This document shows positions 1 to 64,000 of a DNA stretch of 64,000 nucleotides, one piece after another. Below the pieces are notes generated by a model. It was not told the DNA's origin, made no database searches, and saw only the letters and a program-made list of their open reading frames with translations. Position numbers and translations under genes: made by a program. The stretch is from contig NZ_JACIDE010000002.1 in the NCBI RefSeq assembly GCF_014196205.1, positions 62,001 through 126,000 of the forward strand, given 5' to 3'. How positions within the stretch are numbered: position 1 is the first letter of the stretch; every line of letters begins with the position of its first letter. This DNA comes from Anoxybacteroides voinovskiense (GTDB taxonomy: Bacteria; Bacillota; Bacilli; Bacillales; Anoxybacillaceae).

Positions 1-839
1 AAATTCGCAATACGTTCCGTTTCTTGTTGGGGAACTTGTTTGATTTTGATCCGAATACAAACGCTGTTTCGATTGCCGAATTGCGCGAAGTCGATCGCTA
101 CATGCTCGTTAAATTAAACCGTTTAATTGCCAAAGTGAAACGTTCTTACGAAACGTACGATTTTGCGGCGATTTACCATGAAGTGAATAATTTCTGCACG
201 GTCGATTTAAGCGCCTTTTATTTAGATTTCGCCAAAGACATTCTCTATATTGAAGCGAAAGACGACCATGACCGCCGGGCGATTCAGACGGTGTTGTACG
301 AAACGCTTGTCGCGTTAACGAAGCTCGTCGCCCCGATTTTGCCGCACACAGCCGATGAAGTATGGGGGCATATTCCGAACCGGAAAGAAAAAGAAGAAAG
401 CGTCCAGCTTGTTGATATGCCAGACGCATTGGAAATCGAAGGAGCAGAAGCGTTGCTTGCGAAATGGGATGCGTTTATGAACGTGCGTGACGATGTATTA
501 AAAGCGCTAGAAGTTGCCCGAAACGAAAAAGTAATCGGCAAATCGTTAACAGCGCACGTGGCGGTGTACCCGACAGCGGAAACGAAACAACTTCTTGATT
601 CGATCAATGAAAACTTAAAACAGCTCTTTATCGTATCCGGTTTCGAAATCGCTGGAGCGTATGAAGCCGCACCGGAAACAGCGCAAAAATTTGCGAGCAT
701 GGCGATTGTCGTACGTCCAGCGGATGGGGAAACATGCGAACGTTGCTGGGTGGTGACAACAGACGTTGGACAAAATGAATCGTTCCCGACGTTATGCCCA
801 CGCTGCGCACATATTGTCAAAGAACATTATAGTGCCTAA
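1..839 (+). CDS. ileS: Isoleucyl-tRNA synthetase, C-terminal part (5' truncated by window)
   Basis: Charges tRNA-Ile with isoleucine in the cytoplasm. Only the last ~279 residues are present; the reading frame is already open at base 3 and the rest lies upstream. The piece holds the end of the anticodon-binding domain (opening with a [20 protein letters not shown] segment) and the C-terminal zinc finger, seen as CERCW followed ~18 residues later by CPRC. The zinc finger at the very end is typical of bacterial IleS. The gene ends in TAA and is followed at once by a rho-independent terminator, so it is a separate transcription unit from lspA. In B. subtilis a small ylyA gene follows ileS; it is absent here. 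Confidence 0.97.
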
Positions 840-843
840 CCGA

Positions 844-876
844 AAGCCCGCCTTATATTAGGTGGGCTTATTTTTC
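844..876 (+). terminator. Rho-independent terminator of ileS
   Basis: A 9-bp stem (844-852 with 861-869, one G-T pair) with an 8-nt loop is followed by ATTTTT. It starts 5 bases after the ileS stop. Confidence 0.85.
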
Positions 877-888
877 TAGCCGTTATCG

Positions 889-918
889 TTGTCTATCGCT
901 TTCTTATTGTGTTACAAT
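889..918 (+). promoter_or_regulatory. SigA-type promoter for lspA-rluD
   Basis: TTGTCT (889-894), an 18-nt spacer and TACAAT (913-918). Transcription would start near 925, downstream of a possible ATG/TTG-type in-frame start at 909, which supports the GTG start at 954 for lspA. Confidence 0.6.
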
Positions 919-953
919 TCATAAGTACAAACGTCGAGGTGGAGGGAATTTGT

Positions 954-1418
954 GTGCTTTATTATTTGATTGCACTTCTAGTGATCGCGCTCGATCAATT
1001 GACAAAATGGGTAGTTGCCACGAAAATGAAAATTGGCGAGAGTATTACGATTATCCCAAACGTCTTATATATTACCTCCCACCGCAACCGCGGGGCGGCA
1101 TGGGGCATTTTACAGGGGCAGTTTTGGCTGTTTTATTTGATTACCATTATTGTTGTGATCGGTTTAGTCGTTTATATTCAGCGCTTGCCGCGCCAAGAGC
1201 GATTGTTCGGTGTGGCGCTTGGTTTGATGCTTGGCGGAGCAATCGGGAATTTTATCGACCGGCTCATCCGCAAAGAAGTCGTCGACTTTATTCATACGTA
1301 CATCGGAACATACAATTTTCCGATTTTTAATATTGCCGATTCTGCGTTATGCATAGGCGTAGCGCTCGTCTTTTTGCAAACGTTTATGATGGGTGCGAAA
1401 GAGAAGGAGAATGGATAA
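954..1418 (+). CDS. lspA: Lipoprotein signal peptidase (signal peptidase II)
   Basis: Membrane aspartyl protease that cuts the signal peptide from diacylglyceryl-modified prolipoproteins. 154 residues with four hydrophobic segments. The GTG start at 954 is chosen because GGTGGAGGG lies 8 nt upstream and because it places the two catalytic aspartates at D102 (in NFIDR) and D129 (in NIADSA), the same numbers as in B. subtilis LspA. A longer frame opening at 909 would begin upstream of the likely transcription start. The stop overlaps the rluD start (TAATG), so the two are translationally coupled. Confidence 0.95.
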
Positions 1419-2329
1419 TGGATGTAGTAACGTTTCATATTGAGGAAGAATACGATCGCGAGCGAATTGACAAAGTCATTGCCGCTTTAAATGAGGAATG
1501 GTCGCGCTCGCAAGTACAACAATGGATCAAAGACGGTTTCGTGACGGTGGACGGAAAAACGGTAAAGGCGAACTATAAATGTTCGGCTGGCGACGAAGTA
1601 ACGATTACGCTGCCAGAACCAGAGCCGCTGGACGTAGAACCAGAAGAAATGAATCTCGATATTTATTATGAAGATACGGACGTTCTCGTCGTCAACAAGC
1701 CGCGCGGGATGGTCGTTCATCCAGCGCCAGGACATATGCGCGGAACACTCGTAAACGGGCTGCTTGCCCATTGTAAAGATTTATCAGGGATTAACGGCGT
1801 TTTACGTCCTGGAATCGTTCATCGAATTGATAAAGATACGTCTGGACTATTAATGGTTGCAAAAAATGATATGGCACATGAATCGCTTGTCAATCAGCTC
1901 GTTCACAAAACAGTGACGCGTAAATATAAAGCGATTGTTCATGGCGTCATTCCGCATGATTACGGTACGATTGACGCCCCGATTGGCCGCGACAAACACG
2001 ACCGGCAAAGCATGGCGGTCGTTGAAGATGGGAAAGAAGCGGTTACGCACTTTCGCGTGCTAGAGCGATTTTCCGATTATACGTTTATTGAATGCCAACT
2101 AGAAACCGGAAGGACGCATCAAATTCGCGTCCATATGAAATATATTGGCTATCCGCTTGCAGGGGACCCGAAATACGGTCCCAAAAAGACGTTGCCGATT
2201 GATGGGCAAGCGTTGCATGCGGGCATTTTAGGGTTTCATCATCCGCGCACGGGAGCGTATTTAGAATTTGAAGCCCCGCTGCCACTAGAGTTTGAACAGT
2301 TGCTCGATTCGTTGCGAAATAATCGTTGA
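1418..2329 (+). CDS. rluD: RluD-family 23S rRNA pseudouridine synthase (YlyB)
   Basis: Converts uridines of 23S rRNA to pseudouridine. 303 residues: an N-terminal S4 RNA-binding domain (about 13-60) and the RsuA/RluD catalytic domain. The catalytic loop reads HRIDKDTSG with the nucleophile Asp at about residue 138. The ATG overlaps the lspA stop codon, and a GAGAAGGAGA site sits just upstream. Which uridines it modifies cannot be told from sequence. The TGA stop lies inside the -35 box of the pyr promoter. Confidence 0.92.
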   Translation: MDVVTFHIEEEYDRERIDKVIAALNEEWSRSQVQQWIKDGFVTVDGKTVKANYKCSAGDEVTITLPEPEPLDVEPEEMNLDIYYEDTDVLVVNKPRGMVVHPAPGHMRGTLVNGLLAHCKDLSGINGVLRPGIVHRIDKDTSGLLMVAKNDMAHESLVNQLVHKTVTRKYKAIVHGVIPHDYGTIDAPIGRDKHDRQSMAVVEDGKEAVTHFRVLERFSDYTFIECQLETGRTHQIRVHMKYIGYPLAGDPKYGPKKTLPIDGQALHAGILGFHHPRTGAYLEFEAPLPLEFEQLLDSLRNNR

Positions 2330-2354
2330 CAAACGATAAAGCGACGCGTACAAT
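2326..2354 (+). promoter_or_regulatory. Strong SigA promoter of the pyr operon
   Basis: Consensus TTGACA (2326-2331), a 17-nt spacer and TACAAT (2349-2354). The start point is predicted near 2361, giving a leader of about 120 nt before pyrR that contains the first PyrR attenuator. Confidence 0.88.
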
Positions 2355-2370
2355 AAATTCAAGTGAGCAA

Positions 2371-3021
<651 letters not shown>

Positions 3022-3028
3022 CGAAACA

Positions 3029-3115
3029 CCCTTTTTAAAAGCAGTCCTGCGAGGCTGACAAAGGGGGGCGATGTTGTCATACCCTCTTTGTGCCTTGCGC
3101 GAAGAGGGTTTTATT
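3029..3115 (+). promoter_or_regulatory. PyrR-dependent attenuator 2 (pyrR-pyrP intergenic)
   Basis: A PyrR-binding loop at 3043-3056 again matches ARUCCNGNGAGGYU exactly and is closed by a CCCTTT/AAAGGG stem (about 3029-3066). A terminator hairpin follows at 3081-3113. The site gives a second, independent reading of UMP level before pyrP. Confidence 0.88.
3081..3114 (+). terminator. Conditional terminator of pyr attenuator 2
   Basis: Stem ACCCTCTT (3081-3088) with AAGAGGGT (3102-3109), followed by TTTATTAT. The T-tract is short, so termination may be leaky. Confidence 0.75.
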
Positions 3116-3132
3116 ATGGAGGAGGAAATGCA

Positions 3133-4428
3133 ATGAACAAACCAGTATTGGATATTAAAGACGTCCCGTCACCGTTACAATGGGTAACATTAAGCTTACA
3201 ACATTTGTTTGCGATGTTTGGAGCAACGATTTTAGTCCCATATCTCGTCGGGTTAAGTCCTGCGATGGCGCTCATTTCGAGCGGTCTTGGCACGCTTGCC
3301 TTTTTAATTATCACGAAATGGCAAGTGCCGGCATACTTAGGGTCTTCGTTTGCGTTCATCTCGCCGATTATTGCAGCAAAAGCAGCAGGCGGGCCAGGTG
3401 CGGCGATGATTGGTAGCTTTCTCGCTGGGCTTGTATATGGGGTAGTAGCGCTCATTATTAAAAAGGCTGGCTACCGCTGGATTATGAATTTATTACCACC
3501 AGTTGTTGTTGGACCAGTGATTATCGTGATTGGCTTAGGACTCGCGAACGTCGCGGTCGGTATGGCAATGAACGGACCAGACGGCAAATATAACCTTACG
3601 TATTTTTCGGTAGCGCTTGTGACGCTTGCCGCAACGATTGTCTGCTCTATTTTCTCGCGTGGCTTGTTCAGCTTAGTACCTGTGTTAGCAGGAATTATCG
3701 TCGGATATGTGTATGCGCTAATCATCGGGGTTGTCGATTTATCGAAAGTAGCAAAAGCAAAGCTGTTTGAAATGCCGGACTTCTTATTGCCAGGCATCGA
3801 CTATCCGATTCATCTTACGGGACAAATCGTCCTTCTCATGGTACCGGTCGCCGTCGTCACATTGTCTGAACATATCGGTCACCAGCTTGTATTAAGCAAA
3901 GTCGTTGGACGTGACTACATTAAAAATCCAGGCTTACATCGCTCCATTTTAGGCGACGGTACGGCGACGATGATTTCCGCGTTAATCGGCGGACCGCCAA
4001 AAACGACGTACGGGGAAAACATCGGCGTGCTAGCCATTACGCGCGTCTATAGCGTATACGTGTTAGCAGGCGCCGCGGTATTAGCGATTATCTTCGGATT
4101 TGTCGGGAAAATTACTGCTCTAATCAGCTCGATTCCGACGCCGGTCATGGGCGGTGTATCGATTCTTCTCTTCGGGATTATCGCTTCTTCCGGGTTACGG
4201 ATGCTCGTCGACAGCAAAGTTGATTTCGGCGACAAACGCAACTTAGTGATTTCGTCTGTTATTCTTGTCATCGGTATCGGCGGTGCGATTTTAAAAGTGT
4301 CAGAAACGTTCCAAATTCAAGGAATGGCGCTTGCCGCGATTATCGGGGTCATCTTAAACTTAATTTTACCTGGCCGTCCGCCAGTAAACGAAAATATGTT
4401 TGAACTAGATAATGACCATGTAGCGTAA
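3133..4428 (+). CDS. pyrP: Uracil permease
   Basis: Imports uracil through the cytoplasmic membrane with proton symport (NCS2/nucleobase-ascorbate transporter family). 431 residues with about a dozen to fourteen hydrophobic segments; it contains the family region with TLSEHIGH (near 240-250) and GGPPKTTYGENIG, which carries conserved residues of the substrate site. The ATG at 3133 follows GGAGGAGG. It sits between two PyrR attenuators, so uptake of uracil is switched off together with synthesis when UMP is plentiful. Confidence 0.95.
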   Translation: MNKPVLDIKDVPSPLQWVTLSLQHLFAMFGATILVPYLVGLSPAMALISSGLGTLAFLIITKWQVPAYLGSSFAFISPIIAAKAAGGPGAAMIGSFLAGLVYGVVALIIKKAGYRWIMNLLPPVVVGPVIIVIGLGLANVAVGMAMNGPDGKYNLTYFSVALVTLAATIVCSIFSRGLFSLVPVLAGIIVGYVYALIIGVVDLSKVAKAKLFEMPDFLLPGIDYPIHLTGQIVLLMVPVAVVTLSEHIGHQLVLSKVVGRDYIKNPGLHRSILGDGTATMISALIGGPPKTTYGENIGVLAITRVYSVYVLAGAAVLAIIFGFVGKITALISSIPTPVMGGVSILLFGIIASSGLRMLVDSKVDFGDKRNLVISSVILVIGIGGAILKVSETFQIQGMALAAIIGVILNLILPGRPPVNENMFELDNDHVA

Positions 4429-4431
4429 CAT

Positions 4432-6816
<2,385 letters not shown>

Positions 6817-6820
<4 letters not shown>

Positions 6821-7911
6821 AGCGACAACTCATTTTAGAAGACGGGACATTTTTTGTCGGAGAAGCGTTCGGAAGTACGGAACAAACGGTAGGAGAAGTC
6901 GTCTTTAATACAGGAATGACCGGCTATCAAGAAATTTTATCCGATCCATCGTATTGTGGGCAAATTGTGACGATGACGTATCCGCTCATCGGTAACTACG
7001 GCATTAATCGCGACGACTTTGAATCCATTGAACCATCCATTCACGGATTGATTGTCAAAGAAATGTGTGATGTCCCTTCCAACTGGCGAAGTGAACGGAC
7101 GCTTGATGCATATTTCAAAGAAAAAAACATCCCTGGGTTAGCAGGTATCGATACGCGTAAATTGACGCGCATTATTCGCCAATACGGGACATTAAAAGGA
7201 ATGATTTGCGATATGGACGTTGATGTCACGGAGGCAGTTGCGTATTTGCGAAAAACAGAGTTGCCGCATGATCAAGTAAAGCGAGTGTCGACGAAAAGTG
7301 CCTATCCAAGCCCAGGTCGCGGCCATCGGGTCGTTTTAATCGATTTTGGCATGAAGCACGGCATTTTGCGCGAATTAAATAAACGAAACTGCGATGTCAT
7401 CGTTCTCCCGTACAATGCAACTGCTCAAGAGGTATTGCGATTGCATCCAGACGGTGTCATGTTATCGAACGGACCAGGAGATCCGAAAGATGTACCGGAA
7501 GCGATTGAAATGATTCAAGGAATTGTTGGACGCGTTCCACTCTTTGGCATTTGTCTTGGTCATCAGTTGTTTGCGCTCGCTTGCGGGGCGGATACAGAAA
7601 AAATGAAATTTGGCCATCGCGGTTCCAACCATCCAGTGAAGCATATTGCGACGGGGAAAGTAGCAATTACATCGCAAAATCATGGCTATACAGTGACGAT
7701 AGAATCATTGCGAAATACTCGCTTAGAAATGACGCACGTTGCGTTGAACGACGGAACGATTGAAGGGCTTCGCCATCTCGATTTCCCTGCGTTTACGGTG
7801 CAATACCATCCGGAAGCTTCGCCAGGACCGGAAGATGCGAACGATTTATTTGATGAGTTTATGGCGATGATTGAACAGTTCAAAAAAGAAGGAGAGGTCG
7901 TCCATGCCTAA
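6817..7911 (+). CDS. pyrAA: Carbamoyl-phosphate synthase, glutamine amidotransferase subunit (pyrimidine-specific)
   Basis: Releases ammonia from glutamine for carbamoyl phosphate synthesis; works as a complex with PyrAB. 364 residues: an N-terminal CPSase-small domain and a C-terminal class I glutaminase. Catalytic Cys is C246 in FGICLGHQ, with H331 and E333 in QYHPEASP. The ATG overlaps the pyrC stop by four bases. It overlaps pyrAB by 8 bases, which fits the need for equal subunit amounts. Equivalent to carA. Confidence 0.97.
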
Positions 7912-10900
7912 ACGTCAAGATATTGAAACGATTCTCGTCATCGGGTCTGGCCCGATTGTCATCGGGCAAGCAGCGGAATTTGACTACGCCGGAACGCAAG
8001 CGTGTCTGGCGCTAAAAGAAGAAGGATATAAAGTCATTCTCGTCAACTCAAACCCAGCGACGATTATGACTGATACGGAAATCGCGGATAAAGTATATAT
8101 GGAGCCGCTGACATTAGAGTTTGTTTCCCGCATTATTCGTAAAGAGCGCCCAGATGCGATTTTGCCGACGCTCGGCGGCCAGACGGGCTTAAACTTAGCG
8201 GTCGAATTAGCAAAAGCAGGTGTTTTGGACGAGTGCGGGGTAGAAATTCTTGGGACGAAACTAGAAGCGATTGAACAAGCAGAAGACCGTGAATTGTTCC
8301 GCGCCTTGATGAACGAGTTAGGCGAGCCAGTCCCGGAAAGTGAAATTATCCATAGCTTAGAAGAAGCGGTTTCATTTGTGGAGAAAATTGGCTATCCGGT
8401 CATCGTTCGTCCAGCGTTTACGCTCGGTGGAACAGGCGGCGGCATTTGCACGAACGAAGAAGAACTAGTCGAGATTGTGTCAAGCGGGTTGAAAATGAGC
8501 CCTGTCCATCAATGTTTGTTGGAAAAAAGCATTGCAGGCTATAAAGAAATTGAATATGAAGTGATGCGCGACTCGAAAGACAATGCGATTGTTGTATGTA
8601 ACATGGAAAATATTGATCCTGTCGGCATTCATACAGGCGACTCTATCGTCGTAGCGCCAAGCCAAACGTTAAGCGATCGCGAATATCAATTGTTGCGCAA
8701 TGCATCGTTGCGCATTATTCGTGCGCTTGGCATTGAAGGTGGCTGTAACGTCCAGCTTGCACTCGATCCACATAGTTTTCATTACTATGTTATTGAAGTG
8801 AATCCACGCGTTAGCCGTTCTTCCGCGCTTGCGTCAAAGGCGACGGGGTATCCGATTGCGAAGCTTGCGGCAAAAATCGCGGTTGGGCTGACGCTTGATG
8901 AAATGATTAACCCTGTTACCGGAAAAACGTATGCGTGTTTTGAACCAGCGCTTGACTATGTCGTAACAAAAATTCCGCGCTTTCCGTTTGATAAATTTGA
9001 ATCCGCCAACCGTCATCTCGGTACGCAAATGAAAGCGACGGGCGAAGTAATGGCCGTCGGGCGGACGTTGGAAGAATCGTTATTGAAAGCGGTGCGCTCA
9101 CTAGAAACGAACCTTTATCATTTAGACATCAAAGGTGACGTCACTGACGAAGTAATCGAAAAGCGCATTCGGAAAGCAGGCGATGAGCGGTTGTTTTACA
9201 TTGCCGAAGCACTTCGCCGCGGAGTGTCGATCGAGCAAATTCACGAATGGAGCAAAATCGACCGCTTCTTTTTAACGAAAATCGACCGCATCGTCCAATA
9301 TGAAGCGGTTGTGCGTGAGCATGTTGGCGACATCGACGTGTTGCGAAAGGCGAAACAACTAGGCTTTTCTGACGTAGCGATTGCGAGATGTTGGAATATG
9401 AGCGAACGTGACGTATACGCGATGCGCAAACAAGCCGGCATCGTCCCTGTTTACAAAATGGTCGATACGTGTGCGGCAGAATTTGAATCGGAAACGCCGT
9501 ATTATTACAGCACGTATGAAGAGGAGAACGAGTCTGTTGTTACACCGCGCGAGAGCGTCGTCGTGCTCGGGTCTGGACCGATTCGCATCGGACAAGGCAT
9601 TGAGTTTGACTATGCGACGGTCCATTCGGTGTGGGCGATTAAAGAAGCAGGATATGAAGCAATTATTATTAATAACAATCCTGAAACGGTATCGACCGAC
9701 TTTAGTATTTCTGACAAGCTTTACTTTGAGCCGTTAACGATCGAAGACGTGATGCACGTCATTGATTTAGAACAGCCAATTGGCGTTATCGTGCAATTTG
9801 GCGGTCAGACGGCGATTAATTTAGCAGCGGAACTGGCAGCGCGCGGGGTTCGCATTCTTGGCACATCGCTCGAAGATTTAGACCGTGCAGAAAATCGCGA
9901 TAAATTTGAACGAACGCTTGCGCAACTAGGCATTCCACAGCCGAAAGGAAAAACGGCATTTTCGGTGCAAGAAGCAGTGTGTATTGCCGAAGAAATCGGC
10001 TATCCGGTGCTTGTTCGCCCGTCATACGTCCTCGGTGGCCGCGCGATGGAAATTGTCTATAAAGAAGAAGAACTATTGCACTACATGGAGCACGCCGTTC
10101 AAGTAAATCCACAACATCCGGTATTAATCGATCGCTATTTAATCGGAAAAGAAATTGAAGTAGACGCGATTTCTGATGGGGAAGACGTATTCATTCCAGG
10201 CATTATGGAGCACATTGAGCGGGCTGGCGTTCATTCTGGTGACTCGATTGCGGTCTATCCGCCGCAAACGCTAACGGAAGACATCAAGCAAAAAATTGTG
10301 GAGTACACCGTGAAGTTAGCGAGAGGGTTACGCATTGTTGGGTTGTTAAACATTCAGTTTGTCATGTACAAAAACGAAGTGTACGTATTGGAAGTGAACC
10401 CGCGTTCAAGCCGAACGGTGCCGTTTTTAAGCAAAATTACAGATGTGCCAATGGCGAATATTGCAACGAAAGTCATTTTAGGGGCAACGCTAAACGAACT
10501 CGGGTATTCTACAGGATTACAGCCGGAAAGCGAAGGGGTGTATGTAAAAGCGCCGGTTTTCTCGTTTGCGAAATTGCGCAACGTCGATATTTCACTAGGA
10601 CCAGAAATGAAATCGACCGGCGAAGTCATCGGGAAGGACCAAACGTTTGAAAAAGCGCTCTATAAGGGACTTGTAGCATCTGGCATCCACATTCGTCCGC
10701 ACGGTGCCGTATTGTTGACGGTTGCCGATAAAGATAAAGAAGAGGCAGTCGAGTTAGCTCGCCGTTTTTACGAAATTGGCTATCAGCTACTAGCAACGAA
10801 CGGAACGGCAGAAACATTACGGGCTGCGAATATTCCAGTGACGGTTGTCAATAAAATTCACTCCGAATCGCCGAACATTTTAGATATTATTCGCCAAGGA

Positions 10901-11091
10901 AAAGCGCAAGTTGTTATTAATACGCTAACGAAAGGCAAGCAACCGGAAAGCGACGGGTTCCGCATTCGTCGTGAAGCAGTCGAAAACGGAATTCCGTGCT
11001 TAACGTCATTAGATACGGCAAAAGCAATGCTTTTCGTGATAGAGTCGATGACGTTTTCAACAACGGCGATGTCAGAAAAGAAGGTGTACGT

Positions 11092-11095
<4 letters not shown>
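7904..11095 (+). CDS. pyrAB: Carbamoyl-phosphate synthase, large subunit (pyrimidine-specific)
   Basis: Makes carbamoyl phosphate from bicarbonate, ammonia and two ATP. 1063 residues. It shows the internal duplication of the family: two ATP-grasp halves, each opening with a VLGSGP/VIGSGP[IR]-type motif (about residues 11 and 555) and containing FGGQTA / LGGQTGLN, and a C-terminal MGS-like regulatory domain (last ~130 residues). Start ATG 7904 with AAGGAGAGG upstream. The stop overlaps the pyrK start (ATGA). Equivalent to carB. Confidence 0.97.
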
Positions 11096-13479
<2,384 letters not shown>

Positions 13480-13481
13480 AC

Positions 13482-14105
13482 GTGAGAAAAGACATTGCTA
13501 TCCAGCTACTGCAAATCGGGGCGGTATCATTAAGTCCGAGCGCACCGTTTACATGGTCATCAGGGATAAAATCGCCAATTTATTGTGATAATCGGCTGAC
13601 GTTAGCGTATCCGGCGGTTCGAAGTGCGATTGCCGAAGGGCTTGTTTCACTCATTCGCACGCATTTCCCGAATGTCGAAGCCATTGCTGGCACCGCAACT
13701 GCTGGCATTCCGCATGCGGCATGGACGAGCGATTGTCTCAACTTGCCGATGTGTTACGTGCGCAGCCAAGCGAAAGGGCACGGAAAAGGGAAACAAATTG
13801 AAGGAAAAGTCGAAGCAGGGCAAAAAGTGGTTGTCGTCGAAGATTTAATTTCGACTGGTGGGAGTTCGTTAAATGCTGTGCGGGCGTTGCGCGAAGCAGG
13901 TTGTGAGGTGCTTGGGGTCGTTGCGATTTTTACATATGGGTTGGATAAAGGGAAACAAGCATTTCAAGAAGAACACATTCCTGTCTACACGTTGACCGAC
14001 TATGATACGCTAATTGAAACTGCTGTGGAACTCGGGGTCGTCACCGAACAAGAGCTTGCGACATTGCGCGCTTGGCGAAACGAGCCAGAAACGTGGGGGC
14101 AATGA
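13482..14105 (+). CDS. pyrE: Orotate phosphoribosyltransferase
   Basis: Adds PRPP to orotate to give OMP. 207 residues from the GTG at 13482. That start is preferred to the ATG at 13476 because GGGAGG ends at 13474, leaving 7 nt to the GTG but only 1 nt to the ATG, and because the GTG version begins [10 protein letters not shown], which lines up with the start of the B. subtilis protein. The PRPP motif is [13 protein letters not shown]. It is the last gene of the pyr operon; no terminator is seen directly after it. Confidence 0.95.
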
Positions 14106-14131
14106 CTTATATTCGTCTCATGTTGTATAAT
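14102..14131 (+). promoter_or_regulatory. Probable promoter of the Uma2-family gene
   Basis: ATGACT (14102-14107), an 18-nt spacer and a consensus TATAAT (14126-14131). The -35 box overlaps the end of pyrE. The -10 box covers the ATG at 14130, which rules that ATG out as the translation start if the promoter is used. Confidence 0.55.
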
Positions 14132-14156
14132 GGAAGAAAAGAAAAGAGGGATGCAC

Positions 14157-14720
14157 ATGTCGTTGCCTCGCTTTTCGAACGTTTCGTATGAACAATACGT
14201 TGCTTTGCGGCAAAATAGTGATGAGCGATTAGAATATATTGACGGTGTTGTTTATATGACACCTTCACCAAGCATTCAACATCAGCTCGTATCGAGCAAT
14301 CTTCATACACAGTTTGGGATGTATTTCAAAGGAAAACAATGCAAAGTGTTTGCGGCTCCGACCGATATCGAGTTAGTGAACGAAAAATTTCCGGAACGAA
14401 AAGTTGTCATTCCTGATTTAAGCGTTATTTGTGAGGAAAAAGGATTTACGGAAACGAAATATGTCGGTGTCCCGACGTTGATTGTCGAAATATTAAGCCC
14501 GTCGAACCAAGCGCATGATTTAGTAACGAAGTTTAATTTATACATGGCATATGGTGTAAAAGAATATTGGATTGTCAATCCGATGAAACAAGCTGTCACT
14601 GTCTATGTACTAAATGAAGAAGGGCTTTATGAACAAGCAGATATTAAGGTTAGTACAGGAACGGTTCAATCTGTCTGTTTTCCTAGCCTGTGCGTTGATT
14701 TGCAAGAAATATTCCATTAA
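14157..14720 (+). CDS. Uma2 family (DUF820) PD-(D/E)xK nuclease-like protein
   Basis: 187 residues from the ATG at 14157 (AGAGGG ends 6 nt upstream). The fold signature is visible: GVVYMTPSP near the N-terminus, then VIPDLSVI (about 85-92) and LIVEILSPSN (about 107-116), followed by KEYWIVNP. The PD...ExL pattern is that of the Uma2 branch of restriction-endonuclease-like proteins, common in Cyanobacteria and in thermophilic Bacillaceae. The substrate is unknown; no partner gene reveals its task. It has its own promoter and lies in a pocket that differs from the B. subtilis order, so it was probably acquired. Confidence 0.85.
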   Translation: MSLPRFSNVSYEQYVALRQNSDERLEYIDGVVYMTPSPSIQHQLVSSNLHTQFGMYFKGKQCKVFAAPTDIELVNEKFPERKVVIPDLSVICEEKGFTETKYVGVPTLIVEILSPSNQAHDLVTKFNLYMAYGVKEYWIVNPMKQAVTVYVLNEEGLYEQADIKVSTGTVQSVCFPSLCVDLQEIFH

Positions 14721-14772
14721 TGGCGAAAAGCAACCGTGCGTGCGGTTGTTCATAAGTAAATTTATCCAAATT

Positions 14773-14795
14773 GCCCTCCCCTTAGGAGGGCTTTT
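14773..14795 (+). terminator. Terminator after the Uma2-family gene
   Basis: 7-bp stem GCCCTCC (14773-14779) with GGAGGGC (14785-14791) and TTTT. A weaker CAACCG/CGGTTG hairpin lies about 30 nt upstream. Confidence 0.8.
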
Positions 14796-14796
14796 G

Positions 14797-14805
14797 TGTT
14801 ATCAT
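14797..14805 (+). promoter_or_regulatory. Extended -10 promoter of the small toxin-like gene
   Basis: TGT followed by TATCAT (14800-14805). No good -35 box is seen because the preceding terminator occupies that region. Start of transcription is predicted near 14812, exactly where the 15-nt pairing segment (14814-14828) begins. Confidence 0.5.
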
Positions 14806-14838
14806 GTTTTTTAGGTGCAATCGTATAGGCAGGGTGGT

Positions 14839-14877
14839 TGGTCACACCCTATCCCCTACAGAAAGGGGGTGTGACCA
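14839..14877 (+). promoter_or_regulatory. Hairpin sequestering the toxin-like gene's ribosome-binding site
   Basis: TGGTCACACCC (14839-14849) is perfectly complementary to GGGTGTGACCA (14867-14877). The second arm overlaps the Shine-Dalgarno sequence and the first base of the start codon. Confidence 0.75.
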
Positions 14878-14972
14878 TGAAGAGCAATTTCGACGTAGAA
14901 ACGGCAACGTTTATGGTCTTGCTCATCACATTGGTGATTACTATCGTTGACAAAATGACTTCAAAAAAATAG
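14877..14972 (+). CDS. 31-residue hydrophobic peptide, putative holin-like/type I toxin
   Basis: A very short gene: Met-Lys start, an acidic stretch with FDVETATF, one hydrophobic segment (about residues 12-24, MVLLITLVITIV) and a Lys-rich tail ending SKK. This layout fits the small 'putative holin-like toxin' and TxpA/BsrG type peptides of Firmicutes, which insert into the membrane. AAAGGGGG lies 7 nt upstream of the ATG. The ribosome-binding site and the A of the ATG are in an 11-bp hairpin (14839-14849 with 14867-14877), so translation is probably blocked by mRNA folding. A bidirectional terminator follows and a convergent promoter faces it. Function is inferred only from layout and composition. 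Confidence 0.7.
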   Translation: MKSNFDVETATFMVLLITLVITIVDKMTSKK

Positions 14973-15012
14973 TAATCCACCCTGCCGCCAAGCTTTAGGT
15001 GGATTACTTTTG
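14963..15012. terminator. Bidirectional terminator between toxin-like gene and antisense RNA
   Basis: 10-bp stem GTAATCCACC (14972-14981) with GGTGGATTAC (14998-15007). TTTT follows on the plus strand, and seven A residues precede it (14963-14969), giving a T7 tract for minus-strand transcripts. Confidence 0.8.
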
Positions 15013-15121
15013 CCTAACTGGTGACCGACCACTTCGGTCTATACGGTTGTACCCATAAGCTATGATAACCATAACTCACTAAATAAAATATATGTGAATT
15101 TCATGTTGATTGTACTCTTTT
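14963..15121 (-). ncRNA. Candidate antisense antitoxin RNA
   Basis: Predicted from the convergent minus-strand promoter at 15128-15156 and the T7 side of the shared terminator. The transcript would be about 160 nt and overlap the last ~50 nt of the toxin mRNA, the arrangement known for txpA/RatA and bsrG/SR4. No open frame of interest lies in it. No expression evidence is available. Confidence 0.45.
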
Positions 15122-15127
15122 TTCTTT

Positions 15128-15156
15128 ATTATATTTCAATTAGTTTTAAAAGTAAA
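15128..15156 (-). promoter_or_regulatory. Minus-strand promoter facing the toxin-like gene
   Basis: On the minus strand: TTTACT (15156-15151), a 17-nt spacer, consensus TATAAT (15133-15128). The start is predicted near 15121. Confidence 0.6.
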
Positions 15157-15180
15157 GGGTATAGAAAAAGCGCATTCCTC

Positions 15181-15221
15181 CCCCACTTACTCCTTTCACT
15201 CGTTGAAGTGGGGATCTTTTT
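15181..15221 (+). terminator. Terminator-like hairpin
   Basis: 8-bp stem CCCCACTT (15181-15188) with AAGTGGGG (15206-15213), then ATCTTTTTT. It could stop read-through toward the minus-strand coiled-coil gene. The rest of 15054-15277 holds no gene that I can support. Confidence 0.6.
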
Positions 15222-15277
15222 TATGCTTCTCATGGATTTATGATTGCGATGAGGAGTACTGTTGTTGCATGGACAGA

Positions 15278-16180
15278 TTATTTAGCTTTTAATGCGCGAA
15301 TTTCATTTTCTTGTTCTAGTGAGCGAAATGCGAGTGATTGGAGAACGAGCTCTTGCCGCGCTTGGCTGGCGATGACATCGTCTAGTTTTCGTAGCGCTTC
15401 GGCGAGGGTTTGTTTCATTGCTGGGATTTCGTTAATGGCTTCTAACGTTTCCATCACCGCTTGTTTAATAAACGGAATGTCTGCCACATCTTCTTTCGTT
15501 GCCATCGTTTGTTCGATGCGGTTCACGCGACCTTCTAGAGCCCGAATATCCTCTTTTAGCGCAGCCACATCCTCTTTCGTTGCCATTGTTTGTTCGATGT
15601 GGCTCACACGACTTTCTAGCGATTGAATATCCTCTTTTAGCGCAACAACGTCCTCTTTCGTTGCCATTGTGTGTTCAATGTGTTCGATTCGTTTGCTTAC
15701 AGCGACAATATCGTCTTTGGTAGCCATTCGCTGTTCGATGCTGGCGATATCGTCTTTTGTTGCCATCGTTTGTTCAATCTGCTCGATTCGCTTGTTTACA
15801 GCGACGATATCATCTTTCGTCGCCATCGTTTGTTCGATTTGTTCGATGCGCTTGTCCATGGCAGTGATATCGTCTTTCGTCGCCATCGTTTGTTCAATGT
15901 GGCTAATGCGCTTGTCCATGGCAGTGATATCGTCTTTTGTCGCCATCGTTTGTTCAATGTGGCTAATACGCTTGTCCATGGCAGCGATATCGTCTTTTGT
16001 TGCCATCGTTTGTTCAATCTGCTCGATTCGCTTGTTTACAGCGACGATATCATCTTTCGTCGCCATCGTTTGTTCAATGTGACTAATGCGCTTGTCCATG
16101 GCGGCGATATCATCTTTCGTTGCCATATTTGTCCGCAAAAAGGCCAATTCATCGAAAATGCGTTGCAACAACTGCTCCAT
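15278..16180 (-). CDS. Tandem-repeat coiled-coil protein of unknown function
   Basis: 300 residues, strongly charged and predicted to be nearly all helical. After a short head (1-18) it is built of ten units that start MATKDD[IV] or MATKED[V] and end HIEQT or QIEQT: six of 20 residues, one of 13, one of 20 and two of 27. The lengths differ by 7, so whole heptads were gained or lost, as expected for a coiled coil. The tail (about 226-300) is non-repetitive and ends ENEIRALKAK. No signal peptide or membrane segment is seen. AAAGGAGGTGAGAAAG precedes the ATG. Similar MATKDD repeats occur in Bacillaceae hypothetical and phage proteins; I cannot name a function. Confidence 0.8.
   Translation of the reverse strand: MEQLLQRIFDELAFLRTNMATKDDIAAMDKRISHIEQTMATKDDIVAVNKRIEQIEQTMATKDDIAAMDKRISHIEQTMATKDDITAMDKRISHIEQTMATKDDITAMDKRIEQIEQTMATKDDIVAVNKRIEQIEQTMATKDDIASIEQRMATKDDIVAVSKRIEHIEHTMATKEDVVALKEDIQSLESRVSHIEQTMATKEDVAALKEDIRALEGRVNRIEQTMATKEDVADIPFIKQAVMETLEAINEIPAMKQTLAEALRKLDDVIASQARQELVLQSLAFRSLEQENEIRALKAK
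15506..16126 (-). repeat. In-frame tandem repeats (60-bp unit, with 39- and 81-bp variants)
   Basis: Ten consecutive units encode the MATKDD repeats. Neighbouring units are nearly identical at the DNA level, for example around 15821-15960, which points to recent expansion by slippage or unequal recombination. Confidence 0.85.
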
Positions 16181-16207
16181 TCTTTCTCACCTCCTTTTTT
16201 CGTTTCT

Positions 16208-16216
16208 ATTATATCA
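16208..16216 (-). promoter_or_regulatory. Extended -10 promoter of the coiled-coil gene
   Basis: On the minus strand TGA precedes a consensus TATAAT (16213-16208). The gene starts about 28 nt downstream. Confidence 0.55.
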
Positions 16217-16250
16217 TCATTCGACAAAAAGAAGCAGGAATATTTGTTAG

Positions 16251-16281
16251 AAAAAACCCCGCCTACTTAGACGGGTTTTTT
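16251..16281. terminator. Terminator of rqcH, with the stop codon in its loop
   Basis: AAAAAACCCCGCC...GACGGGTTTTTT can fold on either strand (one G-T pair). The rqcH stop (16267-16269) lies in the loop. On the minus strand it separates rqcH from the coiled-coil gene. Confidence 0.75.
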
Positions 16282-17979
16282 CATCCTCACCACCAACTCC
16301 TCGTCCGGCGTGACGTAGATCGTTTGTTGGTTTTCGTAGATGACGAAACCAGGCTTTGCCCCGCTCGGTTTTTTGACGTAGCGGACGCGCGTGTAGTCGA
16401 CCGGGACGGAGCTGGAGTGGCGCGCTTTGCTGAAGTAAGCGGCTAAATGGGCAGCTTCGATGATCGTTTGTTCCGATGGGTTTTTGCTGCGAATGACGAC
16501 GTGGGAGCCTGGGATGTCTTTCGTGTGGAGCCAAATGTCGTCTTTGCTTGCGAATTTGTTTGTTAAGTAGTCGTTTTGTTTATTGTTTTTGCCGACGAAA
16601 ATTTCTGTTCCGTCGCTTGAGATGTAGCGCTCGAGTTCAATCGTGCGCGGCTTTTGTTTTTTCTGTTTTGTTGCTTTCGCGCGCAAATAGCCTTGCTCGA
16701 TTAATTCGTCGCGAATGTCATCAATGTCTTTAGGTGCTGCGGTTTCAAGCTGCTGTAATAGCGTATCGAAATACACAATTTCTTCTTTTGTGCGCTCAAT
16801 TTGCTCTTGGACAATCGCAAGTGAATTTTTCGCTTTCTGGTATTTTTGAAAATAGCTTTGCGCGTTTTCCGACGGCGATTTTTGTTTATCAAGCGGAATC
16901 GTGACCGTTGCACCGTTTTCATCGTAATAGTTGACGACTTCGATTTCGCTCATTCCCCGCTGAACCGCATAAAGATTCGCGGTTAACAATTCTCCATATA
17001 GCCGATATTGTTCTGCTTGCTTTGCTTCTTCTAACGTTTGTTCTAACTTCAATAGCTTTTTCTCATTTTTCGCTTTTTCATTGGCAACAAACCGCTCTAA
17101 ATCGTACGCCTGCTGTTTGACACGGTCGCGTTCGGCTTTTCCGAAATAAAAACGGTCAAGTAGCTCGCTTAATGTACGAAACGTTTTTCCTTCGGTCTGC
17201 AAATGCAAAAGCGGCAGCGCGTAAAACGTTTCTTTTTGCCCATTTGTATAAATGATCGGCGTAAATTTTTTGTTTCGCACGTCTTCGATGACGGCAATAA
17301 AACTTTTCGGCAACGTCGCCCGATTAGCTAACCCTGCGCGAAAGACGACTTCTTTGGCAAAGAGCGGCGAAATGCCAGCAAACGAAGCAACGAGTTGGTC
17401 AGCTAGTTTTCCTGCATGAAAATCAATCGTTTTCAACACTGTTTCTTCCGAGGAAAAGAGCGGGTTCACCTTTCCGTGCGACGGTGGGGCAACGTATACA
17501 TAACCAGGCAACACCGTCCGATAACGATTGACGGCAGGGGAAAGATGTTTAATGCTATCAATGATCGTATTTGTTTGTTTATCGATAAGAATAATGTTGC
17601 TATGGCGTCCCATAATTTCCACAACGAGCTGTTTTATGGATATATCGCCGATTTCGTTTCGCCCTTTCGCCTCGATGACGATGATACGGTCAAAATCGAC
17701 TTGTTGAATCGATTCAATAATGCTTCCCTCCAAATGTTTGCGCAACAGCATGCAAAACATCGGCGGCTCCGCAGGATTATCATACGTTTCGTTCGTCAAA
17801 TGAACGCGTGCATAGCTCGGATGGGCTGACAGCAACAGCTTATAATTTTGTCCGCGCGCACGAATATGTAATAACAACTCATGGGAAAACGGTTGATAAA
17901 TTTTTGTAATCCGTCCGCCTTCGAGCGCTGTTTTCAACTCTTCTGTCATTGCATATGTAAACACTCCGTCAAATGCCAT
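16267..17979 (-). CDS. rqcH: Ribosome-associated quality-control factor RqcH (NFACT family, Rqc2 homologue)
   Basis: Binds stalled 50S subunits and directs addition of C-terminal alanine tails that mark incomplete peptides for ClpXP (known for B. subtilis RqcH/YloA). 570 residues: NFACT-N, helix-hairpin-helix and coiled-coil middle, and NFACT-R with [15 protein letters not shown] near the C-terminus. D97 and R98, needed for tRNA recruitment, are present in VDFDRII. The ATG at 17979 is preceded by AAAGGTG; an upstream ATG at 18009 lies in the promoter -10 box. Often annotated as fibronectin-binding protein FbpA. Confidence 0.93.
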
Positions 17980-18007
17980 AAAAAACACCTTTCTACCTTT
18001 TTCTTTC

Positions 18008-18016
18008 ATTATACCA
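18008..18016 (-). promoter_or_regulatory. Extended -10 promoter of rqcH
   Basis: TGG followed by TATAAT on the minus strand (18016-18008). It supports the shorter rqcH start. Confidence 0.55.
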
Positions 18017-18172
18017 TATCATTTTTTCGGACATGTCTGAATAAGCTTTCATAGAAACGAGCGATAAACGTTTTTCATTCGCCGTCTAAAACCATTTCAC
18101 ATCGCCTATGGGCAAATGTGGTGCTTCACTTAAGCTTATAGGGTTGAAGATTTTTAAAGAGGAGGGAAAGAC

Positions 18173-20863
18173 ATGCAGTGGCATACGCTTGCACCAAACG
18201 ATGTGGCGAAAGAAACGAGCACGAACGTAACAACAGGGTTAACGACAGAGGAAGCGAAAAAACGGTTGAAACGGTTCGGGGAAAATAAGTTAAAAGAAGC
18301 GAAACAACAATCCGCACTTTTATTGTTTCTTCACCAGTTTCAAGATTTTATGGTGCTCGTGTTACTTGTGGCAACCGTTATTTCCGGCTTTCTTGGCGAA
18401 TACGTCGATGCGGTCGCCATTATCGTCATCGTCGTTATGAACGCCTGCTTAGGTTTTTTTCAAGAACGGCGGGCGGAAAAATCACTGGAGGCGTTGAAAC
18501 AGTTATCTGCCCCACAAGCGACCGTTTTGCGAGACGGCGAATGGGTAAAGGTGCGTTCTCAAGAACTTGTTGTCGGCGACGTGATTAAATTTTCAAGCGG
18601 TGACCGAATCGGCGCAGACGTCCGGCTCATCGACGCCAAAGGGTTAGAAATCGAAGAATCAGCGCTCACGGGGGAGTCAGTACCAACTAATAAAGTAGCC
18701 GCTCCGCTGACGAATGAACATGCGACGATTGGTGATTTACATAACATGGCGTTTATGGGGACGCTAGTAACGCGTGGAAGCGGCATCGGCATCGTCATTG
18801 CGACCGGCATGAAAACAGCGATGGGGCAAATCGCGAACCTTCTGCAAGAAGCAGAAACGGTAACGACCCCACTGCAGCGCAAACTAGAACAACTTGGGAA
18901 AATTTTGATCGTTGTCGCGCTGTTGCTTACGTTTCTTGTCGTTGTCGTCGGCGTGATGCAAGGACACGAGTTGTACGAAATGTTTTTGGCAGGGGTATCG
19001 CTTGCAGTTGCTGCCATTCCAGAAGGATTGCCGGCGATTGTAACAATCGCGTTAGCGCTTGGCGTGCAGCGCATGATTAAGAAAAATGCGATCGTTCGCA
19101 AACTTCCAGCGGTAGAGACGTTAGGATGCGCCTCGGTCATTTGTTCAGACAAAACGGGAACGATGACAGAAAATACGATGACCGTCACGCATCTATGGGC
19201 GAGCGGAAAAACATGGACGGTAAGCGGAACAGGGCTAGAAACGAGCGGTACGTTTTATGAGCACGATCGCCCTATTGATATGAAAAAAGAAGCGATGCTG
19301 CAGCAACTAGTAACGTTCGGTGCGCTTTGCAACAACGCGCAATTAAAAGAAAAAAACCACCGCCGTTACATCGACGGCGACCCGACCGAAGGGGCACTGC
19401 TCGTTGTGGCCATGAAAGCCGGTTTTACAAAAGAACGTCTTGAAGCTGAATTTACCATTGAACAAGAATTCCCGTTTGACTCTGAACGAAAAATGATGAC
19501 GGTCATCGTCAAAGATCGAAGCGGTCGCCGCTTTATCATCACAAAAGGGGCACCGGATGTCCTTTTAGAAAGATGTGACCGCATCAACTGGAACGGACGC
19601 GAACAGCCAATGACGTCTGCTTGGCGAAAAACGGTACAAGAAGTAATCCAAACAATGGCAAATAAAGCGTTGCGTACAATTGCTATCGCGTATCGCCCGA
19701 TTGGTGCTCACGAGCGAATCATAACGGAAAAAGAGGCGGAAAATACGCTTATTTTTGTCGGTGTCGAAGGAATGATTGACCCGCCGCGCCCGGAAGTGAA
19801 AAAAGCGATACAGCAATGCAAAGAAGCAGGTATTAAAACGGTCATGATTACCGGCGACCATGTGTTAACTGCAAAAGCAATCGCGAAACAGCTCGGCATT
19901 TTGCCCCCGAACGGAAAAGTGATGGATGGTGCGACGCTCTCTCGGCTTTCCGTTGATGAACTCGAAGAAGTAGTCGATGATATTTACGTATTTGCTCGTG
20001 TCTCACCAGAGCATAAACTAAAAATTGTGAAGGCGCTGCAGCGAAAAGGACATATCGTTGCGATGACCGGCGACGGCGTCAATGACGCCCCAGCGATTAA
20101 ATCGGCAGATATCGGCGTTGCCATGGGAAAATCGGGAACGGATGTAGCAAAAGAAGCGGCAGCGCTTGTTTTACTGGATGACAATTTTGCTACGATTCAA
20201 GCCGCTATTCATGAAGGAAGAAATATTTACGAAAATATTCGCAAATTTATTCGTTATTTGCTTGCCTCCAATGTCGGCGAAATTTTAGTGATGTTGTTTG
20301 CGATGTTGCTTGCATTGCCGCTGCCGCTCGTGCCGATTCAAATTTTATGGGTCAACCTTGTCACAGACGGACTGCCGGCGTTGGCGCTTGGATTAGATAA
20401 AGCAGAAGAAAACGTGATGAAACGAAAGCCGCGCCATCCGAAAGAAGGTGTATTTGCCCGCGGGCTCGGCTGGAAAATCGTCAGCCGCGGCTTTGTCATC
20501 GGGGTTGTGACGCTTGCAGCGTTTATGGCCGTTTATGAACGCAGCGGAGAAAACCTTGTATATGCGCAGACGGCAGCGTTTGCGACATTAGTAATGGCGC
20601 AGTTGATTCACGTCTTTGACTGCCGCTGTGAGCGTTCTATTTTAGATCGTAATCCGTTTGGCAACCTATACCTTGTTGGTGCGGTACTGTTATCGGTGTT
20701 GTTGCTGTTGGTGGTCATTTATTATCCGCCGCTGCAAAGTGTATTTCATACCGTTCCGCTTGCGTTCGTTGACTGGTTGCTCATTGTCGGACTCTCGGCA
20801 TTACCGACATTTTTATTTGCCGGTTCGTTTTTTGCAAGAAAATCGCGGATAAATATGTTATAA
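18173..20863 (+). CDS. yloB: P-type (type IIA) calcium-transporting ATPase
   Basis: Membrane pump of the SERCA-like PIIA group. 896 residues: actuator domain with LTGES (165-169), phosphorylation site DKTGT (D326), nucleotide-binding domain with KGAPD, and hinge MTGDGVNDAPA. Ca2+-site residues typical of PIIA pumps are present: PEGLP in M4 (E284), SNVGE in M5 and NLVTDG in M6. Ten membrane segments are expected. The ATG follows AGAGGAGGGAAAGAC. B. subtilis YloB is a Ca2+-ATPase made during sporulation; transport of another divalent ion cannot be excluded. The 159 bases between it and rqcH hold only promoters and nothing else I can support. Confidence 0.92.
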   Translation: MQWHTLAPNDVAKETSTNVTTGLTTEEAKKRLKRFGENKLKEAKQQSALLLFLHQFQDFMVLVLLVATVISGFLGEYVDAVAIIVIVVMNACLGFFQERRAEKSLEALKQLSAPQATVLRDGEWVKVRSQELVVGDVIKFSSGDRIGADVRLIDAKGLEIEESALTGESVPTNKVAAPLTNEHATIGDLHNMAFMGTLVTRGSGIGIVIATGMKTAMGQIANLLQEAETVTTPLQRKLEQLGKILIVVALLLTFLVVVVGVMQGHELYEMFLAGVSLAVAAIPEGLPAIVTIALALGVQRMIKKNAIVRKLPAVETLGCASVICSDKTGTMTENTMTVTHLWASGKTWTVSGTGLETSGTFYEHDRPIDMKKEAMLQQLVTFGALCNNAQLKEKNHRRYIDGDPTEGALLVVAMKAGFTKERLEAEFTIEQEFPFDSERKMMTVIVKDRSGRRFIITKGAPDVLLERCDRINWNGREQPMTSAWRKTVQEVIQTMANKALRTIAIAYRPIGAHERIITEKEAENTLIFVGVEGMIDPPRPEVKKAIQQCKEAGIKTVMITGDHVLTAKAIAKQLGILPPNGKVMDGATLSRLSVDELEEVVDDIYVFARVSPEHKLKIVKALQRKGHIVAMTGDGVNDAPAIKSADIGVAMGKSGTDVAKEAAALVLLDDNFATIQAAIHEGRNIYENIRKFIRYLLASNVGEILVMLFAMLLALPLPLVPIQILWVNLVTDGLPALALGLDKAEENVMKRKPRHPKEGVFARGLGWKIVSRGFVIGVVTLAAFMAVYERSGENLVYAQTAAFATLVMAQLIHVFDCRCERSILDRNPFGNLYLVGAVLLSVLLLLVVIYYPPLQSVFHTVPLAFVDWLLIVGLSALPTFLFAGSFFARKSRINML

Positions 20864-20864
20864 T
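20856..20864 (+). promoter_or_regulatory. Extended -10 promoter for yicC-remA-gmk-rpoZ
   Basis: TGT plus consensus TATAAT (20859-20864) overlapping the stop codon of the ATPase gene. No good -35 box is seen. Confidence 0.55.
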
Positions 20865-20929
20865 ATGCAAGGTGATAGGGAATTTCCTATGACCTTTTCT
20901 TTTCGAAGACGTGCAATGGAAGTGATAAC

Positions 20930-21805
20930 ATGGTATGTAGCATGACAGGTTTTGGACGAAGCAAACAGACGACAGAACGCATGAGCGTAACCGTCGAAAT
21001 GAAATCAGTGAATCATCGCTTTTGTGAAATTTCTATTCGTCTCCCTAGACAACTGTTAATCTTTGAGGATAAAATAAAAAAAGTGATTTCACAGTACGTG
21101 CAAAGAGGAAGAGTCGAAGTATTTATTACGATTGAAGGAGAAGGATGGACGAAACGGAAGCTGCACGTCGATTGGCAGTTGCTAAACGATTACTATGAGC
21201 AGCTAAAAGAAGCCGCTGCTCGCTTTACGTTGCAAGACCGTGTGACGTTAGAGCAGTTGTTTCAGCTCGAAGGAGTAGTTGAAGTTATCGAGGAAGAAAC
21301 GGGAAATGAAGAAGTAGAACAGCTTCTTCTAACGGCGACAGAAGAAGCGGCTAAGCAGCTAAAAATGATGCGGGAAAAAGAAGGAGAGGCGCTCACTCGC
21401 GATATTCAAGAACAGCTTTCAGTCATTGCACGTTGTGTGCAAAACGTCCATCAATTCGCGAAAGAAGTGGCAGAACAATACCGCACTCGGCTTATGAAGC
21501 GAATGAACGAATGGGTGCAAGGGGCAATTGACGAAACGCGTCTTTTAACAGAAGTCGCGATATTGGCAGAAAAGGCAGATATTAATGAAGAACTAACGCG
21601 TATTCGTAGCCATATTGAGCAGATAGAACATACGTTGCAGCAAGCAGGAACGGTCGGACGAAAACTTGATTTTTTAGTGCAAGAGTTAAACCGCGAAATG
21701 AACACGATTGGCGCAAAAGCAAATGACGGCCGCATCGCCTTACAAGTCGTTGAAATGAAAAGCGCGCTTGAAAAGGTGAAAGAACAAGTGCAAAATATAG
21801 AATAA
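20930..21805 (+). CDS. yicC: YicC family endoribonuclease (YloC)
   Basis: 291 residues. The family hallmark MTGFGR is at residues 5-10, followed by VNHRF, and the C-terminal half carries [21 protein letters not shown] and the [18 protein letters not shown] signature. YicC proteins are recently recognised endoribonucleases that act in small-RNA turnover in E. coli; the role in Bacillaceae is less clear. A GGAAGTGA site precedes the ATG. It heads a cluster with remA, gmk and rpoZ, the same as in B. subtilis. Confidence 0.92.
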
Positions 21806-21861
21806 CTGTTTATTGTGAGGAAGTTGCGGCAACAATAAATTTTATGGCAGGTGGAACGTTC

Positions 21862-22125
21862 GTGGGGATTAAATTAATCAATATTGGCTACGGCAATATG
21901 GTTTCAGCTTCCCGCATTATCTCAATCGTTAGCCCAGATTCTGCGCCGATTAAGCGGATTGTGCAAGAGGCGCGCGAGAGCGGAAAATTAATCGATGCGA
22001 CGCACGGCAGACGAACACGTGCAGTCATTATTATGGATAGCGACCACGTCGTTTTATCGTCCGTACAGCCGGAAACGGTTGCCCATCGGCTGTACGGACG
22101 TGACGATTTATCAGAAGAAGGGTAG
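21862..22125 (+). CDS. remA: Extracellular-matrix regulator RemA (YlzA)
   Basis: DNA-binding activator of biofilm matrix and osmoprotection genes in B. subtilis. 87 residues from the GTG at 21862, giving [12 protein letters not shown], which aligns with the B. subtilis start. AGGTGGA lies 6 nt upstream of this GTG, whereas the ATG at 21844 has that sequence inside the gene. Conserved segments [13 protein letters not shown] and [11 protein letters not shown] are intact; the arginine-rich loop forms the DNA-binding surface of the ring-shaped oligomer. Confidence 0.93.
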
Positions 22126-22133
22126 GGTTTTAG

Positions 22134-22754
<621 letters not shown>

Positions 22755-22755
22755 C

Positions 22756-22959
22756 ATGTTGTATCCTTCCATCGACTTATTAATGGAAAAGCTAGACTCA
22801 AAATATACGCTTGTAAGTGTTGCGGCGAAACGGGCACGCCAACTGCAAGAAAACGAGGATGATTTAACGATTGAAAAACCAGTATCGAAAAAATTCGTTG
22901 GAAAAGCGTTAGAGGAGATTGCTGCCGGTCATATCGAACTAATAAAAGAAGAGAAATAA
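22756..22959 (+). CDS. rpoZ: RNA polymerase omega subunit
   Basis: Small subunit that helps assembly of RNA polymerase. 67 residues beginning [20 protein letters not shown] is the conserved helix that contacts beta prime. The ATG at 22756 has TGGAGGTTG upstream, partly inside the gmk end. It is directly followed by a terminator. Confidence 0.95.
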
Positions 22960-22987
22960 CAACCTACGTTTAGGTTGTTATTTTTTT
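22956..22987 (+). terminator. Terminator of the yicC-rpoZ cluster
   Basis: 10-bp stem ATAACAACCT (22956-22965) with AGGTTGTTAT (22972-22981) and seven T residues. The rpoZ stop codon is in the first arm. Confidence 0.9.
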
Positions 22988-23014
22988 ACAAAAAGTGAAA
23001 GGGGAGCGTCGCGC

Positions 23015-24211
23015 ATGGTTCAAGGAAAAAATATTTTATTATGTGTCACTGGCGGGATTGCCGTTTATAAAGCAGCTGCGTTAACAAGCAAATTAACGCA
23101 GCGGGGAGCGAACGTGAAAGTCCTCATGAGCGAAGCGGCTTGCAAATTTGTTACGCCGCTGACGTTTCAAGCGTTATCACGCCATGACGTTTATATTGAT
23201 ACGTTTGAAGAAAAGCAGGCAGCGGTCATCGCCCATATTGATTTAGCCGATTGGGCCGATCTTGTCTTAGTCGCACCGGCAACGGCCAATACGATCGGGA
23301 AGCTCGCCAACGGAATCGCTGACAATATGGTAACGACAACGCTGCTTGCCACAACGGCACCTGTATGGATTGCCCCAGCGATGAACGTTCATATGTACGA
23401 GCATCCAGCAGTTCAAGAAAATATTGAAAAACTGATTCGTTTTGGCTACCGGTTTATTGAACCAGCGGAAGGGCATTTGGCATGCGGATATGTCGGAAAA
23501 GGAAGGTTGGAAGAACCAGAGACGATTATCGCTGCCATCGAACATTATTTTTCTCCGTCTTCCCAACTTTTAAAAGGAAAAAAAGTGCTCGTCACCGCAG
23601 GACCGACGCGGGAAAAAATCGATCCTGTCCGCTTTTTTACGAACCGGTCGACAGGAAAAATGGGCTATGCGATTGCCGAAGCTGCCGCCGCATTAGGGGC
23701 GGAAGTGATACTCATTTCTGGGCCAACGAACTTGCCAGCACCAGCACGTGTGAAAACAATCCGCATTGAATCAGCGCAGCAAATGTACGAAGAAGTGATG
23801 AAATATTTTCCGTATACAGACATTGTCATTAAATCGGCGGCAGTGGCGGATTATCGCCCGAAATATGTATTTCAAGAAAAAATGAAAAAACAGCCGGGTG
23901 ATTTAGTGATTGAATTAGAGCGAACGATTGATATTTTAAAAACGCTTGGCGAGCAAAAAACGACACAATTTTTAGTCGGATTTGCAGCAGAAACGGAACA
24001 CGTCGAGCAATACGCTCGAAAGAAACTAGAAAGCAAAAACTTAGATATGATTGTTGCCAACAACGTCGCGCAAGAAGGGGCAGGATTTGCTGGGGATACG
24101 AACATTGTCACCATTTTTAAACGGGACGGGTCGGTCATTTCTCTTCCACTGCTAGCGAAAAAGCAAGTGGCGGAAGAAATTTTAAAAGTGATTGCGGAGG
24201 AACTTCAGTGA
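23015..24211 (+). CDS. coaBC: Bifunctional phosphopantothenoylcysteine decarboxylase / phosphopantothenate-cysteine ligase
   Basis: Two steps of coenzyme A synthesis. 398 residues. The N-terminal CoaC flavoprotein half has TGGIAVYK (12-19), AHIDLADWAD with the active-site His, PAMNVHMYEHP and CGYVGKGRLEEP. The C-terminal CoaB half shows TAGPTREKIDPVRF, NRSTGKMG and AAVADYRPK. The ATG follows GAAAGGGGAGCG. The stop overlaps the priA start (GTGA). Confidence 0.96.
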   Translation: MVQGKNILLCVTGGIAVYKAAALTSKLTQRGANVKVLMSEAACKFVTPLTFQALSRHDVYIDTFEEKQAAVIAHIDLADWADLVLVAPATANTIGKLANGIADNMVTTTLLATTAPVWIAPAMNVHMYEHPAVQENIEKLIRFGYRFIEPAEGHLACGYVGKGRLEEPETIIAAIEHYFSPSSQLLKGKKVLVTAGPTREKIDPVRFFTNRSTGKMGYAIAEAAAALGAEVILISGPTNLPAPARVKTIRIESAQQMYEEVMKYFPYTDIVIKSAAVADYRPKYVFQEKMKKQPGDLVIELERTIDILKTLGEQKTTQFLVGFAAETEHVEQYARKKLESKNLDMIVANNVAQEGAGFAGDTNIVTIFKRDGSVISLPLLAKKQVAEEILKVIAEELQ

Positions 24212-26619
24212 AAATTGCCTCTGTCATTGTCGATGTTCCAGCGCGGCAAACCGACCGACCGTTTGATTATGAAATTCCTGCAAAATGGGAAGATGTGCTA
24301 CAAGTGGGGATGCGTGTCACTGTTCCGTTCGGCGCAAGACGACTGCAAGGATTTGTTGTCGACATTAAAACGCATTCAGAAGCAAAGTCGCTTAAACCGA
24401 TCGAAGCCATGTTAGACGTCACCCCAGTTTTAAACGAGGAGCTGTTGCAGCTGGGAAAATATTTAACAGAAACGACGCTTTGCTTTGCTATTTCTGCCTA
24501 CCAAGCGATGCTTCCGGCAGCGATGAAAGCAAAGTATGAAAAAGAAATTCGGCTCGTTGACGAAGCGTATCGCCAAAAATTGCACCCGAGCGTCCAGCCG
24601 CTGTTTGCCAACCGCTCGGCGCTGTTGTGGAAAGAAATCGACGAAACAACCGTCCTTTCACGCTTGCAAAAAGACATTCAAAACGGATATTTAGAAGTCG
24701 TTTACCACGTGAAAGAAAAAGGGTCGAAAAAAATGGTGAAATATATCGCCTGCACGCTTACAAAAGAGCAGTGCGGCGAAGCGCTCCGGTCGCTTCCGGC
24801 AAATGCCACTAAACAAAGGCGACTACTTGAGCTGTTAGTATCGGCACAAAAAGGGTTACCACTGAAAGAAGCGCTCGAGCAAAGCAACGCGTCGCACGCG
24901 GCAGTCAAGGCACTTATCGATAAAGGAATCGTTCGCGAATATGAAGTCGAAACGTATCGCGACCCGTATGAACAGCGCCATTTTGCGAAAACCGTGCCGC
25001 TTTCGCTAACGAACGAACAACAACAAGCACTAGATGCCATTGTTGACAGTGTGCGAAAAAATGAGCATCACGTCTTTTTGCTGTATGGAGTGACGGGCAG
25101 CGGCAAAACAGAAGTATATATGCAGGCGATTGAAGAAGTGTTAGCCCGTGGGAAAGAAGCGATCGTTCTCGTTCCAGAAATTTCGCTTACGCCGCAAATG
25201 GTCGAGCGTTTTAAAGGGCGGTTCGGCTCGCAAGTCGCTGTGCTTCACAGCGGTCTTTCCGTTGGGGAAAAATACGACGAATGGCGGAAAATTCAACGAA
25301 AAGAAGTAAAACTTGTCGTCGGTGCCCGCTCGGCGATTTTTGCTCCGTTTGAAAACTTAGGCATGATTATTATTGATGAAGAACATGAAGCAAGCTATAA
25401 ACAAGAAGAAACGCCGCGCTATCACGCTCGCGATGTCGCTATTTACCGCGCGCGCTTTCATCAGTGCCCAGTTGTGCTTGGCAGCGCCACCCCATCGCTC
25501 GAATCGTTTGCTCGCGCGAAAAAAGGGGTGTATCGTCTGTTGACGTTGCAAAAACGGATGAGCGAAAACGGCTTGCCGACGGTCAACATTATCGATATGC
25601 GTGAAGAGTTGCGGAGCGGCAACCGTTCAATGTTTTCGCGGTCGCTATTTGAAAAATTACAAGACCGTCTACAAAAAGGGGAACAAGCGGTGCTCTTTTT
25701 AAATCGGCGCGGCTATTCTACGTTTGTCATGTGCCGAGATTGTGGGTATGTGATCCGTTGTCCGCACTGCGATATTTCGCTTACGTACCACCGCGTGCAG
25801 CAGCGGCTAAAATGCCATTATTGCGGCTACGAAGAGCACGTTGCTTCGCGTTGCCCGTCGTGTACAAGCGAACACATTCGCTTTTTTGGAGCAGGAACAC
25901 AAAAAGTGGAAGAGGAATTAACGAAATTGCTGCCGCAAGCGCGCGTCATTCGGATGGATGTCGACACGACGAGCCGAAAAGGGGCGCACGAACAGTTACT
26001 TTCTGCTTTCGGTGAAGGGAAAGCGGACATTTTGCTTGGCACCCAAATGATTGCCAAAGGGCTCGATTTTCCGAAGGTGACGTTAGTTGGTGTATTAACG
26101 GCAGATACGATGCTCCACCTTCCGGATTTTCGCGCCTGCGAAAAAACGTTTCAACTATTAACGCAAGTGAGCGGACGAGCGGGTCGGCATCACTTGCCAG
26201 GAGAAGTTGTCATTCAAACGTATACACCGGATCATTACAGCATTGAATTAGCCGCTTGCCACGATTATGAAACGTTTTATCAAAAAGAAATGTTCGTTCG
26301 CAAGCGACACGGCTATCCGCCGTTTTACTATTTAACCCTTATCACCGTTTCGCATCCAGAAATAACAAAAGCCGTAGCGGTGACAGAAAAAATTGCGGCA
26401 TACGTGCGCAGCCAATTGTCAAAAGAAGCGGTCATCCTCGGACCGGTCGCTTCGCCAATTGCGCGGCTCCATGATAGATATCGTTACCAATGCATGATAA
26501 AATACAAGCGGGAGGCGATTACTGCTGTGTTAAAAAACGTGATTGACCGCTACCAGCAAGATATCTCCCAGGGAGAGTTGCAGCTGACGATTGACACCAA
26601 CCCGTATATGATGATGTAA
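24208..26619 (+). CDS. priA: Primosomal replication-restart helicase PriA
   Basis: 3'-5' DNA helicase that reloads the replisome at stalled forks. 803 residues: N-terminal 3'-DNA-binding domain, Walker A GVTGSGKTEVY (about 294-304), Walker B DEEHE, and a cysteine cluster CRDCGYVIRCPHC / CHYCGY / CPSC that binds two zinc ions. The start is a GTG at 24208 with GCGGAGGAAC upstream, overlapping the coaBC stop. Confidence 0.96.
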   Translation: MKIASVIVDVPARQTDRPFDYEIPAKWEDVLQVGMRVTVPFGARRLQGFVVDIKTHSEAKSLKPIEAMLDVTPVLNEELLQLGKYLTETTLCFAISAYQAMLPAAMKAKYEKEIRLVDEAYRQKLHPSVQPLFANRSALLWKEIDETTVLSRLQKDIQNGYLEVVYHVKEKGSKKMVKYIACTLTKEQCGEALRSLPANATKQRRLLELLVSAQKGLPLKEALEQSNASHAAVKALIDKGIVREYEVETYRDPYEQRHFAKTVPLSLTNEQQQALDAIVDSVRKNEHHVFLLYGVTGSGKTEVYMQAIEEVLARGKEAIVLVPEISLTPQMVERFKGRFGSQVAVLHSGLSVGEKYDEWRKIQRKEVKLVVGARSAIFAPFENLGMIIIDEEHEASYKQEETPRYHARDVAIYRARFHQCPVVLGSATPSLESFARAKKGVYRLLTLQKRMSENGLPTVNIIDMREELRSGNRSMFSRSLFEKLQDRLQKGEQAVLFLNRRGYSTFVMCRDCGYVIRCPHCDISLTYHRVQQRLKCHYCGYEEHVASRCPSCTSEHIRFFGAGTQKVEEELTKLLPQARVIRMDVDTTSRKGAHEQLLSAFGEGKADILLGTQMIAKGLDFPKVTLVGVLTADTMLHLPDFRACEKTFQLLTQVSGRAGRHHLPGEVVIQTYTPDHYSIELAACHDYETFYQKEMFVRKRHGYPPFYYLTLITVSHPEITKAVAVTEKIAAYVRSQLSKEAVILGPVASPIARLHDRYRYQCMIKYKREAITAVLKNVIDRYQQDISQGELQLTIDTNPYMMM

Positions 26620-26634
26620 ATTGGAGGAATCATT

Positions 26635-27111
26635 TTGGCGAAACTAACGATAGTTACGTATCCAGCAGAAATATTAGAAACCGTATGTGAAAAAGTCACA
26701 CAATTTGACCGCTCGCTTGTCAAACTACTAAACGACATGTACGACACGATGCTAGAAGCGGACGGCGTTGGCTTAGCCGCTCCGCAAGTCGGCATCGCCA
26801 AGCAAATCGCCATTGTCGATATTGGCGATGAACACGGTCGAATGGAGTTAATCAATCCCGTCATTTTAGAAGCGCGCGGCGAACAAATTGGCCCGGAAGG
26901 ATGTTTAAGTTTTCCAGGGCTATTTGGGGATGTCAGCCGAGCGGAATACGTAAAAGTGCGCGCGCAAAATCGGCACGGTCGCGTGTTTACGCTCGAAGCG
27001 ACAGGCTTTTTAGCGCGGGCGTTGCAACATGAAATCGACCATTTGCATGGCGTTTTATTTACGACAAAAGTCATTCGATATTACGAATCAGAAGAATTGG
27101 AAGGTTTTTGA
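26635..27111 (+). CDS. def: Peptide deformylase
   Basis: Removes the formyl group from nascent proteins. 158 residues with all three family motifs: GVGLAAPQVG, EGCLSFPG (metal-binding Cys) and QHEIDHLHG (metal-binding His and catalytic Glu). The start is a TTG at 26635 with TTGGAGGAA 8 nt upstream. In related genomes fmt follows at once; here a TnpB element intervenes. Confidence 0.95.
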   Translation: MAKLTIVTYPAEILETVCEKVTQFDRSLVKLLNDMYDTMLEADGVGLAAPQVGIAKQIAIVDIGDEHGRMELINPVILEARGEQIGPEGCLSFPGLFGDVSRAEYVKVRAQNRHGRVFTLEATGFLARALQHEIDHLHGVLFTTKVIRYYESEELEGF

Positions 27112-27193
27112 CTGTTAATGATAAATGTATAAATATTTATAAAAATCTGACGATCATTTTATGTGAAAAAAGTCAAAAAGGGGCTGGGAGAAG

Positions 27194-28369
27194 ATGATTC
27201 GCACGTACAAAGTCATGCTTCTGCCCAACAATAAGCAAAAGACGAAGCTTTTTCAATGCGCAGGTGTTGCCAGATGGGCGTATAACTTTGCATTAGCGCA
27301 ACAACAAGAAAATTATAAACAAGGTGGTCAATTTTTGAGTGATGGCGAACTAAGAAAAAGGTTAACGCAGCTTAAACAAACGAAAGAGTACAGTTGGCTC
27401 AATCAATTCTCAAACAACATCACAAAACAAGCAATTAAAGATGCGTGTCAAGCCTACAAAAACTTTTTCGAAGGATGGGCGAAGTTTCCGAAGTTTAAAA
27501 CAAAAAAGCGAACACGCCCAAGTTTTTATCAAGACACCGCCAAAATCAAAGTGACCGACACGCACGTGAAATTAGAAAAACTCACCCCTTCCAAAAAGAA
27601 AAAGAAACAGACATTCAATTGGATACGTTTGGCGGAACGAGGTCGTATTCCTCACGGTGCAAATATAAAGTATGTCAATCCGCGCATCGTGTTTGACGGA
27701 ATGAACTGGTTTTTAACGGTCGGCGTAGAGGAAGGGGAAGTGAAACACGAAACGTACAGCGAAGGCATCGGCATTGATTTAGGGATAAAATCGTTCGCTA
27801 CCGTCAGCAGTGGGATGACATTTCCTAACATCCATCACATGCCTCAAGTGAAAAAACTTGAAAAACAAATCAAACGAATGCAAAGAAAAATATCGCGAAA
27901 ATATGAAATGAACAAAATCCAAATCGAAGGAGGTGAATTCCGTTACAGAAAAACGGAAAACATCAAGAAATATGAATTCCTTGTTTTGAAAAAACGCCGA
28001 AGGCTAAAAAATATCCAGCTAAACTATACCCACCACATCACAACGACGTTGGTGAAAACCAAGCCAGCGTATGTCGTGATGGAAGACTTGAATACAATCG
28101 GCATGTTAAAGAATCGGAAGCTATCGAAAGCGATTCAACAACAAACATTCCACGAGTTCAAGCGGCAAATGACGTACAAATGTGCATGGCATAGTATCGA
28201 GTTGATCGTGGCGGATCGTTTTTATCCGTCAAGCAAAATGTGCAGCTGTTGCGGTCATGTAAAAGAGAAGCTTTCTCTATCCGAACGGACGTATCGCTGT
28301 GAAGCTTGCGGGATAGAAATGGATCGCGACCTCAACGCGAGCATCAACTTGAAAAACTATGCTAAGTAA
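27194..28369 (+). CDS. tnpB: TnpB RNA-guided nuclease
   Basis: 391 residues, Cas12-like RuvC nuclease encoded by IS200/IS605-type elements; family members cut DNA with an RNA (omega RNA) taken from the element's right end. Catalytic residues appear intact: D195 in GIDLGIKS, E297 in VMEDLN, D379 in DRDLNAS. A zinc ribbon is formed by C350/C353 and C369/C372. The N-terminal part (1-110) is the helix-turn-helix/REC-like region. GGGGCTGGGAGAAG precedes the ATG. Full length and intact motifs suggest an active protein (inference). Confidence 0.92.
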   Translation: MIRTYKVMLLPNNKQKTKLFQCAGVARWAYNFALAQQQENYKQGGQFLSDGELRKRLTQLKQTKEYSWLNQFSNNITKQAIKDACQAYKNFFEGWAKFPKFKTKKRTRPSFYQDTAKIKVTDTHVKLEKLTPSKKKKKQTFNWIRLAERGRIPHGANIKYVNPRIVFDGMNWFLTVGVEEGEVKHETYSEGIGIDLGIKSFATVSSGMTFPNIHHMPQVKKLEKQIKRMQRKISRKYEMNKIQIEGGEFRYRKTENIKKYEFLVLKKRRRLKNIQLNYTHHITTTLVKTKPAYVVMEDLNTIGMLKNRKLSKAIQQQTFHEFKRQMTYKCAWHSIELIVADRFYPSSKMCSCCGHVKEKLSLSERTYRCEACGIEMDRDLNASINLKNYAK

Positions 28370-28520
28370 AGCACAACATGTACCCATACGTTAGTGGGGA
28401 AGTGAAGCCTTCGGAGCGCCAAGGAAACGAGAGTAGCTTTTCGCGAAATCGGGCGCGATGAACAAGGAAGGAAACATAGACTTTTATAGGTTTCTTATAA
28501 AGTCTTGTAAGTTTTCTGTA
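28370..28520 (+). ncRNA. Candidate omega RNA scaffold (right end of TnpB element)
   Basis: Directly after tnpB, GAAG/CTTC (near 28400) and GCGCC (28416-28420) with GGCGC (28452-28456) can form stems around a TTTCGCGAAA palindrome (28439-28448), a compact folded region such as TnpB guide RNAs carry. The guide would be the ~16-20 nt beyond the element's right end, inside the fmt leader. Limits are approximate. Confidence 0.4.
28479..28504 (+). repeat. Right-end imperfect palindrome with bulged T
   Basis: GACTTT pairs with AAAGTC and ATA with TAT, leaving a single unpaired T in the 5' arm and a 7-nt loop. Hairpins with an unpaired base in the stem are the known recognition structures of the Y1 transposase TnpA. 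Confidence 0.5.
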
Positions 28521-28534
28521 ACGGATAGATACGT

Positions 28535-29482
28535 ATGGTGCGAATTGTTTTTATGGGAACACCGGATTTTGCTGTTCCGGTGCTCCAACAACTCATTCAC
28601 GACGGCTATAATGTCGTCGGTGTCGTTACACAGCCCGATAAACCAAAAGGACGCAAAAAAGAACTAACGCCGCCACCAGTGAAAGTGGAAGCGGAAAAAC
28701 ATGGCATCCCGGTATTGCAGCCAACAAAAATTCGCGAAAAAGAACAATACGAGCAAGTGCTTGCACTGAAGCCTGATTTAATCGTGACGGCTGCGTTCGG
28801 GCAAATTTTGCCGAAAGAATTGCTTGAAGCGCCATCGTACGGCTGCATTAACGTCCATGCGTCATTGTTGCCGGAATTGCGCGGCGGTGCACCGATTCAT
28901 TATGCGATTTTGCAAGGAAAAACAAAGACGGGCATTACCATTATGTATATGGTCGAAAAGCTCGATGCCGGCGATATGTTGACGCAAGTGGAAGTGCCGA
29001 TTACAGAAACAGATACGGTCGGTACGCTTCACGACAAATTAAGTACAGCAGGCGCGAAACTATTATCGGAAACGATTCCTTTATTGCTTGCCGGAAAAAT
29101 TACGCCGATTCCGCAAGCAGAGGAAAAGGCAACGTTTGCGCCAAATATTAAGCGGGAACAAGAAAAAATCGATTGGACAAAAACAGGCGAAACGATTTAC
29201 AACCACATTCGCGGCTTACATCCGTGGCCGGTCGCCTATACAACATACGAAGGGCAAGTGTGGAAAATTTGGTGGGGAGAAAAAGTCGCAGCACAAACAA
29301 ACGCTGAACCAGGAACGATTATCGCTGTAGAACGCGATGGTATCGTCGTTGCGACAGGCAATGAAACGGCCATTAAAATTACCGAATTGCAGCCGTCCGG
29401 CAAAAAACGAATGAGCGCAGCGCAATTTTTGCTCGGCGCTGACATTATGATTGGGAAAAAGCTAGGAGATGACAATGAGTAA
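28535..29482 (+). CDS. fmt: Methionyl-tRNA formyltransferase
   Basis: Formylates the initiator Met-tRNA, the partner activity of def. 315 residues. N-terminal formyltransferase fold with [10 protein letters not shown], the catalytic region [17 protein letters not shown] and DAGDML; C-terminal tRNA-binding domain. The start is ATG 28535 (GTG 28538 is possible). The ribosome-binding site is poor (GGATAG), perhaps because the TnpB element separated the gene from its original leader. The end overlaps rsmB by 8 bases. Confidence 0.95.
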
Positions 29483-30815
29483 AAACGCACGAGAAATAGC
29501 GCTTGAAGCGCTTTTAGCAGTCGAAGAAAAAAAAGCATATAGCCATTTGTTGCTCAATCAACTGTTGCGCACAGAACCGCTGTCGGAAAAAGATAAGGGG
29601 CTATTGACAGAAATTATGTACGGCACCATCCAACGCCGTGACACGCTCGACTATTATTTGCGCCCGTTTCTGCAAAAAGCGCGGAAACTGCAACCGTGGG
29701 TGCGCATTTTGCTTCGGTTGTCGCTTTATCAAATGCTATATTTAGATCGCGTCCCGGACCGTGCCGTCATTTTTGAAGCGGTAGAAATCGCCAAAAAGCG
29801 CGGCCATCGCGGCATCGCGTCAATGGTAAATGGCGTATTGCGCGCGATTCAGCGCGAAGGTGTCCCGCCGCTTGCGGCAATCGAGGACGAGGTAGAGCGG
29901 CTTTCGGTTGCGACAAGCCATCCACATTGGCTCGTGAACCGCTGGGTGTTGCAATACGGGTTCGATACGACAAAAAAAATATGTGAAGCGAATTTATTGC
30001 CGCCAAAACAAACGGCTCGCGTCAATACCGCAAGAATAACGGTCGAAGAAGCGATAGAAAAACTAGCGGAAGAAGGCGTCGACGTCGTGCGCGGCGAAGT
30101 GGCGAAAGAAGCGGTGAAAGCGAAAAAAGGAAACTTAGCGAATACCGCCATGTTTCGCGATGGCTACATCACCATTCAAGACGAAAGTTCAATGCTCGTT
30201 GCAGCCGCGCTAAACCCAAGCGACCGTGAACGAGTACTTGATAGTTGTGCTGCCCCTGGCGGAAAAGCGACGCATCTTGCTGAACGAATGCACGGAACAG
30301 GAGAAGTCATCGCGCTTGATATTCATGACCATAAAGTAAAGTTAATTAATGAACAGGCGAAGCGGTTAAAGCTCGAAAACGTTACAGCGCGGGCGCTCGA
30401 TAGCCGCCATGTTCGCGACTATTTTGCTGAGTCGTCATTTGACAAAATTTTAGTGGACGCGCCTTGTTCTGGATTTGGCGTCATTCGCCGCAAGCCGGAA
30501 ATTAAATATGCGAAAACAGAAGCTGACTTGCCGGCGCTTTCTTCATTACAACTCGATATTTTAATGGCAGCAGCACCATTGTTAAAGGCTGGAGGTACGC
30601 TTGTGTACAGCACATGTACAATCGACCGTGACGAAAACGACGCAGTCGTGGACACTTTTTTGCAAAAGCATCCGGAATTTGTGCTTGATGATACGTTGCA
30701 AGAAAGAATGCCAGAAATAGTCCGCCCATATGTCAAAGGCGGCAAGCTATTGTTATTGCCGCATCATGTCGATTCCGACGGATTTTTTATCGCATCATTA
30801 CGAAAGAAGGGGTAA
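29475..30815 (+). CDS. rsmB: 16S rRNA (cytosine-967-C5)-methyltransferase RsmB
   Basis: SAM-dependent m5C methylase. 446 residues: N-terminal NusB-like RNA-binding domain and C-terminal Rossmann methylase with [15 protein letters not shown] (SAM), [16 protein letters not shown] and VYSTCT (the two catalytic Cys). ATG 29475 is 7 nt from CTAGGAG; an ATG two codons earlier is too close. Translationally coupled to fmt. Confidence 0.95.
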
Positions 30816-30817
30816 TA

Positions 30818-31900
30818 TTGGAAAAAACAGCAGGATCAAACGAAACGAAAACGTATTTGCCATCCATTTATTCGCTTACACTCGAACAGTTGCAAGATTG
30901 GATGGTGGAGCATGGAGAAAAGCCGTTTCGGGCGACACAAATCTATGAATGGCTATACGGGAAACGAATCATATCGTTTGAAGACATGACAAACATCCCA
31001 AAAAGCTTGCGCGAAAAACTAGCCGAGCAGTTTACGATTACAACGCTAAAAACACTTGTGCAACAAACATCGAAAGACGGAACGATGAAATTTTTATTTG
31101 AGCTGCATGACGGCTATTCGATTGAAACGGTGCTCATGCGCCACGACTACGGCAATTCGATTTGCGTCACGACCCAAGTCGGTTGCCGCATCGGCTGTAC
31201 GTTTTGCGCCTCGACGCTCGGCGGATTGAAGCGCCATTTAGAAGCAGGCGAAATTGTCGCCCAAGTGGTCAACGTACAAAAAGCGTTAGATGAGCAAAAT
31301 GAGCGCGTCGACAGCATCGTCGTCATGGGAATTGGCGAGCCGTTTGACAACTACGACGAACTCATCAAATTTTTAAAAATTGTCAACCATCCGAAAGGGC
31401 TGCATATCGGTGCCCGTCATATTACCGTGTCGACGAGTGGCATTATTCCGAAAATTTATCAGTTCGCGGAAGAAGGAATGCAAATTAATTTTGCCATTTC
31501 CTTGCACGCACCGACAACGGAATTGCGCACGAAATTAATGCCCATTAACAAAGCATATCCGCTCCCGAAACTAATGGAAGCGGTACGCTACTACATCGAA
31601 AAAACAGGTCGGCGCGTCACGTTTGAATACGGCTTATTCGGTGGCGTCAACGATCAAATCGAGCACGCCGAACAATTATCCGCCCTGTTAAAAGGACTCA
31701 AGTGCCATGTCAACTTAATTCCCGTGAACTACGTCCCAGAACGCAACTACGTTCGAACGCCGCGCGAACAAATTTTTGCGTTTGAACGAACGCTGAAAAA
31801 ACACGGAATTAATGTAACGATTCGCCGCGAACAAGGGCACGACATCGATGCAGCATGCGGGCAGCTTCGCGCGAAGGAGCGAAAAGAAGAGACGAGGTGA
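30818..31900 (+). CDS. rlmN: Dual-specificity 23S rRNA/tRNA (adenine-C2)-methyltransferase RlmN
   Basis: Radical SAM enzyme that makes m2A2503 in 23S rRNA and m2A37 in tRNAs. 360 residues. The [4Fe-4S] motif CRIGCTFC has C123, C127 and C130; the resolving Cys is in DAACGQ near the C-terminus. The start is a TTG at 30818 following GAAGGGG, two bases after the rsmB stop. Some annotators may choose a downstream start. Confidence 0.94.
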
Positions 31901-31905
31901 AACCG

Positions 31906-32655
31906 ATGGACGCTGTTTTCCAAACGGATATTGGAAAAATTCGTTTACACAATGAAGACTGTGGCGGCATTTTTCAAAATAAAGACGGTTATTATTTAGC
32001 GGTTGTTGCCGACGGCATGGGCGGTCATCGAGCAGGCGATGTCGCGAGCGAAATGACGATTGCCTACTTGAAAAAAGAATGGGAAGAAACGGAAAACATC
32101 GTTTCTCCTGACAAAGCAGAGCAATGGTTAAAAGAGCATATTGCTACTATTAACCGTCTATTATTTGACCATTCGTTACAGCATGAAGAATGCCAAGGAA
32201 TGGGAACGACGATTGTAAGCGCCATTTGCACCGAGCAATTCGCGACGATTGGTCACATTGGCGACAGCCGCTGTTATATTTTAAACCAGCACGGATTTCA
32301 ACAAATTACCGAAGACCATTCGCTTGTAAATGAGCTTGTGAAAACAGGGCAAATTTCCAAAGAAGATGCTGAGCACCATCCACGGAAAAACGTGTTATTA
32401 CGAGCGCTCGGAACAGAAAAAGAAGTAAAGCTAGATATGAAGACAATTACCGTCGATGCACACGATCAATTGCTCTTATGTTCGGACGGGCTATCGAATA
32501 AAGTATCGGAACAGACGATGACCGATATTTTAATGTCGGACCGACCGTTAAAAGAGAAAGCAGAGACGCTCGTTCGCTTAGCTAATGAGCATGGCGGCGA
32601 AGACAATATTACGTTAGCAATCGTACAATTTTCATCGGAATGTGAAAGCGGGTGA
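31906..32655 (+). CDS. prpC: PP2C-type serine/threonine phosphatase PrpC (Stp)
   Basis: Removes phosphates placed by PrkC. 249 residues, PPM/PP2C fold with metal-binding Asp residues in VADGMGGHRAGD, GDSRCY, CSDGLSNK and GGEDNITLAIV. ATG 31906 follows GACGAGGTGAAA, overlapping no neighbour; the upstream open frame overlaps rlmN and is not used. It is coupled to prkC, the standard pair in Gram-positive bacteria. Confidence 0.95.
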   Translation: MDAVFQTDIGKIRLHNEDCGGIFQNKDGYYLAVVADGMGGHRAGDVASEMTIAYLKKEWEETENIVSPDKAEQWLKEHIATINRLLFDHSLQHEECQGMGTTIVSAICTEQFATIGHIGDSRCYILNQHGFQQITEDHSLVNELVKTGQISKEDAEHHPRKNVLLRALGTEKEVKLDMKTITVDAHDQLLLCSDGLSNKVSEQTMTDILMSDRPLKEKAETLVRLANEHGGEDNITLAIVQFSSECESG

Positions 32656-32660
32656 GGAGC

Positions 32661-34601
32661 GTGCTCATTGGCAAACGATTAAACGAACGGTATAAAATCG
32701 TTAGCTTGCTTGGTGGCGGCGGCATGGCTAATGTATATTTAGCGAGAGACATGATTTTAGATCGCGACGTCGCCATTAAAGTGCTTCGCTTTGACTTTGC
32801 GAACGATGAGCAATTTATTAAACGGTTTCGTCGGGAAGCGCAGGCAGCAACAAGCTTAAACCATGAAAATATCGTCAGCATTTACGACGTTGGCGAAGAC
32901 GAAGGCGTTTATTATATTGTGATGGAATATGTGCGCGGTTCGACGTTAAAACAATATATTCAACAGCACGCTCCATTAAGTGTACCAAAAGCGCTTGATA
33001 TTATGGAGCAACTCACTTCCGCTATTGCGCATGCTCATGCGAATCGAATCATTCATCGTGACATTAAGCCGCAAAATATTTTAATTGACGAGCATGGAAA
33101 AGTGAAAATTACCGACTTTGGCATCGCGGTAGCATTAAGTTCAACGACGATTACGCAAACCAATTCCGTACTTGGTTCGGTGCATTATTTATCGCCAGAG
33201 CAAGCGCGCGGAGGAGTGGCGACCGAAAAATCAGACATTTATTCGCTTGGTATTGTCATGTTTGAGCTGCTGACTGGTCGTCTTCCGTTTTCTGGGGAAT
33301 CAGCGGTGTCGATTGTACTAAAACATTTACAGACGGAAACGCCGTCGCCAAAAGCGTGGAATCCCTCTATTCCACAAAGCGTCGAAAACGTGATTTTAAA
33401 GGCGACAGCAAAAGACCCGTTTTATCGCTATCAATCGGTGCAGGAAATGAACGAAGACATTCGAACCGCCTTAAACCCTGACCGGTTGCATGAAGCCAAA
33501 TTCACCATTCCAGACGACGAAGAAGCGACAAAAGCGGTACCGATTATGAAAGATTCATTCGCAGAAAAAACGACTGTGCGCGAAGAGCGAAATGAGCCAG
33601 AAAAAGAGCCAGCAAAAGAAAAAAAGAAAAAGAGATGGCTTAGTTGGTTTGTCGCACTGCTTCTCCTTGTAGCTATTGCCGGGGTAAGTATGTTCACTTG
33701 GGTTCCAGCGGTGTTTTTTCCAAAAGACATTACCGTTCCCGACGTGACGAACGAGGAGTACGACAAAGCGGTCGCCAAGTTATCGTCGCTTGGGTTTGAA
33801 ATTAAAGAAACGAAAGAAGTGGAAGATGACGAAATTAAAGAAGGATACGTCGTCCGCACAGAGCCGAAAGCAGGCGAAGTGGTGAAAGAAGGAACGGCGG
33901 TGACGATTTATAAAAGCATCGGCAAGAAAAAAGTTGAATTTGGCGATTATGTTGGCCAAGATTTTCCAACCGTCGAAGAGCAATTAAAAAACGAACACTT
34001 TTTAATCGTTCGCCGCATCGAACGATATAGCGAAGAACCGGCAGGAACGATTCTCGAGCAATTCCCTTCTCCAGGGGAAAAAGTCGTTCCCGAAGAAACG
34101 GAAGTAGAATTTACGGTAAGCGCCGGAACGCCGAAAGTGATGCTAAAAGATTTAACTGGTTATACGGAAAAAAGCGTTCGTGACTATGCCCAAGAGCAAC
34201 AGTTAAACGTTGTCGTCAAACACGAATATTCCGATCAAGTGCCAGAAGGGATCGTTATTTCGCAACTCCCAAGCGCCAACACGGAACTGCAAAAAGGAGA
34301 TACGATCACCGTTATTATTTCCCGCGGGCAAGAGCCAAAGCCGAATAAAACGGTCATTAAAGAAATTGACATTCCATACGATTCCGACCAACATGGAGAA
34401 GTAATAGAAGCACAGTTGTATATTCAAGATGCTAACCATGATATGACGAAACCATATAAGACGTATCGATTGACAGCACCGGTTAAAGAAACGGTAGAGT
34501 TTGTCATTCCGTATAATGGACAAGCGTACTATCGGGTGATTGTCAATCATGTCGTGAAACAAGAAGGAACGATTCCGTATCCAAACGAAAAAAAGGAGTG
34601 A
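32661..34601 (+). CDS. prkC: PASTA-domain serine/threonine protein kinase PrkC
   Basis: Membrane kinase that senses muropeptides and controls spore germination and cell-wall processes in Bacillus. 646 residues from GTG 32661, giving VLIGKRLNERY like the B. subtilis start and placing the ATP-binding Lys at K40 and the catalytic Asp at D134 (HRDIKPQN). A Lys-rich juxtamembrane stretch precedes one membrane segment (327-347), then three PASTA repeats (about 358-560) and a C-terminal domain outside. The Shine-Dalgarno spacing to this GTG is short (GGTGAGGAGC); the GTG at 32652 is the alternative. Confidence 0.94.
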   Translation: MLIGKRLNERYKIVSLLGGGGMANVYLARDMILDRDVAIKVLRFDFANDEQFIKRFRREAQAATSLNHENIVSIYDVGEDEGVYYIVMEYVRGSTLKQYIQQHAPLSVPKALDIMEQLTSAIAHAHANRIIHRDIKPQNILIDEHGKVKITDFGIAVALSSTTITQTNSVLGSVHYLSPEQARGGVATEKSDIYSLGIVMFELLTGRLPFSGESAVSIVLKHLQTETPSPKAWNPSIPQSVENVILKATAKDPFYRYQSVQEMNEDIRTALNPDRLHEAKFTIPDDEEATKAVPIMKDSFAEKTTVREERNEPEKEPAKEKKKKRWLSWFVALLLLVAIAGVSMFTWVPAVFFPKDITVPDVTNEEYDKAVAKLSSLGFEIKETKEVEDDEIKEGYVVRTEPKAGEVVKEGTAVTIYKSIGKKKVEFGDYVGQDFPTVEEQLKNEHFLIVRRIERYSEEPAGTILEQFPSPGEKVVPEETEVEFTVSAGTPKVMLKDLTGYTEKSVRDYAQEQQLNVVVKHEYSDQVPEGIVISQLPSANTELQKGDTITVIISRGQEPKPNKTVIKEIDIPYDSDQHGEVIEAQLYIQDANHDMTKPYKTYRLTAPVKETVEFVIPYNGQAYYRVIVNHVVKQEGTIPYPNEKKE

Positions 34602-34605
34602 AGCT

Positions 34606-35487
34606 ATGGCAGAAGGAAAAATTATTAAAGCATTAAGCGGATTTTATTACGTACTTAGCGAAGGGAAAATCGTTCAATGCCGCGGACGAGGAGTGTTTCG
34701 CGCGCAAAAAATAACGCCGCTTGTCGGCGATGACGTCGTTTTTGAAGCGACGTCGCCAACGGACGGATACATTATGAAAGTACATGAACGAAAAAACGAA
34801 CTCGTGCGCCCGCCGATTGCTAACGTTGACCAAGCGGTGCTCGTTTTTTCTGCGGTAGAACCTGATTTTAGTGCCGTTCTTCTCGACCGTTTTCTTGTGC
34901 TCATTGAATCGAAAGACATTCGCCCACTCATTGTCGTCAATAAAATGGATTTATTGACAGAAAAAACGAAGCCGTTAGTTGAAGCGTATATCGATGACTA
35001 CCGCCGCATTGGGTATGATGTCATTCAAACATCGACGGTGGAGAATAGCGGAGTGGAACAGCTTCTTCCGTATTTCGCCAATAAAACATCCGTGTTTGCT
35101 GGTCAATCCGGTGTAGGAAAATCATCGATTTTAAATGCGATTCGTCCGGATTTACAGTTAAAAACAAACGATATTTCCCAGCATTTAGGGCGAGGAAAAC
35201 ATACGACACGGCATGTGGAACTAATCGAAATTGGCGACGGACTTGTCGCTGATACACCTGGATTTAGCGCCCTTGAATTTAACGACATCGAAGAAGAGCA
35301 GCTCCCTATGTGTTTTCCGGAGTTTGTGAAACGGAGCGACGAATGCAAGTTTCGCGGCTGCATGCATATAGCAGAGCCAAAATGTGCGGTGAAAAAAGCG
35401 CTAGAAGCGGGAGAAATCCCTTCCTACCGCTATGACCATTACGTTCGGTTTATGGAGGAAATAAAAGAACGAAAGACGAGGTATTAG
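34606..35487 (+). CDS. rsgA: Ribosome small-subunit-dependent GTPase A
   Basis: Checkpoint GTPase of 30S maturation. 293 residues: OB fold (1-65), circularly permuted GTPase with VNKMDLL (G4) before GQSGVGKSSILNA (G1) and DTPGFS (G3), and a zinc finger CKFRGCMHIAEPKC. AAAGGAGTGAAGC precedes the ATG. It follows prkC by 4 bases and touches rpe. Confidence 0.96.
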   Translation: MAEGKIIKALSGFYYVLSEGKIVQCRGRGVFRAQKITPLVGDDVVFEATSPTDGYIMKVHERKNELVRPPIANVDQAVLVFSAVEPDFSAVLLDRFLVLIESKDIRPLIVVNKMDLLTEKTKPLVEAYIDDYRRIGYDVIQTSTVENSGVEQLLPYFANKTSVFAGQSGVGKSSILNAIRPDLQLKTNDISQHLGRGKHTTRHVELIEIGDGLVADTPGFSALEFNDIEEEQLPMCFPEFVKRSDECKFRGCMHIAEPKCAVKKALEAGEIPSYRYDHYVRFMEEIKERKTRY

Positions 35488-36141
35488 ATGATGATTAAAA
35501 TTGCTCCTTCGATTTTATCGGCTAATTTTGCTAAATTAGAAGAAGAAATTCGCGACGTTGAACGAGGCGGAGCCGACTATATTCATGTCGATGTCATGGA
35601 CGGTCATTTTGTGCCAAATATGACAATCGGTCCGCTTGTCGTAGAGGCGATTCGTCCGGTGACAACATTGCCGCTCGATGTCCATTTAATGATTGAACAG
35701 CCTGACCGATACATCCCAGCGTTTGCAAAAGCGGGCGCTGACTATTTATCGGTTCATGTTGAAGCGTGTCCGCATTTGCATCGAACGATTCATTTCATAA
35801 AAGAACATCGGGTAAAAGCGGGGGTCGTTTTAAACCCGCATACCCCTGTTTCGATGATTGAACACGTTTTAGATGATGTCGATTTAGTGTTGTTAATGAC
35901 AGTAAATCCAGGGTTTGGGGGGCAAACATTTATTCATTCGGTGCTCCCGAAAATTACTCGTGTCGCCCAATTAGTGAAAGAGCGGAACTTGCAAGTGGAA
36001 ATTGAAGTGGACGGGGGAGTAAATGCACAAACGGCTCGTCTTTGCATCGAAGCAGGGGCGAACGTGCTTGTCGCTGGTTCCGCTGTTTACAACGAAACCG
36101 ATCGGGCGGCAGCGATTCGGGCAATTCGTGGAGATCATTAA
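35488..36141 (+). CDS. rpe: Ribulose-phosphate 3-epimerase
   Basis: Interconverts ribulose-5-P and xylulose-5-P in the pentose phosphate pathway. 217 residues, TIM barrel. Metal and catalytic residues in [37 protein letters not shown] and EVDGGV are all present. It starts at the base after the rsgA stop; a second ATG follows at once. Ends at a strong terminator. Confidence 0.96.
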
Positions 36142-36167
36142 ACGGAAGGCAGTCGCCTTCCGTTTTT
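36141..36167 (+). terminator. Terminator after rpe
   Basis: Perfect 10-bp stem AACGGAAGGC (36141-36150) with GCCTTCCGTT (36155-36164), 4-nt loop, TTTTT. Confidence 0.9.
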
Positions 36168-36184
36168 CGATAGGAGGGAAAACG

Positions 36185-36829
36185 ATGATTATTCATATTG
36201 TCGGCGGTGGTCCAAACGAGTGCATGCCTTCTTTTCAGCGTTACGACGGAGAAGAAGTTCAGTGGGTCGGCGTCGATCGCGGCGTATGGACATTATTGAA
36301 CGCTGGCATACGTCCCGTCAAAGCGTTCGGCGATTTCGATTCGCTCGATGCAGAGGAACTCCGACACGTGCAAACAGCGTTGGAATTAGATATATGGCCG
36401 GCGGAAAAAGACAAAACGGATATGGAAATTGCGCTAGACTGGGCAGTGCAGCGTGATGTGGAGCTGATTCGACTTTTCGGTGCGACTGGTGGACGGCTTG
36501 ATCATTTATTTGGCAACGTTCAGTTATTAGTGAAATATATAAACAAACGAATCGAAATGGTCGACAAACAAAACACCATCACCGTTCATCTTCCAGGGAC
36601 GTACACCGTTTTCGCAAACGAATATCCGTATGTTTCGTTCGTTCCAATTTCTCTTGACGTCACGGGCTTAACGCTAAAAGGATTTAAATATCCGTTAACA
36701 AATTGTCATATTCCGCTTGGTTCGACACTATGTATTAGTAATGAACTCATCCAATCTTCCGGTACTTTTTCGTTTACGGAAGGCATATTAATGATGATAA
36801 GAAGCAAAGATTTAGGCGGGGACGTTTAG
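36185..36829 (+). CDS. thiN: Thiamine pyrophosphokinase
   Basis: Makes thiamine diphosphate from thiamine and ATP. 214 residues. Family motifs: GVDRGVWTL, AFGDFDSL (metal-binding Asp), EKDKTDMEIALDWA and GATGGRLDHLFGN. ATG 36185 follows TAGGAGGGAAAACG; the open frame extends upstream into rpe without a site. No thiamine riboswitch is seen. Confidence 0.94.
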   Translation: MIIHIVGGGPNECMPSFQRYDGEEVQWVGVDRGVWTLLNAGIRPVKAFGDFDSLDAEELRHVQTALELDIWPAEKDKTDMEIALDWAVQRDVELIRLFGATGGRLDHLFGNVQLLVKYINKRIEMVDKQNTITVHLPGTYTVFANEYPYVSFVPISLDVTGLTLKGFKYPLTNCHIPLGSTLCISNELIQSSGTFSFTEGILMMIRSKDLGGDV

Positions 36830-36902
36830 GTACTATTTTTCGTCAGGCGAATATACTAGTTAGAGAAGCGAAGCTCGTCACGATAGTTGAGGAGGGATCG
36901 GA

Positions 36903-36983
36903 ATGAAGTTTTACACGATTAAGCTGCCAAAATTTCTCGGCGGAATTGTACGGGCGGTGTTAAATTCCTTTAAAAAAGGATAA
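36903..36983 (+). CDS. spoVM: Stage V sporulation protein M
   Basis: A 26-residue amphipathic peptide that marks the convex forespore membrane and recruits SpoIVA for spore coat assembly. It begins MKFYTIKLPKFLGG, identical in this stretch to the B. subtilis peptide, with Pro-9 that is key for curvature recognition. GGAGGGATCG precedes the ATG. An AT-rich AATATACT at 36850-36857 could be a SigE-type -10 box (low confidence). The gene shows the organism is an endospore former. Confidence 0.95.
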   Translation: MKFYTIKLPKFLGGIVRAVLNSFKKG

Positions 36984-36984
36984 T

Positions 36985-37013
36985 AAAAAAGCACCAGTCT
37001 TTGGTGCTTTTTT
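36985..37013. terminator. Bidirectional terminator between spoVM and rpmB
   Basis: AAAAAAGCACCA (36985-36996) pairs with TGGTGCTTTTTT (37002-37013), giving a T-tract on both strands for the convergent genes. Confidence 0.92.
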
Positions 37014-37027
37014 ATTTCGTGTAGGGA

Positions 37028-37213
37028 TTATACACGCTCGATTTTTCCTGATTTAAGCGCACGTGCAGAAACCCAAACACGTTTTGGTTTTCCGTCTACT
37101 AAAATGCGCACTTTTTGAAGGTTTGCTTTCCATGTACGTTTATTAGCGTTCATTGCGTGTGAACGAGAGTTCCCGAAAGATTTTTTCTTTCCAGTTACAA
37201 AGCATTTTGCCAT
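37028..37213 (-). CDS. rpmB: 50S ribosomal protein L28
   Basis: 61 residues beginning [10 protein letters not shown] and containing [13 protein letters not shown] and [12 protein letters not shown]. Only one Cys is present, so this is the zinc-free form. AAGGAGGGAAAAAAG precedes the ATG at 37213. It is the only minus-strand gene between rqcH and the end of the window, as in B. subtilis. Confidence 0.96.
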
Positions 37214-37329
37214 CTTTTTTCCCTCCTTGCTTTCCAAACAAATCATCGCATGCTAAAAACACTACTATAATTTATCATACAAAAGAAGAGATTGCAATAG
37301 CTCAAGTGCAGTGTTTCAAGAAAATTCCC

Positions 37330-37335
37330 TTGACA
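37330..37335 (+). promoter_or_regulatory. Possible -35 box for asp23
   Basis: TTGACA lies in the rpmB-asp23 divergent region; the -10 box at proper spacing is poor (CTAAAT), so the assignment is weak. Confidence 0.3.
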
Positions 37336-37444
37336 TATGATTATATTTTCGGCTAAATAATACTAGTGGGTGAAGGGGTACTTTTAAAAAGGGTGCTTGT
37401 GTAGTAAAATGGCGGTAGCTATATTTCCGAAGGAGGAACCCGAT

Positions 37445-37807
37445 ATGTCCATGGAACTACAAACAAAGTATGGACGCATTGAAGTAGAGAATGATGTAAT
37501 TGCCACAATCGCTGGAGGAGCAGCGGTAGATTGTTACGGCATCGTTGGGATGGCATCAAAAAATCAATGGAAAGATGGTCTTTCGGACATTTTACGCCGC
37601 GAAAACTTTTCGAAAGGTGTCATTGTCCGTGAAGAAAATGGCGAAGTGCATATCGATATGTACATTATCGTCAGCTACGGTGTGAAAATTTCTGAAGTGG
37701 CTCATAACGTGCAAACGAAAGTGAAATATACGCTTGACCAAACATTAGGGTTAGCAGTGCAGTCGATTAACATCTATGTTCAAGGGGTTCGCGTCACGAA
37801 CCCGTAG
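37445..37807 (+). CDS. yloU: Asp23/Gls24 family protein (YloU)
   Basis: 120 residues, alkaline-shock-protein-23 fold. The family core GGAAVDCYGIVGMASKNQWKDG and the conserved end NIYVQGVRVTNP are present. Family members form membrane-associated assemblies linked to envelope stress. AGGAGG lies 8 nt before ATG 37445 (MSMELQT); a second ATG two codons on is possible. It is followed 22 bases later by the DhaK-like gene, the same pair as in B. subtilis. Confidence 0.92.
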   Translation: MSMELQTKYGRIEVENDVIATIAGGAAVDCYGIVGMASKNQWKDGLSDILRRENFSKGVIVREENGEVHIDMYIIVSYGVKISEVAHNVQTKVKYTLDQTLGLAVQSINIYVQGVRVTNP

Positions 37808-37829
37808 TACAGTAAGGAGGAATACACTG

Positions 37830-39494
37830 GTGACAATTCGGACGTTAGACGGAAGACGGTTTGCCAATATGGTCGTAAAGGGGGCGCAACATTTAGCAAA
37901 CAATGCGAAAGCAGTTGATGCGCTCAACGTCTTTCCGGTTCCAGACGGAGATACAGGAACGAACATGAATCTATCGATGACTTCTGGCGCAAAAGAAGTG
38001 AAGGCGCAATCGTCAGAACATATCGGAAAAATGGCTGGCGCGCTCGCCAAAGGGTTGTTAATGGGAGCGCGCGGCAATTCGGGTGTAATTTTATCCCAAT
38101 TGTTCCGTGGATTTGCCAAAGCGGTAGAAGGAAAGCAAACAATTACAAGCACAGAGTTTGCCGAAGCGTTAGAAGCGGGGGTTGCCACTGCTTATAAGGC
38201 GGTTATGAAGCCGGTGGAAGGAACGATTTTAACGGTTGCGAAAGATGCGGCGAAACGCGCGGTGGCGGTCGCGAAAAAACAGCCTGATCTCGTAGCGGTG
38301 ATGGAAGAAGTCGTGAAAGAAGCAAAAGCATCGTTAGCGCGTACGCCTGATTTGCTTCCTGTGCTAAAAGAAGTCGGCGTTGTCGATAGCGGTGGTCAAG
38401 GGTTAGTGTATGTGTACGAAGGGTTTTTAGCAGAATTAAAAGGCGAAGCGGTCGAAGACTTAAAAACCGAAACCGTTTCCATGGAAGAACTTGTAAAGAC
38501 GGAGCATCATAAAAGCGTGCAAAGCCATATTCATACCGATGAGATTGAGTTTGGGTATTGCACAGAATTTATGGTTCGATTTGAGGCGGACAAGCTGCGT
38601 GAGCATCCGTTTTCCGAAGAAACATTCCGGCAAGCGTTAAGCCAATTTGGCGATTCGTTACTAGTCATTGCAGACGATGAACTCGTGAAAGTCCATATTC
38701 ATGCAGAGCATCCAGGCGAAGTGTTAACATACGGCCAACGCTACGGTAGCTTATTAAATATTAAAATTGAAAACATGCGCGAACAACATGCCAATATCGT
38801 CAACGAGCCAAAAACAGACACAAAACCGAAACAAAAACAGCCGTACGGAATCGTGACGATTGCGATGGGGAATGGCATTGCCGAATTGTTTAAAAGCATC
38901 GGAGCACATGCCGTCATTGAAGGCGGGCAGACGATGAATCCAAGCACCGAAGAAATCATCAAAGCGATCGAAAGCGTTCATGCGGAAACGGTGTTTGTCT
39001 TGCCAAACAATAAAAACATTATTATGGCAGCAGAGCAGGCAGCATCGGTCGCCGACAGTCGCGTCATCGTCATTCCGACGAAAACAGTTCCGCAAGGCAT
39101 GACCGCTATTTTAGCGTTCAATCCATCCATAGCGGCGGAGCAAAATGAAAAAGCGATGCTCGCAGCACTATCGCAAGTAAAAACTGGACAAGTAACGTTT
39201 GCGGTGCGCGATACGACGATTGATGGAATCGAAATTGCAGAAGGCGACTATATGGGCATTGCCGACGGAAAAATTGTCGTATCAGAAAAGGATAAATTAA
39301 ACGTTGCGAAACAGTTGCTTGCAGCGTTAATCGACGAAGACGCTGAACTTGCGACGGTATTATATGGAGAAGACGCGACCGAAGAAGAAGTGGCGGCAAT
39401 CGTCCATTACTTAGAAGAAACATACCCAGACGTGGAAGTGGAAGTACATAACGGTGAACAACCGTTATATCCGTTTATCTTTTCGGTTGAATAA
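37830..39494 (+). CDS. fakA: DAK2/DegV-type kinase, FakA-like (YloV)
   Basis: 554 residues. The N-terminal DhaL-like ATP-binding domain has NVFPVPDGDTGTNM with the Mg-binding Asp triad and ARGNSGVILSQ; a middle and a C-terminal FakB-interacting/EDD-like domain follow. In Staphylococcus aureus the homologue FakA phosphorylates fatty acids carried by FakB, feeding PlsX/PlsY; that fits the nearby plsX operon, but no fakB is in this window. The start is GTG 37830 after TAAGGAGG, giving a TIRTLDGR N-terminus as in B. subtilis. Confidence 0.88.
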   Translation: MTIRTLDGRRFANMVVKGAQHLANNAKAVDALNVFPVPDGDTGTNMNLSMTSGAKEVKAQSSEHIGKMAGALAKGLLMGARGNSGVILSQLFRGFAKAVEGKQTITSTEFAEALEAGVATAYKAVMKPVEGTILTVAKDAAKRAVAVAKKQPDLVAVMEEVVKEAKASLARTPDLLPVLKEVGVVDSGGQGLVYVYEGFLAELKGEAVEDLKTETVSMEELVKTEHHKSVQSHIHTDEIEFGYCTEFMVRFEADKLREHPFSEETFRQALSQFGDSLLVIADDELVKVHIHAEHPGEVLTYGQRYGSLLNIKIENMREQHANIVNEPKTDTKPKQKQPYGIVTIAMGNGIAELFKSIGAHAVIEGGQTMNPSTEEIIKAIESVHAETVFVLPNNKNIIMAAEQAASVADSRVIVIPTKTVPQGMTAILAFNPSIAAEQNEKAMLAALSQVKTGQVTFAVRDTTIDGIEIAEGDYMGIADGKIVVSEKDKLNVAKQLLAALIDEDAELATVLYGEDATEEEVAAIVHYLEETYPDVEVEVHNGEQPLYPFIFSVE

Positions 39495-39507
39495 TATGTT
39501 AGAATAG

Positions 39508-39535
39508 TAGAAGGGGAATCCCCCTTCTATTTTAT
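39508..39535 (+). terminator. Terminator after fakA-like gene
   Basis: 9-bp stem TAGAAGGGG (39508-39516) with CCCCTTCTA (39521-39529), then TTTTATT. Confidence 0.85.
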
Positions 39536-39557
39536 TGGGGCGAAGGGAGAAGGCAGC

Positions 39558-40220
39558 ATGAAGTATAAAAGCGTATTTGACATTATCGGTCCGATTATGA
39601 TTGGGCCATCGAGCTCGCATACAGCAGGCGCCGCAAGAATCGGCAGAGTGGCCCGCAGCTTATTTGGCAGACAGCCAAAGTGGGCGCATATTTTCTTTTA
39701 CGGCTCGTTTGCGCAAACGTATAAAGGACACGGAACGGATGTCGCTATTGTCGGCGGCTTGTTAGATTTCGATACATTTGACGAACGCATTAAATCGTCG
39801 TTGCAAATTGCCAAACAAGAAGGGCTTGCAGTAACTTTTTATGAAGAAGAAGCAGTGCCGAACCATCCAAACACGGCGAAAATCCATATTGGCGACGAAA
39901 ATGGAGAACTTGAGCTTGTCGGTATTTCGATCGGTGGAGGAAAAATTGAAATTACCGAATTAAACGGTTTTGAATTAAAGCTTTCCGGACATCATCCAGC
40001 GCTTCTCATTATGCACAACGACCGCTATGGTACAATCGCTTCGGTGGCAAATGTCCTCGCGAAATACGCCATTAATATCGGGCATATGGAAGTATCGCGA
40101 AAAGAAAAAGGGAAAGAAGCACTTATGACGATTGAGGTCGATCAATCGATCGATGACGCAATCGTGAAAGAATTAGAACAGCTTCCGCATATTATTCAAG
40201 TGACGAAAATTGTTGACTAA
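39558..40220 (+). CDS. sdaAB: L-serine dehydratase, iron-sulfur-dependent, beta subunit
   Basis: 220 residues. N-terminal serine-dehydratase beta domain with GPIMIGPSSSHTAGAARIG and a C-terminal ACT domain (about 147-220) with NIGHMEVSRK. Together with SdaAA it deaminates serine to pyruvate. AAGGGAGAAGGCAGC precedes the ATG. The two subunit genes are 42 bases apart. Confidence 0.95.
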   Translation: MKYKSVFDIIGPIMIGPSSSHTAGAARIGRVARSLFGRQPKWAHIFFYGSFAQTYKGHGTDVAIVGGLLDFDTFDERIKSSLQIAKQEGLAVTFYEEEAVPNHPNTAKIHIGDENGELELVGISIGGGKIEITELNGFELKLSGHHPALLIMHNDRYGTIASVANVLAKYAINIGHMEVSRKEKGKEALMTIEVDQSIDDAIVKELEQLPHIIQVTKIVD

Positions 40221-40262
40221 CGACAAGAAAGCGTTTACAGACACAAAGGGGTGGCAACTGAG

Positions 40263-41141
40263 ATGTTTCGAAATGTGGCGGAATTAGTGGAATTGGCAGA
40301 AAGCCAGCAAATCAAAATTGCTGAAGTGATGATTCGGCAAGAAATCGAAGTGACCGGAAAAAGTCGCGAAGAAATTTTTGCGCAAATGGATAAAAATTTA
40401 CAAGTAATGGAACAAGCGGTGATGAGAGGGTTAGCCGGCGTTTCCTCGCACTCTGGCTTAACGGGCGGTGATGCTGTTTTGTTGCAAAACTATATTCGCC
40501 AAGGTCGCTTTTTGTCAGGTGAAACGATTTTAGATGCGGTTAGCAAAGCGGTCGCCACAAACGAAGTCAATGCAGCGATGGGGATCATTTGCGCAACGCC
40601 GACTGCTGGGTCTGCTGGTGTTGTGCCAGGGACGTTGTTTGCAGTAACAGAGAAATTGCAGCCGACGCGAGAGCAAATGGTTGAATTTTTATTTACCGCC
40701 GGTGCGTTTGGCTTCGTTGTCGCCAACAACGCTTCGATTTCTGGAGCAGCGGGCGGCTGTCAAGCAGAGGTTGGTTCTGCAACCGGAATGGCAGCAGCAG
40801 CGCTTGTTGAAATGGCTGGGGGAACGCCAAGCCAAGCAGCGGAAGCAATGGCGATAGCGTTAAAAAATATGTTAGGATTAGTATGTGACCCTGTCGCAGG
40901 CTTAGTAGAAGTCCCATGTGTAAAACGGAATGCGATGGGGGCAGCGAATGCGATGGTGGCGGCCGATATGGCACTTGCCGGCATTAAAAGCCGCATCCCG
41001 TGCGACGAAGTCATCGAAGCGATGTATCGGATCGGCGAAACGATGCCGACCGCTTTAAAAGAAACTGCACAAGGGGGGTTAGCAGCAACGCCGACTGGCC
41101 GCGCACTAGCGGCGAAAATTTTCGGCGTTTCACAGACGTGA
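40263..41141 (+). CDS. sdaAA: L-serine dehydratase, iron-sulfur-dependent, alpha subunit
   Basis: 292 residues beginning MFRNVAELVEL. Three of the Cys that hold the [4Fe-4S] cluster are visible in AAGGCQAEVG, LVCDPVAG and VPCVKRNA. ATG 40263 is 8 nt from AGGGGTGG; the GTG at 40251 lies inside that site. The stop overlaps the recG start (GTGA). Confidence 0.95.
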   Translation: MFRNVAELVELAESQQIKIAEVMIRQEIEVTGKSREEIFAQMDKNLQVMEQAVMRGLAGVSSHSGLTGGDAVLLQNYIRQGRFLSGETILDAVSKAVATNEVNAAMGIICATPTAGSAGVVPGTLFAVTEKLQPTREQMVEFLFTAGAFGFVVANNASISGAAGGCQAEVGSATGMAAAALVEMAGGTPSQAAEAMAIALKNMLGLVCDPVAGLVEVPCVKRNAMGAANAMVAADMALAGIKSRIPCDEVIEAMYRIGETMPTALKETAQGGLAATPTGRALAAKIFGVSQT

Positions 41142-43183
41142 ATATATGGCAACAACCTGTCACAGAAATAAAAGGAATTGGCGAAGAAACGAGCGAATCG
41201 TTTCGGGAGATGGGCATTGAAACAATTGGCGATTTATTAACGTATTTTCCATTTCGTTATGAAGACTATGAAGTTCGTGATTTAGCGGACGTGAAGCATG
41301 AGGAAAAAGTAACAGTCGAGGGGAAGGTTCATAGCGAACCTTCTCTTACGTATTATGCCCGCCAAAAATCGCGCCTAACGTTTCGGCTGCTCGTCGATCG
41401 GTATTTAATTACAGTCACTTGCTTTAATCGGCCATATTTAAAAACGAAGCTTGCGATCAACGAAACGGTGACGGTCACCGGAAAATGGGACCAACATCGC
41501 CAAACGATTACGGCGATGGAAATAAAATTTGGCGCACTTCCGGAAAAACGGGAACTAGAGCCGGTCTACTCAACAAGAGGAGCACTTACGGTCAAAGGGA
41601 TGCGCCGGTTTATGAAATTGGCATTAGCACAATTTGGGGCGTCCATTGAAGAAACGTTGCCACCGTCGCTACTACAGGCATATCGGTTATGGACGAAAAA
41701 AGAAGCGCTCGCCGCGATTCATTTTCCTTCCTCGCATGAGGCGTTGAAACAGGCGCGGCGCCGCCTCGTCTATGAAGAGTTTTTATTATTTCAACTAAAA
41801 ATGCACGCGCTCCGCAAAATTCAGCGCGAACATTCCAAAGGAATTGCCCATGACTTTCCGCAAGAAAAATGGCAGCAATTTATTGAGCAACTTCCGTTTC
41901 CATTAACTGGCGCCCAGCAGCGGGTCGTTGGCGAAATTATAAACGATATGCGAGCACCGTATCGAATGAATCGGCTATTGCAAGGGGACGTCGGCTCTGG
42001 AAAAACGGTCGTTGCCGCTATCGCTTTATATGCTACCGTGTTGTCTGGCTACCAAGGGGCATTAATGGTGCCGACAGAAATTTTAGCAGAGCAGCATGCC
42101 CACTCGCTTCGCCAGTTGTTAGAGCCGGTAGGCGTTTCCGTCGAATTATTAACAAGTTCGGTTAAAGGAAAGCGACGAAAAGAATTGCTCGAAAAGCTGA
42201 TGGCAGGGCAACTCGATATCGTGATTGGTACACATGCGCTCATTCAAGAGGACGTAAATTTTCATCGGCTTGGGTTAGTCATCACGGACGAACAGCACCG
42301 CTTTGGGGTGGAACAGCGGCGCGTTTTGCGAGAAAAAGGCGAATCGCCAGATGTATTGTTTATGACCGCCACCCCCATCCCTCGGACGTTAGCAATTACT
42401 GCGTTTGGTGAAATGGATGTTTCCGTGATTGATGAAATGCCAGCGGGACGCAAAAAAGTAGAAACGTATTGGGTCAAGCATAACATGCTAGAGCGCGTGT
42501 TACAGTTTATCGACAAAGAAGTGCAAAAAGGGCGGCAAGCGTATGTCATTTGTCCGCTTATTGAAGAATCGGAAAAATTAGACGTGCAAAATGCCATCGA
42601 TGTTCATAGCATGCTCGTCCACCATTACCGGGGGAAATACCGAATTGGCTTAATGCACGGTCGTCTTTCGGCAGAAGAAAAAGAGGAAGTGATGAAGGCG
42701 TTCAGCCGCAACGACGTCCATATTTTAGTGTCGACGACCGTCGTCGAAGTCGGCGTCAACGTGCCAAACGCGACGGTAATGGTCATTTATGATGCCGAAC
42801 GGTTCGGATTGGCGCAGCTTCATCAGCTTCGTGGGCGCGTCGGACGCGGCAGCGAACAATCGTATTGTATTCTCGTTGCTGACCCGAAATCGGAAACGGG
42901 AAAAGAGCGGATGCGCATTATGACCGAAACGAACGACGGCTTTTTGTTGTCGGAAAAAGATTTAGAGCTTCGTGGGCCTGGTGACTTTTTCGGTACAAAG
43001 CAAAGCGGCATGCCGGAATTTAAATTAGGAGATGTCGTGCATGACTACCGCATTTTAGAAGTGGCGCGGAACGATGCAGCGAAGCTCATTCATTCTCGCG
43101 CCTTTTGGCACGAGGAAGCGTATCGTCCGCTGCGAGCGTATTTAGAGCAGTCGGGCGTGTTGAATGGCGAAAAATTAGATTAG
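41138..43183 (+). CDS. recG: ATP-dependent DNA helicase RecG
   Basis: Regresses stalled forks and branch-migrates Holliday junctions. 681 residues, the usual length from the GTG at 41138. N-terminal wedge OB-fold, Walker A LLQGDVGSGKTVVA, DEQH box (TDEQHRFG), and the C-terminal helicase part with HQLRGRVGRG. The ribosome-binding site is poor and the GTG overlaps the sdaAA stop, so translation is probably coupled. Confidence 0.95.
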   Translation: MNIWQQPVTEIKGIGEETSESFREMGIETIGDLLTYFPFRYEDYEVRDLADVKHEEKVTVEGKVHSEPSLTYYARQKSRLTFRLLVDRYLITVTCFNRPYLKTKLAINETVTVTGKWDQHRQTITAMEIKFGALPEKRELEPVYSTRGALTVKGMRRFMKLALAQFGASIEETLPPSLLQAYRLWTKKEALAAIHFPSSHEALKQARRRLVYEEFLLFQLKMHALRKIQREHSKGIAHDFPQEKWQQFIEQLPFPLTGAQQRVVGEIINDMRAPYRMNRLLQGDVGSGKTVVAAIALYATVLSGYQGALMVPTEILAEQHAHSLRQLLEPVGVSVELLTSSVKGKRRKELLEKLMAGQLDIVIGTHALIQEDVNFHRLGLVITDEQHRFGVEQRRVLREKGESPDVLFMTATPIPRTLAITAFGEMDVSVIDEMPAGRKKVETYWVKHNMLERVLQFIDKEVQKGRQAYVICPLIEESEKLDVQNAIDVHSMLVHHYRGKYRIGLMHGRLSAEEKEEVMKAFSRNDVHILVSTTVVEVGVNVPNATVMVIYDAERFGLAQLHQLRGRVGRGSEQSYCILVADPKSETGKERMRIMTETNDGFLLSEKDLELRGPGDFFGTKQSGMPEFKLGDVVHDYRILEVARNDAAKLIHSRAFWHEEAYRPLRAYLEQSGVLNGEKLD

Positions 43184-43188
43184 TCGGT

Positions 43189-43223
43189 ACAGATTGCAAA
43201 CTTATTCTTGCAATCTGTTTTTT
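43189..43223 (+). terminator. Terminator of recG
   Basis: Perfect 11-bp stem ACAGATTGCAA (43189-43199) with TTGCAATCTGT (43208-43218), then T6. The second arm also supplies the -35 box of the fapR promoter. Confidence 0.9.
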
Positions 43224-43236
43224 AGGATTATATACT
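43208..43236 (+). promoter_or_regulatory. Promoter of the fapR-plsX-fabD-fabG operon
   Basis: TTGCAA (43208-43213), a 17-nt spacer and TATACT (43231-43236). Start predicted near 43243, within the FapR operator. Confidence 0.75.
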
Positions 43237-43240
43237 ACTA

Positions 43241-43257
43241 TTAGTACCTAGTCATAG
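43241..43257 (+). promoter_or_regulatory. FapR operator
   Basis: TTAGTACCTAGTCATAG closely matches the known Bacillus FapR box (TTAGTACCTAGTCTTAA). It covers the predicted start point, so FapR represses its own operon until malonyl-CoA releases it. Confidence 0.85.
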
Positions 43258-43277
43258 AAGTGGACGGTGTATACATC

Positions 43278-43874
43278 ATGCGAAGAACGAAGCGAGAACG
43301 GCAGCGGTTATTAAAAGAAACGATTGAGGAAAATCCGTTTATTACAGACGAAGAATTGGCAGAAAAATTTTCTGTTAGCGTTCAAACGATTCGTCTTGAT
43401 CGGCTGGAGTTATCGATTCCTGAGCTAAGGGAACGCATTAAACATGTCGCAGAAAAATCGTTTGCCGATAAAGTAAAATCGCTTCCAATTGAAGAAGTGA
43501 TCGGGGAAATTATCGACATCGAACCGGATCAAAGCGCGATTTCGATTTTTGATGTGAAAAAAGAACACGTCTTCAAACGAAACCAAATCGCGCGCGGCCA
43601 TCATCTATTTGCCCAAGCGAATTCACTGGCGGTTGCCGTCATTAACGATGAATTGGCGCTGACAGCCAAAGCGAACATTCGCTTTACTCGACAAGTGAAA
43701 GAAAACGAACGCGTCGTAGCAAAAGCGAAAGTCAAAGGGGTAAACGAAGCCGGCCGGACGATTGTCGAAGTAAATAGCTACGTCGGGCAAGAACTTGTTT
43801 TTTCTGGAGAATTTGAAATGTATCGATCGAACATCGCAAAAAAGGATGGAGTCAACGATGAGAATTGCAATTGA
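43278..43874 (+). CDS. fapR: Transcription factor FapR, malonyl-CoA-responsive repressor of lipid synthesis
   Basis: 198 residues. N-terminal DeoR-like helix-turn-helix ([20 protein letters not shown], about 30-50 of the start region) and a C-terminal hot-dog domain with [17 protein letters not shown] that binds malonyl-CoA. ATG 43278 gives MRRTKRERQ as in B. subtilis; a GTG at 43260 lies in the operator region. The site upstream is weak (GGACGGTG). The end overlaps plsX by 17 bases. Confidence 0.95.
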
Positions 43875-44856
43875 TGCTATGGGCGGAGACCATGCTCCGA
43901 AAGAAATTGTTCTCGGGGCAGTAAAAGCGGTCCAACATTTTTCCGATTTGGAAATTACGCTATTTGGCAAGGAAGAAGCGGTGCGACCATTTCTTTCAGA
44001 AACCGCCCGAATTCAACTCGTTCATACGGAAGAAGTCATCGAAGCAACAGACGAACCAGTGCGGGCTGTCCGCCGGAAAAAACAAGCGTCGATGGTATTA
44101 ATGGCCGAAGAAGTGAAGCAAGGGCGCGCACATGCGTGCATCTCTGCAGGCAATACAGGAGCATTGATGGCGGCAGGGTTGTTTATCGTCGGCCGGATTG
44201 AAGGGATTGAGCGTCCGGCATTAGCGCCAACGTTGCCGACGCTTGATGGAAAAGGATTTGTCTTTTTAGACGTTGGCGCGAACGTCGACGCCCGTCCGGA
44301 ACATTTGCTGCAATATGCATTAATGGGGTCGATTTATGCGGAAAAAGCACGCGGAATTAGAAAGCCGCGCGTTGGGTTACTAAACGTCGGAACAGAAGAC
44401 CAAAAAGGAAACGAGTTGGCAAAGCGGGCGTTTCAGCTCATGCAATCGGCAAATATTCATTTTGTCGGCAACGTCGAAGCGCGCGATTTACTGGAAGGGG
44501 TCGCAGATGTCGTCGTGACCGATGGGTTTACAGGCAATGTGGCGTTAAAAACGATTGAAGGAACGGCGATTTCGATGTTTACAATGTTAAAAGAAGCGCT
44601 AACAAGCAGCTTTTCTAGCAAGCTTGCAGCAGCGGTGCTGAAGCCGAAACTGCTTGATATTAAAAAGAAAATGGATTATTCGGAGTACGGTGGCGCTGCG
44701 CTATTCGGATTAAACGCTCCGGTCATTAAAGCGCACGGCTCATCTGATGCGAACGCCATTTTCCATGCGATTCGCCAAGCACGCGAAATGGTGTTGCATC
44801 GTCTCGCAGAAACGATTAAATCCGAACTTGAACGGATGCAAAAGGAAGGGAACTAG
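43858..44856 (+). CDS. plsX: Phosphate acyltransferase PlsX
   Basis: Converts acyl-ACP to acyl phosphate for phospholipid synthesis. 332 residues. It opens [32 protein letters not shown] and [12 protein letters not shown] are family motifs. ATG 43858 has AAAGGATGGAG upstream inside fapR. It is followed one base later by fabD. Confidence 0.96.
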
Positions 44857-44857
44857 C

Positions 44858-45799
44858 ATGGGCAAATTAGCATTTATATTTCCAGGGCAAGGGTCACAAA
44901 CCGTTGGCATGGGAAAAGAATTAGCGGCACAAGACGAAAAAGTAGCAGCTATTTTTCAAGCGGCCGATGAGCGGCTCGGCTTTTCGCTTTCCTCCATTAT
45001 TTTTGCAGGGCCGCAAGAAACGTTGACGTTAACGTACAACGCCCAGCCGGCATTGCTAACAACAAGCGTCGCGTTGCTGGAAAAAGTAAAAGAAGCTGGA
45101 ATCGTGCCTGATTATGTCGCTGGCCATAGCTTAGGAGAATATACAGCACTTGTAGCAGCAGGAGCGATTTCGTTTTTAGATGCGGTATATGCGGTGCGCA
45201 AACGCGGCGAATTTATGGAGGAAGCTGTGCCTAGCGGAGAAGGAACGATGGCGGCTGTACTTGGAATGGCGGCGGAAGAACTTGAAGCGATTACCGAGCA
45301 AGTAACGAAGGAAGGCAATCCTGTGCAATTAGCGAATTTAAACTGCCCTGGGCAAATCGTGATTTCCGGCTCCAAAACAGGGGTAGAACGTGCAGCAGAA
45401 CTTGCCAAAGCAAAAGGAGCGAAGCGGGTCATCCCCCTTGATGTAAGCGGTCCATTCCATTCTGCGCTCATGAAGCCAGCAGCCGGGAAGTTAGCCGACG
45501 TATTAGCGACGATCACAATTAACGACGCTGCGATTCCTGTTATCGCTAACGTGACGGCAGAACCGATGACCGAAAAGGAAACGATTCAGCGCTTGTTAAT
45601 TGAACAGCTTTATTCGCCGGTTCGTTGGGAACAATCGGTGGTGAACATGATAGAATTAGGTGTCGACACGTTCGTCGAAATCGGACCTGGAAAAGTATTA
45701 GCAGGGCTTGTGAAAAAAATTAACCGCAATGTCACCGTCTATTCGATTTATGATGTTGCTTCCCTCGAAGCAACCGTTGCGGCATTGAAAGGGGAATAA
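44858..45799 (+). CDS. fabD: Malonyl-CoA:ACP transacylase
   Basis: Loads malonate onto ACP. 313 residues. FPGQGSQ near the N-terminus, catalytic Ser S91 in GHSLGEY, and the catalytic His in [21 protein letters not shown] precedes the ATG. It is part of the FapR-controlled operon. Confidence 0.96.
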
Positions 45800-45801
45800 A
45801 C

Positions 45802-46542
45802 ATGTTGCAAGGAAAAGTCGCACTCGTTACAGGGGCATCGCGCGGCATCGGCAGAGCGATTGCGCTCGAACTTGCGCGTCATGGGGCAAAAGTAGCCGTC
45901 AACTATGCCGGCAGCGAAGCAAAAGCGAAAGAAGTAGTCGAAGAAATTGAACAAATGGGCGGCGAAGCGTTTATGGTGCAGGCGAACGTCGCAAGCAGCG
46001 AAGCGGTAGAACAAATGGTAAAAGAAGTGGTGGAACGTTTTGGCCGCATCGATATTTTAGTGAACAACGCCGGCATTACGCGCGATAATTTATTAATGCG
46101 CATGAAAGAAGAAGAATGGGATGATGTAATTAACACGAACTTAAAAGGCGTGTTCCATTGCACGAAAGCGGTCACGCGCCCGATGATGAAACAACGCTTT
46201 GGTCGCATCGTCAATATCGCTTCGATTGTTGGGGTGAGCGGCAATCCAGGGCAAGCAAACTACGTTGCGGCGAAAGCGGGCGTGATTGGCTTTACGAAAA
46301 CAGCAGCAAAAGAGTTGGCAAGCCGCAACATTACGGTAAACGCGATTGCGCCAGGCTTTATTACAACGGATATGACGGACCGCTTGAGCGAGGATGTGCG
46401 GACGGAAATGTTAAAGCAAATTCCGCTTGCTCGTTTTGGTGAGCCGGAAGATATTGCGAAAGTCGTTTCTTTTTTAGTTTCTGACGCTGCGAACTACATT
46501 ACCGGACAAACGATTCACGTCGATGGCGGAATGGTCATGTAA
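45802..46542 (+). CDS. fabG: 3-oxoacyl-ACP reductase
   Basis: NADPH-dependent first reduction of fatty acid elongation. 246 residues, short-chain dehydrogenase. Cofactor motif [10 protein letters not shown] (10-19), NNAG, active-site Ser in NIASIVG and YxxxK in YVAAK. It starts 2 bases after the fabD stop with AAAGGGGAATAAAC upstream. Confidence 0.96.
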
Positions 46543-46573
46543 ATTCACGCTAGTATTTTGGCAAGAAATTGTC

Positions 46574-46579
46574 TATAAT
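46574..46579 (+). promoter_or_regulatory. -10 box of a probable acpP promoter
   Basis: A consensus TATAAT lies 24 nt before the acpP start; no convincing -35 box is seen. It would allow ACP to be made at a higher level than the upstream genes. Confidence 0.45.
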
Positions 46580-46602
46580 CATGAGAGGAGGTGAATGCAA
46601 TT

Positions 46603-46836
46603 ATGGCAGACGTATTAGAGCGTGTAACGAAAATTATCGTTGACCGTCTAGGGGTAGAAGAATCGCAAGTAACGCTAGAAGCTTCTTTTAAAGAAGATTT
46701 AGGCGCGGATTCTTTAGACGTAGTAGAACTTGTGATGGAATTAGAAGACGAATTTGACATGGAGATTTCCGATGAGGAAGCAGAAAAAATCGTCACAGTT
46801 GGAGACGCTGTGAACTACATAAAAAGCCGCATGTAA
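46603..46836 (+). CDS. acpP: Acyl carrier protein
   Basis: 77 acidic residues. The phosphopantetheine site is S37 in [10 protein letters not shown]. The ribosome-binding site AGGAGGTGA is perfect and 8 nt from the ATG at 46603, fitting an abundant protein. An in-frame GTG at 46591 lies within that site. Confidence 0.97.
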
Positions 46837-46846
46837 ATAATGAAGA

Positions 46847-46887
46847 AAAGTCCCGTTGCCTAAACGGGGCTTTCTATGCTTTTTTAT
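46847..46887 (+). terminator. Terminator after acpP
   Basis: Stem AAAGTCCCGTT (46847-46857, one G-T pair) with AACGGGGCTTT (46863-46873); a T6 run follows after a 7-nt gap, so strength is uncertain. Confidence 0.6.
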
Positions 46888-46931
46888 TAGGGCTCTTGTC
46901 GAGCAGATGATGGAAGTCCGGAGGTTCATAT

Positions 46932-47675
46932 ATGTCGAAGCAGAAAGAAAAAGAGCAGCGTGCGAACGAAAAAAGGAGAACGAAATTCCGACAGTTGCAA
47001 GAAACAATCGGCATTTTCTTTCAAAACGAAAAGCTATTAATTCAAGCGTTTACCCATTCATCGTATGTGAATGAGCATCGCAAACGACCGCAAGAAGATA
47101 ATGAGCGCCTTGAGTTTTTAGGCGACGCTGTGCTAGAGTTAACCGTTTCTCAATATTTATTTCAACAGTTTCCGCATATGAGCGAAGGGGAGTTGACGAA
47201 GTTACGGGCGGCGATTGTATGCGAGCCGTCGCTTGTGAAATTTGCGAACGCCCTTTCCTTTGGTCAGCTTGTGCTGCTCGGAAAAGGGGAAGAGATGACG
47301 GGCGGGCGCATGCGACCATCGCTATTGGCGGATGTGTTTGAAGCATTTGTCGGGGCGCTTTATTTAGATCAAGGAATGGATGCGGTCATTCGATTTTTGG
47401 AACAAACGATTTTTCCGAAAATTCGCGAAGGTGCTTTTTCTCATGTGATGGATTATAAAAGCCAATTACAAGAGCTTGTACAACGCGATGGCAGCGGTGT
47501 CATCGAGTATGTGATTTTGCAAGAAAAAGGGCCTGCGCACAATAAAGAGTTCGTTTCACGCGTGTCGTTAAACGGTGAAGAATTTGGTGTTGGTGTTGGG
47601 AGATCGAAAAAAGAAGCGGAGCAAAAAGCAGCGCAAATGGCGTTAGAGAAGCTAAAAGCGTTAGCGACCGAATAA
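46932..47675 (+). CDS. rnc: Ribonuclease III
   Basis: Cuts double-stranded RNA in rRNA processing and RNA decay. 247 residues. The signature [14 protein letters not shown] (about 55-68) and the second acidic site [10 protein letters not shown] are intact; a double-stranded-RNA-binding domain fills the last ~70 residues. GTCCGGAGGTTC precedes the ATG. Antisense overlaps such as the one proposed at 14.96-15.01 kb would be natural substrates. Confidence 0.96.
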
Positions 47676-47676
47676 G

Positions 47677-47715
47677 CAAAAGGGCTGGCTGAGCAACCGA
47701 TAGTCAGCCCTTTTG
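47677..47715 (+). terminator. Terminator after rnc
   Basis: 11-bp stem CAAAAGGGCTG (47677-47687) with CAGCCCTTTTG (47705-47715). Confidence 0.75.
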
Positions 47716-47742
47716 TCGGCTCTATGTTTGAACGAGCAATTA

Positions 47743-47751
47743 TGGTACAAT
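47743..47751 (+). promoter_or_regulatory. Extended -10 promoter of smc
   Basis: TGG followed by TACAAT (47746-47751), 40 nt before the smc start. No good -35 box. Confidence 0.5.
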
Positions 47752-47791
47752 AGGAAAGATTTTAGATGAAAGATAGCGAGGCGGGGTACGT

Positions 47792-50700
47792 ATGTTCCTC
47801 AAACGGTTAGATATTATCGGCTTTAAATCGTTTGCAGATCGGGTGTCAATTGAATTTGTTCCAGGGGTAACGGCTGTCGTTGGCCCAAATGGTAGCGGTA
47901 AAAGCAACATTACCGATGCGATTCGCTGGGTGCTTGGTGAGCAGTCAGCAAAATCGCTTCGCGGTGCGAAAATGGAAGACATCATTTTTGCAGGCAGCGA
48001 TTCCCGTAAGCCGCTGAACATTGCCGAAGTGACGTTGACGCTCGATAACGAAGACCAATTTTTGCCACTTGACTACCAAGAAGTAAGTGTCACACGGCGC
48101 GTATATCGCTCAGGCGAAAGCGAATTTTTTATTAACCAACAACCGTGTCGGTTAAAAGATATTGTCGATTTATTTATGGATTCCGGGCTAGGGAAAGAAG
48201 CGTTTTCGATTATCGGCCAAGGGCGGATCGAAGAAATTTTAAGCAGCAAACCGGAAGAGCGGCGCACGATTTTTGAAGAGGCGGCTGGGGTATTAAAATA
48301 TAAGATTCGTAAGAAAAAAGCGGAACATAAACTTTTAGAAACACAAGATAACTTGCAGCGCGTCAACGATATTTTACATGAGTTAGAGCATCAGCTCGAA
48401 CCGCTCCAAATACAGGCATCGATTGCCAAAGACTATTTAGAAAAGCGCGGCGAACTGGAAAAATTAGAAGTGGCGCTTATTGCGCACGAAATTGAAGAAC
48501 TTCATCGGCAATGGAGCGCGCTAAATGAACAAGTGGCGATTCATCAGCAAGAAGAAATGGCGCTTGCGGCAACGATGCAAAAAGAAGAAGCAGCCGTAGA
48601 ACAACTTCGCGACCAGTTGACGGCGCTCGATGAATCGATTGACGGCTTGCAGCAAGTATTGCTTTCGGTCAGCGAAGAACTCGAAAAGCTAGAAGGTCGG
48701 AAAGAAGTATTAAAGGAACGGAAAAAAAATGCAGCGCAATATAAAAACCAGCTAGAAGAGGCGATCGTTTCTTTGACAGAGAAACAAGCGCGGCTTATTG
48801 AGGCGCTTACGAAAGAAGAAGAAACGCTTCTGCAAGTAAAGCAAGAAATTGCCGCGCTTCAGGCAGAACTAAAAGAAAAACAGCAAGCGTTTTCTCTCTA
48901 TAATGTCAACGTCGAAGAACGAATGGAGCAATTAAAAAGCGATTACATCGAACTCGTTCACGAGCAAGCATCGTTAAAAAACGAGCGTTCACATTTGCAA
49001 ACACAGCTTGAAAAACTAACAACAAAACAAGCAACGCTGGCGAAAGAAAATGAAAAATATTTGCGTGAACGCGAATACGTACAAGCACAACAAGCAGAGC
49101 TGAAAGCGCAATACGAAAAAACAGAGCGCATGATGATCGCGTGCGAAAGCAAATTGCAAGAAAAACTCGAACAGCTGTCGCATCTAAAGCAAGAAATCGA
49201 GCAAAAAGAAGCGATGCTTTATCAAGCATACCAATATTTGCAGCAAACGAAATCGCGCAAAGAGATGTTGGAAGAAATGCAGCATGATTACGCAGGTTTT
49301 TTCCAAGGCGTCAAAGAAATTTTAAAAGCGCGCCATCAGCTTTCCGGCATTCATGGAGCGGTAGTGGAGCTCATTTCTGTTCCAACGGAATACGAAACGG
49401 CGCTTGAAATAGCGCTTGGCGGTGCGATGCAGCATATTGTTGTCGCGAATGAAGAAGCGGCGCGGGCGGCGATTCAGTATTTAAAAACGAACGCATACGG
49501 CCGGGCGACGTTTTTGCCGCTAAACGTCATTCAAGGCAAGCATATCCCAAAAGAACAACTAGCGCTTGTTGAGCACCATCCGGCGTTTGTCGGTGTGGCG
49601 AGTGAGCTTATTTCTTATGATTCCATGTATCGGACGGTCATGGCGCATTTGCTCGGCCATGTCATTGTGACAACGGACTTAAAAGGGGCAAACGAATTAG
49701 CCCGTCTCCTTCATTATCGCTACCGTCTAGTGACGCTTGACGGGGATGTCGTTAGCCCAGGCGGTGCGATGACGGGCGGCGGCGTAGCGAAAAAGACGAA
49801 TTCGCTTTTAGGTCGAACGCGCGAACTAGAAGCGATTACGAGCAAACTGCAAGAAATGGAAACGAAAACAATGCAGTTAGAGCAATACGTGCAAACGAAA
49901 AAGAAAGAAGCAAACGAACACGAAGCGGAAATCGCAGAGCTTCGAAAGCAAATCGAACAATGGCGCGTGGCGCTGCAAGAAATAAAAAGTGCATGGCGCG
50001 AGGTGGAATGGCAAGAAAAACATGTAAACGAACGGCTTTCGTTATATGACCACGAAAAAGCGCACGACGAGCAAGAAAAAAAGCAGCTTGAAGCAAAAAT
50101 AGCTGCCGCCGATGAAAAGCTGCGGCAAATGGAGCAAGCGCTCGCGGAAATCGATGAGCAAATGCAACAACTCGCGGTGCAAAAGCAAGATGAACAACAG
50201 TCAAAAGAAGCGTTGCAACAAGCGATGACGGAACAAAAAATCGCCCTTGCGGAAAAGCAGCAGCTGTTTAAACATTTGCAAGAAAAAATCGAACAAATGA
50301 AGCTTGAACAAAACGACACAGAAGCAAAGCGGAAAACGGCAGCAGAAGAGTTAGCGGTGCTCTGTGCGGAAATGGAGTCGAACGATTCGGGCGAAGAACA
50401 ACTCGAACGGTTGCGGCAACAAAAGCTACAAGATAAAAACGAAACGGTCGAACTCATTGCTAGCCGCCGTGAACAGCGCTTGCAATATCAACAAACGCTT
50501 GAAAACCTTGAACGCGAAGTAAAAGAGAAAAAACGAAACTACAAACAGCTCACCGATATAATCAAAGACGAAGAAGTGAAATTGAATCGCTTGGACGTGG
50601 AGCTGGAGAATTTACTAGCACGTTTGCGAGAAGAGTATACGTTAACGTTTGAAGCAGCGAAAGCAAACTATCCGTTGGAAATCGAGGCGGCGGAAGCGCG

Positions 50701-51355
50701 GAAAAAAGTGAAGCTCATCAAACGAGCGATCGAAGAGCTCGGAACGGTGAATTTAGGCGCGATTGACGAATATGAGCGCGTATCGGAACGATATCAGTTT
50801 TTAACGACGCAAAAAAGTGATTTACAACAAGCGAAAGAAACGCTTTATCAAGTGATTGACGAGATGGACCAAGAGATGAAAAAACGCTTTTTCGCGACAT
50901 TTGAGCAAATTCGCTCACAGTTTGGCGACGTTTTTGCACAGCTGTTTGGCGGGGGGCGCGCGGATTTGCAGCTGACCGACCCAGCCGATTTGTTAAATAC
51001 AGGCGTCGAAATTGTCGCCCAACCGCCGGGGAAAAAGCTGCAACATTTAAGTTTATTATCAGGTGGCGAGCGGGCGCTGACGGCGATTGCGCTATTGTTT
51101 TCGATTTTAAAAGTGCGGCCGGTGCCGTTTTGCGTGCTCGATGAAGTGGAAGCGGCGCTTGATGAAGCGAACGTGCATCGCTACGCCCACTACTTAAAAC
51201 AGTTTAGCAGCCAAACGCAATTCATTGTCATTACCCATCGGAAAGGGACGATGGAAGAAGCGGACGTGCTTTATGGGGTGACGATGCAAGAGTCTGGCGT
51301 ATCGAAATTAGTGTCCGTTCGTTTAGAAGATTCCAAGCAGCTGGTGAAATCATAA
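47792..51355 (+). CDS. smc: Chromosome condensation and segregation protein SMC
   Basis: 1187 residues. Head half with Walker A GPNGSGKSN (32-40), a long coiled coil (about 170-500), the hinge (about 510-660, with GGAM and GRATFLPL segments), a returning coiled coil (670-1010) and the C-terminal head with signature LLSGGERALTA and Walker B FCVLDEVEAALDE. With ScpA and ScpB it forms condensin. The ATG follows GCGAGGCGGGG. Codon bias on the opposite strand creates long Ser/Cys-rich shadow frames. Confidence 0.97.
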   Translation: MFLKRLDIIGFKSFADRVSIEFVPGVTAVVGPNGSGKSNITDAIRWVLGEQSAKSLRGAKMEDIIFAGSDSRKPLNIAEVTLTLDNEDQFLPLDYQEVSVTRRVYRSGESEFFINQQPCRLKDIVDLFMDSGLGKEAFSIIGQGRIEEILSSKPEERRTIFEEAAGVLKYKIRKKKAEHKLLETQDNLQRVNDILHELEHQLEPLQIQASIAKDYLEKRGELEKLEVALIAHEIEELHRQWSALNEQVAIHQQEEMALAATMQKEEAAVEQLRDQLTALDESIDGLQQVLLSVSEELEKLEGRKEVLKERKKNAAQYKNQLEEAIVSLTEKQARLIEALTKEEETLLQVKQEIAALQAELKEKQQAFSLYNVNVEERMEQLKSDYIELVHEQASLKNERSHLQTQLEKLTTKQATLAKENEKYLREREYVQAQQAELKAQYEKTERMMIACESKLQEKLEQLSHLKQEIEQKEAMLYQAYQYLQQTKSRKEMLEEMQHDYAGFFQGVKEILKARHQLSGIHGAVVELISVPTEYETALEIALGGAMQHIVVANEEAARAAIQYLKTNAYGRATFLPLNVIQGKHIPKEQLALVEHHPAFVGVASELISYDSMYRTVMAHLLGHVIVTTDLKGANELARLLHYRYRLVTLDGDVVSPGGAMTGGGVAKKTNSLLGRTRELEAITSKLQEMETKTMQLEQYVQTKKKEANEHEAEIAELRKQIEQWRVALQEIKSAWREVEWQEKHVNERLSLYDHEKAHDEQEKKQLEAKIAAADEKLRQMEQALAEIDEQMQQLAVQKQDEQQSKEALQQAMTEQKIALAEKQQLFKHLQEKIEQMKLEQNDTEAKRKTAAEELAVLCAEMESNDSGEEQLERLRQQKLQDKNETVELIASRREQRLQYQQTLENLEREVKEKKRNYKQLTDIIKDEEVKLNRLDVELENLLARLREEYTLTFEAAKANYPLEIEAAEARKKVKLIKRAIEELGTVNLGAIDEYERVSERYQFLTTQKSDLQQAKETLYQVIDEMDQEMKKRFFATFEQIRSQFGDVFAQLFGGGRADLQLTDPADLLNTGVEIVAQPPGKKLQHLSLLSGGERALTAIALLFSILKVRPVPFCVLDEVEAALDEANVHRYAHYLKQFSSQTQFIVITHRKGTMEEADVLYGVTMQESGVSKLVSVRLEDSKQLVKS

Positions 51356-51373
51356 CGAAAGGTGGCAAAAGCG

Positions 51374-52354
51374 GTGAATTTTTTTAAAAAACTGAAAGAG
51401 AAAATTACGCAACAAACGGATGCAGTAACGGAAAAGTTTAAACAAGGGCTTTCGAAAACGCGCGATTCGTTTGCCGGACGGGTGAACGATTTAATCGCCC
51501 GCTACCGGAAAGTCGATGAAGAGTTTTTTGAAGAGCTGGAAGAAATTTTAATCGCTGCTGACGTCGGCGTGACGACAGTGATGGAGTTAATTGACGAATT
51601 AAAGATGGAAGTGAAGCGCCGCAACATTCAAGAGACGAAAGAAATGCAGGCGGTCATTTCCGAGAAGCTTGTCGACATTTATAAAGGCGGCGATGACCAA
51701 CCAGCGACATTAAATATGCAAGAACATGGATTGACGGTCATTTTATTTGTCGGTGTCAACGGGGTCGGGAAAACGACGACGATCGGAAAATTAGCGCATA
51801 AGTTGAAATCGGAAGGGAAAACGGTGCTTTTAGCGGCTGGCGATACGTTCCGCGCTGGGGCGATTGAGCAGCTCGAAGTATGGGGCGAGCGCGTCGGGGT
51901 GGACGTCATTAAGCAGTCGGCCGGATCAGATCCAGCCGCCGTTATGTATGATGCGATTCAAGCAGCGAAAGCGCGCAACGTCGATGTGTTGTTATGTGAC
52001 ACGGCTGGCCGTTTGCAAAATAAAGTAAACTTAATGAAAGAGCTAGAAAAAGTGAAACGCGTCATCGAGCGTGAGATTCCAGGAGCTCCCCATGAAGTGC
52101 TGCTCGTACTCGATGCAACGACAGGGCAAAACGCAATGAGCCAAGCGAAAATTTTTAAAGAAGCAACGAACGTGACCGGCATCGTGCTCACCAAACTGGA
52201 CGGCACCGCCAAAGGCGGCATCGTCCTAGCGATCCGCAATGAACTCAACATCCCAGTCAAATTCGTCGGCCTCGGCGAAAAAATGGACGACTTGCAAGCC
52301 TTCGACCCGGAGCAGTACGTCTATGGACTGTTTGCGGATTTATTAGAAGAATAA
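51374..52354 (+). CDS. ftsY: Signal recognition particle receptor FtsY
   Basis: Docks SRP-ribosome complexes at the membrane. 326 residues from GTG 51374, giving VNFFKKLKEK like the B. subtilis start; AAAGGTGG is 9 nt upstream, whereas GTG 51362 overlaps that site. NG domain: G1 GVNGVGKTTT, DTAGRLQNK, TKLDGTAKGG. No acidic A domain of the E. coli type. Normally followed by ylxM-ffh; here the Rhs island begins. Confidence 0.96.
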   Translation: MNFFKKLKEKITQQTDAVTEKFKQGLSKTRDSFAGRVNDLIARYRKVDEEFFEELEEILIAADVGVTTVMELIDELKMEVKRRNIQETKEMQAVISEKLVDIYKGGDDQPATLNMQEHGLTVILFVGVNGVGKTTTIGKLAHKLKSEGKTVLLAAGDTFRAGAIEQLEVWGERVGVDVIKQSAGSDPAAVMYDAIQAAKARNVDVLLCDTAGRLQNKVNLMKELEKVKRVIEREIPGAPHEVLLVLDATTGQNAMSQAKIFKEATNVTGIVLTKLDGTAKGGIVLAIRNELNIPVKFVGLGEKMDDLQAFDPEQYVYGLFADLLEE

Positions 52355-52370
52355 AGAAAATCGACGGGCA

Positions 52371-52404
52371 AAAAGGATGTTCCAACGGCGGGGCATCCTT
52401 CTTG
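52371..52404 (+). terminator. Probable terminator after ftsY
   Basis: AAGGATG (52373-52379) pairs with CATCCTT (52394-52400), followed by only two to three T residues. Confidence 0.45.
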
Positions 52405-52502
52405 CGTATTAATGTGATCAGCATTATGGAAAACAAAGGAGAGGAGGGAGGATTATTTTACCACTGAAAAAAGAATTGACGTTTTTAAGAGGGGTTTGTC
52501 AA

Positions 52503-52508
52503 TATAAT
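52503..52508 (+). promoter_or_regulatory. Possible -10 box for the Rhs/WapA-like gene
   Basis: A consensus TATAAT; a TTGACG at 52476-52481 is 21 nt away, wider than normal, so the promoter is doubtful. Confidence 0.35.
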
Positions 52509-52566
52509 AGTGTCGGTCGTCGATATTCCGTCGATGGGATATTACTAGCTTATGAGGTGACATCGT

Positions 52567-53325
52567 GTGAAGAAAAGGAAAAGGTATTCATTTCTATCGT
52601 ATGTGCTTGCGTTTACGCTAACCATTTCGACATGGACGCCGTTTGTAAAGGCAGAGGAAACCTCTTCTTCGTCTGTGACAGAACCTATTCAAGACCACAC
52701 CGTTTCTCTTCCGAACGAAGTGCAAAAAGAAGAGCCCTCTTCTCGTGACCCGTATCCGAAGGAAAAAGAGATCCCCTCTCTTCGAACGGAAACAACGAAG
52801 GTCTATGAAAACTCGGATGGAACGTATACCGCAGAAGTGTATACTGAACCCATCCATTTTAAGAAAAACGGCCAATGGGTAGACATGGACAACACATTGG
52901 TTGAAAACTCGCAACAAGAATTCGAAAACAAAGCGAACCAATTTAAAGTGAAATTTCCAAAAAAACCGAAACAAAATCGCCAAGCAAGATTGTTTACATA
53001 CGAAATCGCAGGGCACAACATAACGGTAGAGTTATCCGATGATGATGCTCCAGCAGCCAAACAATTTAAGGGAATCAAGGATATAGCCGGAACTTTTCAA
53101 AAAGAGCGCGTTCAATATAAGCAGCTCTATCCTAGTGTGACATTTGATTATGCTTTAGACGGAACGAAAGTCAAGGAAAATATTATTTTCGATTCCTATC
53201 AAGGAAAAAATCGTTTTGAGTTTCATATCAAAGTCCAAGGGTTAAAAGCGGAGAAACAAGAGTCTGGAACCATTTTGATGGCACGAATCCGCATACGTTT
53301 ACGTACGATTTTGCCAACCGCTTGA
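52567..53325 (+). pseudogene. N-terminal fragment of a secreted WapA/Rhs-type protein
   Basis: Begins with a GTG after GAGGTGACATC. Residues 1-29 are a signal peptide (KKRKRY, hydrophobic core, cleavage likely after VKA). A Ser/Glu/Pro-rich linker (30-75) and a beta-rich part with YENSDGTYTAEVYTEPIHF and DYALDGTKVKENIIF follow; such segments occur in the N-terminal region of Bacillus wall-associated proteins. From about base 53262 the protein reads RHS-coding DNA in the wrong frame (ARIRIRLRT) and stops. A large central part of the expected >1000-residue protein is missing. Deletion plus frameshift is the likely cause. Confidence 0.75.
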
Positions 53326-54506
53326 AGTCATGGACGTATCAAGGAAATACGGTTCAATATGACTACGATGCGGCGGGGAACTTGAAAAACCCACACGGCA
53401 AGACGCTTACGTTTAACGCCGCGAATGAGGTGGAAGGTTTTACTTACGATGAAGCAGGGAATCTTCTTCAAGATGATAAATACCAATACGAGTGGGACGG
53501 AGAAGGCCACCTGCTTACCGTCAAAGATTTAAATGGAAACACGCTCGCAAGTTTCACCTATCATCCAAACGGCTTGAGGAAAACGAAAACGGTGAATGGT
53601 GTAACGTACCATTACCACTATGACGGCTCGAACTTAATCCGCATCACTGATGACAACGGCCAAACGGTATGGGCGTTTACGTGGGCGAATGGAAAGCCGA
53701 ATACGGTGACGAATGCAAATGGCGATACGTTCTACTATGTCACCAACTACCGCGGTGATATCGTCCGCATTGTTGATGAGAACGGTGCGACCGTCGCGAA
53801 TTACAGCTATGACCCATGGGGCAAAGTGCTTTCGGTTTCGGAAAATGCGGCAGTAGCTGGACAACCGTTAGGATATGCGGGATATTATTATGATAAGGAA
53901 ACACAGCTGTACTACTTGCAGGCGCGGTATTACGATCCAGAGACGGCGAGGTTTATTTCGAGGGATCCAGATCCGGGAGATAAAGATGATCCGATCACTC
54001 AAAATGCCTATACGTATGCCAATAACAATCCGGTGATGAATGTCGATCCGGATGGGCATTGGGCTGTGGATGCGATGTGGCTGATTATGGATACCGCTGC
54101 ATTTGCGTCCAATCCATCGTTATCCGGTGCAGCATGGATTGCGGCCGACTTTGCTTCCTTTGCGGATCCGACGGGAGCGCTATCAACAGCAGGTCATGCA
54201 GGAAGGCTTTTAGGTTCTTATAATAAGTTAAGGAAAGTGATAAAAGGAACAGGTTTAGAAACTCACCATTTAATTGAAAAAAGATTTGCTAGGAGCATGG
54301 GAGTAAATAAAGGACATATGCTTTCTGTTGCATTAACAAAAGAGCAACATCGGGTTTATACGAATAGATGGAGAAAGGCTATACCTTATGGCAAAAAAAC
54401 CGTTACTAGAAAGGAAATAAGAAAGGCGTTAGAAAAGGTTTATTATGATAATAGAGCCTTACATTATGCCAGCTTAAAATACTTACGTTCTACGGGATGG
54501 AGGTAG
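53262..54506 (+). pseudogene. Rhs core end with C-terminal HNH-like toxin domain (5' truncated)
   Basis: The frame reads HFDGTNPHTFTYDFANRLKSW from about 53271 and then YD-repeats (YDYDAAGNL, FTYDEAGNLLQDD, YSYDPWG) up to the core end YYLQARYYDPETARFISRDP and the conserved border NPVMNVDPDG (near 54050). The specific tip of about 150 residues follows. It has a hydrophobic segment and a nuclease-like motif ETHHLIEKRF with a later TKEQHRVYTNRW, resembling HNH/endonuclease VII-type polymorphic toxins. The tip is intact but the core has no start of its own other than a TTG at 53322 without a good site, so expression is doubtful. The tip has lower GC than the core. Confidence 0.78.
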
Positions 54507-54510
54507 GTTT

Positions 54511-55317
54511 ATGAGGAAAGTCGCTAAAATTGTATTAAGTAAAAGCCCTTTCTCCAAAACGGAGCCACAAACACTGATTGAAAAGTATGGAAAATATATT
54601 AAATTCGACCCTGATATTAATCAAATTCGAATGTATACGGATATTCCCGAATACCATGAGTTTTTACTAGAGGTTCGTGCGAATTTATTAAGAATATCCC
54701 AAGGATTTGAGCTGGAATATTCAAAAGAAGATTATGACCGAGCTAGCTATTTTATACTAGGCTCTCTTCGATTAGTAGACAGTGTTTACGAGGATGAACC
54801 AGAAGCGCTCTATGTCAGACGTTGTACCCGTTGTAATGTTTACATCGATCAAAAACAAGACTTGATCATTAAGAAAAAAACGTTTCGTCCTAAAATGGTT
54901 GCAATGACTTGGGAGGAAGAATTGATTGTTTCTCCCGATGTTAAATCCCTTATAGAGGAAAATGGCTGGGAACATGTTGAATTTAGGCCTGTGTTTAACA
55001 AGGTGAAAAAGACTAGTCCCATTGCGTATCAACTAATAGTGACGCACATCCTTCCTCCTATTCATGCTAAAACAGAACTAAATCGAGTGGCTCCTTGTCC
55101 ATCTTGCCATTTTAAAAGCTTCCGCTTAACTCCGGAACATGCGATGTACTATGCGCAAGAGGAGATCGACCAATTTGCTGATTTTAATCGGACGTTCGAA
55201 TATTTTGGTTCTGGATTTTTCCCAAGGCCTTACGTAATCGTTTCAAAAAAAGTACGCGATTGTTTTTTGAAACATCAAATTAGGGACGCCACGTTTGAAC
55301 CGATCTTTTTCTGTTAA
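54511..55317 (+). CDS. Putative immunity protein for the upstream Rhs tip, two CxxC motifs
   Basis: 268 residues, starting 4 bases after the toxin stop with GGAGGTAGG upstream. No signal peptide or membrane segment. It holds CTRCN (about 109) and CPSCH (about 196), which could form one split zinc site, and it is rich in aromatic residues and Glu. The layout resembles the 'double-CXXCG' proteins next to myxobacterial toxins, but the glycines are absent. The immunity role is inferred only from position, size and low GC. It is followed by a strong terminator, so toxin tip and this gene form one module. Confidence 0.65.
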   Translation: MRKVAKIVLSKSPFSKTEPQTLIEKYGKYIKFDPDINQIRMYTDIPEYHEFLLEVRANLLRISQGFELEYSKEDYDRASYFILGSLRLVDSVYEDEPEALYVRRCTRCNVYIDQKQDLIIKKKTFRPKMVAMTWEEELIVSPDVKSLIEENGWEHVEFRPVFNKVKKTSPIAYQLIVTHILPPIHAKTELNRVAPCPSCHFKSFRLTPEHAMYYAQEEIDQFADFNRTFEYFGSGFFPRPYVIVSKKVRDCFLKHQIRDATFEPIFFC

Positions 55318-55351
55318 TCTTCATCTGGCTTGAGGAGTTGTGATGCTTTGA

Positions 55352-55414
55352 AGTCCCCTTTGATTCGGAACTCCAAATATTACACTGAGTGAGCCGAATC
55401 AAAGGGGCTTTTTT
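55352..55414 (+). terminator. Strong terminator closing the first toxin-immunity module
   Basis: A 16-17-bp stem (55352-55368 with 55394-55409, one G-T pair) and six T residues. The following 55415-55514 hold no gene. Confidence 0.88.
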
Positions 55415-55514
55415 ATACAGGAAATGGGGAAATATTCGGTGATTAGTGAATACGGATCTGCATCAACAAAAATGTCCTTATATTAAGACGCCTCGTAAAG
55501 AGTGTTAGGCACGT

Positions 55515-56309
55515 GTCACGAATGCGAATGGCGATACGTTCTAATACGTCACGAACTACCGTGGTGATGTCGTCCGCATTGTCGATGAGAACGGTGCGGC
55601 GGTTGCGAATTACAGCTACGACCCGTGGGGCAAAGTCCTGTCTGCTTCTGAAGATGCGGCTGACTCTGGACAACCACTGGGATATGCCGGGTATTATTAT
55701 GATAAAGAAACGAAATTGTATTACCTTCAAGCGCGGTATTACGATCCGGAGACAGCGAGGTTTATTTCAAGGGATCCAGATCCGGGGGACCAAGACGATC
55801 CGATCACTCAAAATGCGTATACGTATGCGAATGATAATCCAGTAATGATGATGGATCCTAATGGATATTTTGCTGTTGCCATTCCTGTAATTTATGCTGC
55901 CGCATTAGCGGTTCTAGGTGTTGGATTAGTTTATTATGCGGTTCAGACACTTGATGCTGTATCGAAACTAATTGAACAAAGTTTTGCTAGAGTAAAGAAA
56001 AGGCCGAAGTATAAATCTAAAACTGAATTACACCATATAGTTGCACAAAAGGCTGGAAAAGCAGAACCAGCTCGACGGATATTGGAGAAAGTTGGAATCG
56101 GCGTAAATGATAAAGAAAACTTAGTTAGGATCAAAACCGGGCTGCATAGAAGGCTGCATACAACAAAATATTACCAAGCAGTTAATACCATTATAGGTTC
56201 TGTTTATAATACAAAATATGGCCGAAAAGTGAACCGAAAGAGAGTTGTCGCTGCTCTTGAAGCAATTAGAACATGGTTAGAAGTGCAGAGTTTCCTCTCA
56301 CCATTCTAA
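55515..56309 (+). pseudogene. Orphan Rhs tip with AHH-type nuclease toxin
   Basis: Rhs core sequence starts abruptly at VTNANGDTF and parallels 53711-54050 of the first copy. A TAA at 55542-55544 replaces a Tyr codon. The frame then stays open through YSYDPWG, YYLQARYYDPETARFISRDP and the border NPVMMMDPNG to a new tip. The tip has a hydrophobic stretch (AIPVIYAAALAVLGVGLVYYA) and the AHH-superfamily pattern LHHIVAQKA..PARRILEKVGI..ND..N, then HRRLHTTKYYQAV. That is a typical HNH/ENDO VII DNase toxin. It lacks its own start and signal, as expected for a displaced cassette that could replace the first tip by recombination through the shared core. Confidence 0.8.
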
Positions 56310-56374
56310 ATTATAAATTTAAAATAACTTTTTAGGACATCGTTAACCACGGATTCTTAAGCATGGATGTGTAA

Positions 56375-56563
56375 ATGGGGATTAACATAGAGAGTGAGTA
56401 TGACTATAAACAGGGGAAAAGTGTCAGTAAAACGAAACCATTGCTCTATGTTAATCTCTATGTCCTTTATTGTTTAGATAAACATTATAACGAATTTGAA
56501 AATTTACATAAACATCCACTTAAATTTCTCATTGAAGGAGTAAACAAAATATGTTTCAAATGA
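56375..56563 (+). CDS. Possible small ORF, unknown
   Basis: 62 codons beginning MGINIESEYDY, low GC. It has no clear ribosome-binding site and overlaps the next start by 13 bases. It may be a remnant of an immunity gene or chance. Nothing recognisable in the sequence. Confidence 0.2.
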   Translation: MGINIESEYDYKQGKSVSKTKPLLYVNLYVLYCLDKHYNEFENLHKHPLKFLIEGVNKICFK

Positions 56564-57501
56564 AATTAATAAAAAAGCTAAAAACCTCCTATAGCATAAG
56601 ACTATCGGGAGACAAACGATTTTTATGTCATAACATGAATAATAAGACAATCGTTTACGATATAACAACTTGGGAAAAGGTTGCCGAACTGAACAAACCG
56701 AATTATCCACAAGATATAAGATTTTCCTTAGACAATAACTATTTGTTAATTAAAAGTACGACAGGTACTATATGTGTTTATCGTACGGCAGATTTTCAAT
56801 TAGTTAGAAAAGTACAATCCAAAAAATCTTTTAAGTTAGTGGAAGGAGATGTGAATTTCACTAAAGACCATCCCTTGATTCTTTCAGCTGTAGAAACCAA
56901 TAATGGGCGACAAATTGGAGCGATTCATATTCATACAGGGGAGTATATGGTTCTTACAAAATTTAAGAATGACGATACACTTATTTACTATCATCAATTT
57001 GTAAGAGATCGGAATGAACATTTGTTTACATTAAGTTATGTAAATGAAATGGATTATAGAGAGAATAGAATTGTTAAATTAAAGGAACCTATTAATAAAC
57101 AGCCCATTGAGTTAAAAAGTCATTCGGAAGTTCCTATCTGGGATTCTGTCGTTTTCGACCCTGTTCACGATGTTTATATTTTAGTAAACGACTATGAAGT
57201 CATATTAATGGATTCTGACTGTAAATCAGTTTTAAAGAAAGTACACATTGTTGGTAATCGTTTCACCGAGAGACAAATTGGTTTTTTCCGACACCTTCAT
57301 CAATCCCAAGATGGAAGGTTTATTGTACTGACTTATAGTGAAAGTGTTGTGATTCTAAGATATGAAGATTTAAAAACGATATGGATTGAGAGTGTCCCAT
57401 ATGCGAGTTTTGCTGAATTTAGCAACGATGATCAATATTTGCTAGTTGGTACTTGGGAGTGCGGATACGTCTTTGAGAATAATTTGCCACAACGTTTTTA
57501 A
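56551..57501 (+). CDS. Beta-propeller-like protein, putative immunity protein of the AHH tip
   Basis: 316 residues, low GC. GAAGGAG lies 10 nt before the ATG. Recurrent patterns such as IRLSGDKRFLCHNMNN, IRFSLDNNYLLIKSTTGTICVY, SQDGRFIVLTYSESVVIL and FSNDDQYLLVGTWECG look like WD40/YVTN-type blades. No signal peptide, so it would be cytoplasmic, which suits an immunity protein for a DNase. It is the only full-length gene following the AHH tip. The role is inferred from position alone; a stand-alone propeller protein is the alternative. Confidence 0.6.
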   Translation: MFQMKLIKKLKTSYSIRLSGDKRFLCHNMNNKTIVYDITTWEKVAELNKPNYPQDIRFSLDNNYLLIKSTTGTICVYRTADFQLVRKVQSKKSFKLVEGDVNFTKDHPLILSAVETNNGRQIGAIHIHTGEYMVLTKFKNDDTLIYYHQFVRDRNEHLFTLSYVNEMDYRENRIVKLKEPINKQPIELKSHSEVPIWDSVVFDPVHDVYILVNDYEVILMDSDCKSVLKKVHIVGNRFTERQIGFFRHLHQSQDGRFIVLTYSESVVILRYEDLKTIWIESVPYASFAEFSNDDQYLLVGTWECGYVFENNLPQRF

Positions 57502-57587
57502 AGTTAATATTTGCAAGTGTTATTTTTATTAGATAAGCACGTGTCGATTGATCACAACATAAGGGAAGATTAACTGGTTAGCGTGTC

Positions 57588-57980
57588 ATCGGCGACGCGT
57601 TGGATTTGACGTACGGATACGATGCGGATGGCAATATCGTGACGTACTTTGACGGCGTGAACACGCATACGTTTACGTACGATTTTGCCAACCGTTTGAA
57701 GTCATGGGCGTACCAAGGCAACACGGTTCAATACGACTACGACGCGGCGGGGAACTTGAAAAATCCGCATGGCAAGACGCTTACGTTTAACGCCGCGAAC
57801 GAAGTCGAAGGATTTACGTATGATGAAGCCGGCAACCTTCTACAAGACGACCGTTATCAATACACATGGGACGGAGAAGGACGGATGCTTTTAAACGACC
57901 ACACCATTTTTGTCATTTTTTCATCGATTCATCGAGAAGGAAGTTACGTGCATCCGCCTTTTATACGATTAGGACGATGA
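57588..57980 (+). pseudogene. Rhs core fragment, both ends missing
   Basis: YD-repeat sequence from about LDLTYGYDADGNIV to WDGEGR (57600-57886) is nearly the same as the stretch around 53271-53510 of the first copy. After WDGEGRML the similarity stops and the frame runs into unrelated sequence (NDHTIFVIF) to a stop at 57980. There is no start site, core end or tip. It marks a second duplication and truncation within the island. The 57502-57587 gap holds nothing recognisable. Confidence 0.8.
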
Positions 57981-58010
57981 AGAAAATAAGAAGGATTAAG
58001 TCCCTAACCC

Positions 58011-58039
58011 TTGACACTTTGCGGAAAAGACGGTACACT
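58011..58039 (+). promoter_or_regulatory. SigA promoter of ylxM-ffh
   Basis: Consensus TTGACA (58011-58016), 17-nt spacer, TACACT (58034-58039). It marks the right border of the accessory island. Confidence 0.85.
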
Positions 58040-58085
58040 AAATGTTTGTAAAGGTATTTTACTTAACAAGCGGGGAGGGAGTTCG

Positions 58086-58412
58086 ATGCTTGAGAAAACA
58101 ACGCGAATGAACTATTTGTACGATTTTTATCAGTCGTTGTTAACCCCGAAGCAACGAAGCTATATGTCGCTTTATTACTTAGACGATTACTCCCTCGGCG
58201 AAATTGCAGAAGAGTACGAAGTCAGCCGGCAAGCCGTTTACGATAACATTAAACGAACGGAAGCGATGCTCGAGGAATACGAAGAAAAACTCGCATTGTT
58301 CCAAAAGTTTCAAGCGCGGCAACAGCTAATCAAGCGGCTGAAGGAAATAGCGAAACAATATGCCGACGACAAACTATGGGAAACGATTGAAGCATTGGAG
58401 AAACTAGAGTAG
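58086..58412 (+). CDS. ylxM: YlxM family DNA-binding/SRP-associated protein
   Basis: 108 residues, helix-turn-helix protein of the sigma-70 region 4-like UPF0122 family: [27 protein letters not shown] is the HTH (about 34-60), followed by a coiled tail. YlxM homologues act with SRP in Firmicutes. AGCGGGGAGGGAGTTCG precedes the ATG at 58086; the upstream frame overlaps the promoter and is not used. 13 bases separate it from ffh. Confidence 0.94.
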
Positions 58413-58425
58413 GAGGCGGTAACGT

Positions 58426-59766
58426 ATGGCATTTGAAGGATTAGCCGACCGTCTGCAAAGCGTGATGAACAAAATCCGCGGCAAAGGAAAAGTGACGGAA
58501 GCCGATGTGAAAGAAATGATGCGCGAAGTCCGGCTTGCGCTTTTAGAAGCGGACGTAAACTTTAAAGTCGTTAAAGACTTTATTAAACGCGTCAGCGAGC
58601 GCGCGGTTGGCCAAGAAGTGCTAAAAAGCTTAACGCCAGGCCAACAAGTCATTAAAGTCGTCAAAGAAGAACTAACGGCGCTTATGGGCGGAGAACAAAG
58701 TAAAATCGCCGTCGCCACTCGCCCGCCAACCGTCATTATGATGGTCGGCTTGCAAGGGGCCGGAAAAACGACGACGACCGGAAAATTAGCGAACTTATTG
58801 CGCAAAAAATATAACCGGAAGCCGCTGTTAGTCGCTGCCGACATTTACCGTCCGGCTGCCATTAAGCAGCTTGAAACGCTCGGCAAACAGCTAAACATCC
58901 CGGTATTTTCCCTCGGCGATCAAGTCAGCCCAGTCGAAATCGCCAAACAAGCGATTGCGAAAGCGAAAGAAGACCATCACGACTATGTTATCATTGACAC
59001 CGCTGGGCGGCTTCATATTGATGAAGCGTTAATGGATGAATTGAAACAAATCAAAGAGCTGACGAAACCGGATGAAATTTTCCTCGTCGTCGACGCGATG
59101 ACTGGACAAGACGCCGTCAATGTGGCGCAAAGCTTTAACGAGCAGCTCGGCTTAACCGGTGTCATTTTAACGAAACTGGACGGCGATACGCGCGGTGGGG
59201 CAGCGCTATCGATTAAAGCGGTCACCAACACCCCAATTAAATTCGTCGGGATGGGCGAAAAAATGGATGCCCTTGAGCCGTTTCATCCGGAGCGGATGGC
59301 TTCCCGTATTTTAGGCATGGGGGATGTGCTTACGCTCATCGAAAAAGCACAAGCGGCGGTCGATGAAGAAAAAGCAAAAGAACTCGAACAAAAAATGCGC
59401 ACGATGTCGTTTACGTTCGATGACTTCCTCGAACAGCTCGGACAAGTGCGCAAAATGGGACCATTGGATGAAATTTTAAAAATGCTTCCTGGCGCGAATA
59501 AAATCAAAGGCTTAAACAACATTCAAATCGATGAAAAACAAATTGCACACGTCGAAGCAATTATTCGCTCGATGACAAAAGAAGAAAAAGCCAACCCAGA
59601 AATTATTAATGCCAGCCGCAAAAAGCGAATCGCTAAAGGAAGCGGCACGTCGGTTCAAGAAGTGAACCGGTTATTAAAGCAATTTGAAGAAATGAAAAAA
59701 ATGATGAAAATGATGACAACGATGACAAAAGGAAAGAAAAAAGGGTTTAAATTCCCGTTTATGTAG
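58426..59766 (+). CDS. ffh: Signal recognition particle protein (SRP54)
   Basis: Binds signal peptides and 4.5S/scRNA and docks to FtsY. 446 residues. NG domain with GLQGAGKTTTTGKLA, DTAGRLHID and TKLDGDTRGGAA; the Met-rich M domain (about 300-440) with GPLDEILKMLPG and KGSGTSVQEVNRLLKQF. GTAGGAGGCGGTAACGT precedes the ATG. Confidence 0.97.
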   Translation: MAFEGLADRLQSVMNKIRGKGKVTEADVKEMMREVRLALLEADVNFKVVKDFIKRVSERAVGQEVLKSLTPGQQVIKVVKEELTALMGGEQSKIAVATRPPTVIMMVGLQGAGKTTTTGKLANLLRKKYNRKPLLVAADIYRPAAIKQLETLGKQLNIPVFSLGDQVSPVEIAKQAIAKAKEDHHDYVIIDTAGRLHIDEALMDELKQIKELTKPDEIFLVVDAMTGQDAVNVAQSFNEQLGLTGVILTKLDGDTRGGAALSIKAVTNTPIKFVGMGEKMDALEPFHPERMASRILGMGDVLTLIEKAQAAVDEEKAKELEQKMRTMSFTFDDFLEQLGQVRKMGPLDEILKMLPGANKIKGLNNIQIDEKQIAHVEAIIRSMTKEEKANPEIINASRKKRIAKGSGTSVQEVNRLLKQFEEMKKMMKMMTTMTKGKKKGFKFPFM

Positions 59767-59791
59767 GGAATAATGTGTTAAGAAAAAACAC

Positions 59792-59820
59792 TTTACAAAC
59801 TACACGATTATTGCTAATAT
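59792..59820 (+). promoter_or_regulatory. Probable promoter of rpsP
   Basis: TTTACA (59792-59797), 17-nt spacer, TAATAT (59815-59820). Confidence 0.55.
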
Positions 59821-59859
59821 ACTATCTTGTGTGAACTATTTACGGAGGTGCTAGAAAAA

Positions 59860-60132
59860 ATGGCAGTAAAAATTCGTTTAAAACGCATGGGTGCGAAAAA
59901 ATCACCTTTCTATCGTATTGTTGTAGCGGACTCTCGTTCTCCACGTGATGGCCGCTTTATCGAAACAATCGGTACGTACAACCCAGTGGCAGAGCCAGCA
60001 GAAGTGAAAATCAACGAAGACCTAGCATTAAAATGGCTACAAAACGGGGCAAAACCGTCGGACACGGTTCGCAACTTGCTTTCGAAACAAGGAATTTTAG
60101 AAAAATTCCACAACTTAAAATACGGCAAATAA
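59860..60132 (+). CDS. rpsP: 30S ribosomal protein S16
   Basis: 90 residues beginning [26 protein letters not shown]-type sequence, with IGTYNPV typical of S16. TACGGAGGTGC precedes ATG 59860. Heads the khpA-ylqD-rimM-trmD cluster. Confidence 0.97.
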
Positions 60133-60142
60133 TGTGATGTAA

Positions 60143-60379
60143 ATGAAGCCGCTAATTGAAACGATTGTACGGGCGCTTGTCGATTATCCAGACGAGGTTG
60201 TTGTTACGGAAACTGCGGACGAACAGACGATTACCTATACGTTATCCGTTCATGAAGAAGACATCGGAAAGGTAATCGGAAAGCAAGGACGCACGATTCA
60301 CGCGATTCGAACGGTTGTATATGCAGCGGCATCCGATCTACCGAAGCGCGTCATCGTGCAAATTAACGACAAAGGGTGA
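60143..60379 (+). CDS. khpA: KH-domain RNA-binding protein KhpA (YlqC)
   Basis: 78 residues, a single KH domain with the GxxG loop in VIGKQGRTIHAIR (about 43-55). In streptococci KhpA pairs with KhpB/Jag to bind RNA and affect cell division. The ribosome-binding site is weak. The stop codon lies in the stem of a following hairpin. Confidence 0.93.
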   Translation: MKPLIETIVRALVDYPDEVVVTETADEQTITYTLSVHEEDIGKVIGKQGRTIHAIRTVVYAAASDLPKRVIVQINDKG

Positions 60380-60399
60380 GGGAAATCCTCCCCTTTTTT
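60371..60399 (+). terminator. Attenuating terminator between khpA and ylqD
   Basis: GGGTGAGG pairs with CCTCCCC (one T-C mismatch), followed by T6 (60394-60399). The next gene continues the operon, so partial read-through is expected. Confidence 0.6.
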
Positions 60400-60422
60400 A
60401 TTACCGTTTGAGGGGTGTCGCT

Positions 60423-60809
60423 ATGAAAATTATCCAAACCGTTGAAGTGAAGCAAATTTTAACTGAAAAAAGCCGCGCAGAACTGCACGAAAAATTTTCT
60501 GCCCGCAAGCGAAAACTGCAACAAGAATGCGACCAACTTCGTTTTGAACAAAAGCGCCTCGAAAAATCCGCCAAATATTCGCCGACGATTTTAAAACAAT
60601 ATTTCACGAAAGAAATTGACGATCGGCTTGAAAAAATCAAATTATTGGAGTTTCAGCTCGAACAATTACACATCCTACCGTTAGGAAGCGAACTAAAAGA
60701 ACGGGAAGTACAAGCGCTAGTGGACGTCCAAATCGGTGACCGTTGGGACGATATAATGAACACGCGCGCCATCATCATTGAAGACGGCATTGTGAAAGAA
60801 ATTCGCTGA
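60423..60809 (+). CDS. ylqD: YlqD family protein, unknown function
   Basis: 128 residues. A charged helical region (about 12-85), probably coiled coil, is followed by a small beta part with [12 protein letters not shown] and [12 protein letters not shown]. Conserved in the Bacillaceae at this place before rimM; the function is not known. GAGGGGTGTCGCT precedes ATG 60423, and the upstream frame overlaps khpA without a site. Confidence 0.88.
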
Positions 60810-60825
60810 AAAAGAGGTGAGAACG

Positions 60826-61341
60826 ATGAAATGGTTTCATGTCGGCACAATCGTTAATACGCACGGCATTCGCGGCGAAGTGCGCGTCATTTCTAAAACC
60901 GATTTCGCCGACGAGCGCTATAAAATCGGCAATACGCTCTATCTTTTTATGGACAACGCTTCACAACCAATCGAAGTAAAAGTAAAAAGCCACCGCGTCC
61001 ATAAATCGTTTGATTTATTATCGTTTGAAGGATACGACAACATTAACCTCGTCGAAAAATTTAAAGGCGGCATATTAAAAGTGCCAGAAAGCCAGCTTAG
61101 GAAACTTGGCGAAGGGGAATTTTATTTCCATGAAATTATCGGGTGTACCGTCGCCACCGAAGATGGCGAAACGATTGGCGTTGTGAAAGAAATTTTAACC
61201 CCAGGGGCAAACGACGTTTGGGTTGTCGAGCGAAAAAACGGGAAAGACGCCTTAATCCCGTATATCGCAGACGTCGTCATCGACGTCAATGTACGCGATA
61301 AACAAATTACGATTCGCCCAATGGAAGGACTGCTTGACTGA
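60826..61341 (+). CDS. rimM: 16S rRNA processing protein RimM
   Basis: Helps mature the 30S head by binding S19. 171 residues: N-terminal RimM domain ([16 protein letters not shown]) and C-terminal PRC-barrel ([22 protein letters not shown]). AAAGAGGTGAGAACG precedes ATG 60826; the GTG at 60817 lies in that site. The stop shares a base with the trmD start. Confidence 0.95.
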
Positions 61342-62072
61342 TGAACATTGACATTTTAACGTTATTCCCGAATATGTTTACCGGCGTACTGAACGAATCG
61401 ATTTTAAAAAAGGCGCAAGAAAAACAAGCGGTTTCGATTAACGTCGTCAATTTCCGTGAATTCGCCGACAACAAACACCAAACGGTGGACGACTATCCGT
61501 ACGGCGGTGGAGCAGGCATGGTGTTAAAGCCACAACCGATTTTTGACGCCGTTGCTCATTTAACAAAAGAAAACGATGCGCGCATCATTTTACTTTGTCC
61601 GCAAGGGGAGCGCTACACGCAAAAAAAGGCGGAGGAGTTGGCGAAAGAGTCGCACCTTATCCTCATTTGCGGACATTACGAAGGGTATGATGAGCGCATT
61701 CGCGAACATTTAGTGACCGATGAAATTTCGATTGGCGACTATGTACTAACTGGCGGAGAATTAGGGGCGATGGTCATCGTCGACAGCGTCGTCCGTCTGT
61801 TGCCAGGCGTACTTGGAAACGAAGCGTCGTCTGTGCACGATTCATTCAGTTCTGGATTATTAGAGCATCCACAATATACGCGCCCAGCCGACTTTCGCGG
61901 GCTTAAAGTTCCCGATGTACTCTTATCAGGCAACCATCGCTTAATCGACGAATGGCGGCAAAAAGAATCGTTGCGGCGGACGTTTTTGCGCCGTCCGGAT
62001 TTGTTAGCGCAATACGAATTAACGGACAAGCAAAAAAAATGGCTCGAAGAATTTCAAAAAAACGAACGGTAA
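61341..62072 (+). CDS. trmD: tRNA (guanine-37-N1)-methyltransferase
   Basis: Makes m1G37 and prevents frameshifting. 243 residues, SPOUT methylase with the trefoil-knot segments [13 protein letters not shown] and [15 protein letters not shown], and [12 protein letters not shown] near the C-terminus. The ATG uses the A of the rimM stop (TGATG). Confidence 0.97.
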
Positions 62073-62101
62073 CTATTGCATACGATACCCCTTTATGCTA
62101 G

Positions 62102-62186
62102 TATAATCTTTGTGACTTAGGCTTAAGTCGTTAAAACGATGTTCCGCTGCTAATCATTAGTATGAGCATCTGTTGGAAGGAGTGGA
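62102..62186 (+). promoter_or_regulatory. rplS promoter -10 box and candidate L19 leader
   Basis: TATAAT at 62102-62107 is followed by a structured leader: GACTTAGGCTTAAGTC forms a hairpin (62114-62129), and GATG...CATC (about 62139-62171) another, ending just before the ribosome-binding site. A ribosomal protein L19 leader family is known in Firmicutes and this region is a candidate; I could not check the consensus. Confidence 0.45.
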
Positions 62187-62190
62187 AACG

Positions 62191-62535
62191 ATGCATCATT
62201 TAATTCAGGAAATCACAAAAGAGCAATTGCGAACAGATTTACCTGACTTCCGCCCTGGTGACACAGTGCGCGTTCACGTCAAAGTTGTCGAAGGAAACCG
62301 TGAACGGATTCAGGTATTCGAAGGCGTTGTAATTAAACGCCGCGGTGCAGGTGTAAGCGAAACGTTTACCGTTCGTAAAGTGTCTTACGGTGTAGGTGTA
62401 GAGCGTACATTCCCTGTGCACACACCAAAAATCGCAAAATTAGAAGTTGTTCGCCGCGGTAAAGTCCGTCGTGCAAAACTTTACTACTTGCGTCAACTTC
62501 GTGGGAAAGCTGCCCGCATCAAAGAAATTCGCTAA
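62191..62535 (+). CDS. rplS: 50S ribosomal protein L19
   Basis: 114 residues. [22 protein letters not shown] and [15 protein letters not shown] are typical L19 segments, ending [20 protein letters not shown] precedes ATG 62191. It has its own promoter region and a strong terminator. Confidence 0.97.
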
Positions 62536-62543
62536 AGAAAGAC

Positions 62544-62572
62544 AAGGAGCTTGGAGTTCAAGCTCCTTTTTT
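62544..62572 (+). terminator. Terminator of rplS
   Basis: 10-bp stem AAGGAGCTTG (62544-62553) with CAAGCTCCTT (62559-62568) and T6. Confidence 0.92.
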
Positions 62573-62633
62573 CTAATACGAGGAAACGACGAAATGGACG
62601 TTTCTCCATTTTGAACATGTAGGTGGGAGAAGG

Positions 62634-63185
62634 ATGGAAAAGAAAAAAAACGAAACGTGGGAATGGCTGAAAGCGATCGTCATCGCTGTACTTCTTGCTG
62701 GAGGAATCCGCTATTTTATTTTTGCGCCGATTATTGTTGACGGGCTATCGATGATGCCAACCCTTCATGATCACGACCGAATGATTGTCAACAAGCTTGC
62801 GTACAAAATTGGTGAACCACACCGGTTTGATATTATCGTGTTTCATGCGGAAGAAGGGAAAGATTATATTAAACGGGTCATCGGCTTGCCAGGCGATCAT
62901 ATCGAATATAAAGACGATACGTTATATGTCAATGGAAAAGCGTATAAAGAACCGTATTTAGATGAATATAAAAAACAGCTAGTAGACGGACCGCTCACCG
63001 AGTCGTTTACACTTGAAGAAATTACGGGCAGAAAAACCGTTCCGAAAGGCTATTTGTTTGTAATGGGCGATAACCGGCGCTTTAGCAAAGACAGCCGGCA
63101 TATTGGCTTTATCCCAATGGAAAAAGTCGTAGGGAGAGCGAGCATTGTATACTGGCCGCTTTCGGATGCCCGCATGATGAAATAA
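62634..63185 (+). CDS. lepB: Type I signal peptidase
   Basis: Cuts signal peptides of secreted proteins at the outer membrane face. 183 residues with one N-terminal membrane segment (about 12-30), the Gram-positive SipS type. Catalytic Ser S39 in GLSMMPT and Lys K80 in YIKRVIGLPGD; GDNR and SKDSRHIGFI form the remaining boxes. GTGGGAGAAGG precedes the ATG. It lies between rplS and rbgA, unlike in B. subtilis where those two are neighbours. Confidence 0.95.
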   Translation: MEKKKNETWEWLKAIVIAVLLAGGIRYFIFAPIIVDGLSMMPTLHDHDRMIVNKLAYKIGEPHRFDIIVFHAEEGKDYIKRVIGLPGDHIEYKDDTLYVNGKAYKEPYLDEYKKQLVDGPLTESFTLEEITGRKTVPKGYLFVMGDNRRFSKDSRHIGFIPMEKVVGRASIVYWPLSDARMMK

Positions 63186-63198
63186 GTAGGTGAATGCA

Positions 63199-64000
63199 AT
63201 GACCATTCAATGGTTTCCTGGCCATATGGCAAAAGCGAAACGAGAAGTGCAAGAAAAACTAAAGCTGATTGATGTCGTCTTCGAACTGTTAGATGCACGT
63301 ATTCCGCTTTCGTCACGAAATCCGATGATTGACGAAATTTTAACGAACAAGCCGCGCATTATTTTGCTCAATAAAGCGGATATGGCGGACGAAAAAGTAA
63401 CAAACGAATGGATTTCGTTTTTTGCCGAGCAAGGATTGCAGGCCATTGCGATTGACTCGCAAGCAGGGACAGGCATGAAACAAATCGTTGCGGCGGCGAA
63501 AGAAATGACGAAAGAAAAGTTTTTAAAAATGGCGGCAAAAGGGATTAAAAATCCACGCCCGTTGCGCGCGCTAATCGTCGGTATCCCGAACGTCGGCAAA
63601 TCGACGCTCATTAACCGACTTGCCGGCAAACATATCGCCAAAACAGGCGATAAGCCAGGGGTAACAAAAGCACAACAATGGATTAAAGTCGGAAAGGAAA
63701 TGGAGCTATTAGATACGCCAGGGATTTTATGGCCGAAGTTTGAAGACGAAGAAGTTGGCTTGAAACTGGCGACAACCGGCGCAATTAAAGATACGATTTT
63801 AAATTTGCAAGACGTTGCCGTGTATGCGCTCCGCTTTTTATCCGAGCACTATCCAGCACGTTTAAAAGAGCGCTATTCGCTTACGGACATTCCAGACGAC
63901 ATCGTCGAGTTGTTTGACGCCATCGGCAAACGCCGCGGCTGCCTTACAAGCGGCGGAGCGGTCGATTACGATAAAGTGGCGGAACTTGTCCTTCGCGATA
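63199..64000 (+). CDS. rbgA: Ribosome biogenesis GTPase RbgA (YlqF), 3' end beyond window
   Basis: Needed for late 50S assembly. 267 codons are present, so only about the last 15-20 residues are missing compared with the B. subtilis protein. The order of G motifs is circularly permuted: G4 LNKAD (about 55) precedes G1 GIPNVGKST (about 130) and G3 DTPGILWPK (about 172). It opens [15 protein letters not shown], typical for RbgA. TAGGTGAATGCA precedes ATG 63199. Confidence 0.95.

What the first reader, a model, noticed from the sequence alone, without database searches (positions are those of the whole stretch)
27112..28530. Solo TnpB with intact RuvC residues between def and fmt
D195, E297 and D379 and the zinc ribbon are intact, although no tnpA is near. 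The right end has a bulged-T hairpin (28479-28504) and a compact stem region right after tnpB that may be the omega RNA. Its guide would come from the fmt leader. The insertion separates two genes acting on the same pathway step pair.
Basis: partly seen in the sequence, partly recalled or inferred. Interest (0 to 1): 0.5.

Follow-up and report, generated by a model that had tools for sequence, protein, structure and literature searches.

The report
Guided transposon in a ribosome-binding site
A small transposon that carries an RNA-guided DNA-cutting enzyme sits exactly in the ribosome-binding site of the fmt gene, and most of the relatives examined sit in the same kind of place just before the start of other genes, which makes the ribosome-binding site look like their landing signal.

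Summary
In detail: tnpB (27194-28369, 391 aa) is intact, with D195, E297, D379 and a zinc ribbon, and no tnpA beside it. But the element is IS607-type, not IS605-type. It spans 27105-28524 with GG at both borders; a relative has the empty site. Its non-coding end is a RAGATH-18 RNA, the guide scaffold of published IS607 TnpB nucleases (Ren 2024). The predicted 20-nt guide matches that empty def-fmt junction 20/20.

Left flanks are purine-rich, like the published TAMs AGGAG and GAGGG. In 26 of 26 scorable cases predicted Shine-Dalgarno pairing is weaker with the insertion than without. I found no statement of this in the paper library searched; most subscription journals are not in it.

The fmt insertion is shared with a sister species in a near-identical tract on a ~92% background, ending on the guide side within 36 nt of the element. 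That shows recombination; a role of TnpB in it is only a lead. No activity was tested.

The parts
27105..28524 (+). tnpA-less IS607-family element (1420 bp)
   Evidence: Empty site in G006 is contiguous with a 2-base GG overlap; multi-copy relatives share both ends
27099..27104 (+). GGAAGG: predicted TAM, and the Shine-Dalgarno sequence of fmt before the insertion; its last GG is the exchange dinucleotide
   Evidence: Sequence; left flanks of 16 and 30 insertions; TAMs AGGAG/GAGGG in Ren 2024
27105..27165 (+). left end of the element
   Evidence: Shared with other solo copies
27166..27198 (+). possible remnant of the 3' end of tnpA (KKVKKGLGEDD compared with AKKMIKELTEND of L145)
   Evidence: Read by eye; short, so moderate
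27194..28369 (+). tnpB, 391 aa, RuvC triad D195/E297/D379 and zinc ribbon intact
28408..28469 (+). RAGATH-18 motif of the guide RNA scaffold
   Evidence: Rfam RF03064, 63.4 bits, gathering score 44.9
28389..28393 (+). 5' arm CGTTA of pseudoknot PK2
   Evidence: Can pair with 28519-28523; arms change together between subfamilies
28479..28504 (+). hairpin with bulged T (variable stem of the scaffold)
28519..28523 (+). 3' arm TAACG of PK2, at the right end of the element
28525..28544 (+). predicted 20-nt guide region (ATAGATACGTATGGTGCGAA), covers the fmt start codon
   Evidence: Position after the scaffold end; 20 nt as in Ren 2024; 20/20 match in the G006 empty site
26635..27111 (+). def (peptide deformylase); last residue and stop now come from the element
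28535..29482 (+). fmt (methionyl-tRNA formyltransferase), frame intact, Shine-Dalgarno sequence separated from it
   Evidence: row L037, same flanks: -9.4 joined, -3.8 kcal/mol occupied
25748..28560 (.). stretch almost identical to G005 (6 differences in 1357 left-flank bases, 0 in the 1420 of the element, 0 in the next 36) on a ~92% background; the last 36 bases are also identical in G006, which lacks the element, so the true right border lies anywhere from 28524 to 28560

Best explanation
A non-autonomous IS607-family element: an intact TnpB nuclease plus its RAGATH-18 guide RNA between IS607-type ends, with its own serine-recombinase tnpA lost. Shown by sequence: the ends, the GG exchange dinucleotide, the empty site, the guide RNA family, the intact active site, and the position between the Shine-Dalgarno sequence and the start codon of fmt. 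Inferred: TnpB binds the scaffold whose last bases are the right end of the element, so the 20 nt after it (fmt leader and start codon) become the guide; the RNP recognises a purine-rich, Shine-Dalgarno-like TAM followed by this target; it cuts alleles that lack the element, and repair from a copy that has it restores or spreads the insertion. Because the TAM is a Shine-Dalgarno sequence, retained copies sit in front of start codons, in sense, where a host promoter is likely upstream, with the protein-coding frame spared.
For: RAGATH-18 at 28408-28469; closest solved structure is a TnpB that I take to be the RAGATH-18-guided ISFba1 (PMC11061315); relatives with tnpA beside tnpB; G006 empty site with a single GG and a 20/20 guide match; a second element site (L167) empty in 8 of 8 genus mates, 5 of them with an exact 2-base overlap; start codon 5-11 nt after the right end in 72 of 97 sites, against 9-16 of 96 at positions 15-250 nt further on, and in 15 of 18 new sites against 0-4 of 18 at shifted positions; predicted anti-SD pairing median -12.3 kcal/mol joined, -4.2 occupied, 26 of 26 weaker when occupied (4 of 26 still at -8 or below), random 22-mers -3.8; left flanks purine at all of -5..-1 in 14 of 16 without requiring it; PK2 arms GTTA/TAAC, GTTG/CAAC, GCTA/TAGC, GCCA/TGGC.
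Against: No expression, RNA or cleavage data. NCBIfam puts the protein above the cut-off of guided_TnpB (299 against 100) but below those of IS607_TnpB (186 against 350) and IS200_TnpB (238 against 425), and the latter scores higher. No cognate tnpA was found in this draft genome (the one IS607 tnpA over cut-off, at C12, has a different tnpB-like gene beside it) or in the single-contig genome G034 with 7 RAGATH-18 copies, where tnpB is open at about full length in only 4 of 7 copies, so present mobility is unproved. 25 of 97 sites fail the start-codon rule, more often in the TAGCAG right-end type (12 of 20 pass) than in TAACGG (50 of 59). The lone scaffold fold is only slightly better than shuffles (z -1.81, 7 of 200 as good). 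How fmt is translated without its Shine-Dalgarno sequence is unexplained.
Confidence: 0.82

Rival explanations
1. Solo IS605-type TnpB mobilised in trans by a Y1 (HUH) TnpA, with the bulged-T hairpin as right-end signal.
For: The genome holds two Y1 transposase genes; IS605-type Pfam names; NCBIfam IS200_TnpB scores above IS607_TnpB, both below cut-off.
Against: [quoted passage not shown] GG exchange; adjacent serine tnpA in close relatives; hairpin absent in three copies.
Confidence: 0.03
2. A tamed TnpB that now regulates fmt (TldR-like repressor) instead of cutting.
For: Sits in the leader of one gene; the guide covers that leader.
Against: RuvC triad intact; many similar copies in front of unrelated genes; the target site is broken by the insertion itself.
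Confidence: 0.04
3. The start-codon pattern is a by-product: TnpA prefers GG, many purine-rich GG motifs are Shine-Dalgarno sequences anyway, and insertions inside genes are lost by selection.
For: In the window 25 of 49 GGAGG sites already lie 5-11 nt before a start codon. Chen 2018 (passages) reports (G)GG as preferred target of IS607 with no further pattern.
Against: 72 of 97 exceeds GGAGG (P 0.005), GGRGG (30 of 81, P 5e-7) and RRRGG (123 of 654) of the window, and 15 of 18 exceeds GGAGG (P 0.015); the purine motif is longer than GG. Selection is not excluded and may add to a TAM effect.
Confidence: 0.3
4. The insertion shared by G000 and G005 moved by ordinary DNA uptake and recombination, without any cut by TnpB.
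For: A tract of high identity is what any transfer leaves. The 36 bases right of the element that are identical in G005 are identical in G006 too, so they do not locate the border at a cut site. One other shared insertion has its sharp border on the other side (G026/G028).
Against: The right border lies within 36 nt of the element while the left arm is 1.36 kb, the asymmetry expected from repair of a TnpB break; G034/G008 looks alike (9 differences in the 515 nt left of the element, first difference on the right at +19). Weak with so few cases.
Confidence: 0.58
5. A dead passenger: intact by recency, no longer expressed or mobile.
For: No cognate tnpA found in this genome; the element is identical in two species, as after a recent transfer; in G034 tnpB is shortened or broken in 3 of 7 copies.
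Against: tnpB frame and scaffold are intact here and in 4 of 7 copies of G034.
Confidence: 0.2

Closest known systems
IS607 TnpB with RAGATH-18-derived RNA (ISFba1 and the other active ones of 23, Ren et al. 2024, PMC11061315)
   Same: TnpB size and sequence family, RAGATH-18 scaffold separate from the coding frame, PK2 between scaffold start and end, purine-rich flank like the TAM, guide from the right flank
   Different: This copy has no tnpA (in that paper 80% of the IS607 loci have both genes, so this is not rare); its TAM, guide and activity are untested; its right end is TAACGG with GG exchange, while the ISFba1 scaffold ends in A-G with TAM AGGAG
IS607 (Chen et al. 2018, PMC6188088; passages seen)
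   Same: GG exchange dinucleotide, no target duplication
   Different: No tnpA here; host flanks show a longer purine motif than (G)GG
IS200/IS605 TnpB such as ISDra2 (8bf8 and others)
   Same: Catalytic core and zinc ribbon
   Different: Guide scaffold, ends and transposase type
TnpB gene drive in plasmids (Mears et al. 2025, PMC11870625; abstract and outline seen)
   Same: Idea that TnpB spreads its element by cutting empty sites
   Different: That work is on IS200/605 in plasmids; here only a natural chromosomal tract is seen

Membership tests
IS607 family element | serine-recombinase tnpA beside tnpB | tested here: not met
   No tnpA in this copy; a possible short 3' remnant is present, and relatives G005:C288 and G001:C10 carry the gene. 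So: a derivative of IS607, not a complete IS607
IS607 family element | GG exchange dinucleotide, no target duplication beyond it | tested here: met
   G006 empty site; second site L167
RAGATH-18-guided TnpB nuclease | RAGATH-18 RNA downstream of tnpB | tested here: met
RAGATH-18-guided TnpB nuclease | intact RuvC triad and zinc ribbon | tested here: met
RAGATH-18-guided TnpB nuclease | PK2 pairing of the 5' flank with the scaffold end | tested here: met
   CGTTA 28389-28393 with TAACG 28519-28523; 78 of 90 anchored sites pair, shuffled tails 64 of 90 (weak), with matching arm changes between subfamilies
RAGATH-18-guided TnpB nuclease | RNA-guided cleavage next to a purine TAM | not testable with these tools
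   Needs a cleavage assay
IS200/IS605 element | Y1 tnpA beside tnpB, guide scaffold overlapping the tnpB coding sequence | tested here: not met
   No Y1 gene adjacent; RAGATH-18 begins 38 nt after the stop codon (contrast stated)
TldR (nuclease-dead TnpB regulator) | degenerate RuvC site | tested here: not met
   Triad intact; the definition is recalled, PMC13418256 was seen in passages only

The most novel reading that the evidence does not exclude
RAGATH-18 IS607 elements are Shine-Dalgarno-directed transposons: their nuclease uses the ribosome-binding sequence itself as TAM, so a retained copy sits between the Shine-Dalgarno sequence and the start codon of a gene, in sense, and its guide RNA reads the translation start of that gene. 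This spares coding frames, can borrow host promoters and gives a landing site at a large share of genes in any host that uses Shine-Dalgarno sequences. At the same time it takes the ribosome-binding site from the downstream gene, even genes such as argS, ysxC/engB, pcrA and fmt, so the host or the element must supply another way to start translation.
Probability: 0.6. Interest if true: 0.72.

Novelty: new member of a known kind. Interest (0 to 1): 0.58.

Why it matters
The element itself belongs to a described nuclease family. The family-wide position in ribosome-binding sites, if it stands, would explain why the published TAMs are AGGAG and GAGGG, predicts where these elements sit in any genome, and poses a testable question: how genes whose Shine-Dalgarno sequence has been replaced by a transposon end are still translated. 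The near-identical tract shared with a sister species gives a natural case in which spread by TnpB-directed copying in a chromosome could be tested.

Tried and rejected
Considered and rejected: an IS605-type element and a tamed regulator (see rivals). A substitute Shine-Dalgarno sequence or outward promoter in the right end was looked for by eye only; nothing convincing (predicted pairing falls to about the random level). The reading frame 28458-28667 that crosses the right end is out of frame with fmt and was dropped. HEARO (IscB) sites as a negative control gave 3 matches over cut-off in 250 genomes, too few to use, so no other transposon family serves as control; the controls are shifted positions and motif counts from this one window. 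The synonymous/nonsynonymous count in fmt between G000 and G005 (45/11 in 766 nt) says nothing about translation after the insertion, because that part of fmt lies outside the shared tract. A chance estimate for the 36 identical bases right of the element (0.06) is not used: G006, without the element, is identical over the same 36 bases. For this reason the odds of transfer without TnpB were raised from 0.50 to 0.58 on checking. Of the other three shared insertions, G026/G028 has its sharp border on the left and a raised right arm, against the copy-in prediction; G008/G028 lacks the left side; G034/G008 fits.

Handling of rows: of 30 sites with both ends found, 4 without a start codon were left out of the pairing comparison; the left-end finder there required purines at -5..-3 and GG at -2..-1, so that logo is biased, and repeats it without this (16 sites that passed an alignment score; the 3 without GG at -2,-1 are one-base offsets or a duplicated left end by my reading). 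The right end of L211 was reset by hand. The first script on new sites read minus-strand loci in the wrong orientation and was redone. There, of 24 new loci given, one below cut-off was left out, and 5 of 23 ended in motifs outside the fixed list (GTAGCGG, TAACGA) and were not scored; other matches were not fetched.

Full report
Observation. The window carries one intact tnpB frame at 27194-28369 between def and fmt. Its residues D195, E297 and D379 align with those that Ren et al. mutated in ISFba1 TnpB (D194, E290, D371; the numbering offset of 3 is my inference), and the zinc-ribbon domain scores 79.5 bits. No transposase frame is adjacent. The hairpin with one bulged T at 28479-28504 exists.

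Ends. In G006, a genome of the same genus, window bases up to 27104 and from 28523 are adjacent with a two-base overlap. The junction matches the joined window flanks without mismatch over 53 bases before it and 36 after it. The element is therefore 27105-28524, with GG at both borders and one GG in the empty site. All 9 fetched junctions from relatives lack the element; among the listed matches of 61 genomes, the full occupied junction appears in G000 and G005 only. def now ends ELEGF* with a stop from the element, instead of ELEG*.

Family. Rfam finds RAGATH-18 (RF03064) at 28408-28469 with 63.4 bits against a gathering score of 44.9. Ren et al. 2024 (PMC11061315; sections 5, 6, 10 and 12 read) showed that this RNA, with its flanks, is the guide scaffold of IS607-family TnpB nucleases, that it co-occurs only with IS607 TnpB, that 80% of their IS607 loci have both tnpA and tnpB, and that the TAM is AGGAG (18 of 22 strains) or GAGGG (4 of 22) with a best guide length of 20 nt. 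The closest solved chain to the window protein is 8iaz (E 2.4e-69), which I take to be that ISFba1 enzyme. NCBIfam places the protein above its general guided_TnpB cut-off but below both the IS607 and the IS200 one, with IS200 scoring higher. Relatives at G005:C288 and G001:C10 carry a serine-recombinase tnpA immediately before a homologous tnpB. The window copy keeps the left end and what looks like the last codons of tnpA, then tnpB (by eye). Solo copies of the same build are present in several genomes. The single-contig genome G034 has 7 RAGATH-18 copies and no IS607 tnpA over the cut-off; tnpB is about full length in 4 of the 7. In the window's own draft genome the only IS607 tnpA over cut-off (C12) has a different tnpB-like gene beside it.

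Guide RNA. The last bases of the element, TAACG, can pair with CGTTA at 28389-28393, the pseudoknot PK2 of the published scaffold. Across RAGATH-18 subfamilies the two arms change together: TAAC with GTTA, CAAC with GTTG, TAGC with GCTA, TGGC with GCCA (one case, L221). 78 of 90 anchored sites pair, against 64 of 90 with shuffled tails; the number alone is weak, because one subfamily dominates. The lone sequence folds only slightly better than shuffles (z -1.81, 7 of 200 as good). PK2 places the scaffold end at the element end, so the guide should start at 28525. The predicted 20 nt are identical in the G006 empty site.

Shine-Dalgarno position. I fetched the 100 RAGATH-18 matches over the gathering score, besides the window's own, listed for 41 genomes of the family (55) and 398 genomes of the phylum (45), and added the window. 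Counting each distinct 15-nt right flank once gives 97 sites from 34 genomes. In 72 of 97 a start codon (ATG, GTG or TTG) that opens at least 60 codons on the same strand lies 5-11 nt after the right end; with ATG only, 54 of 97. By right-end type: TAACGG 50 of 59, CAACGG 9 of 14, TAGCAG 12 of 20, TGGCAG 1 of 2, TAATGG 0 of 2. The same test 15-250 nt further downstream gives 9-16 of 96, upstream shifts 0-4 of 97, and random window positions 12%. Sequence motifs in the window give 123 of 654 (RRRGG), 30 of 81 (GGRGG), 21 of 70 (AGGAG) and 25 of 49 (GGAGG). Fisher tests: P 5e-7 against GGRGG and 0.005 against GGAGG. The rule was set after seeing these data, so I tested it on 23 further loci over cut-off, from genomes of another class not used before: 18 ended in the listed right-end motifs, and 15 of the 18 passed, against 0-4 of 18 at shifted positions.

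Left flanks. With no composition requirement, 14 of 16 left flanks are purine at all of -5..-1 and 13 of 16 have GG at -2,-1. For 26 sites with both ends and a start codon, the predicted pairing with the 16S tail is stronger in the joined empty site than in the occupied site in 26 of 26; medians are -12.3 and -4.2 kcal/mol, random 22-mers of the window give -3.8, and 4 of 26 occupied sites still reach -8. The left-end finder there required purines, which biases the size of the effect. A second insertion (L167, in front of a Fur-like gene named from its sequence by eye) is empty in 8 of 8 genus mates, 5 with an exact two-base overlap.

Genes hit. NCBIfam names, from fragments that often stay below full-length cut-offs, include argS, ysxC/engB, pcrA, GAPDH, mnmA, mutS, def, ribonuclease M5, hslV and pyrR, and fmt, glpX, ribD, bshA, metA, dGTPase, addA, yebC and ftsE; I chose these 19 genes for scanning because they looked recognisable, and two (ribonuclease M5, ftsE) start 13-14 nt after the end, outside the rule. 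Several are essential or nearly so in model Bacillota (recalled). Their frames are open as far as fetched while the Shine-Dalgarno sequence is split off. How they are translated is unexplained.

Spread. G000 and G005 are about 92% identical around the locus, but 25748-28560 is nearly identical: 6 differences in the 1357 left-flank bases, 0 in the 1420 of the element, 0 in the next 36, then 79 in 1000. The insertion was thus shared by recombination, not by two separate transpositions. The right border lies between 28524 and 28560; since G006 is identical over the same 36 bases without having the element, it cannot be placed more closely. A long left arm and a border next to the element on the guide side are what repair of a TnpB break from an element-bearing donor would leave. 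Of the other shared insertions, G034/G008 looks alike (9 differences in the 515 nt left of the element on a ~90% background, first right difference at +19), G026/G028 is the reverse, and G008/G028 has no left side. I treat this as a lead only.

Literature. Searches for IS607 with Shine-Dalgarno, IS607 with TnpB and ribosome binding, TnpB with Shine-Dalgarno, IS607 with start codon, IS607 with TnpB and gene drive, and RAGATH-18 with ribosome binding site showed no paper that states the position found here, judged by listings and, for three papers, passages or outline; Ren et al. contain neither 'Shine' nor 'ribosome' in the main text. The library lacks most subscription journals, so this is not proof of novelty. 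Chen 2018 was seen in passages, PMC13418256 in passages, and Mears 2025 as abstract and outline.

Verdict. The element is a new member of a known kind. The wider value lies in the Shine-Dalgarno position of the family.

Noticed in passing
window 2370-2467 and 4430-4585: Two PyrR binding sites (Rfam RF00515, 57.3 and 56.1 bits), as in a pyr operon.
   Followed up: no
window 62136-62172: Ribosomal protein L19 leader (RF00556, 43.5 bits).
   Followed up: no
L146 (G000:C12:1-1800): A second IS607-type lineage in the same genome: serine tnpA followed by the start of a different tnpB-like gene at the contig edge.
   Followed up: partly
L212-L220 (G407): Nine RAGATH-18 copies with the same match score in a 1.3 Mb draft genome, contigs ending inside the element, some in front of genes such as ysxC and GAPDH; no IS607 tnpA matched.
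   Followed up: partly
L236, L237, L238, L259: RAGATH-18 elements whose right end reads GTAGCGG, a further right-end type not scored here.
   Followed up: no
L048, L076, L167: Copies whose right end lacks the variable hairpin altogether.
   Followed up: partly
window 28458-28667: An open frame starts inside the RAGATH-18 motif and runs across the right end, out of frame with fmt; in L150 (G029) a similar frame continues into the downstream sequence.
   Followed up: no
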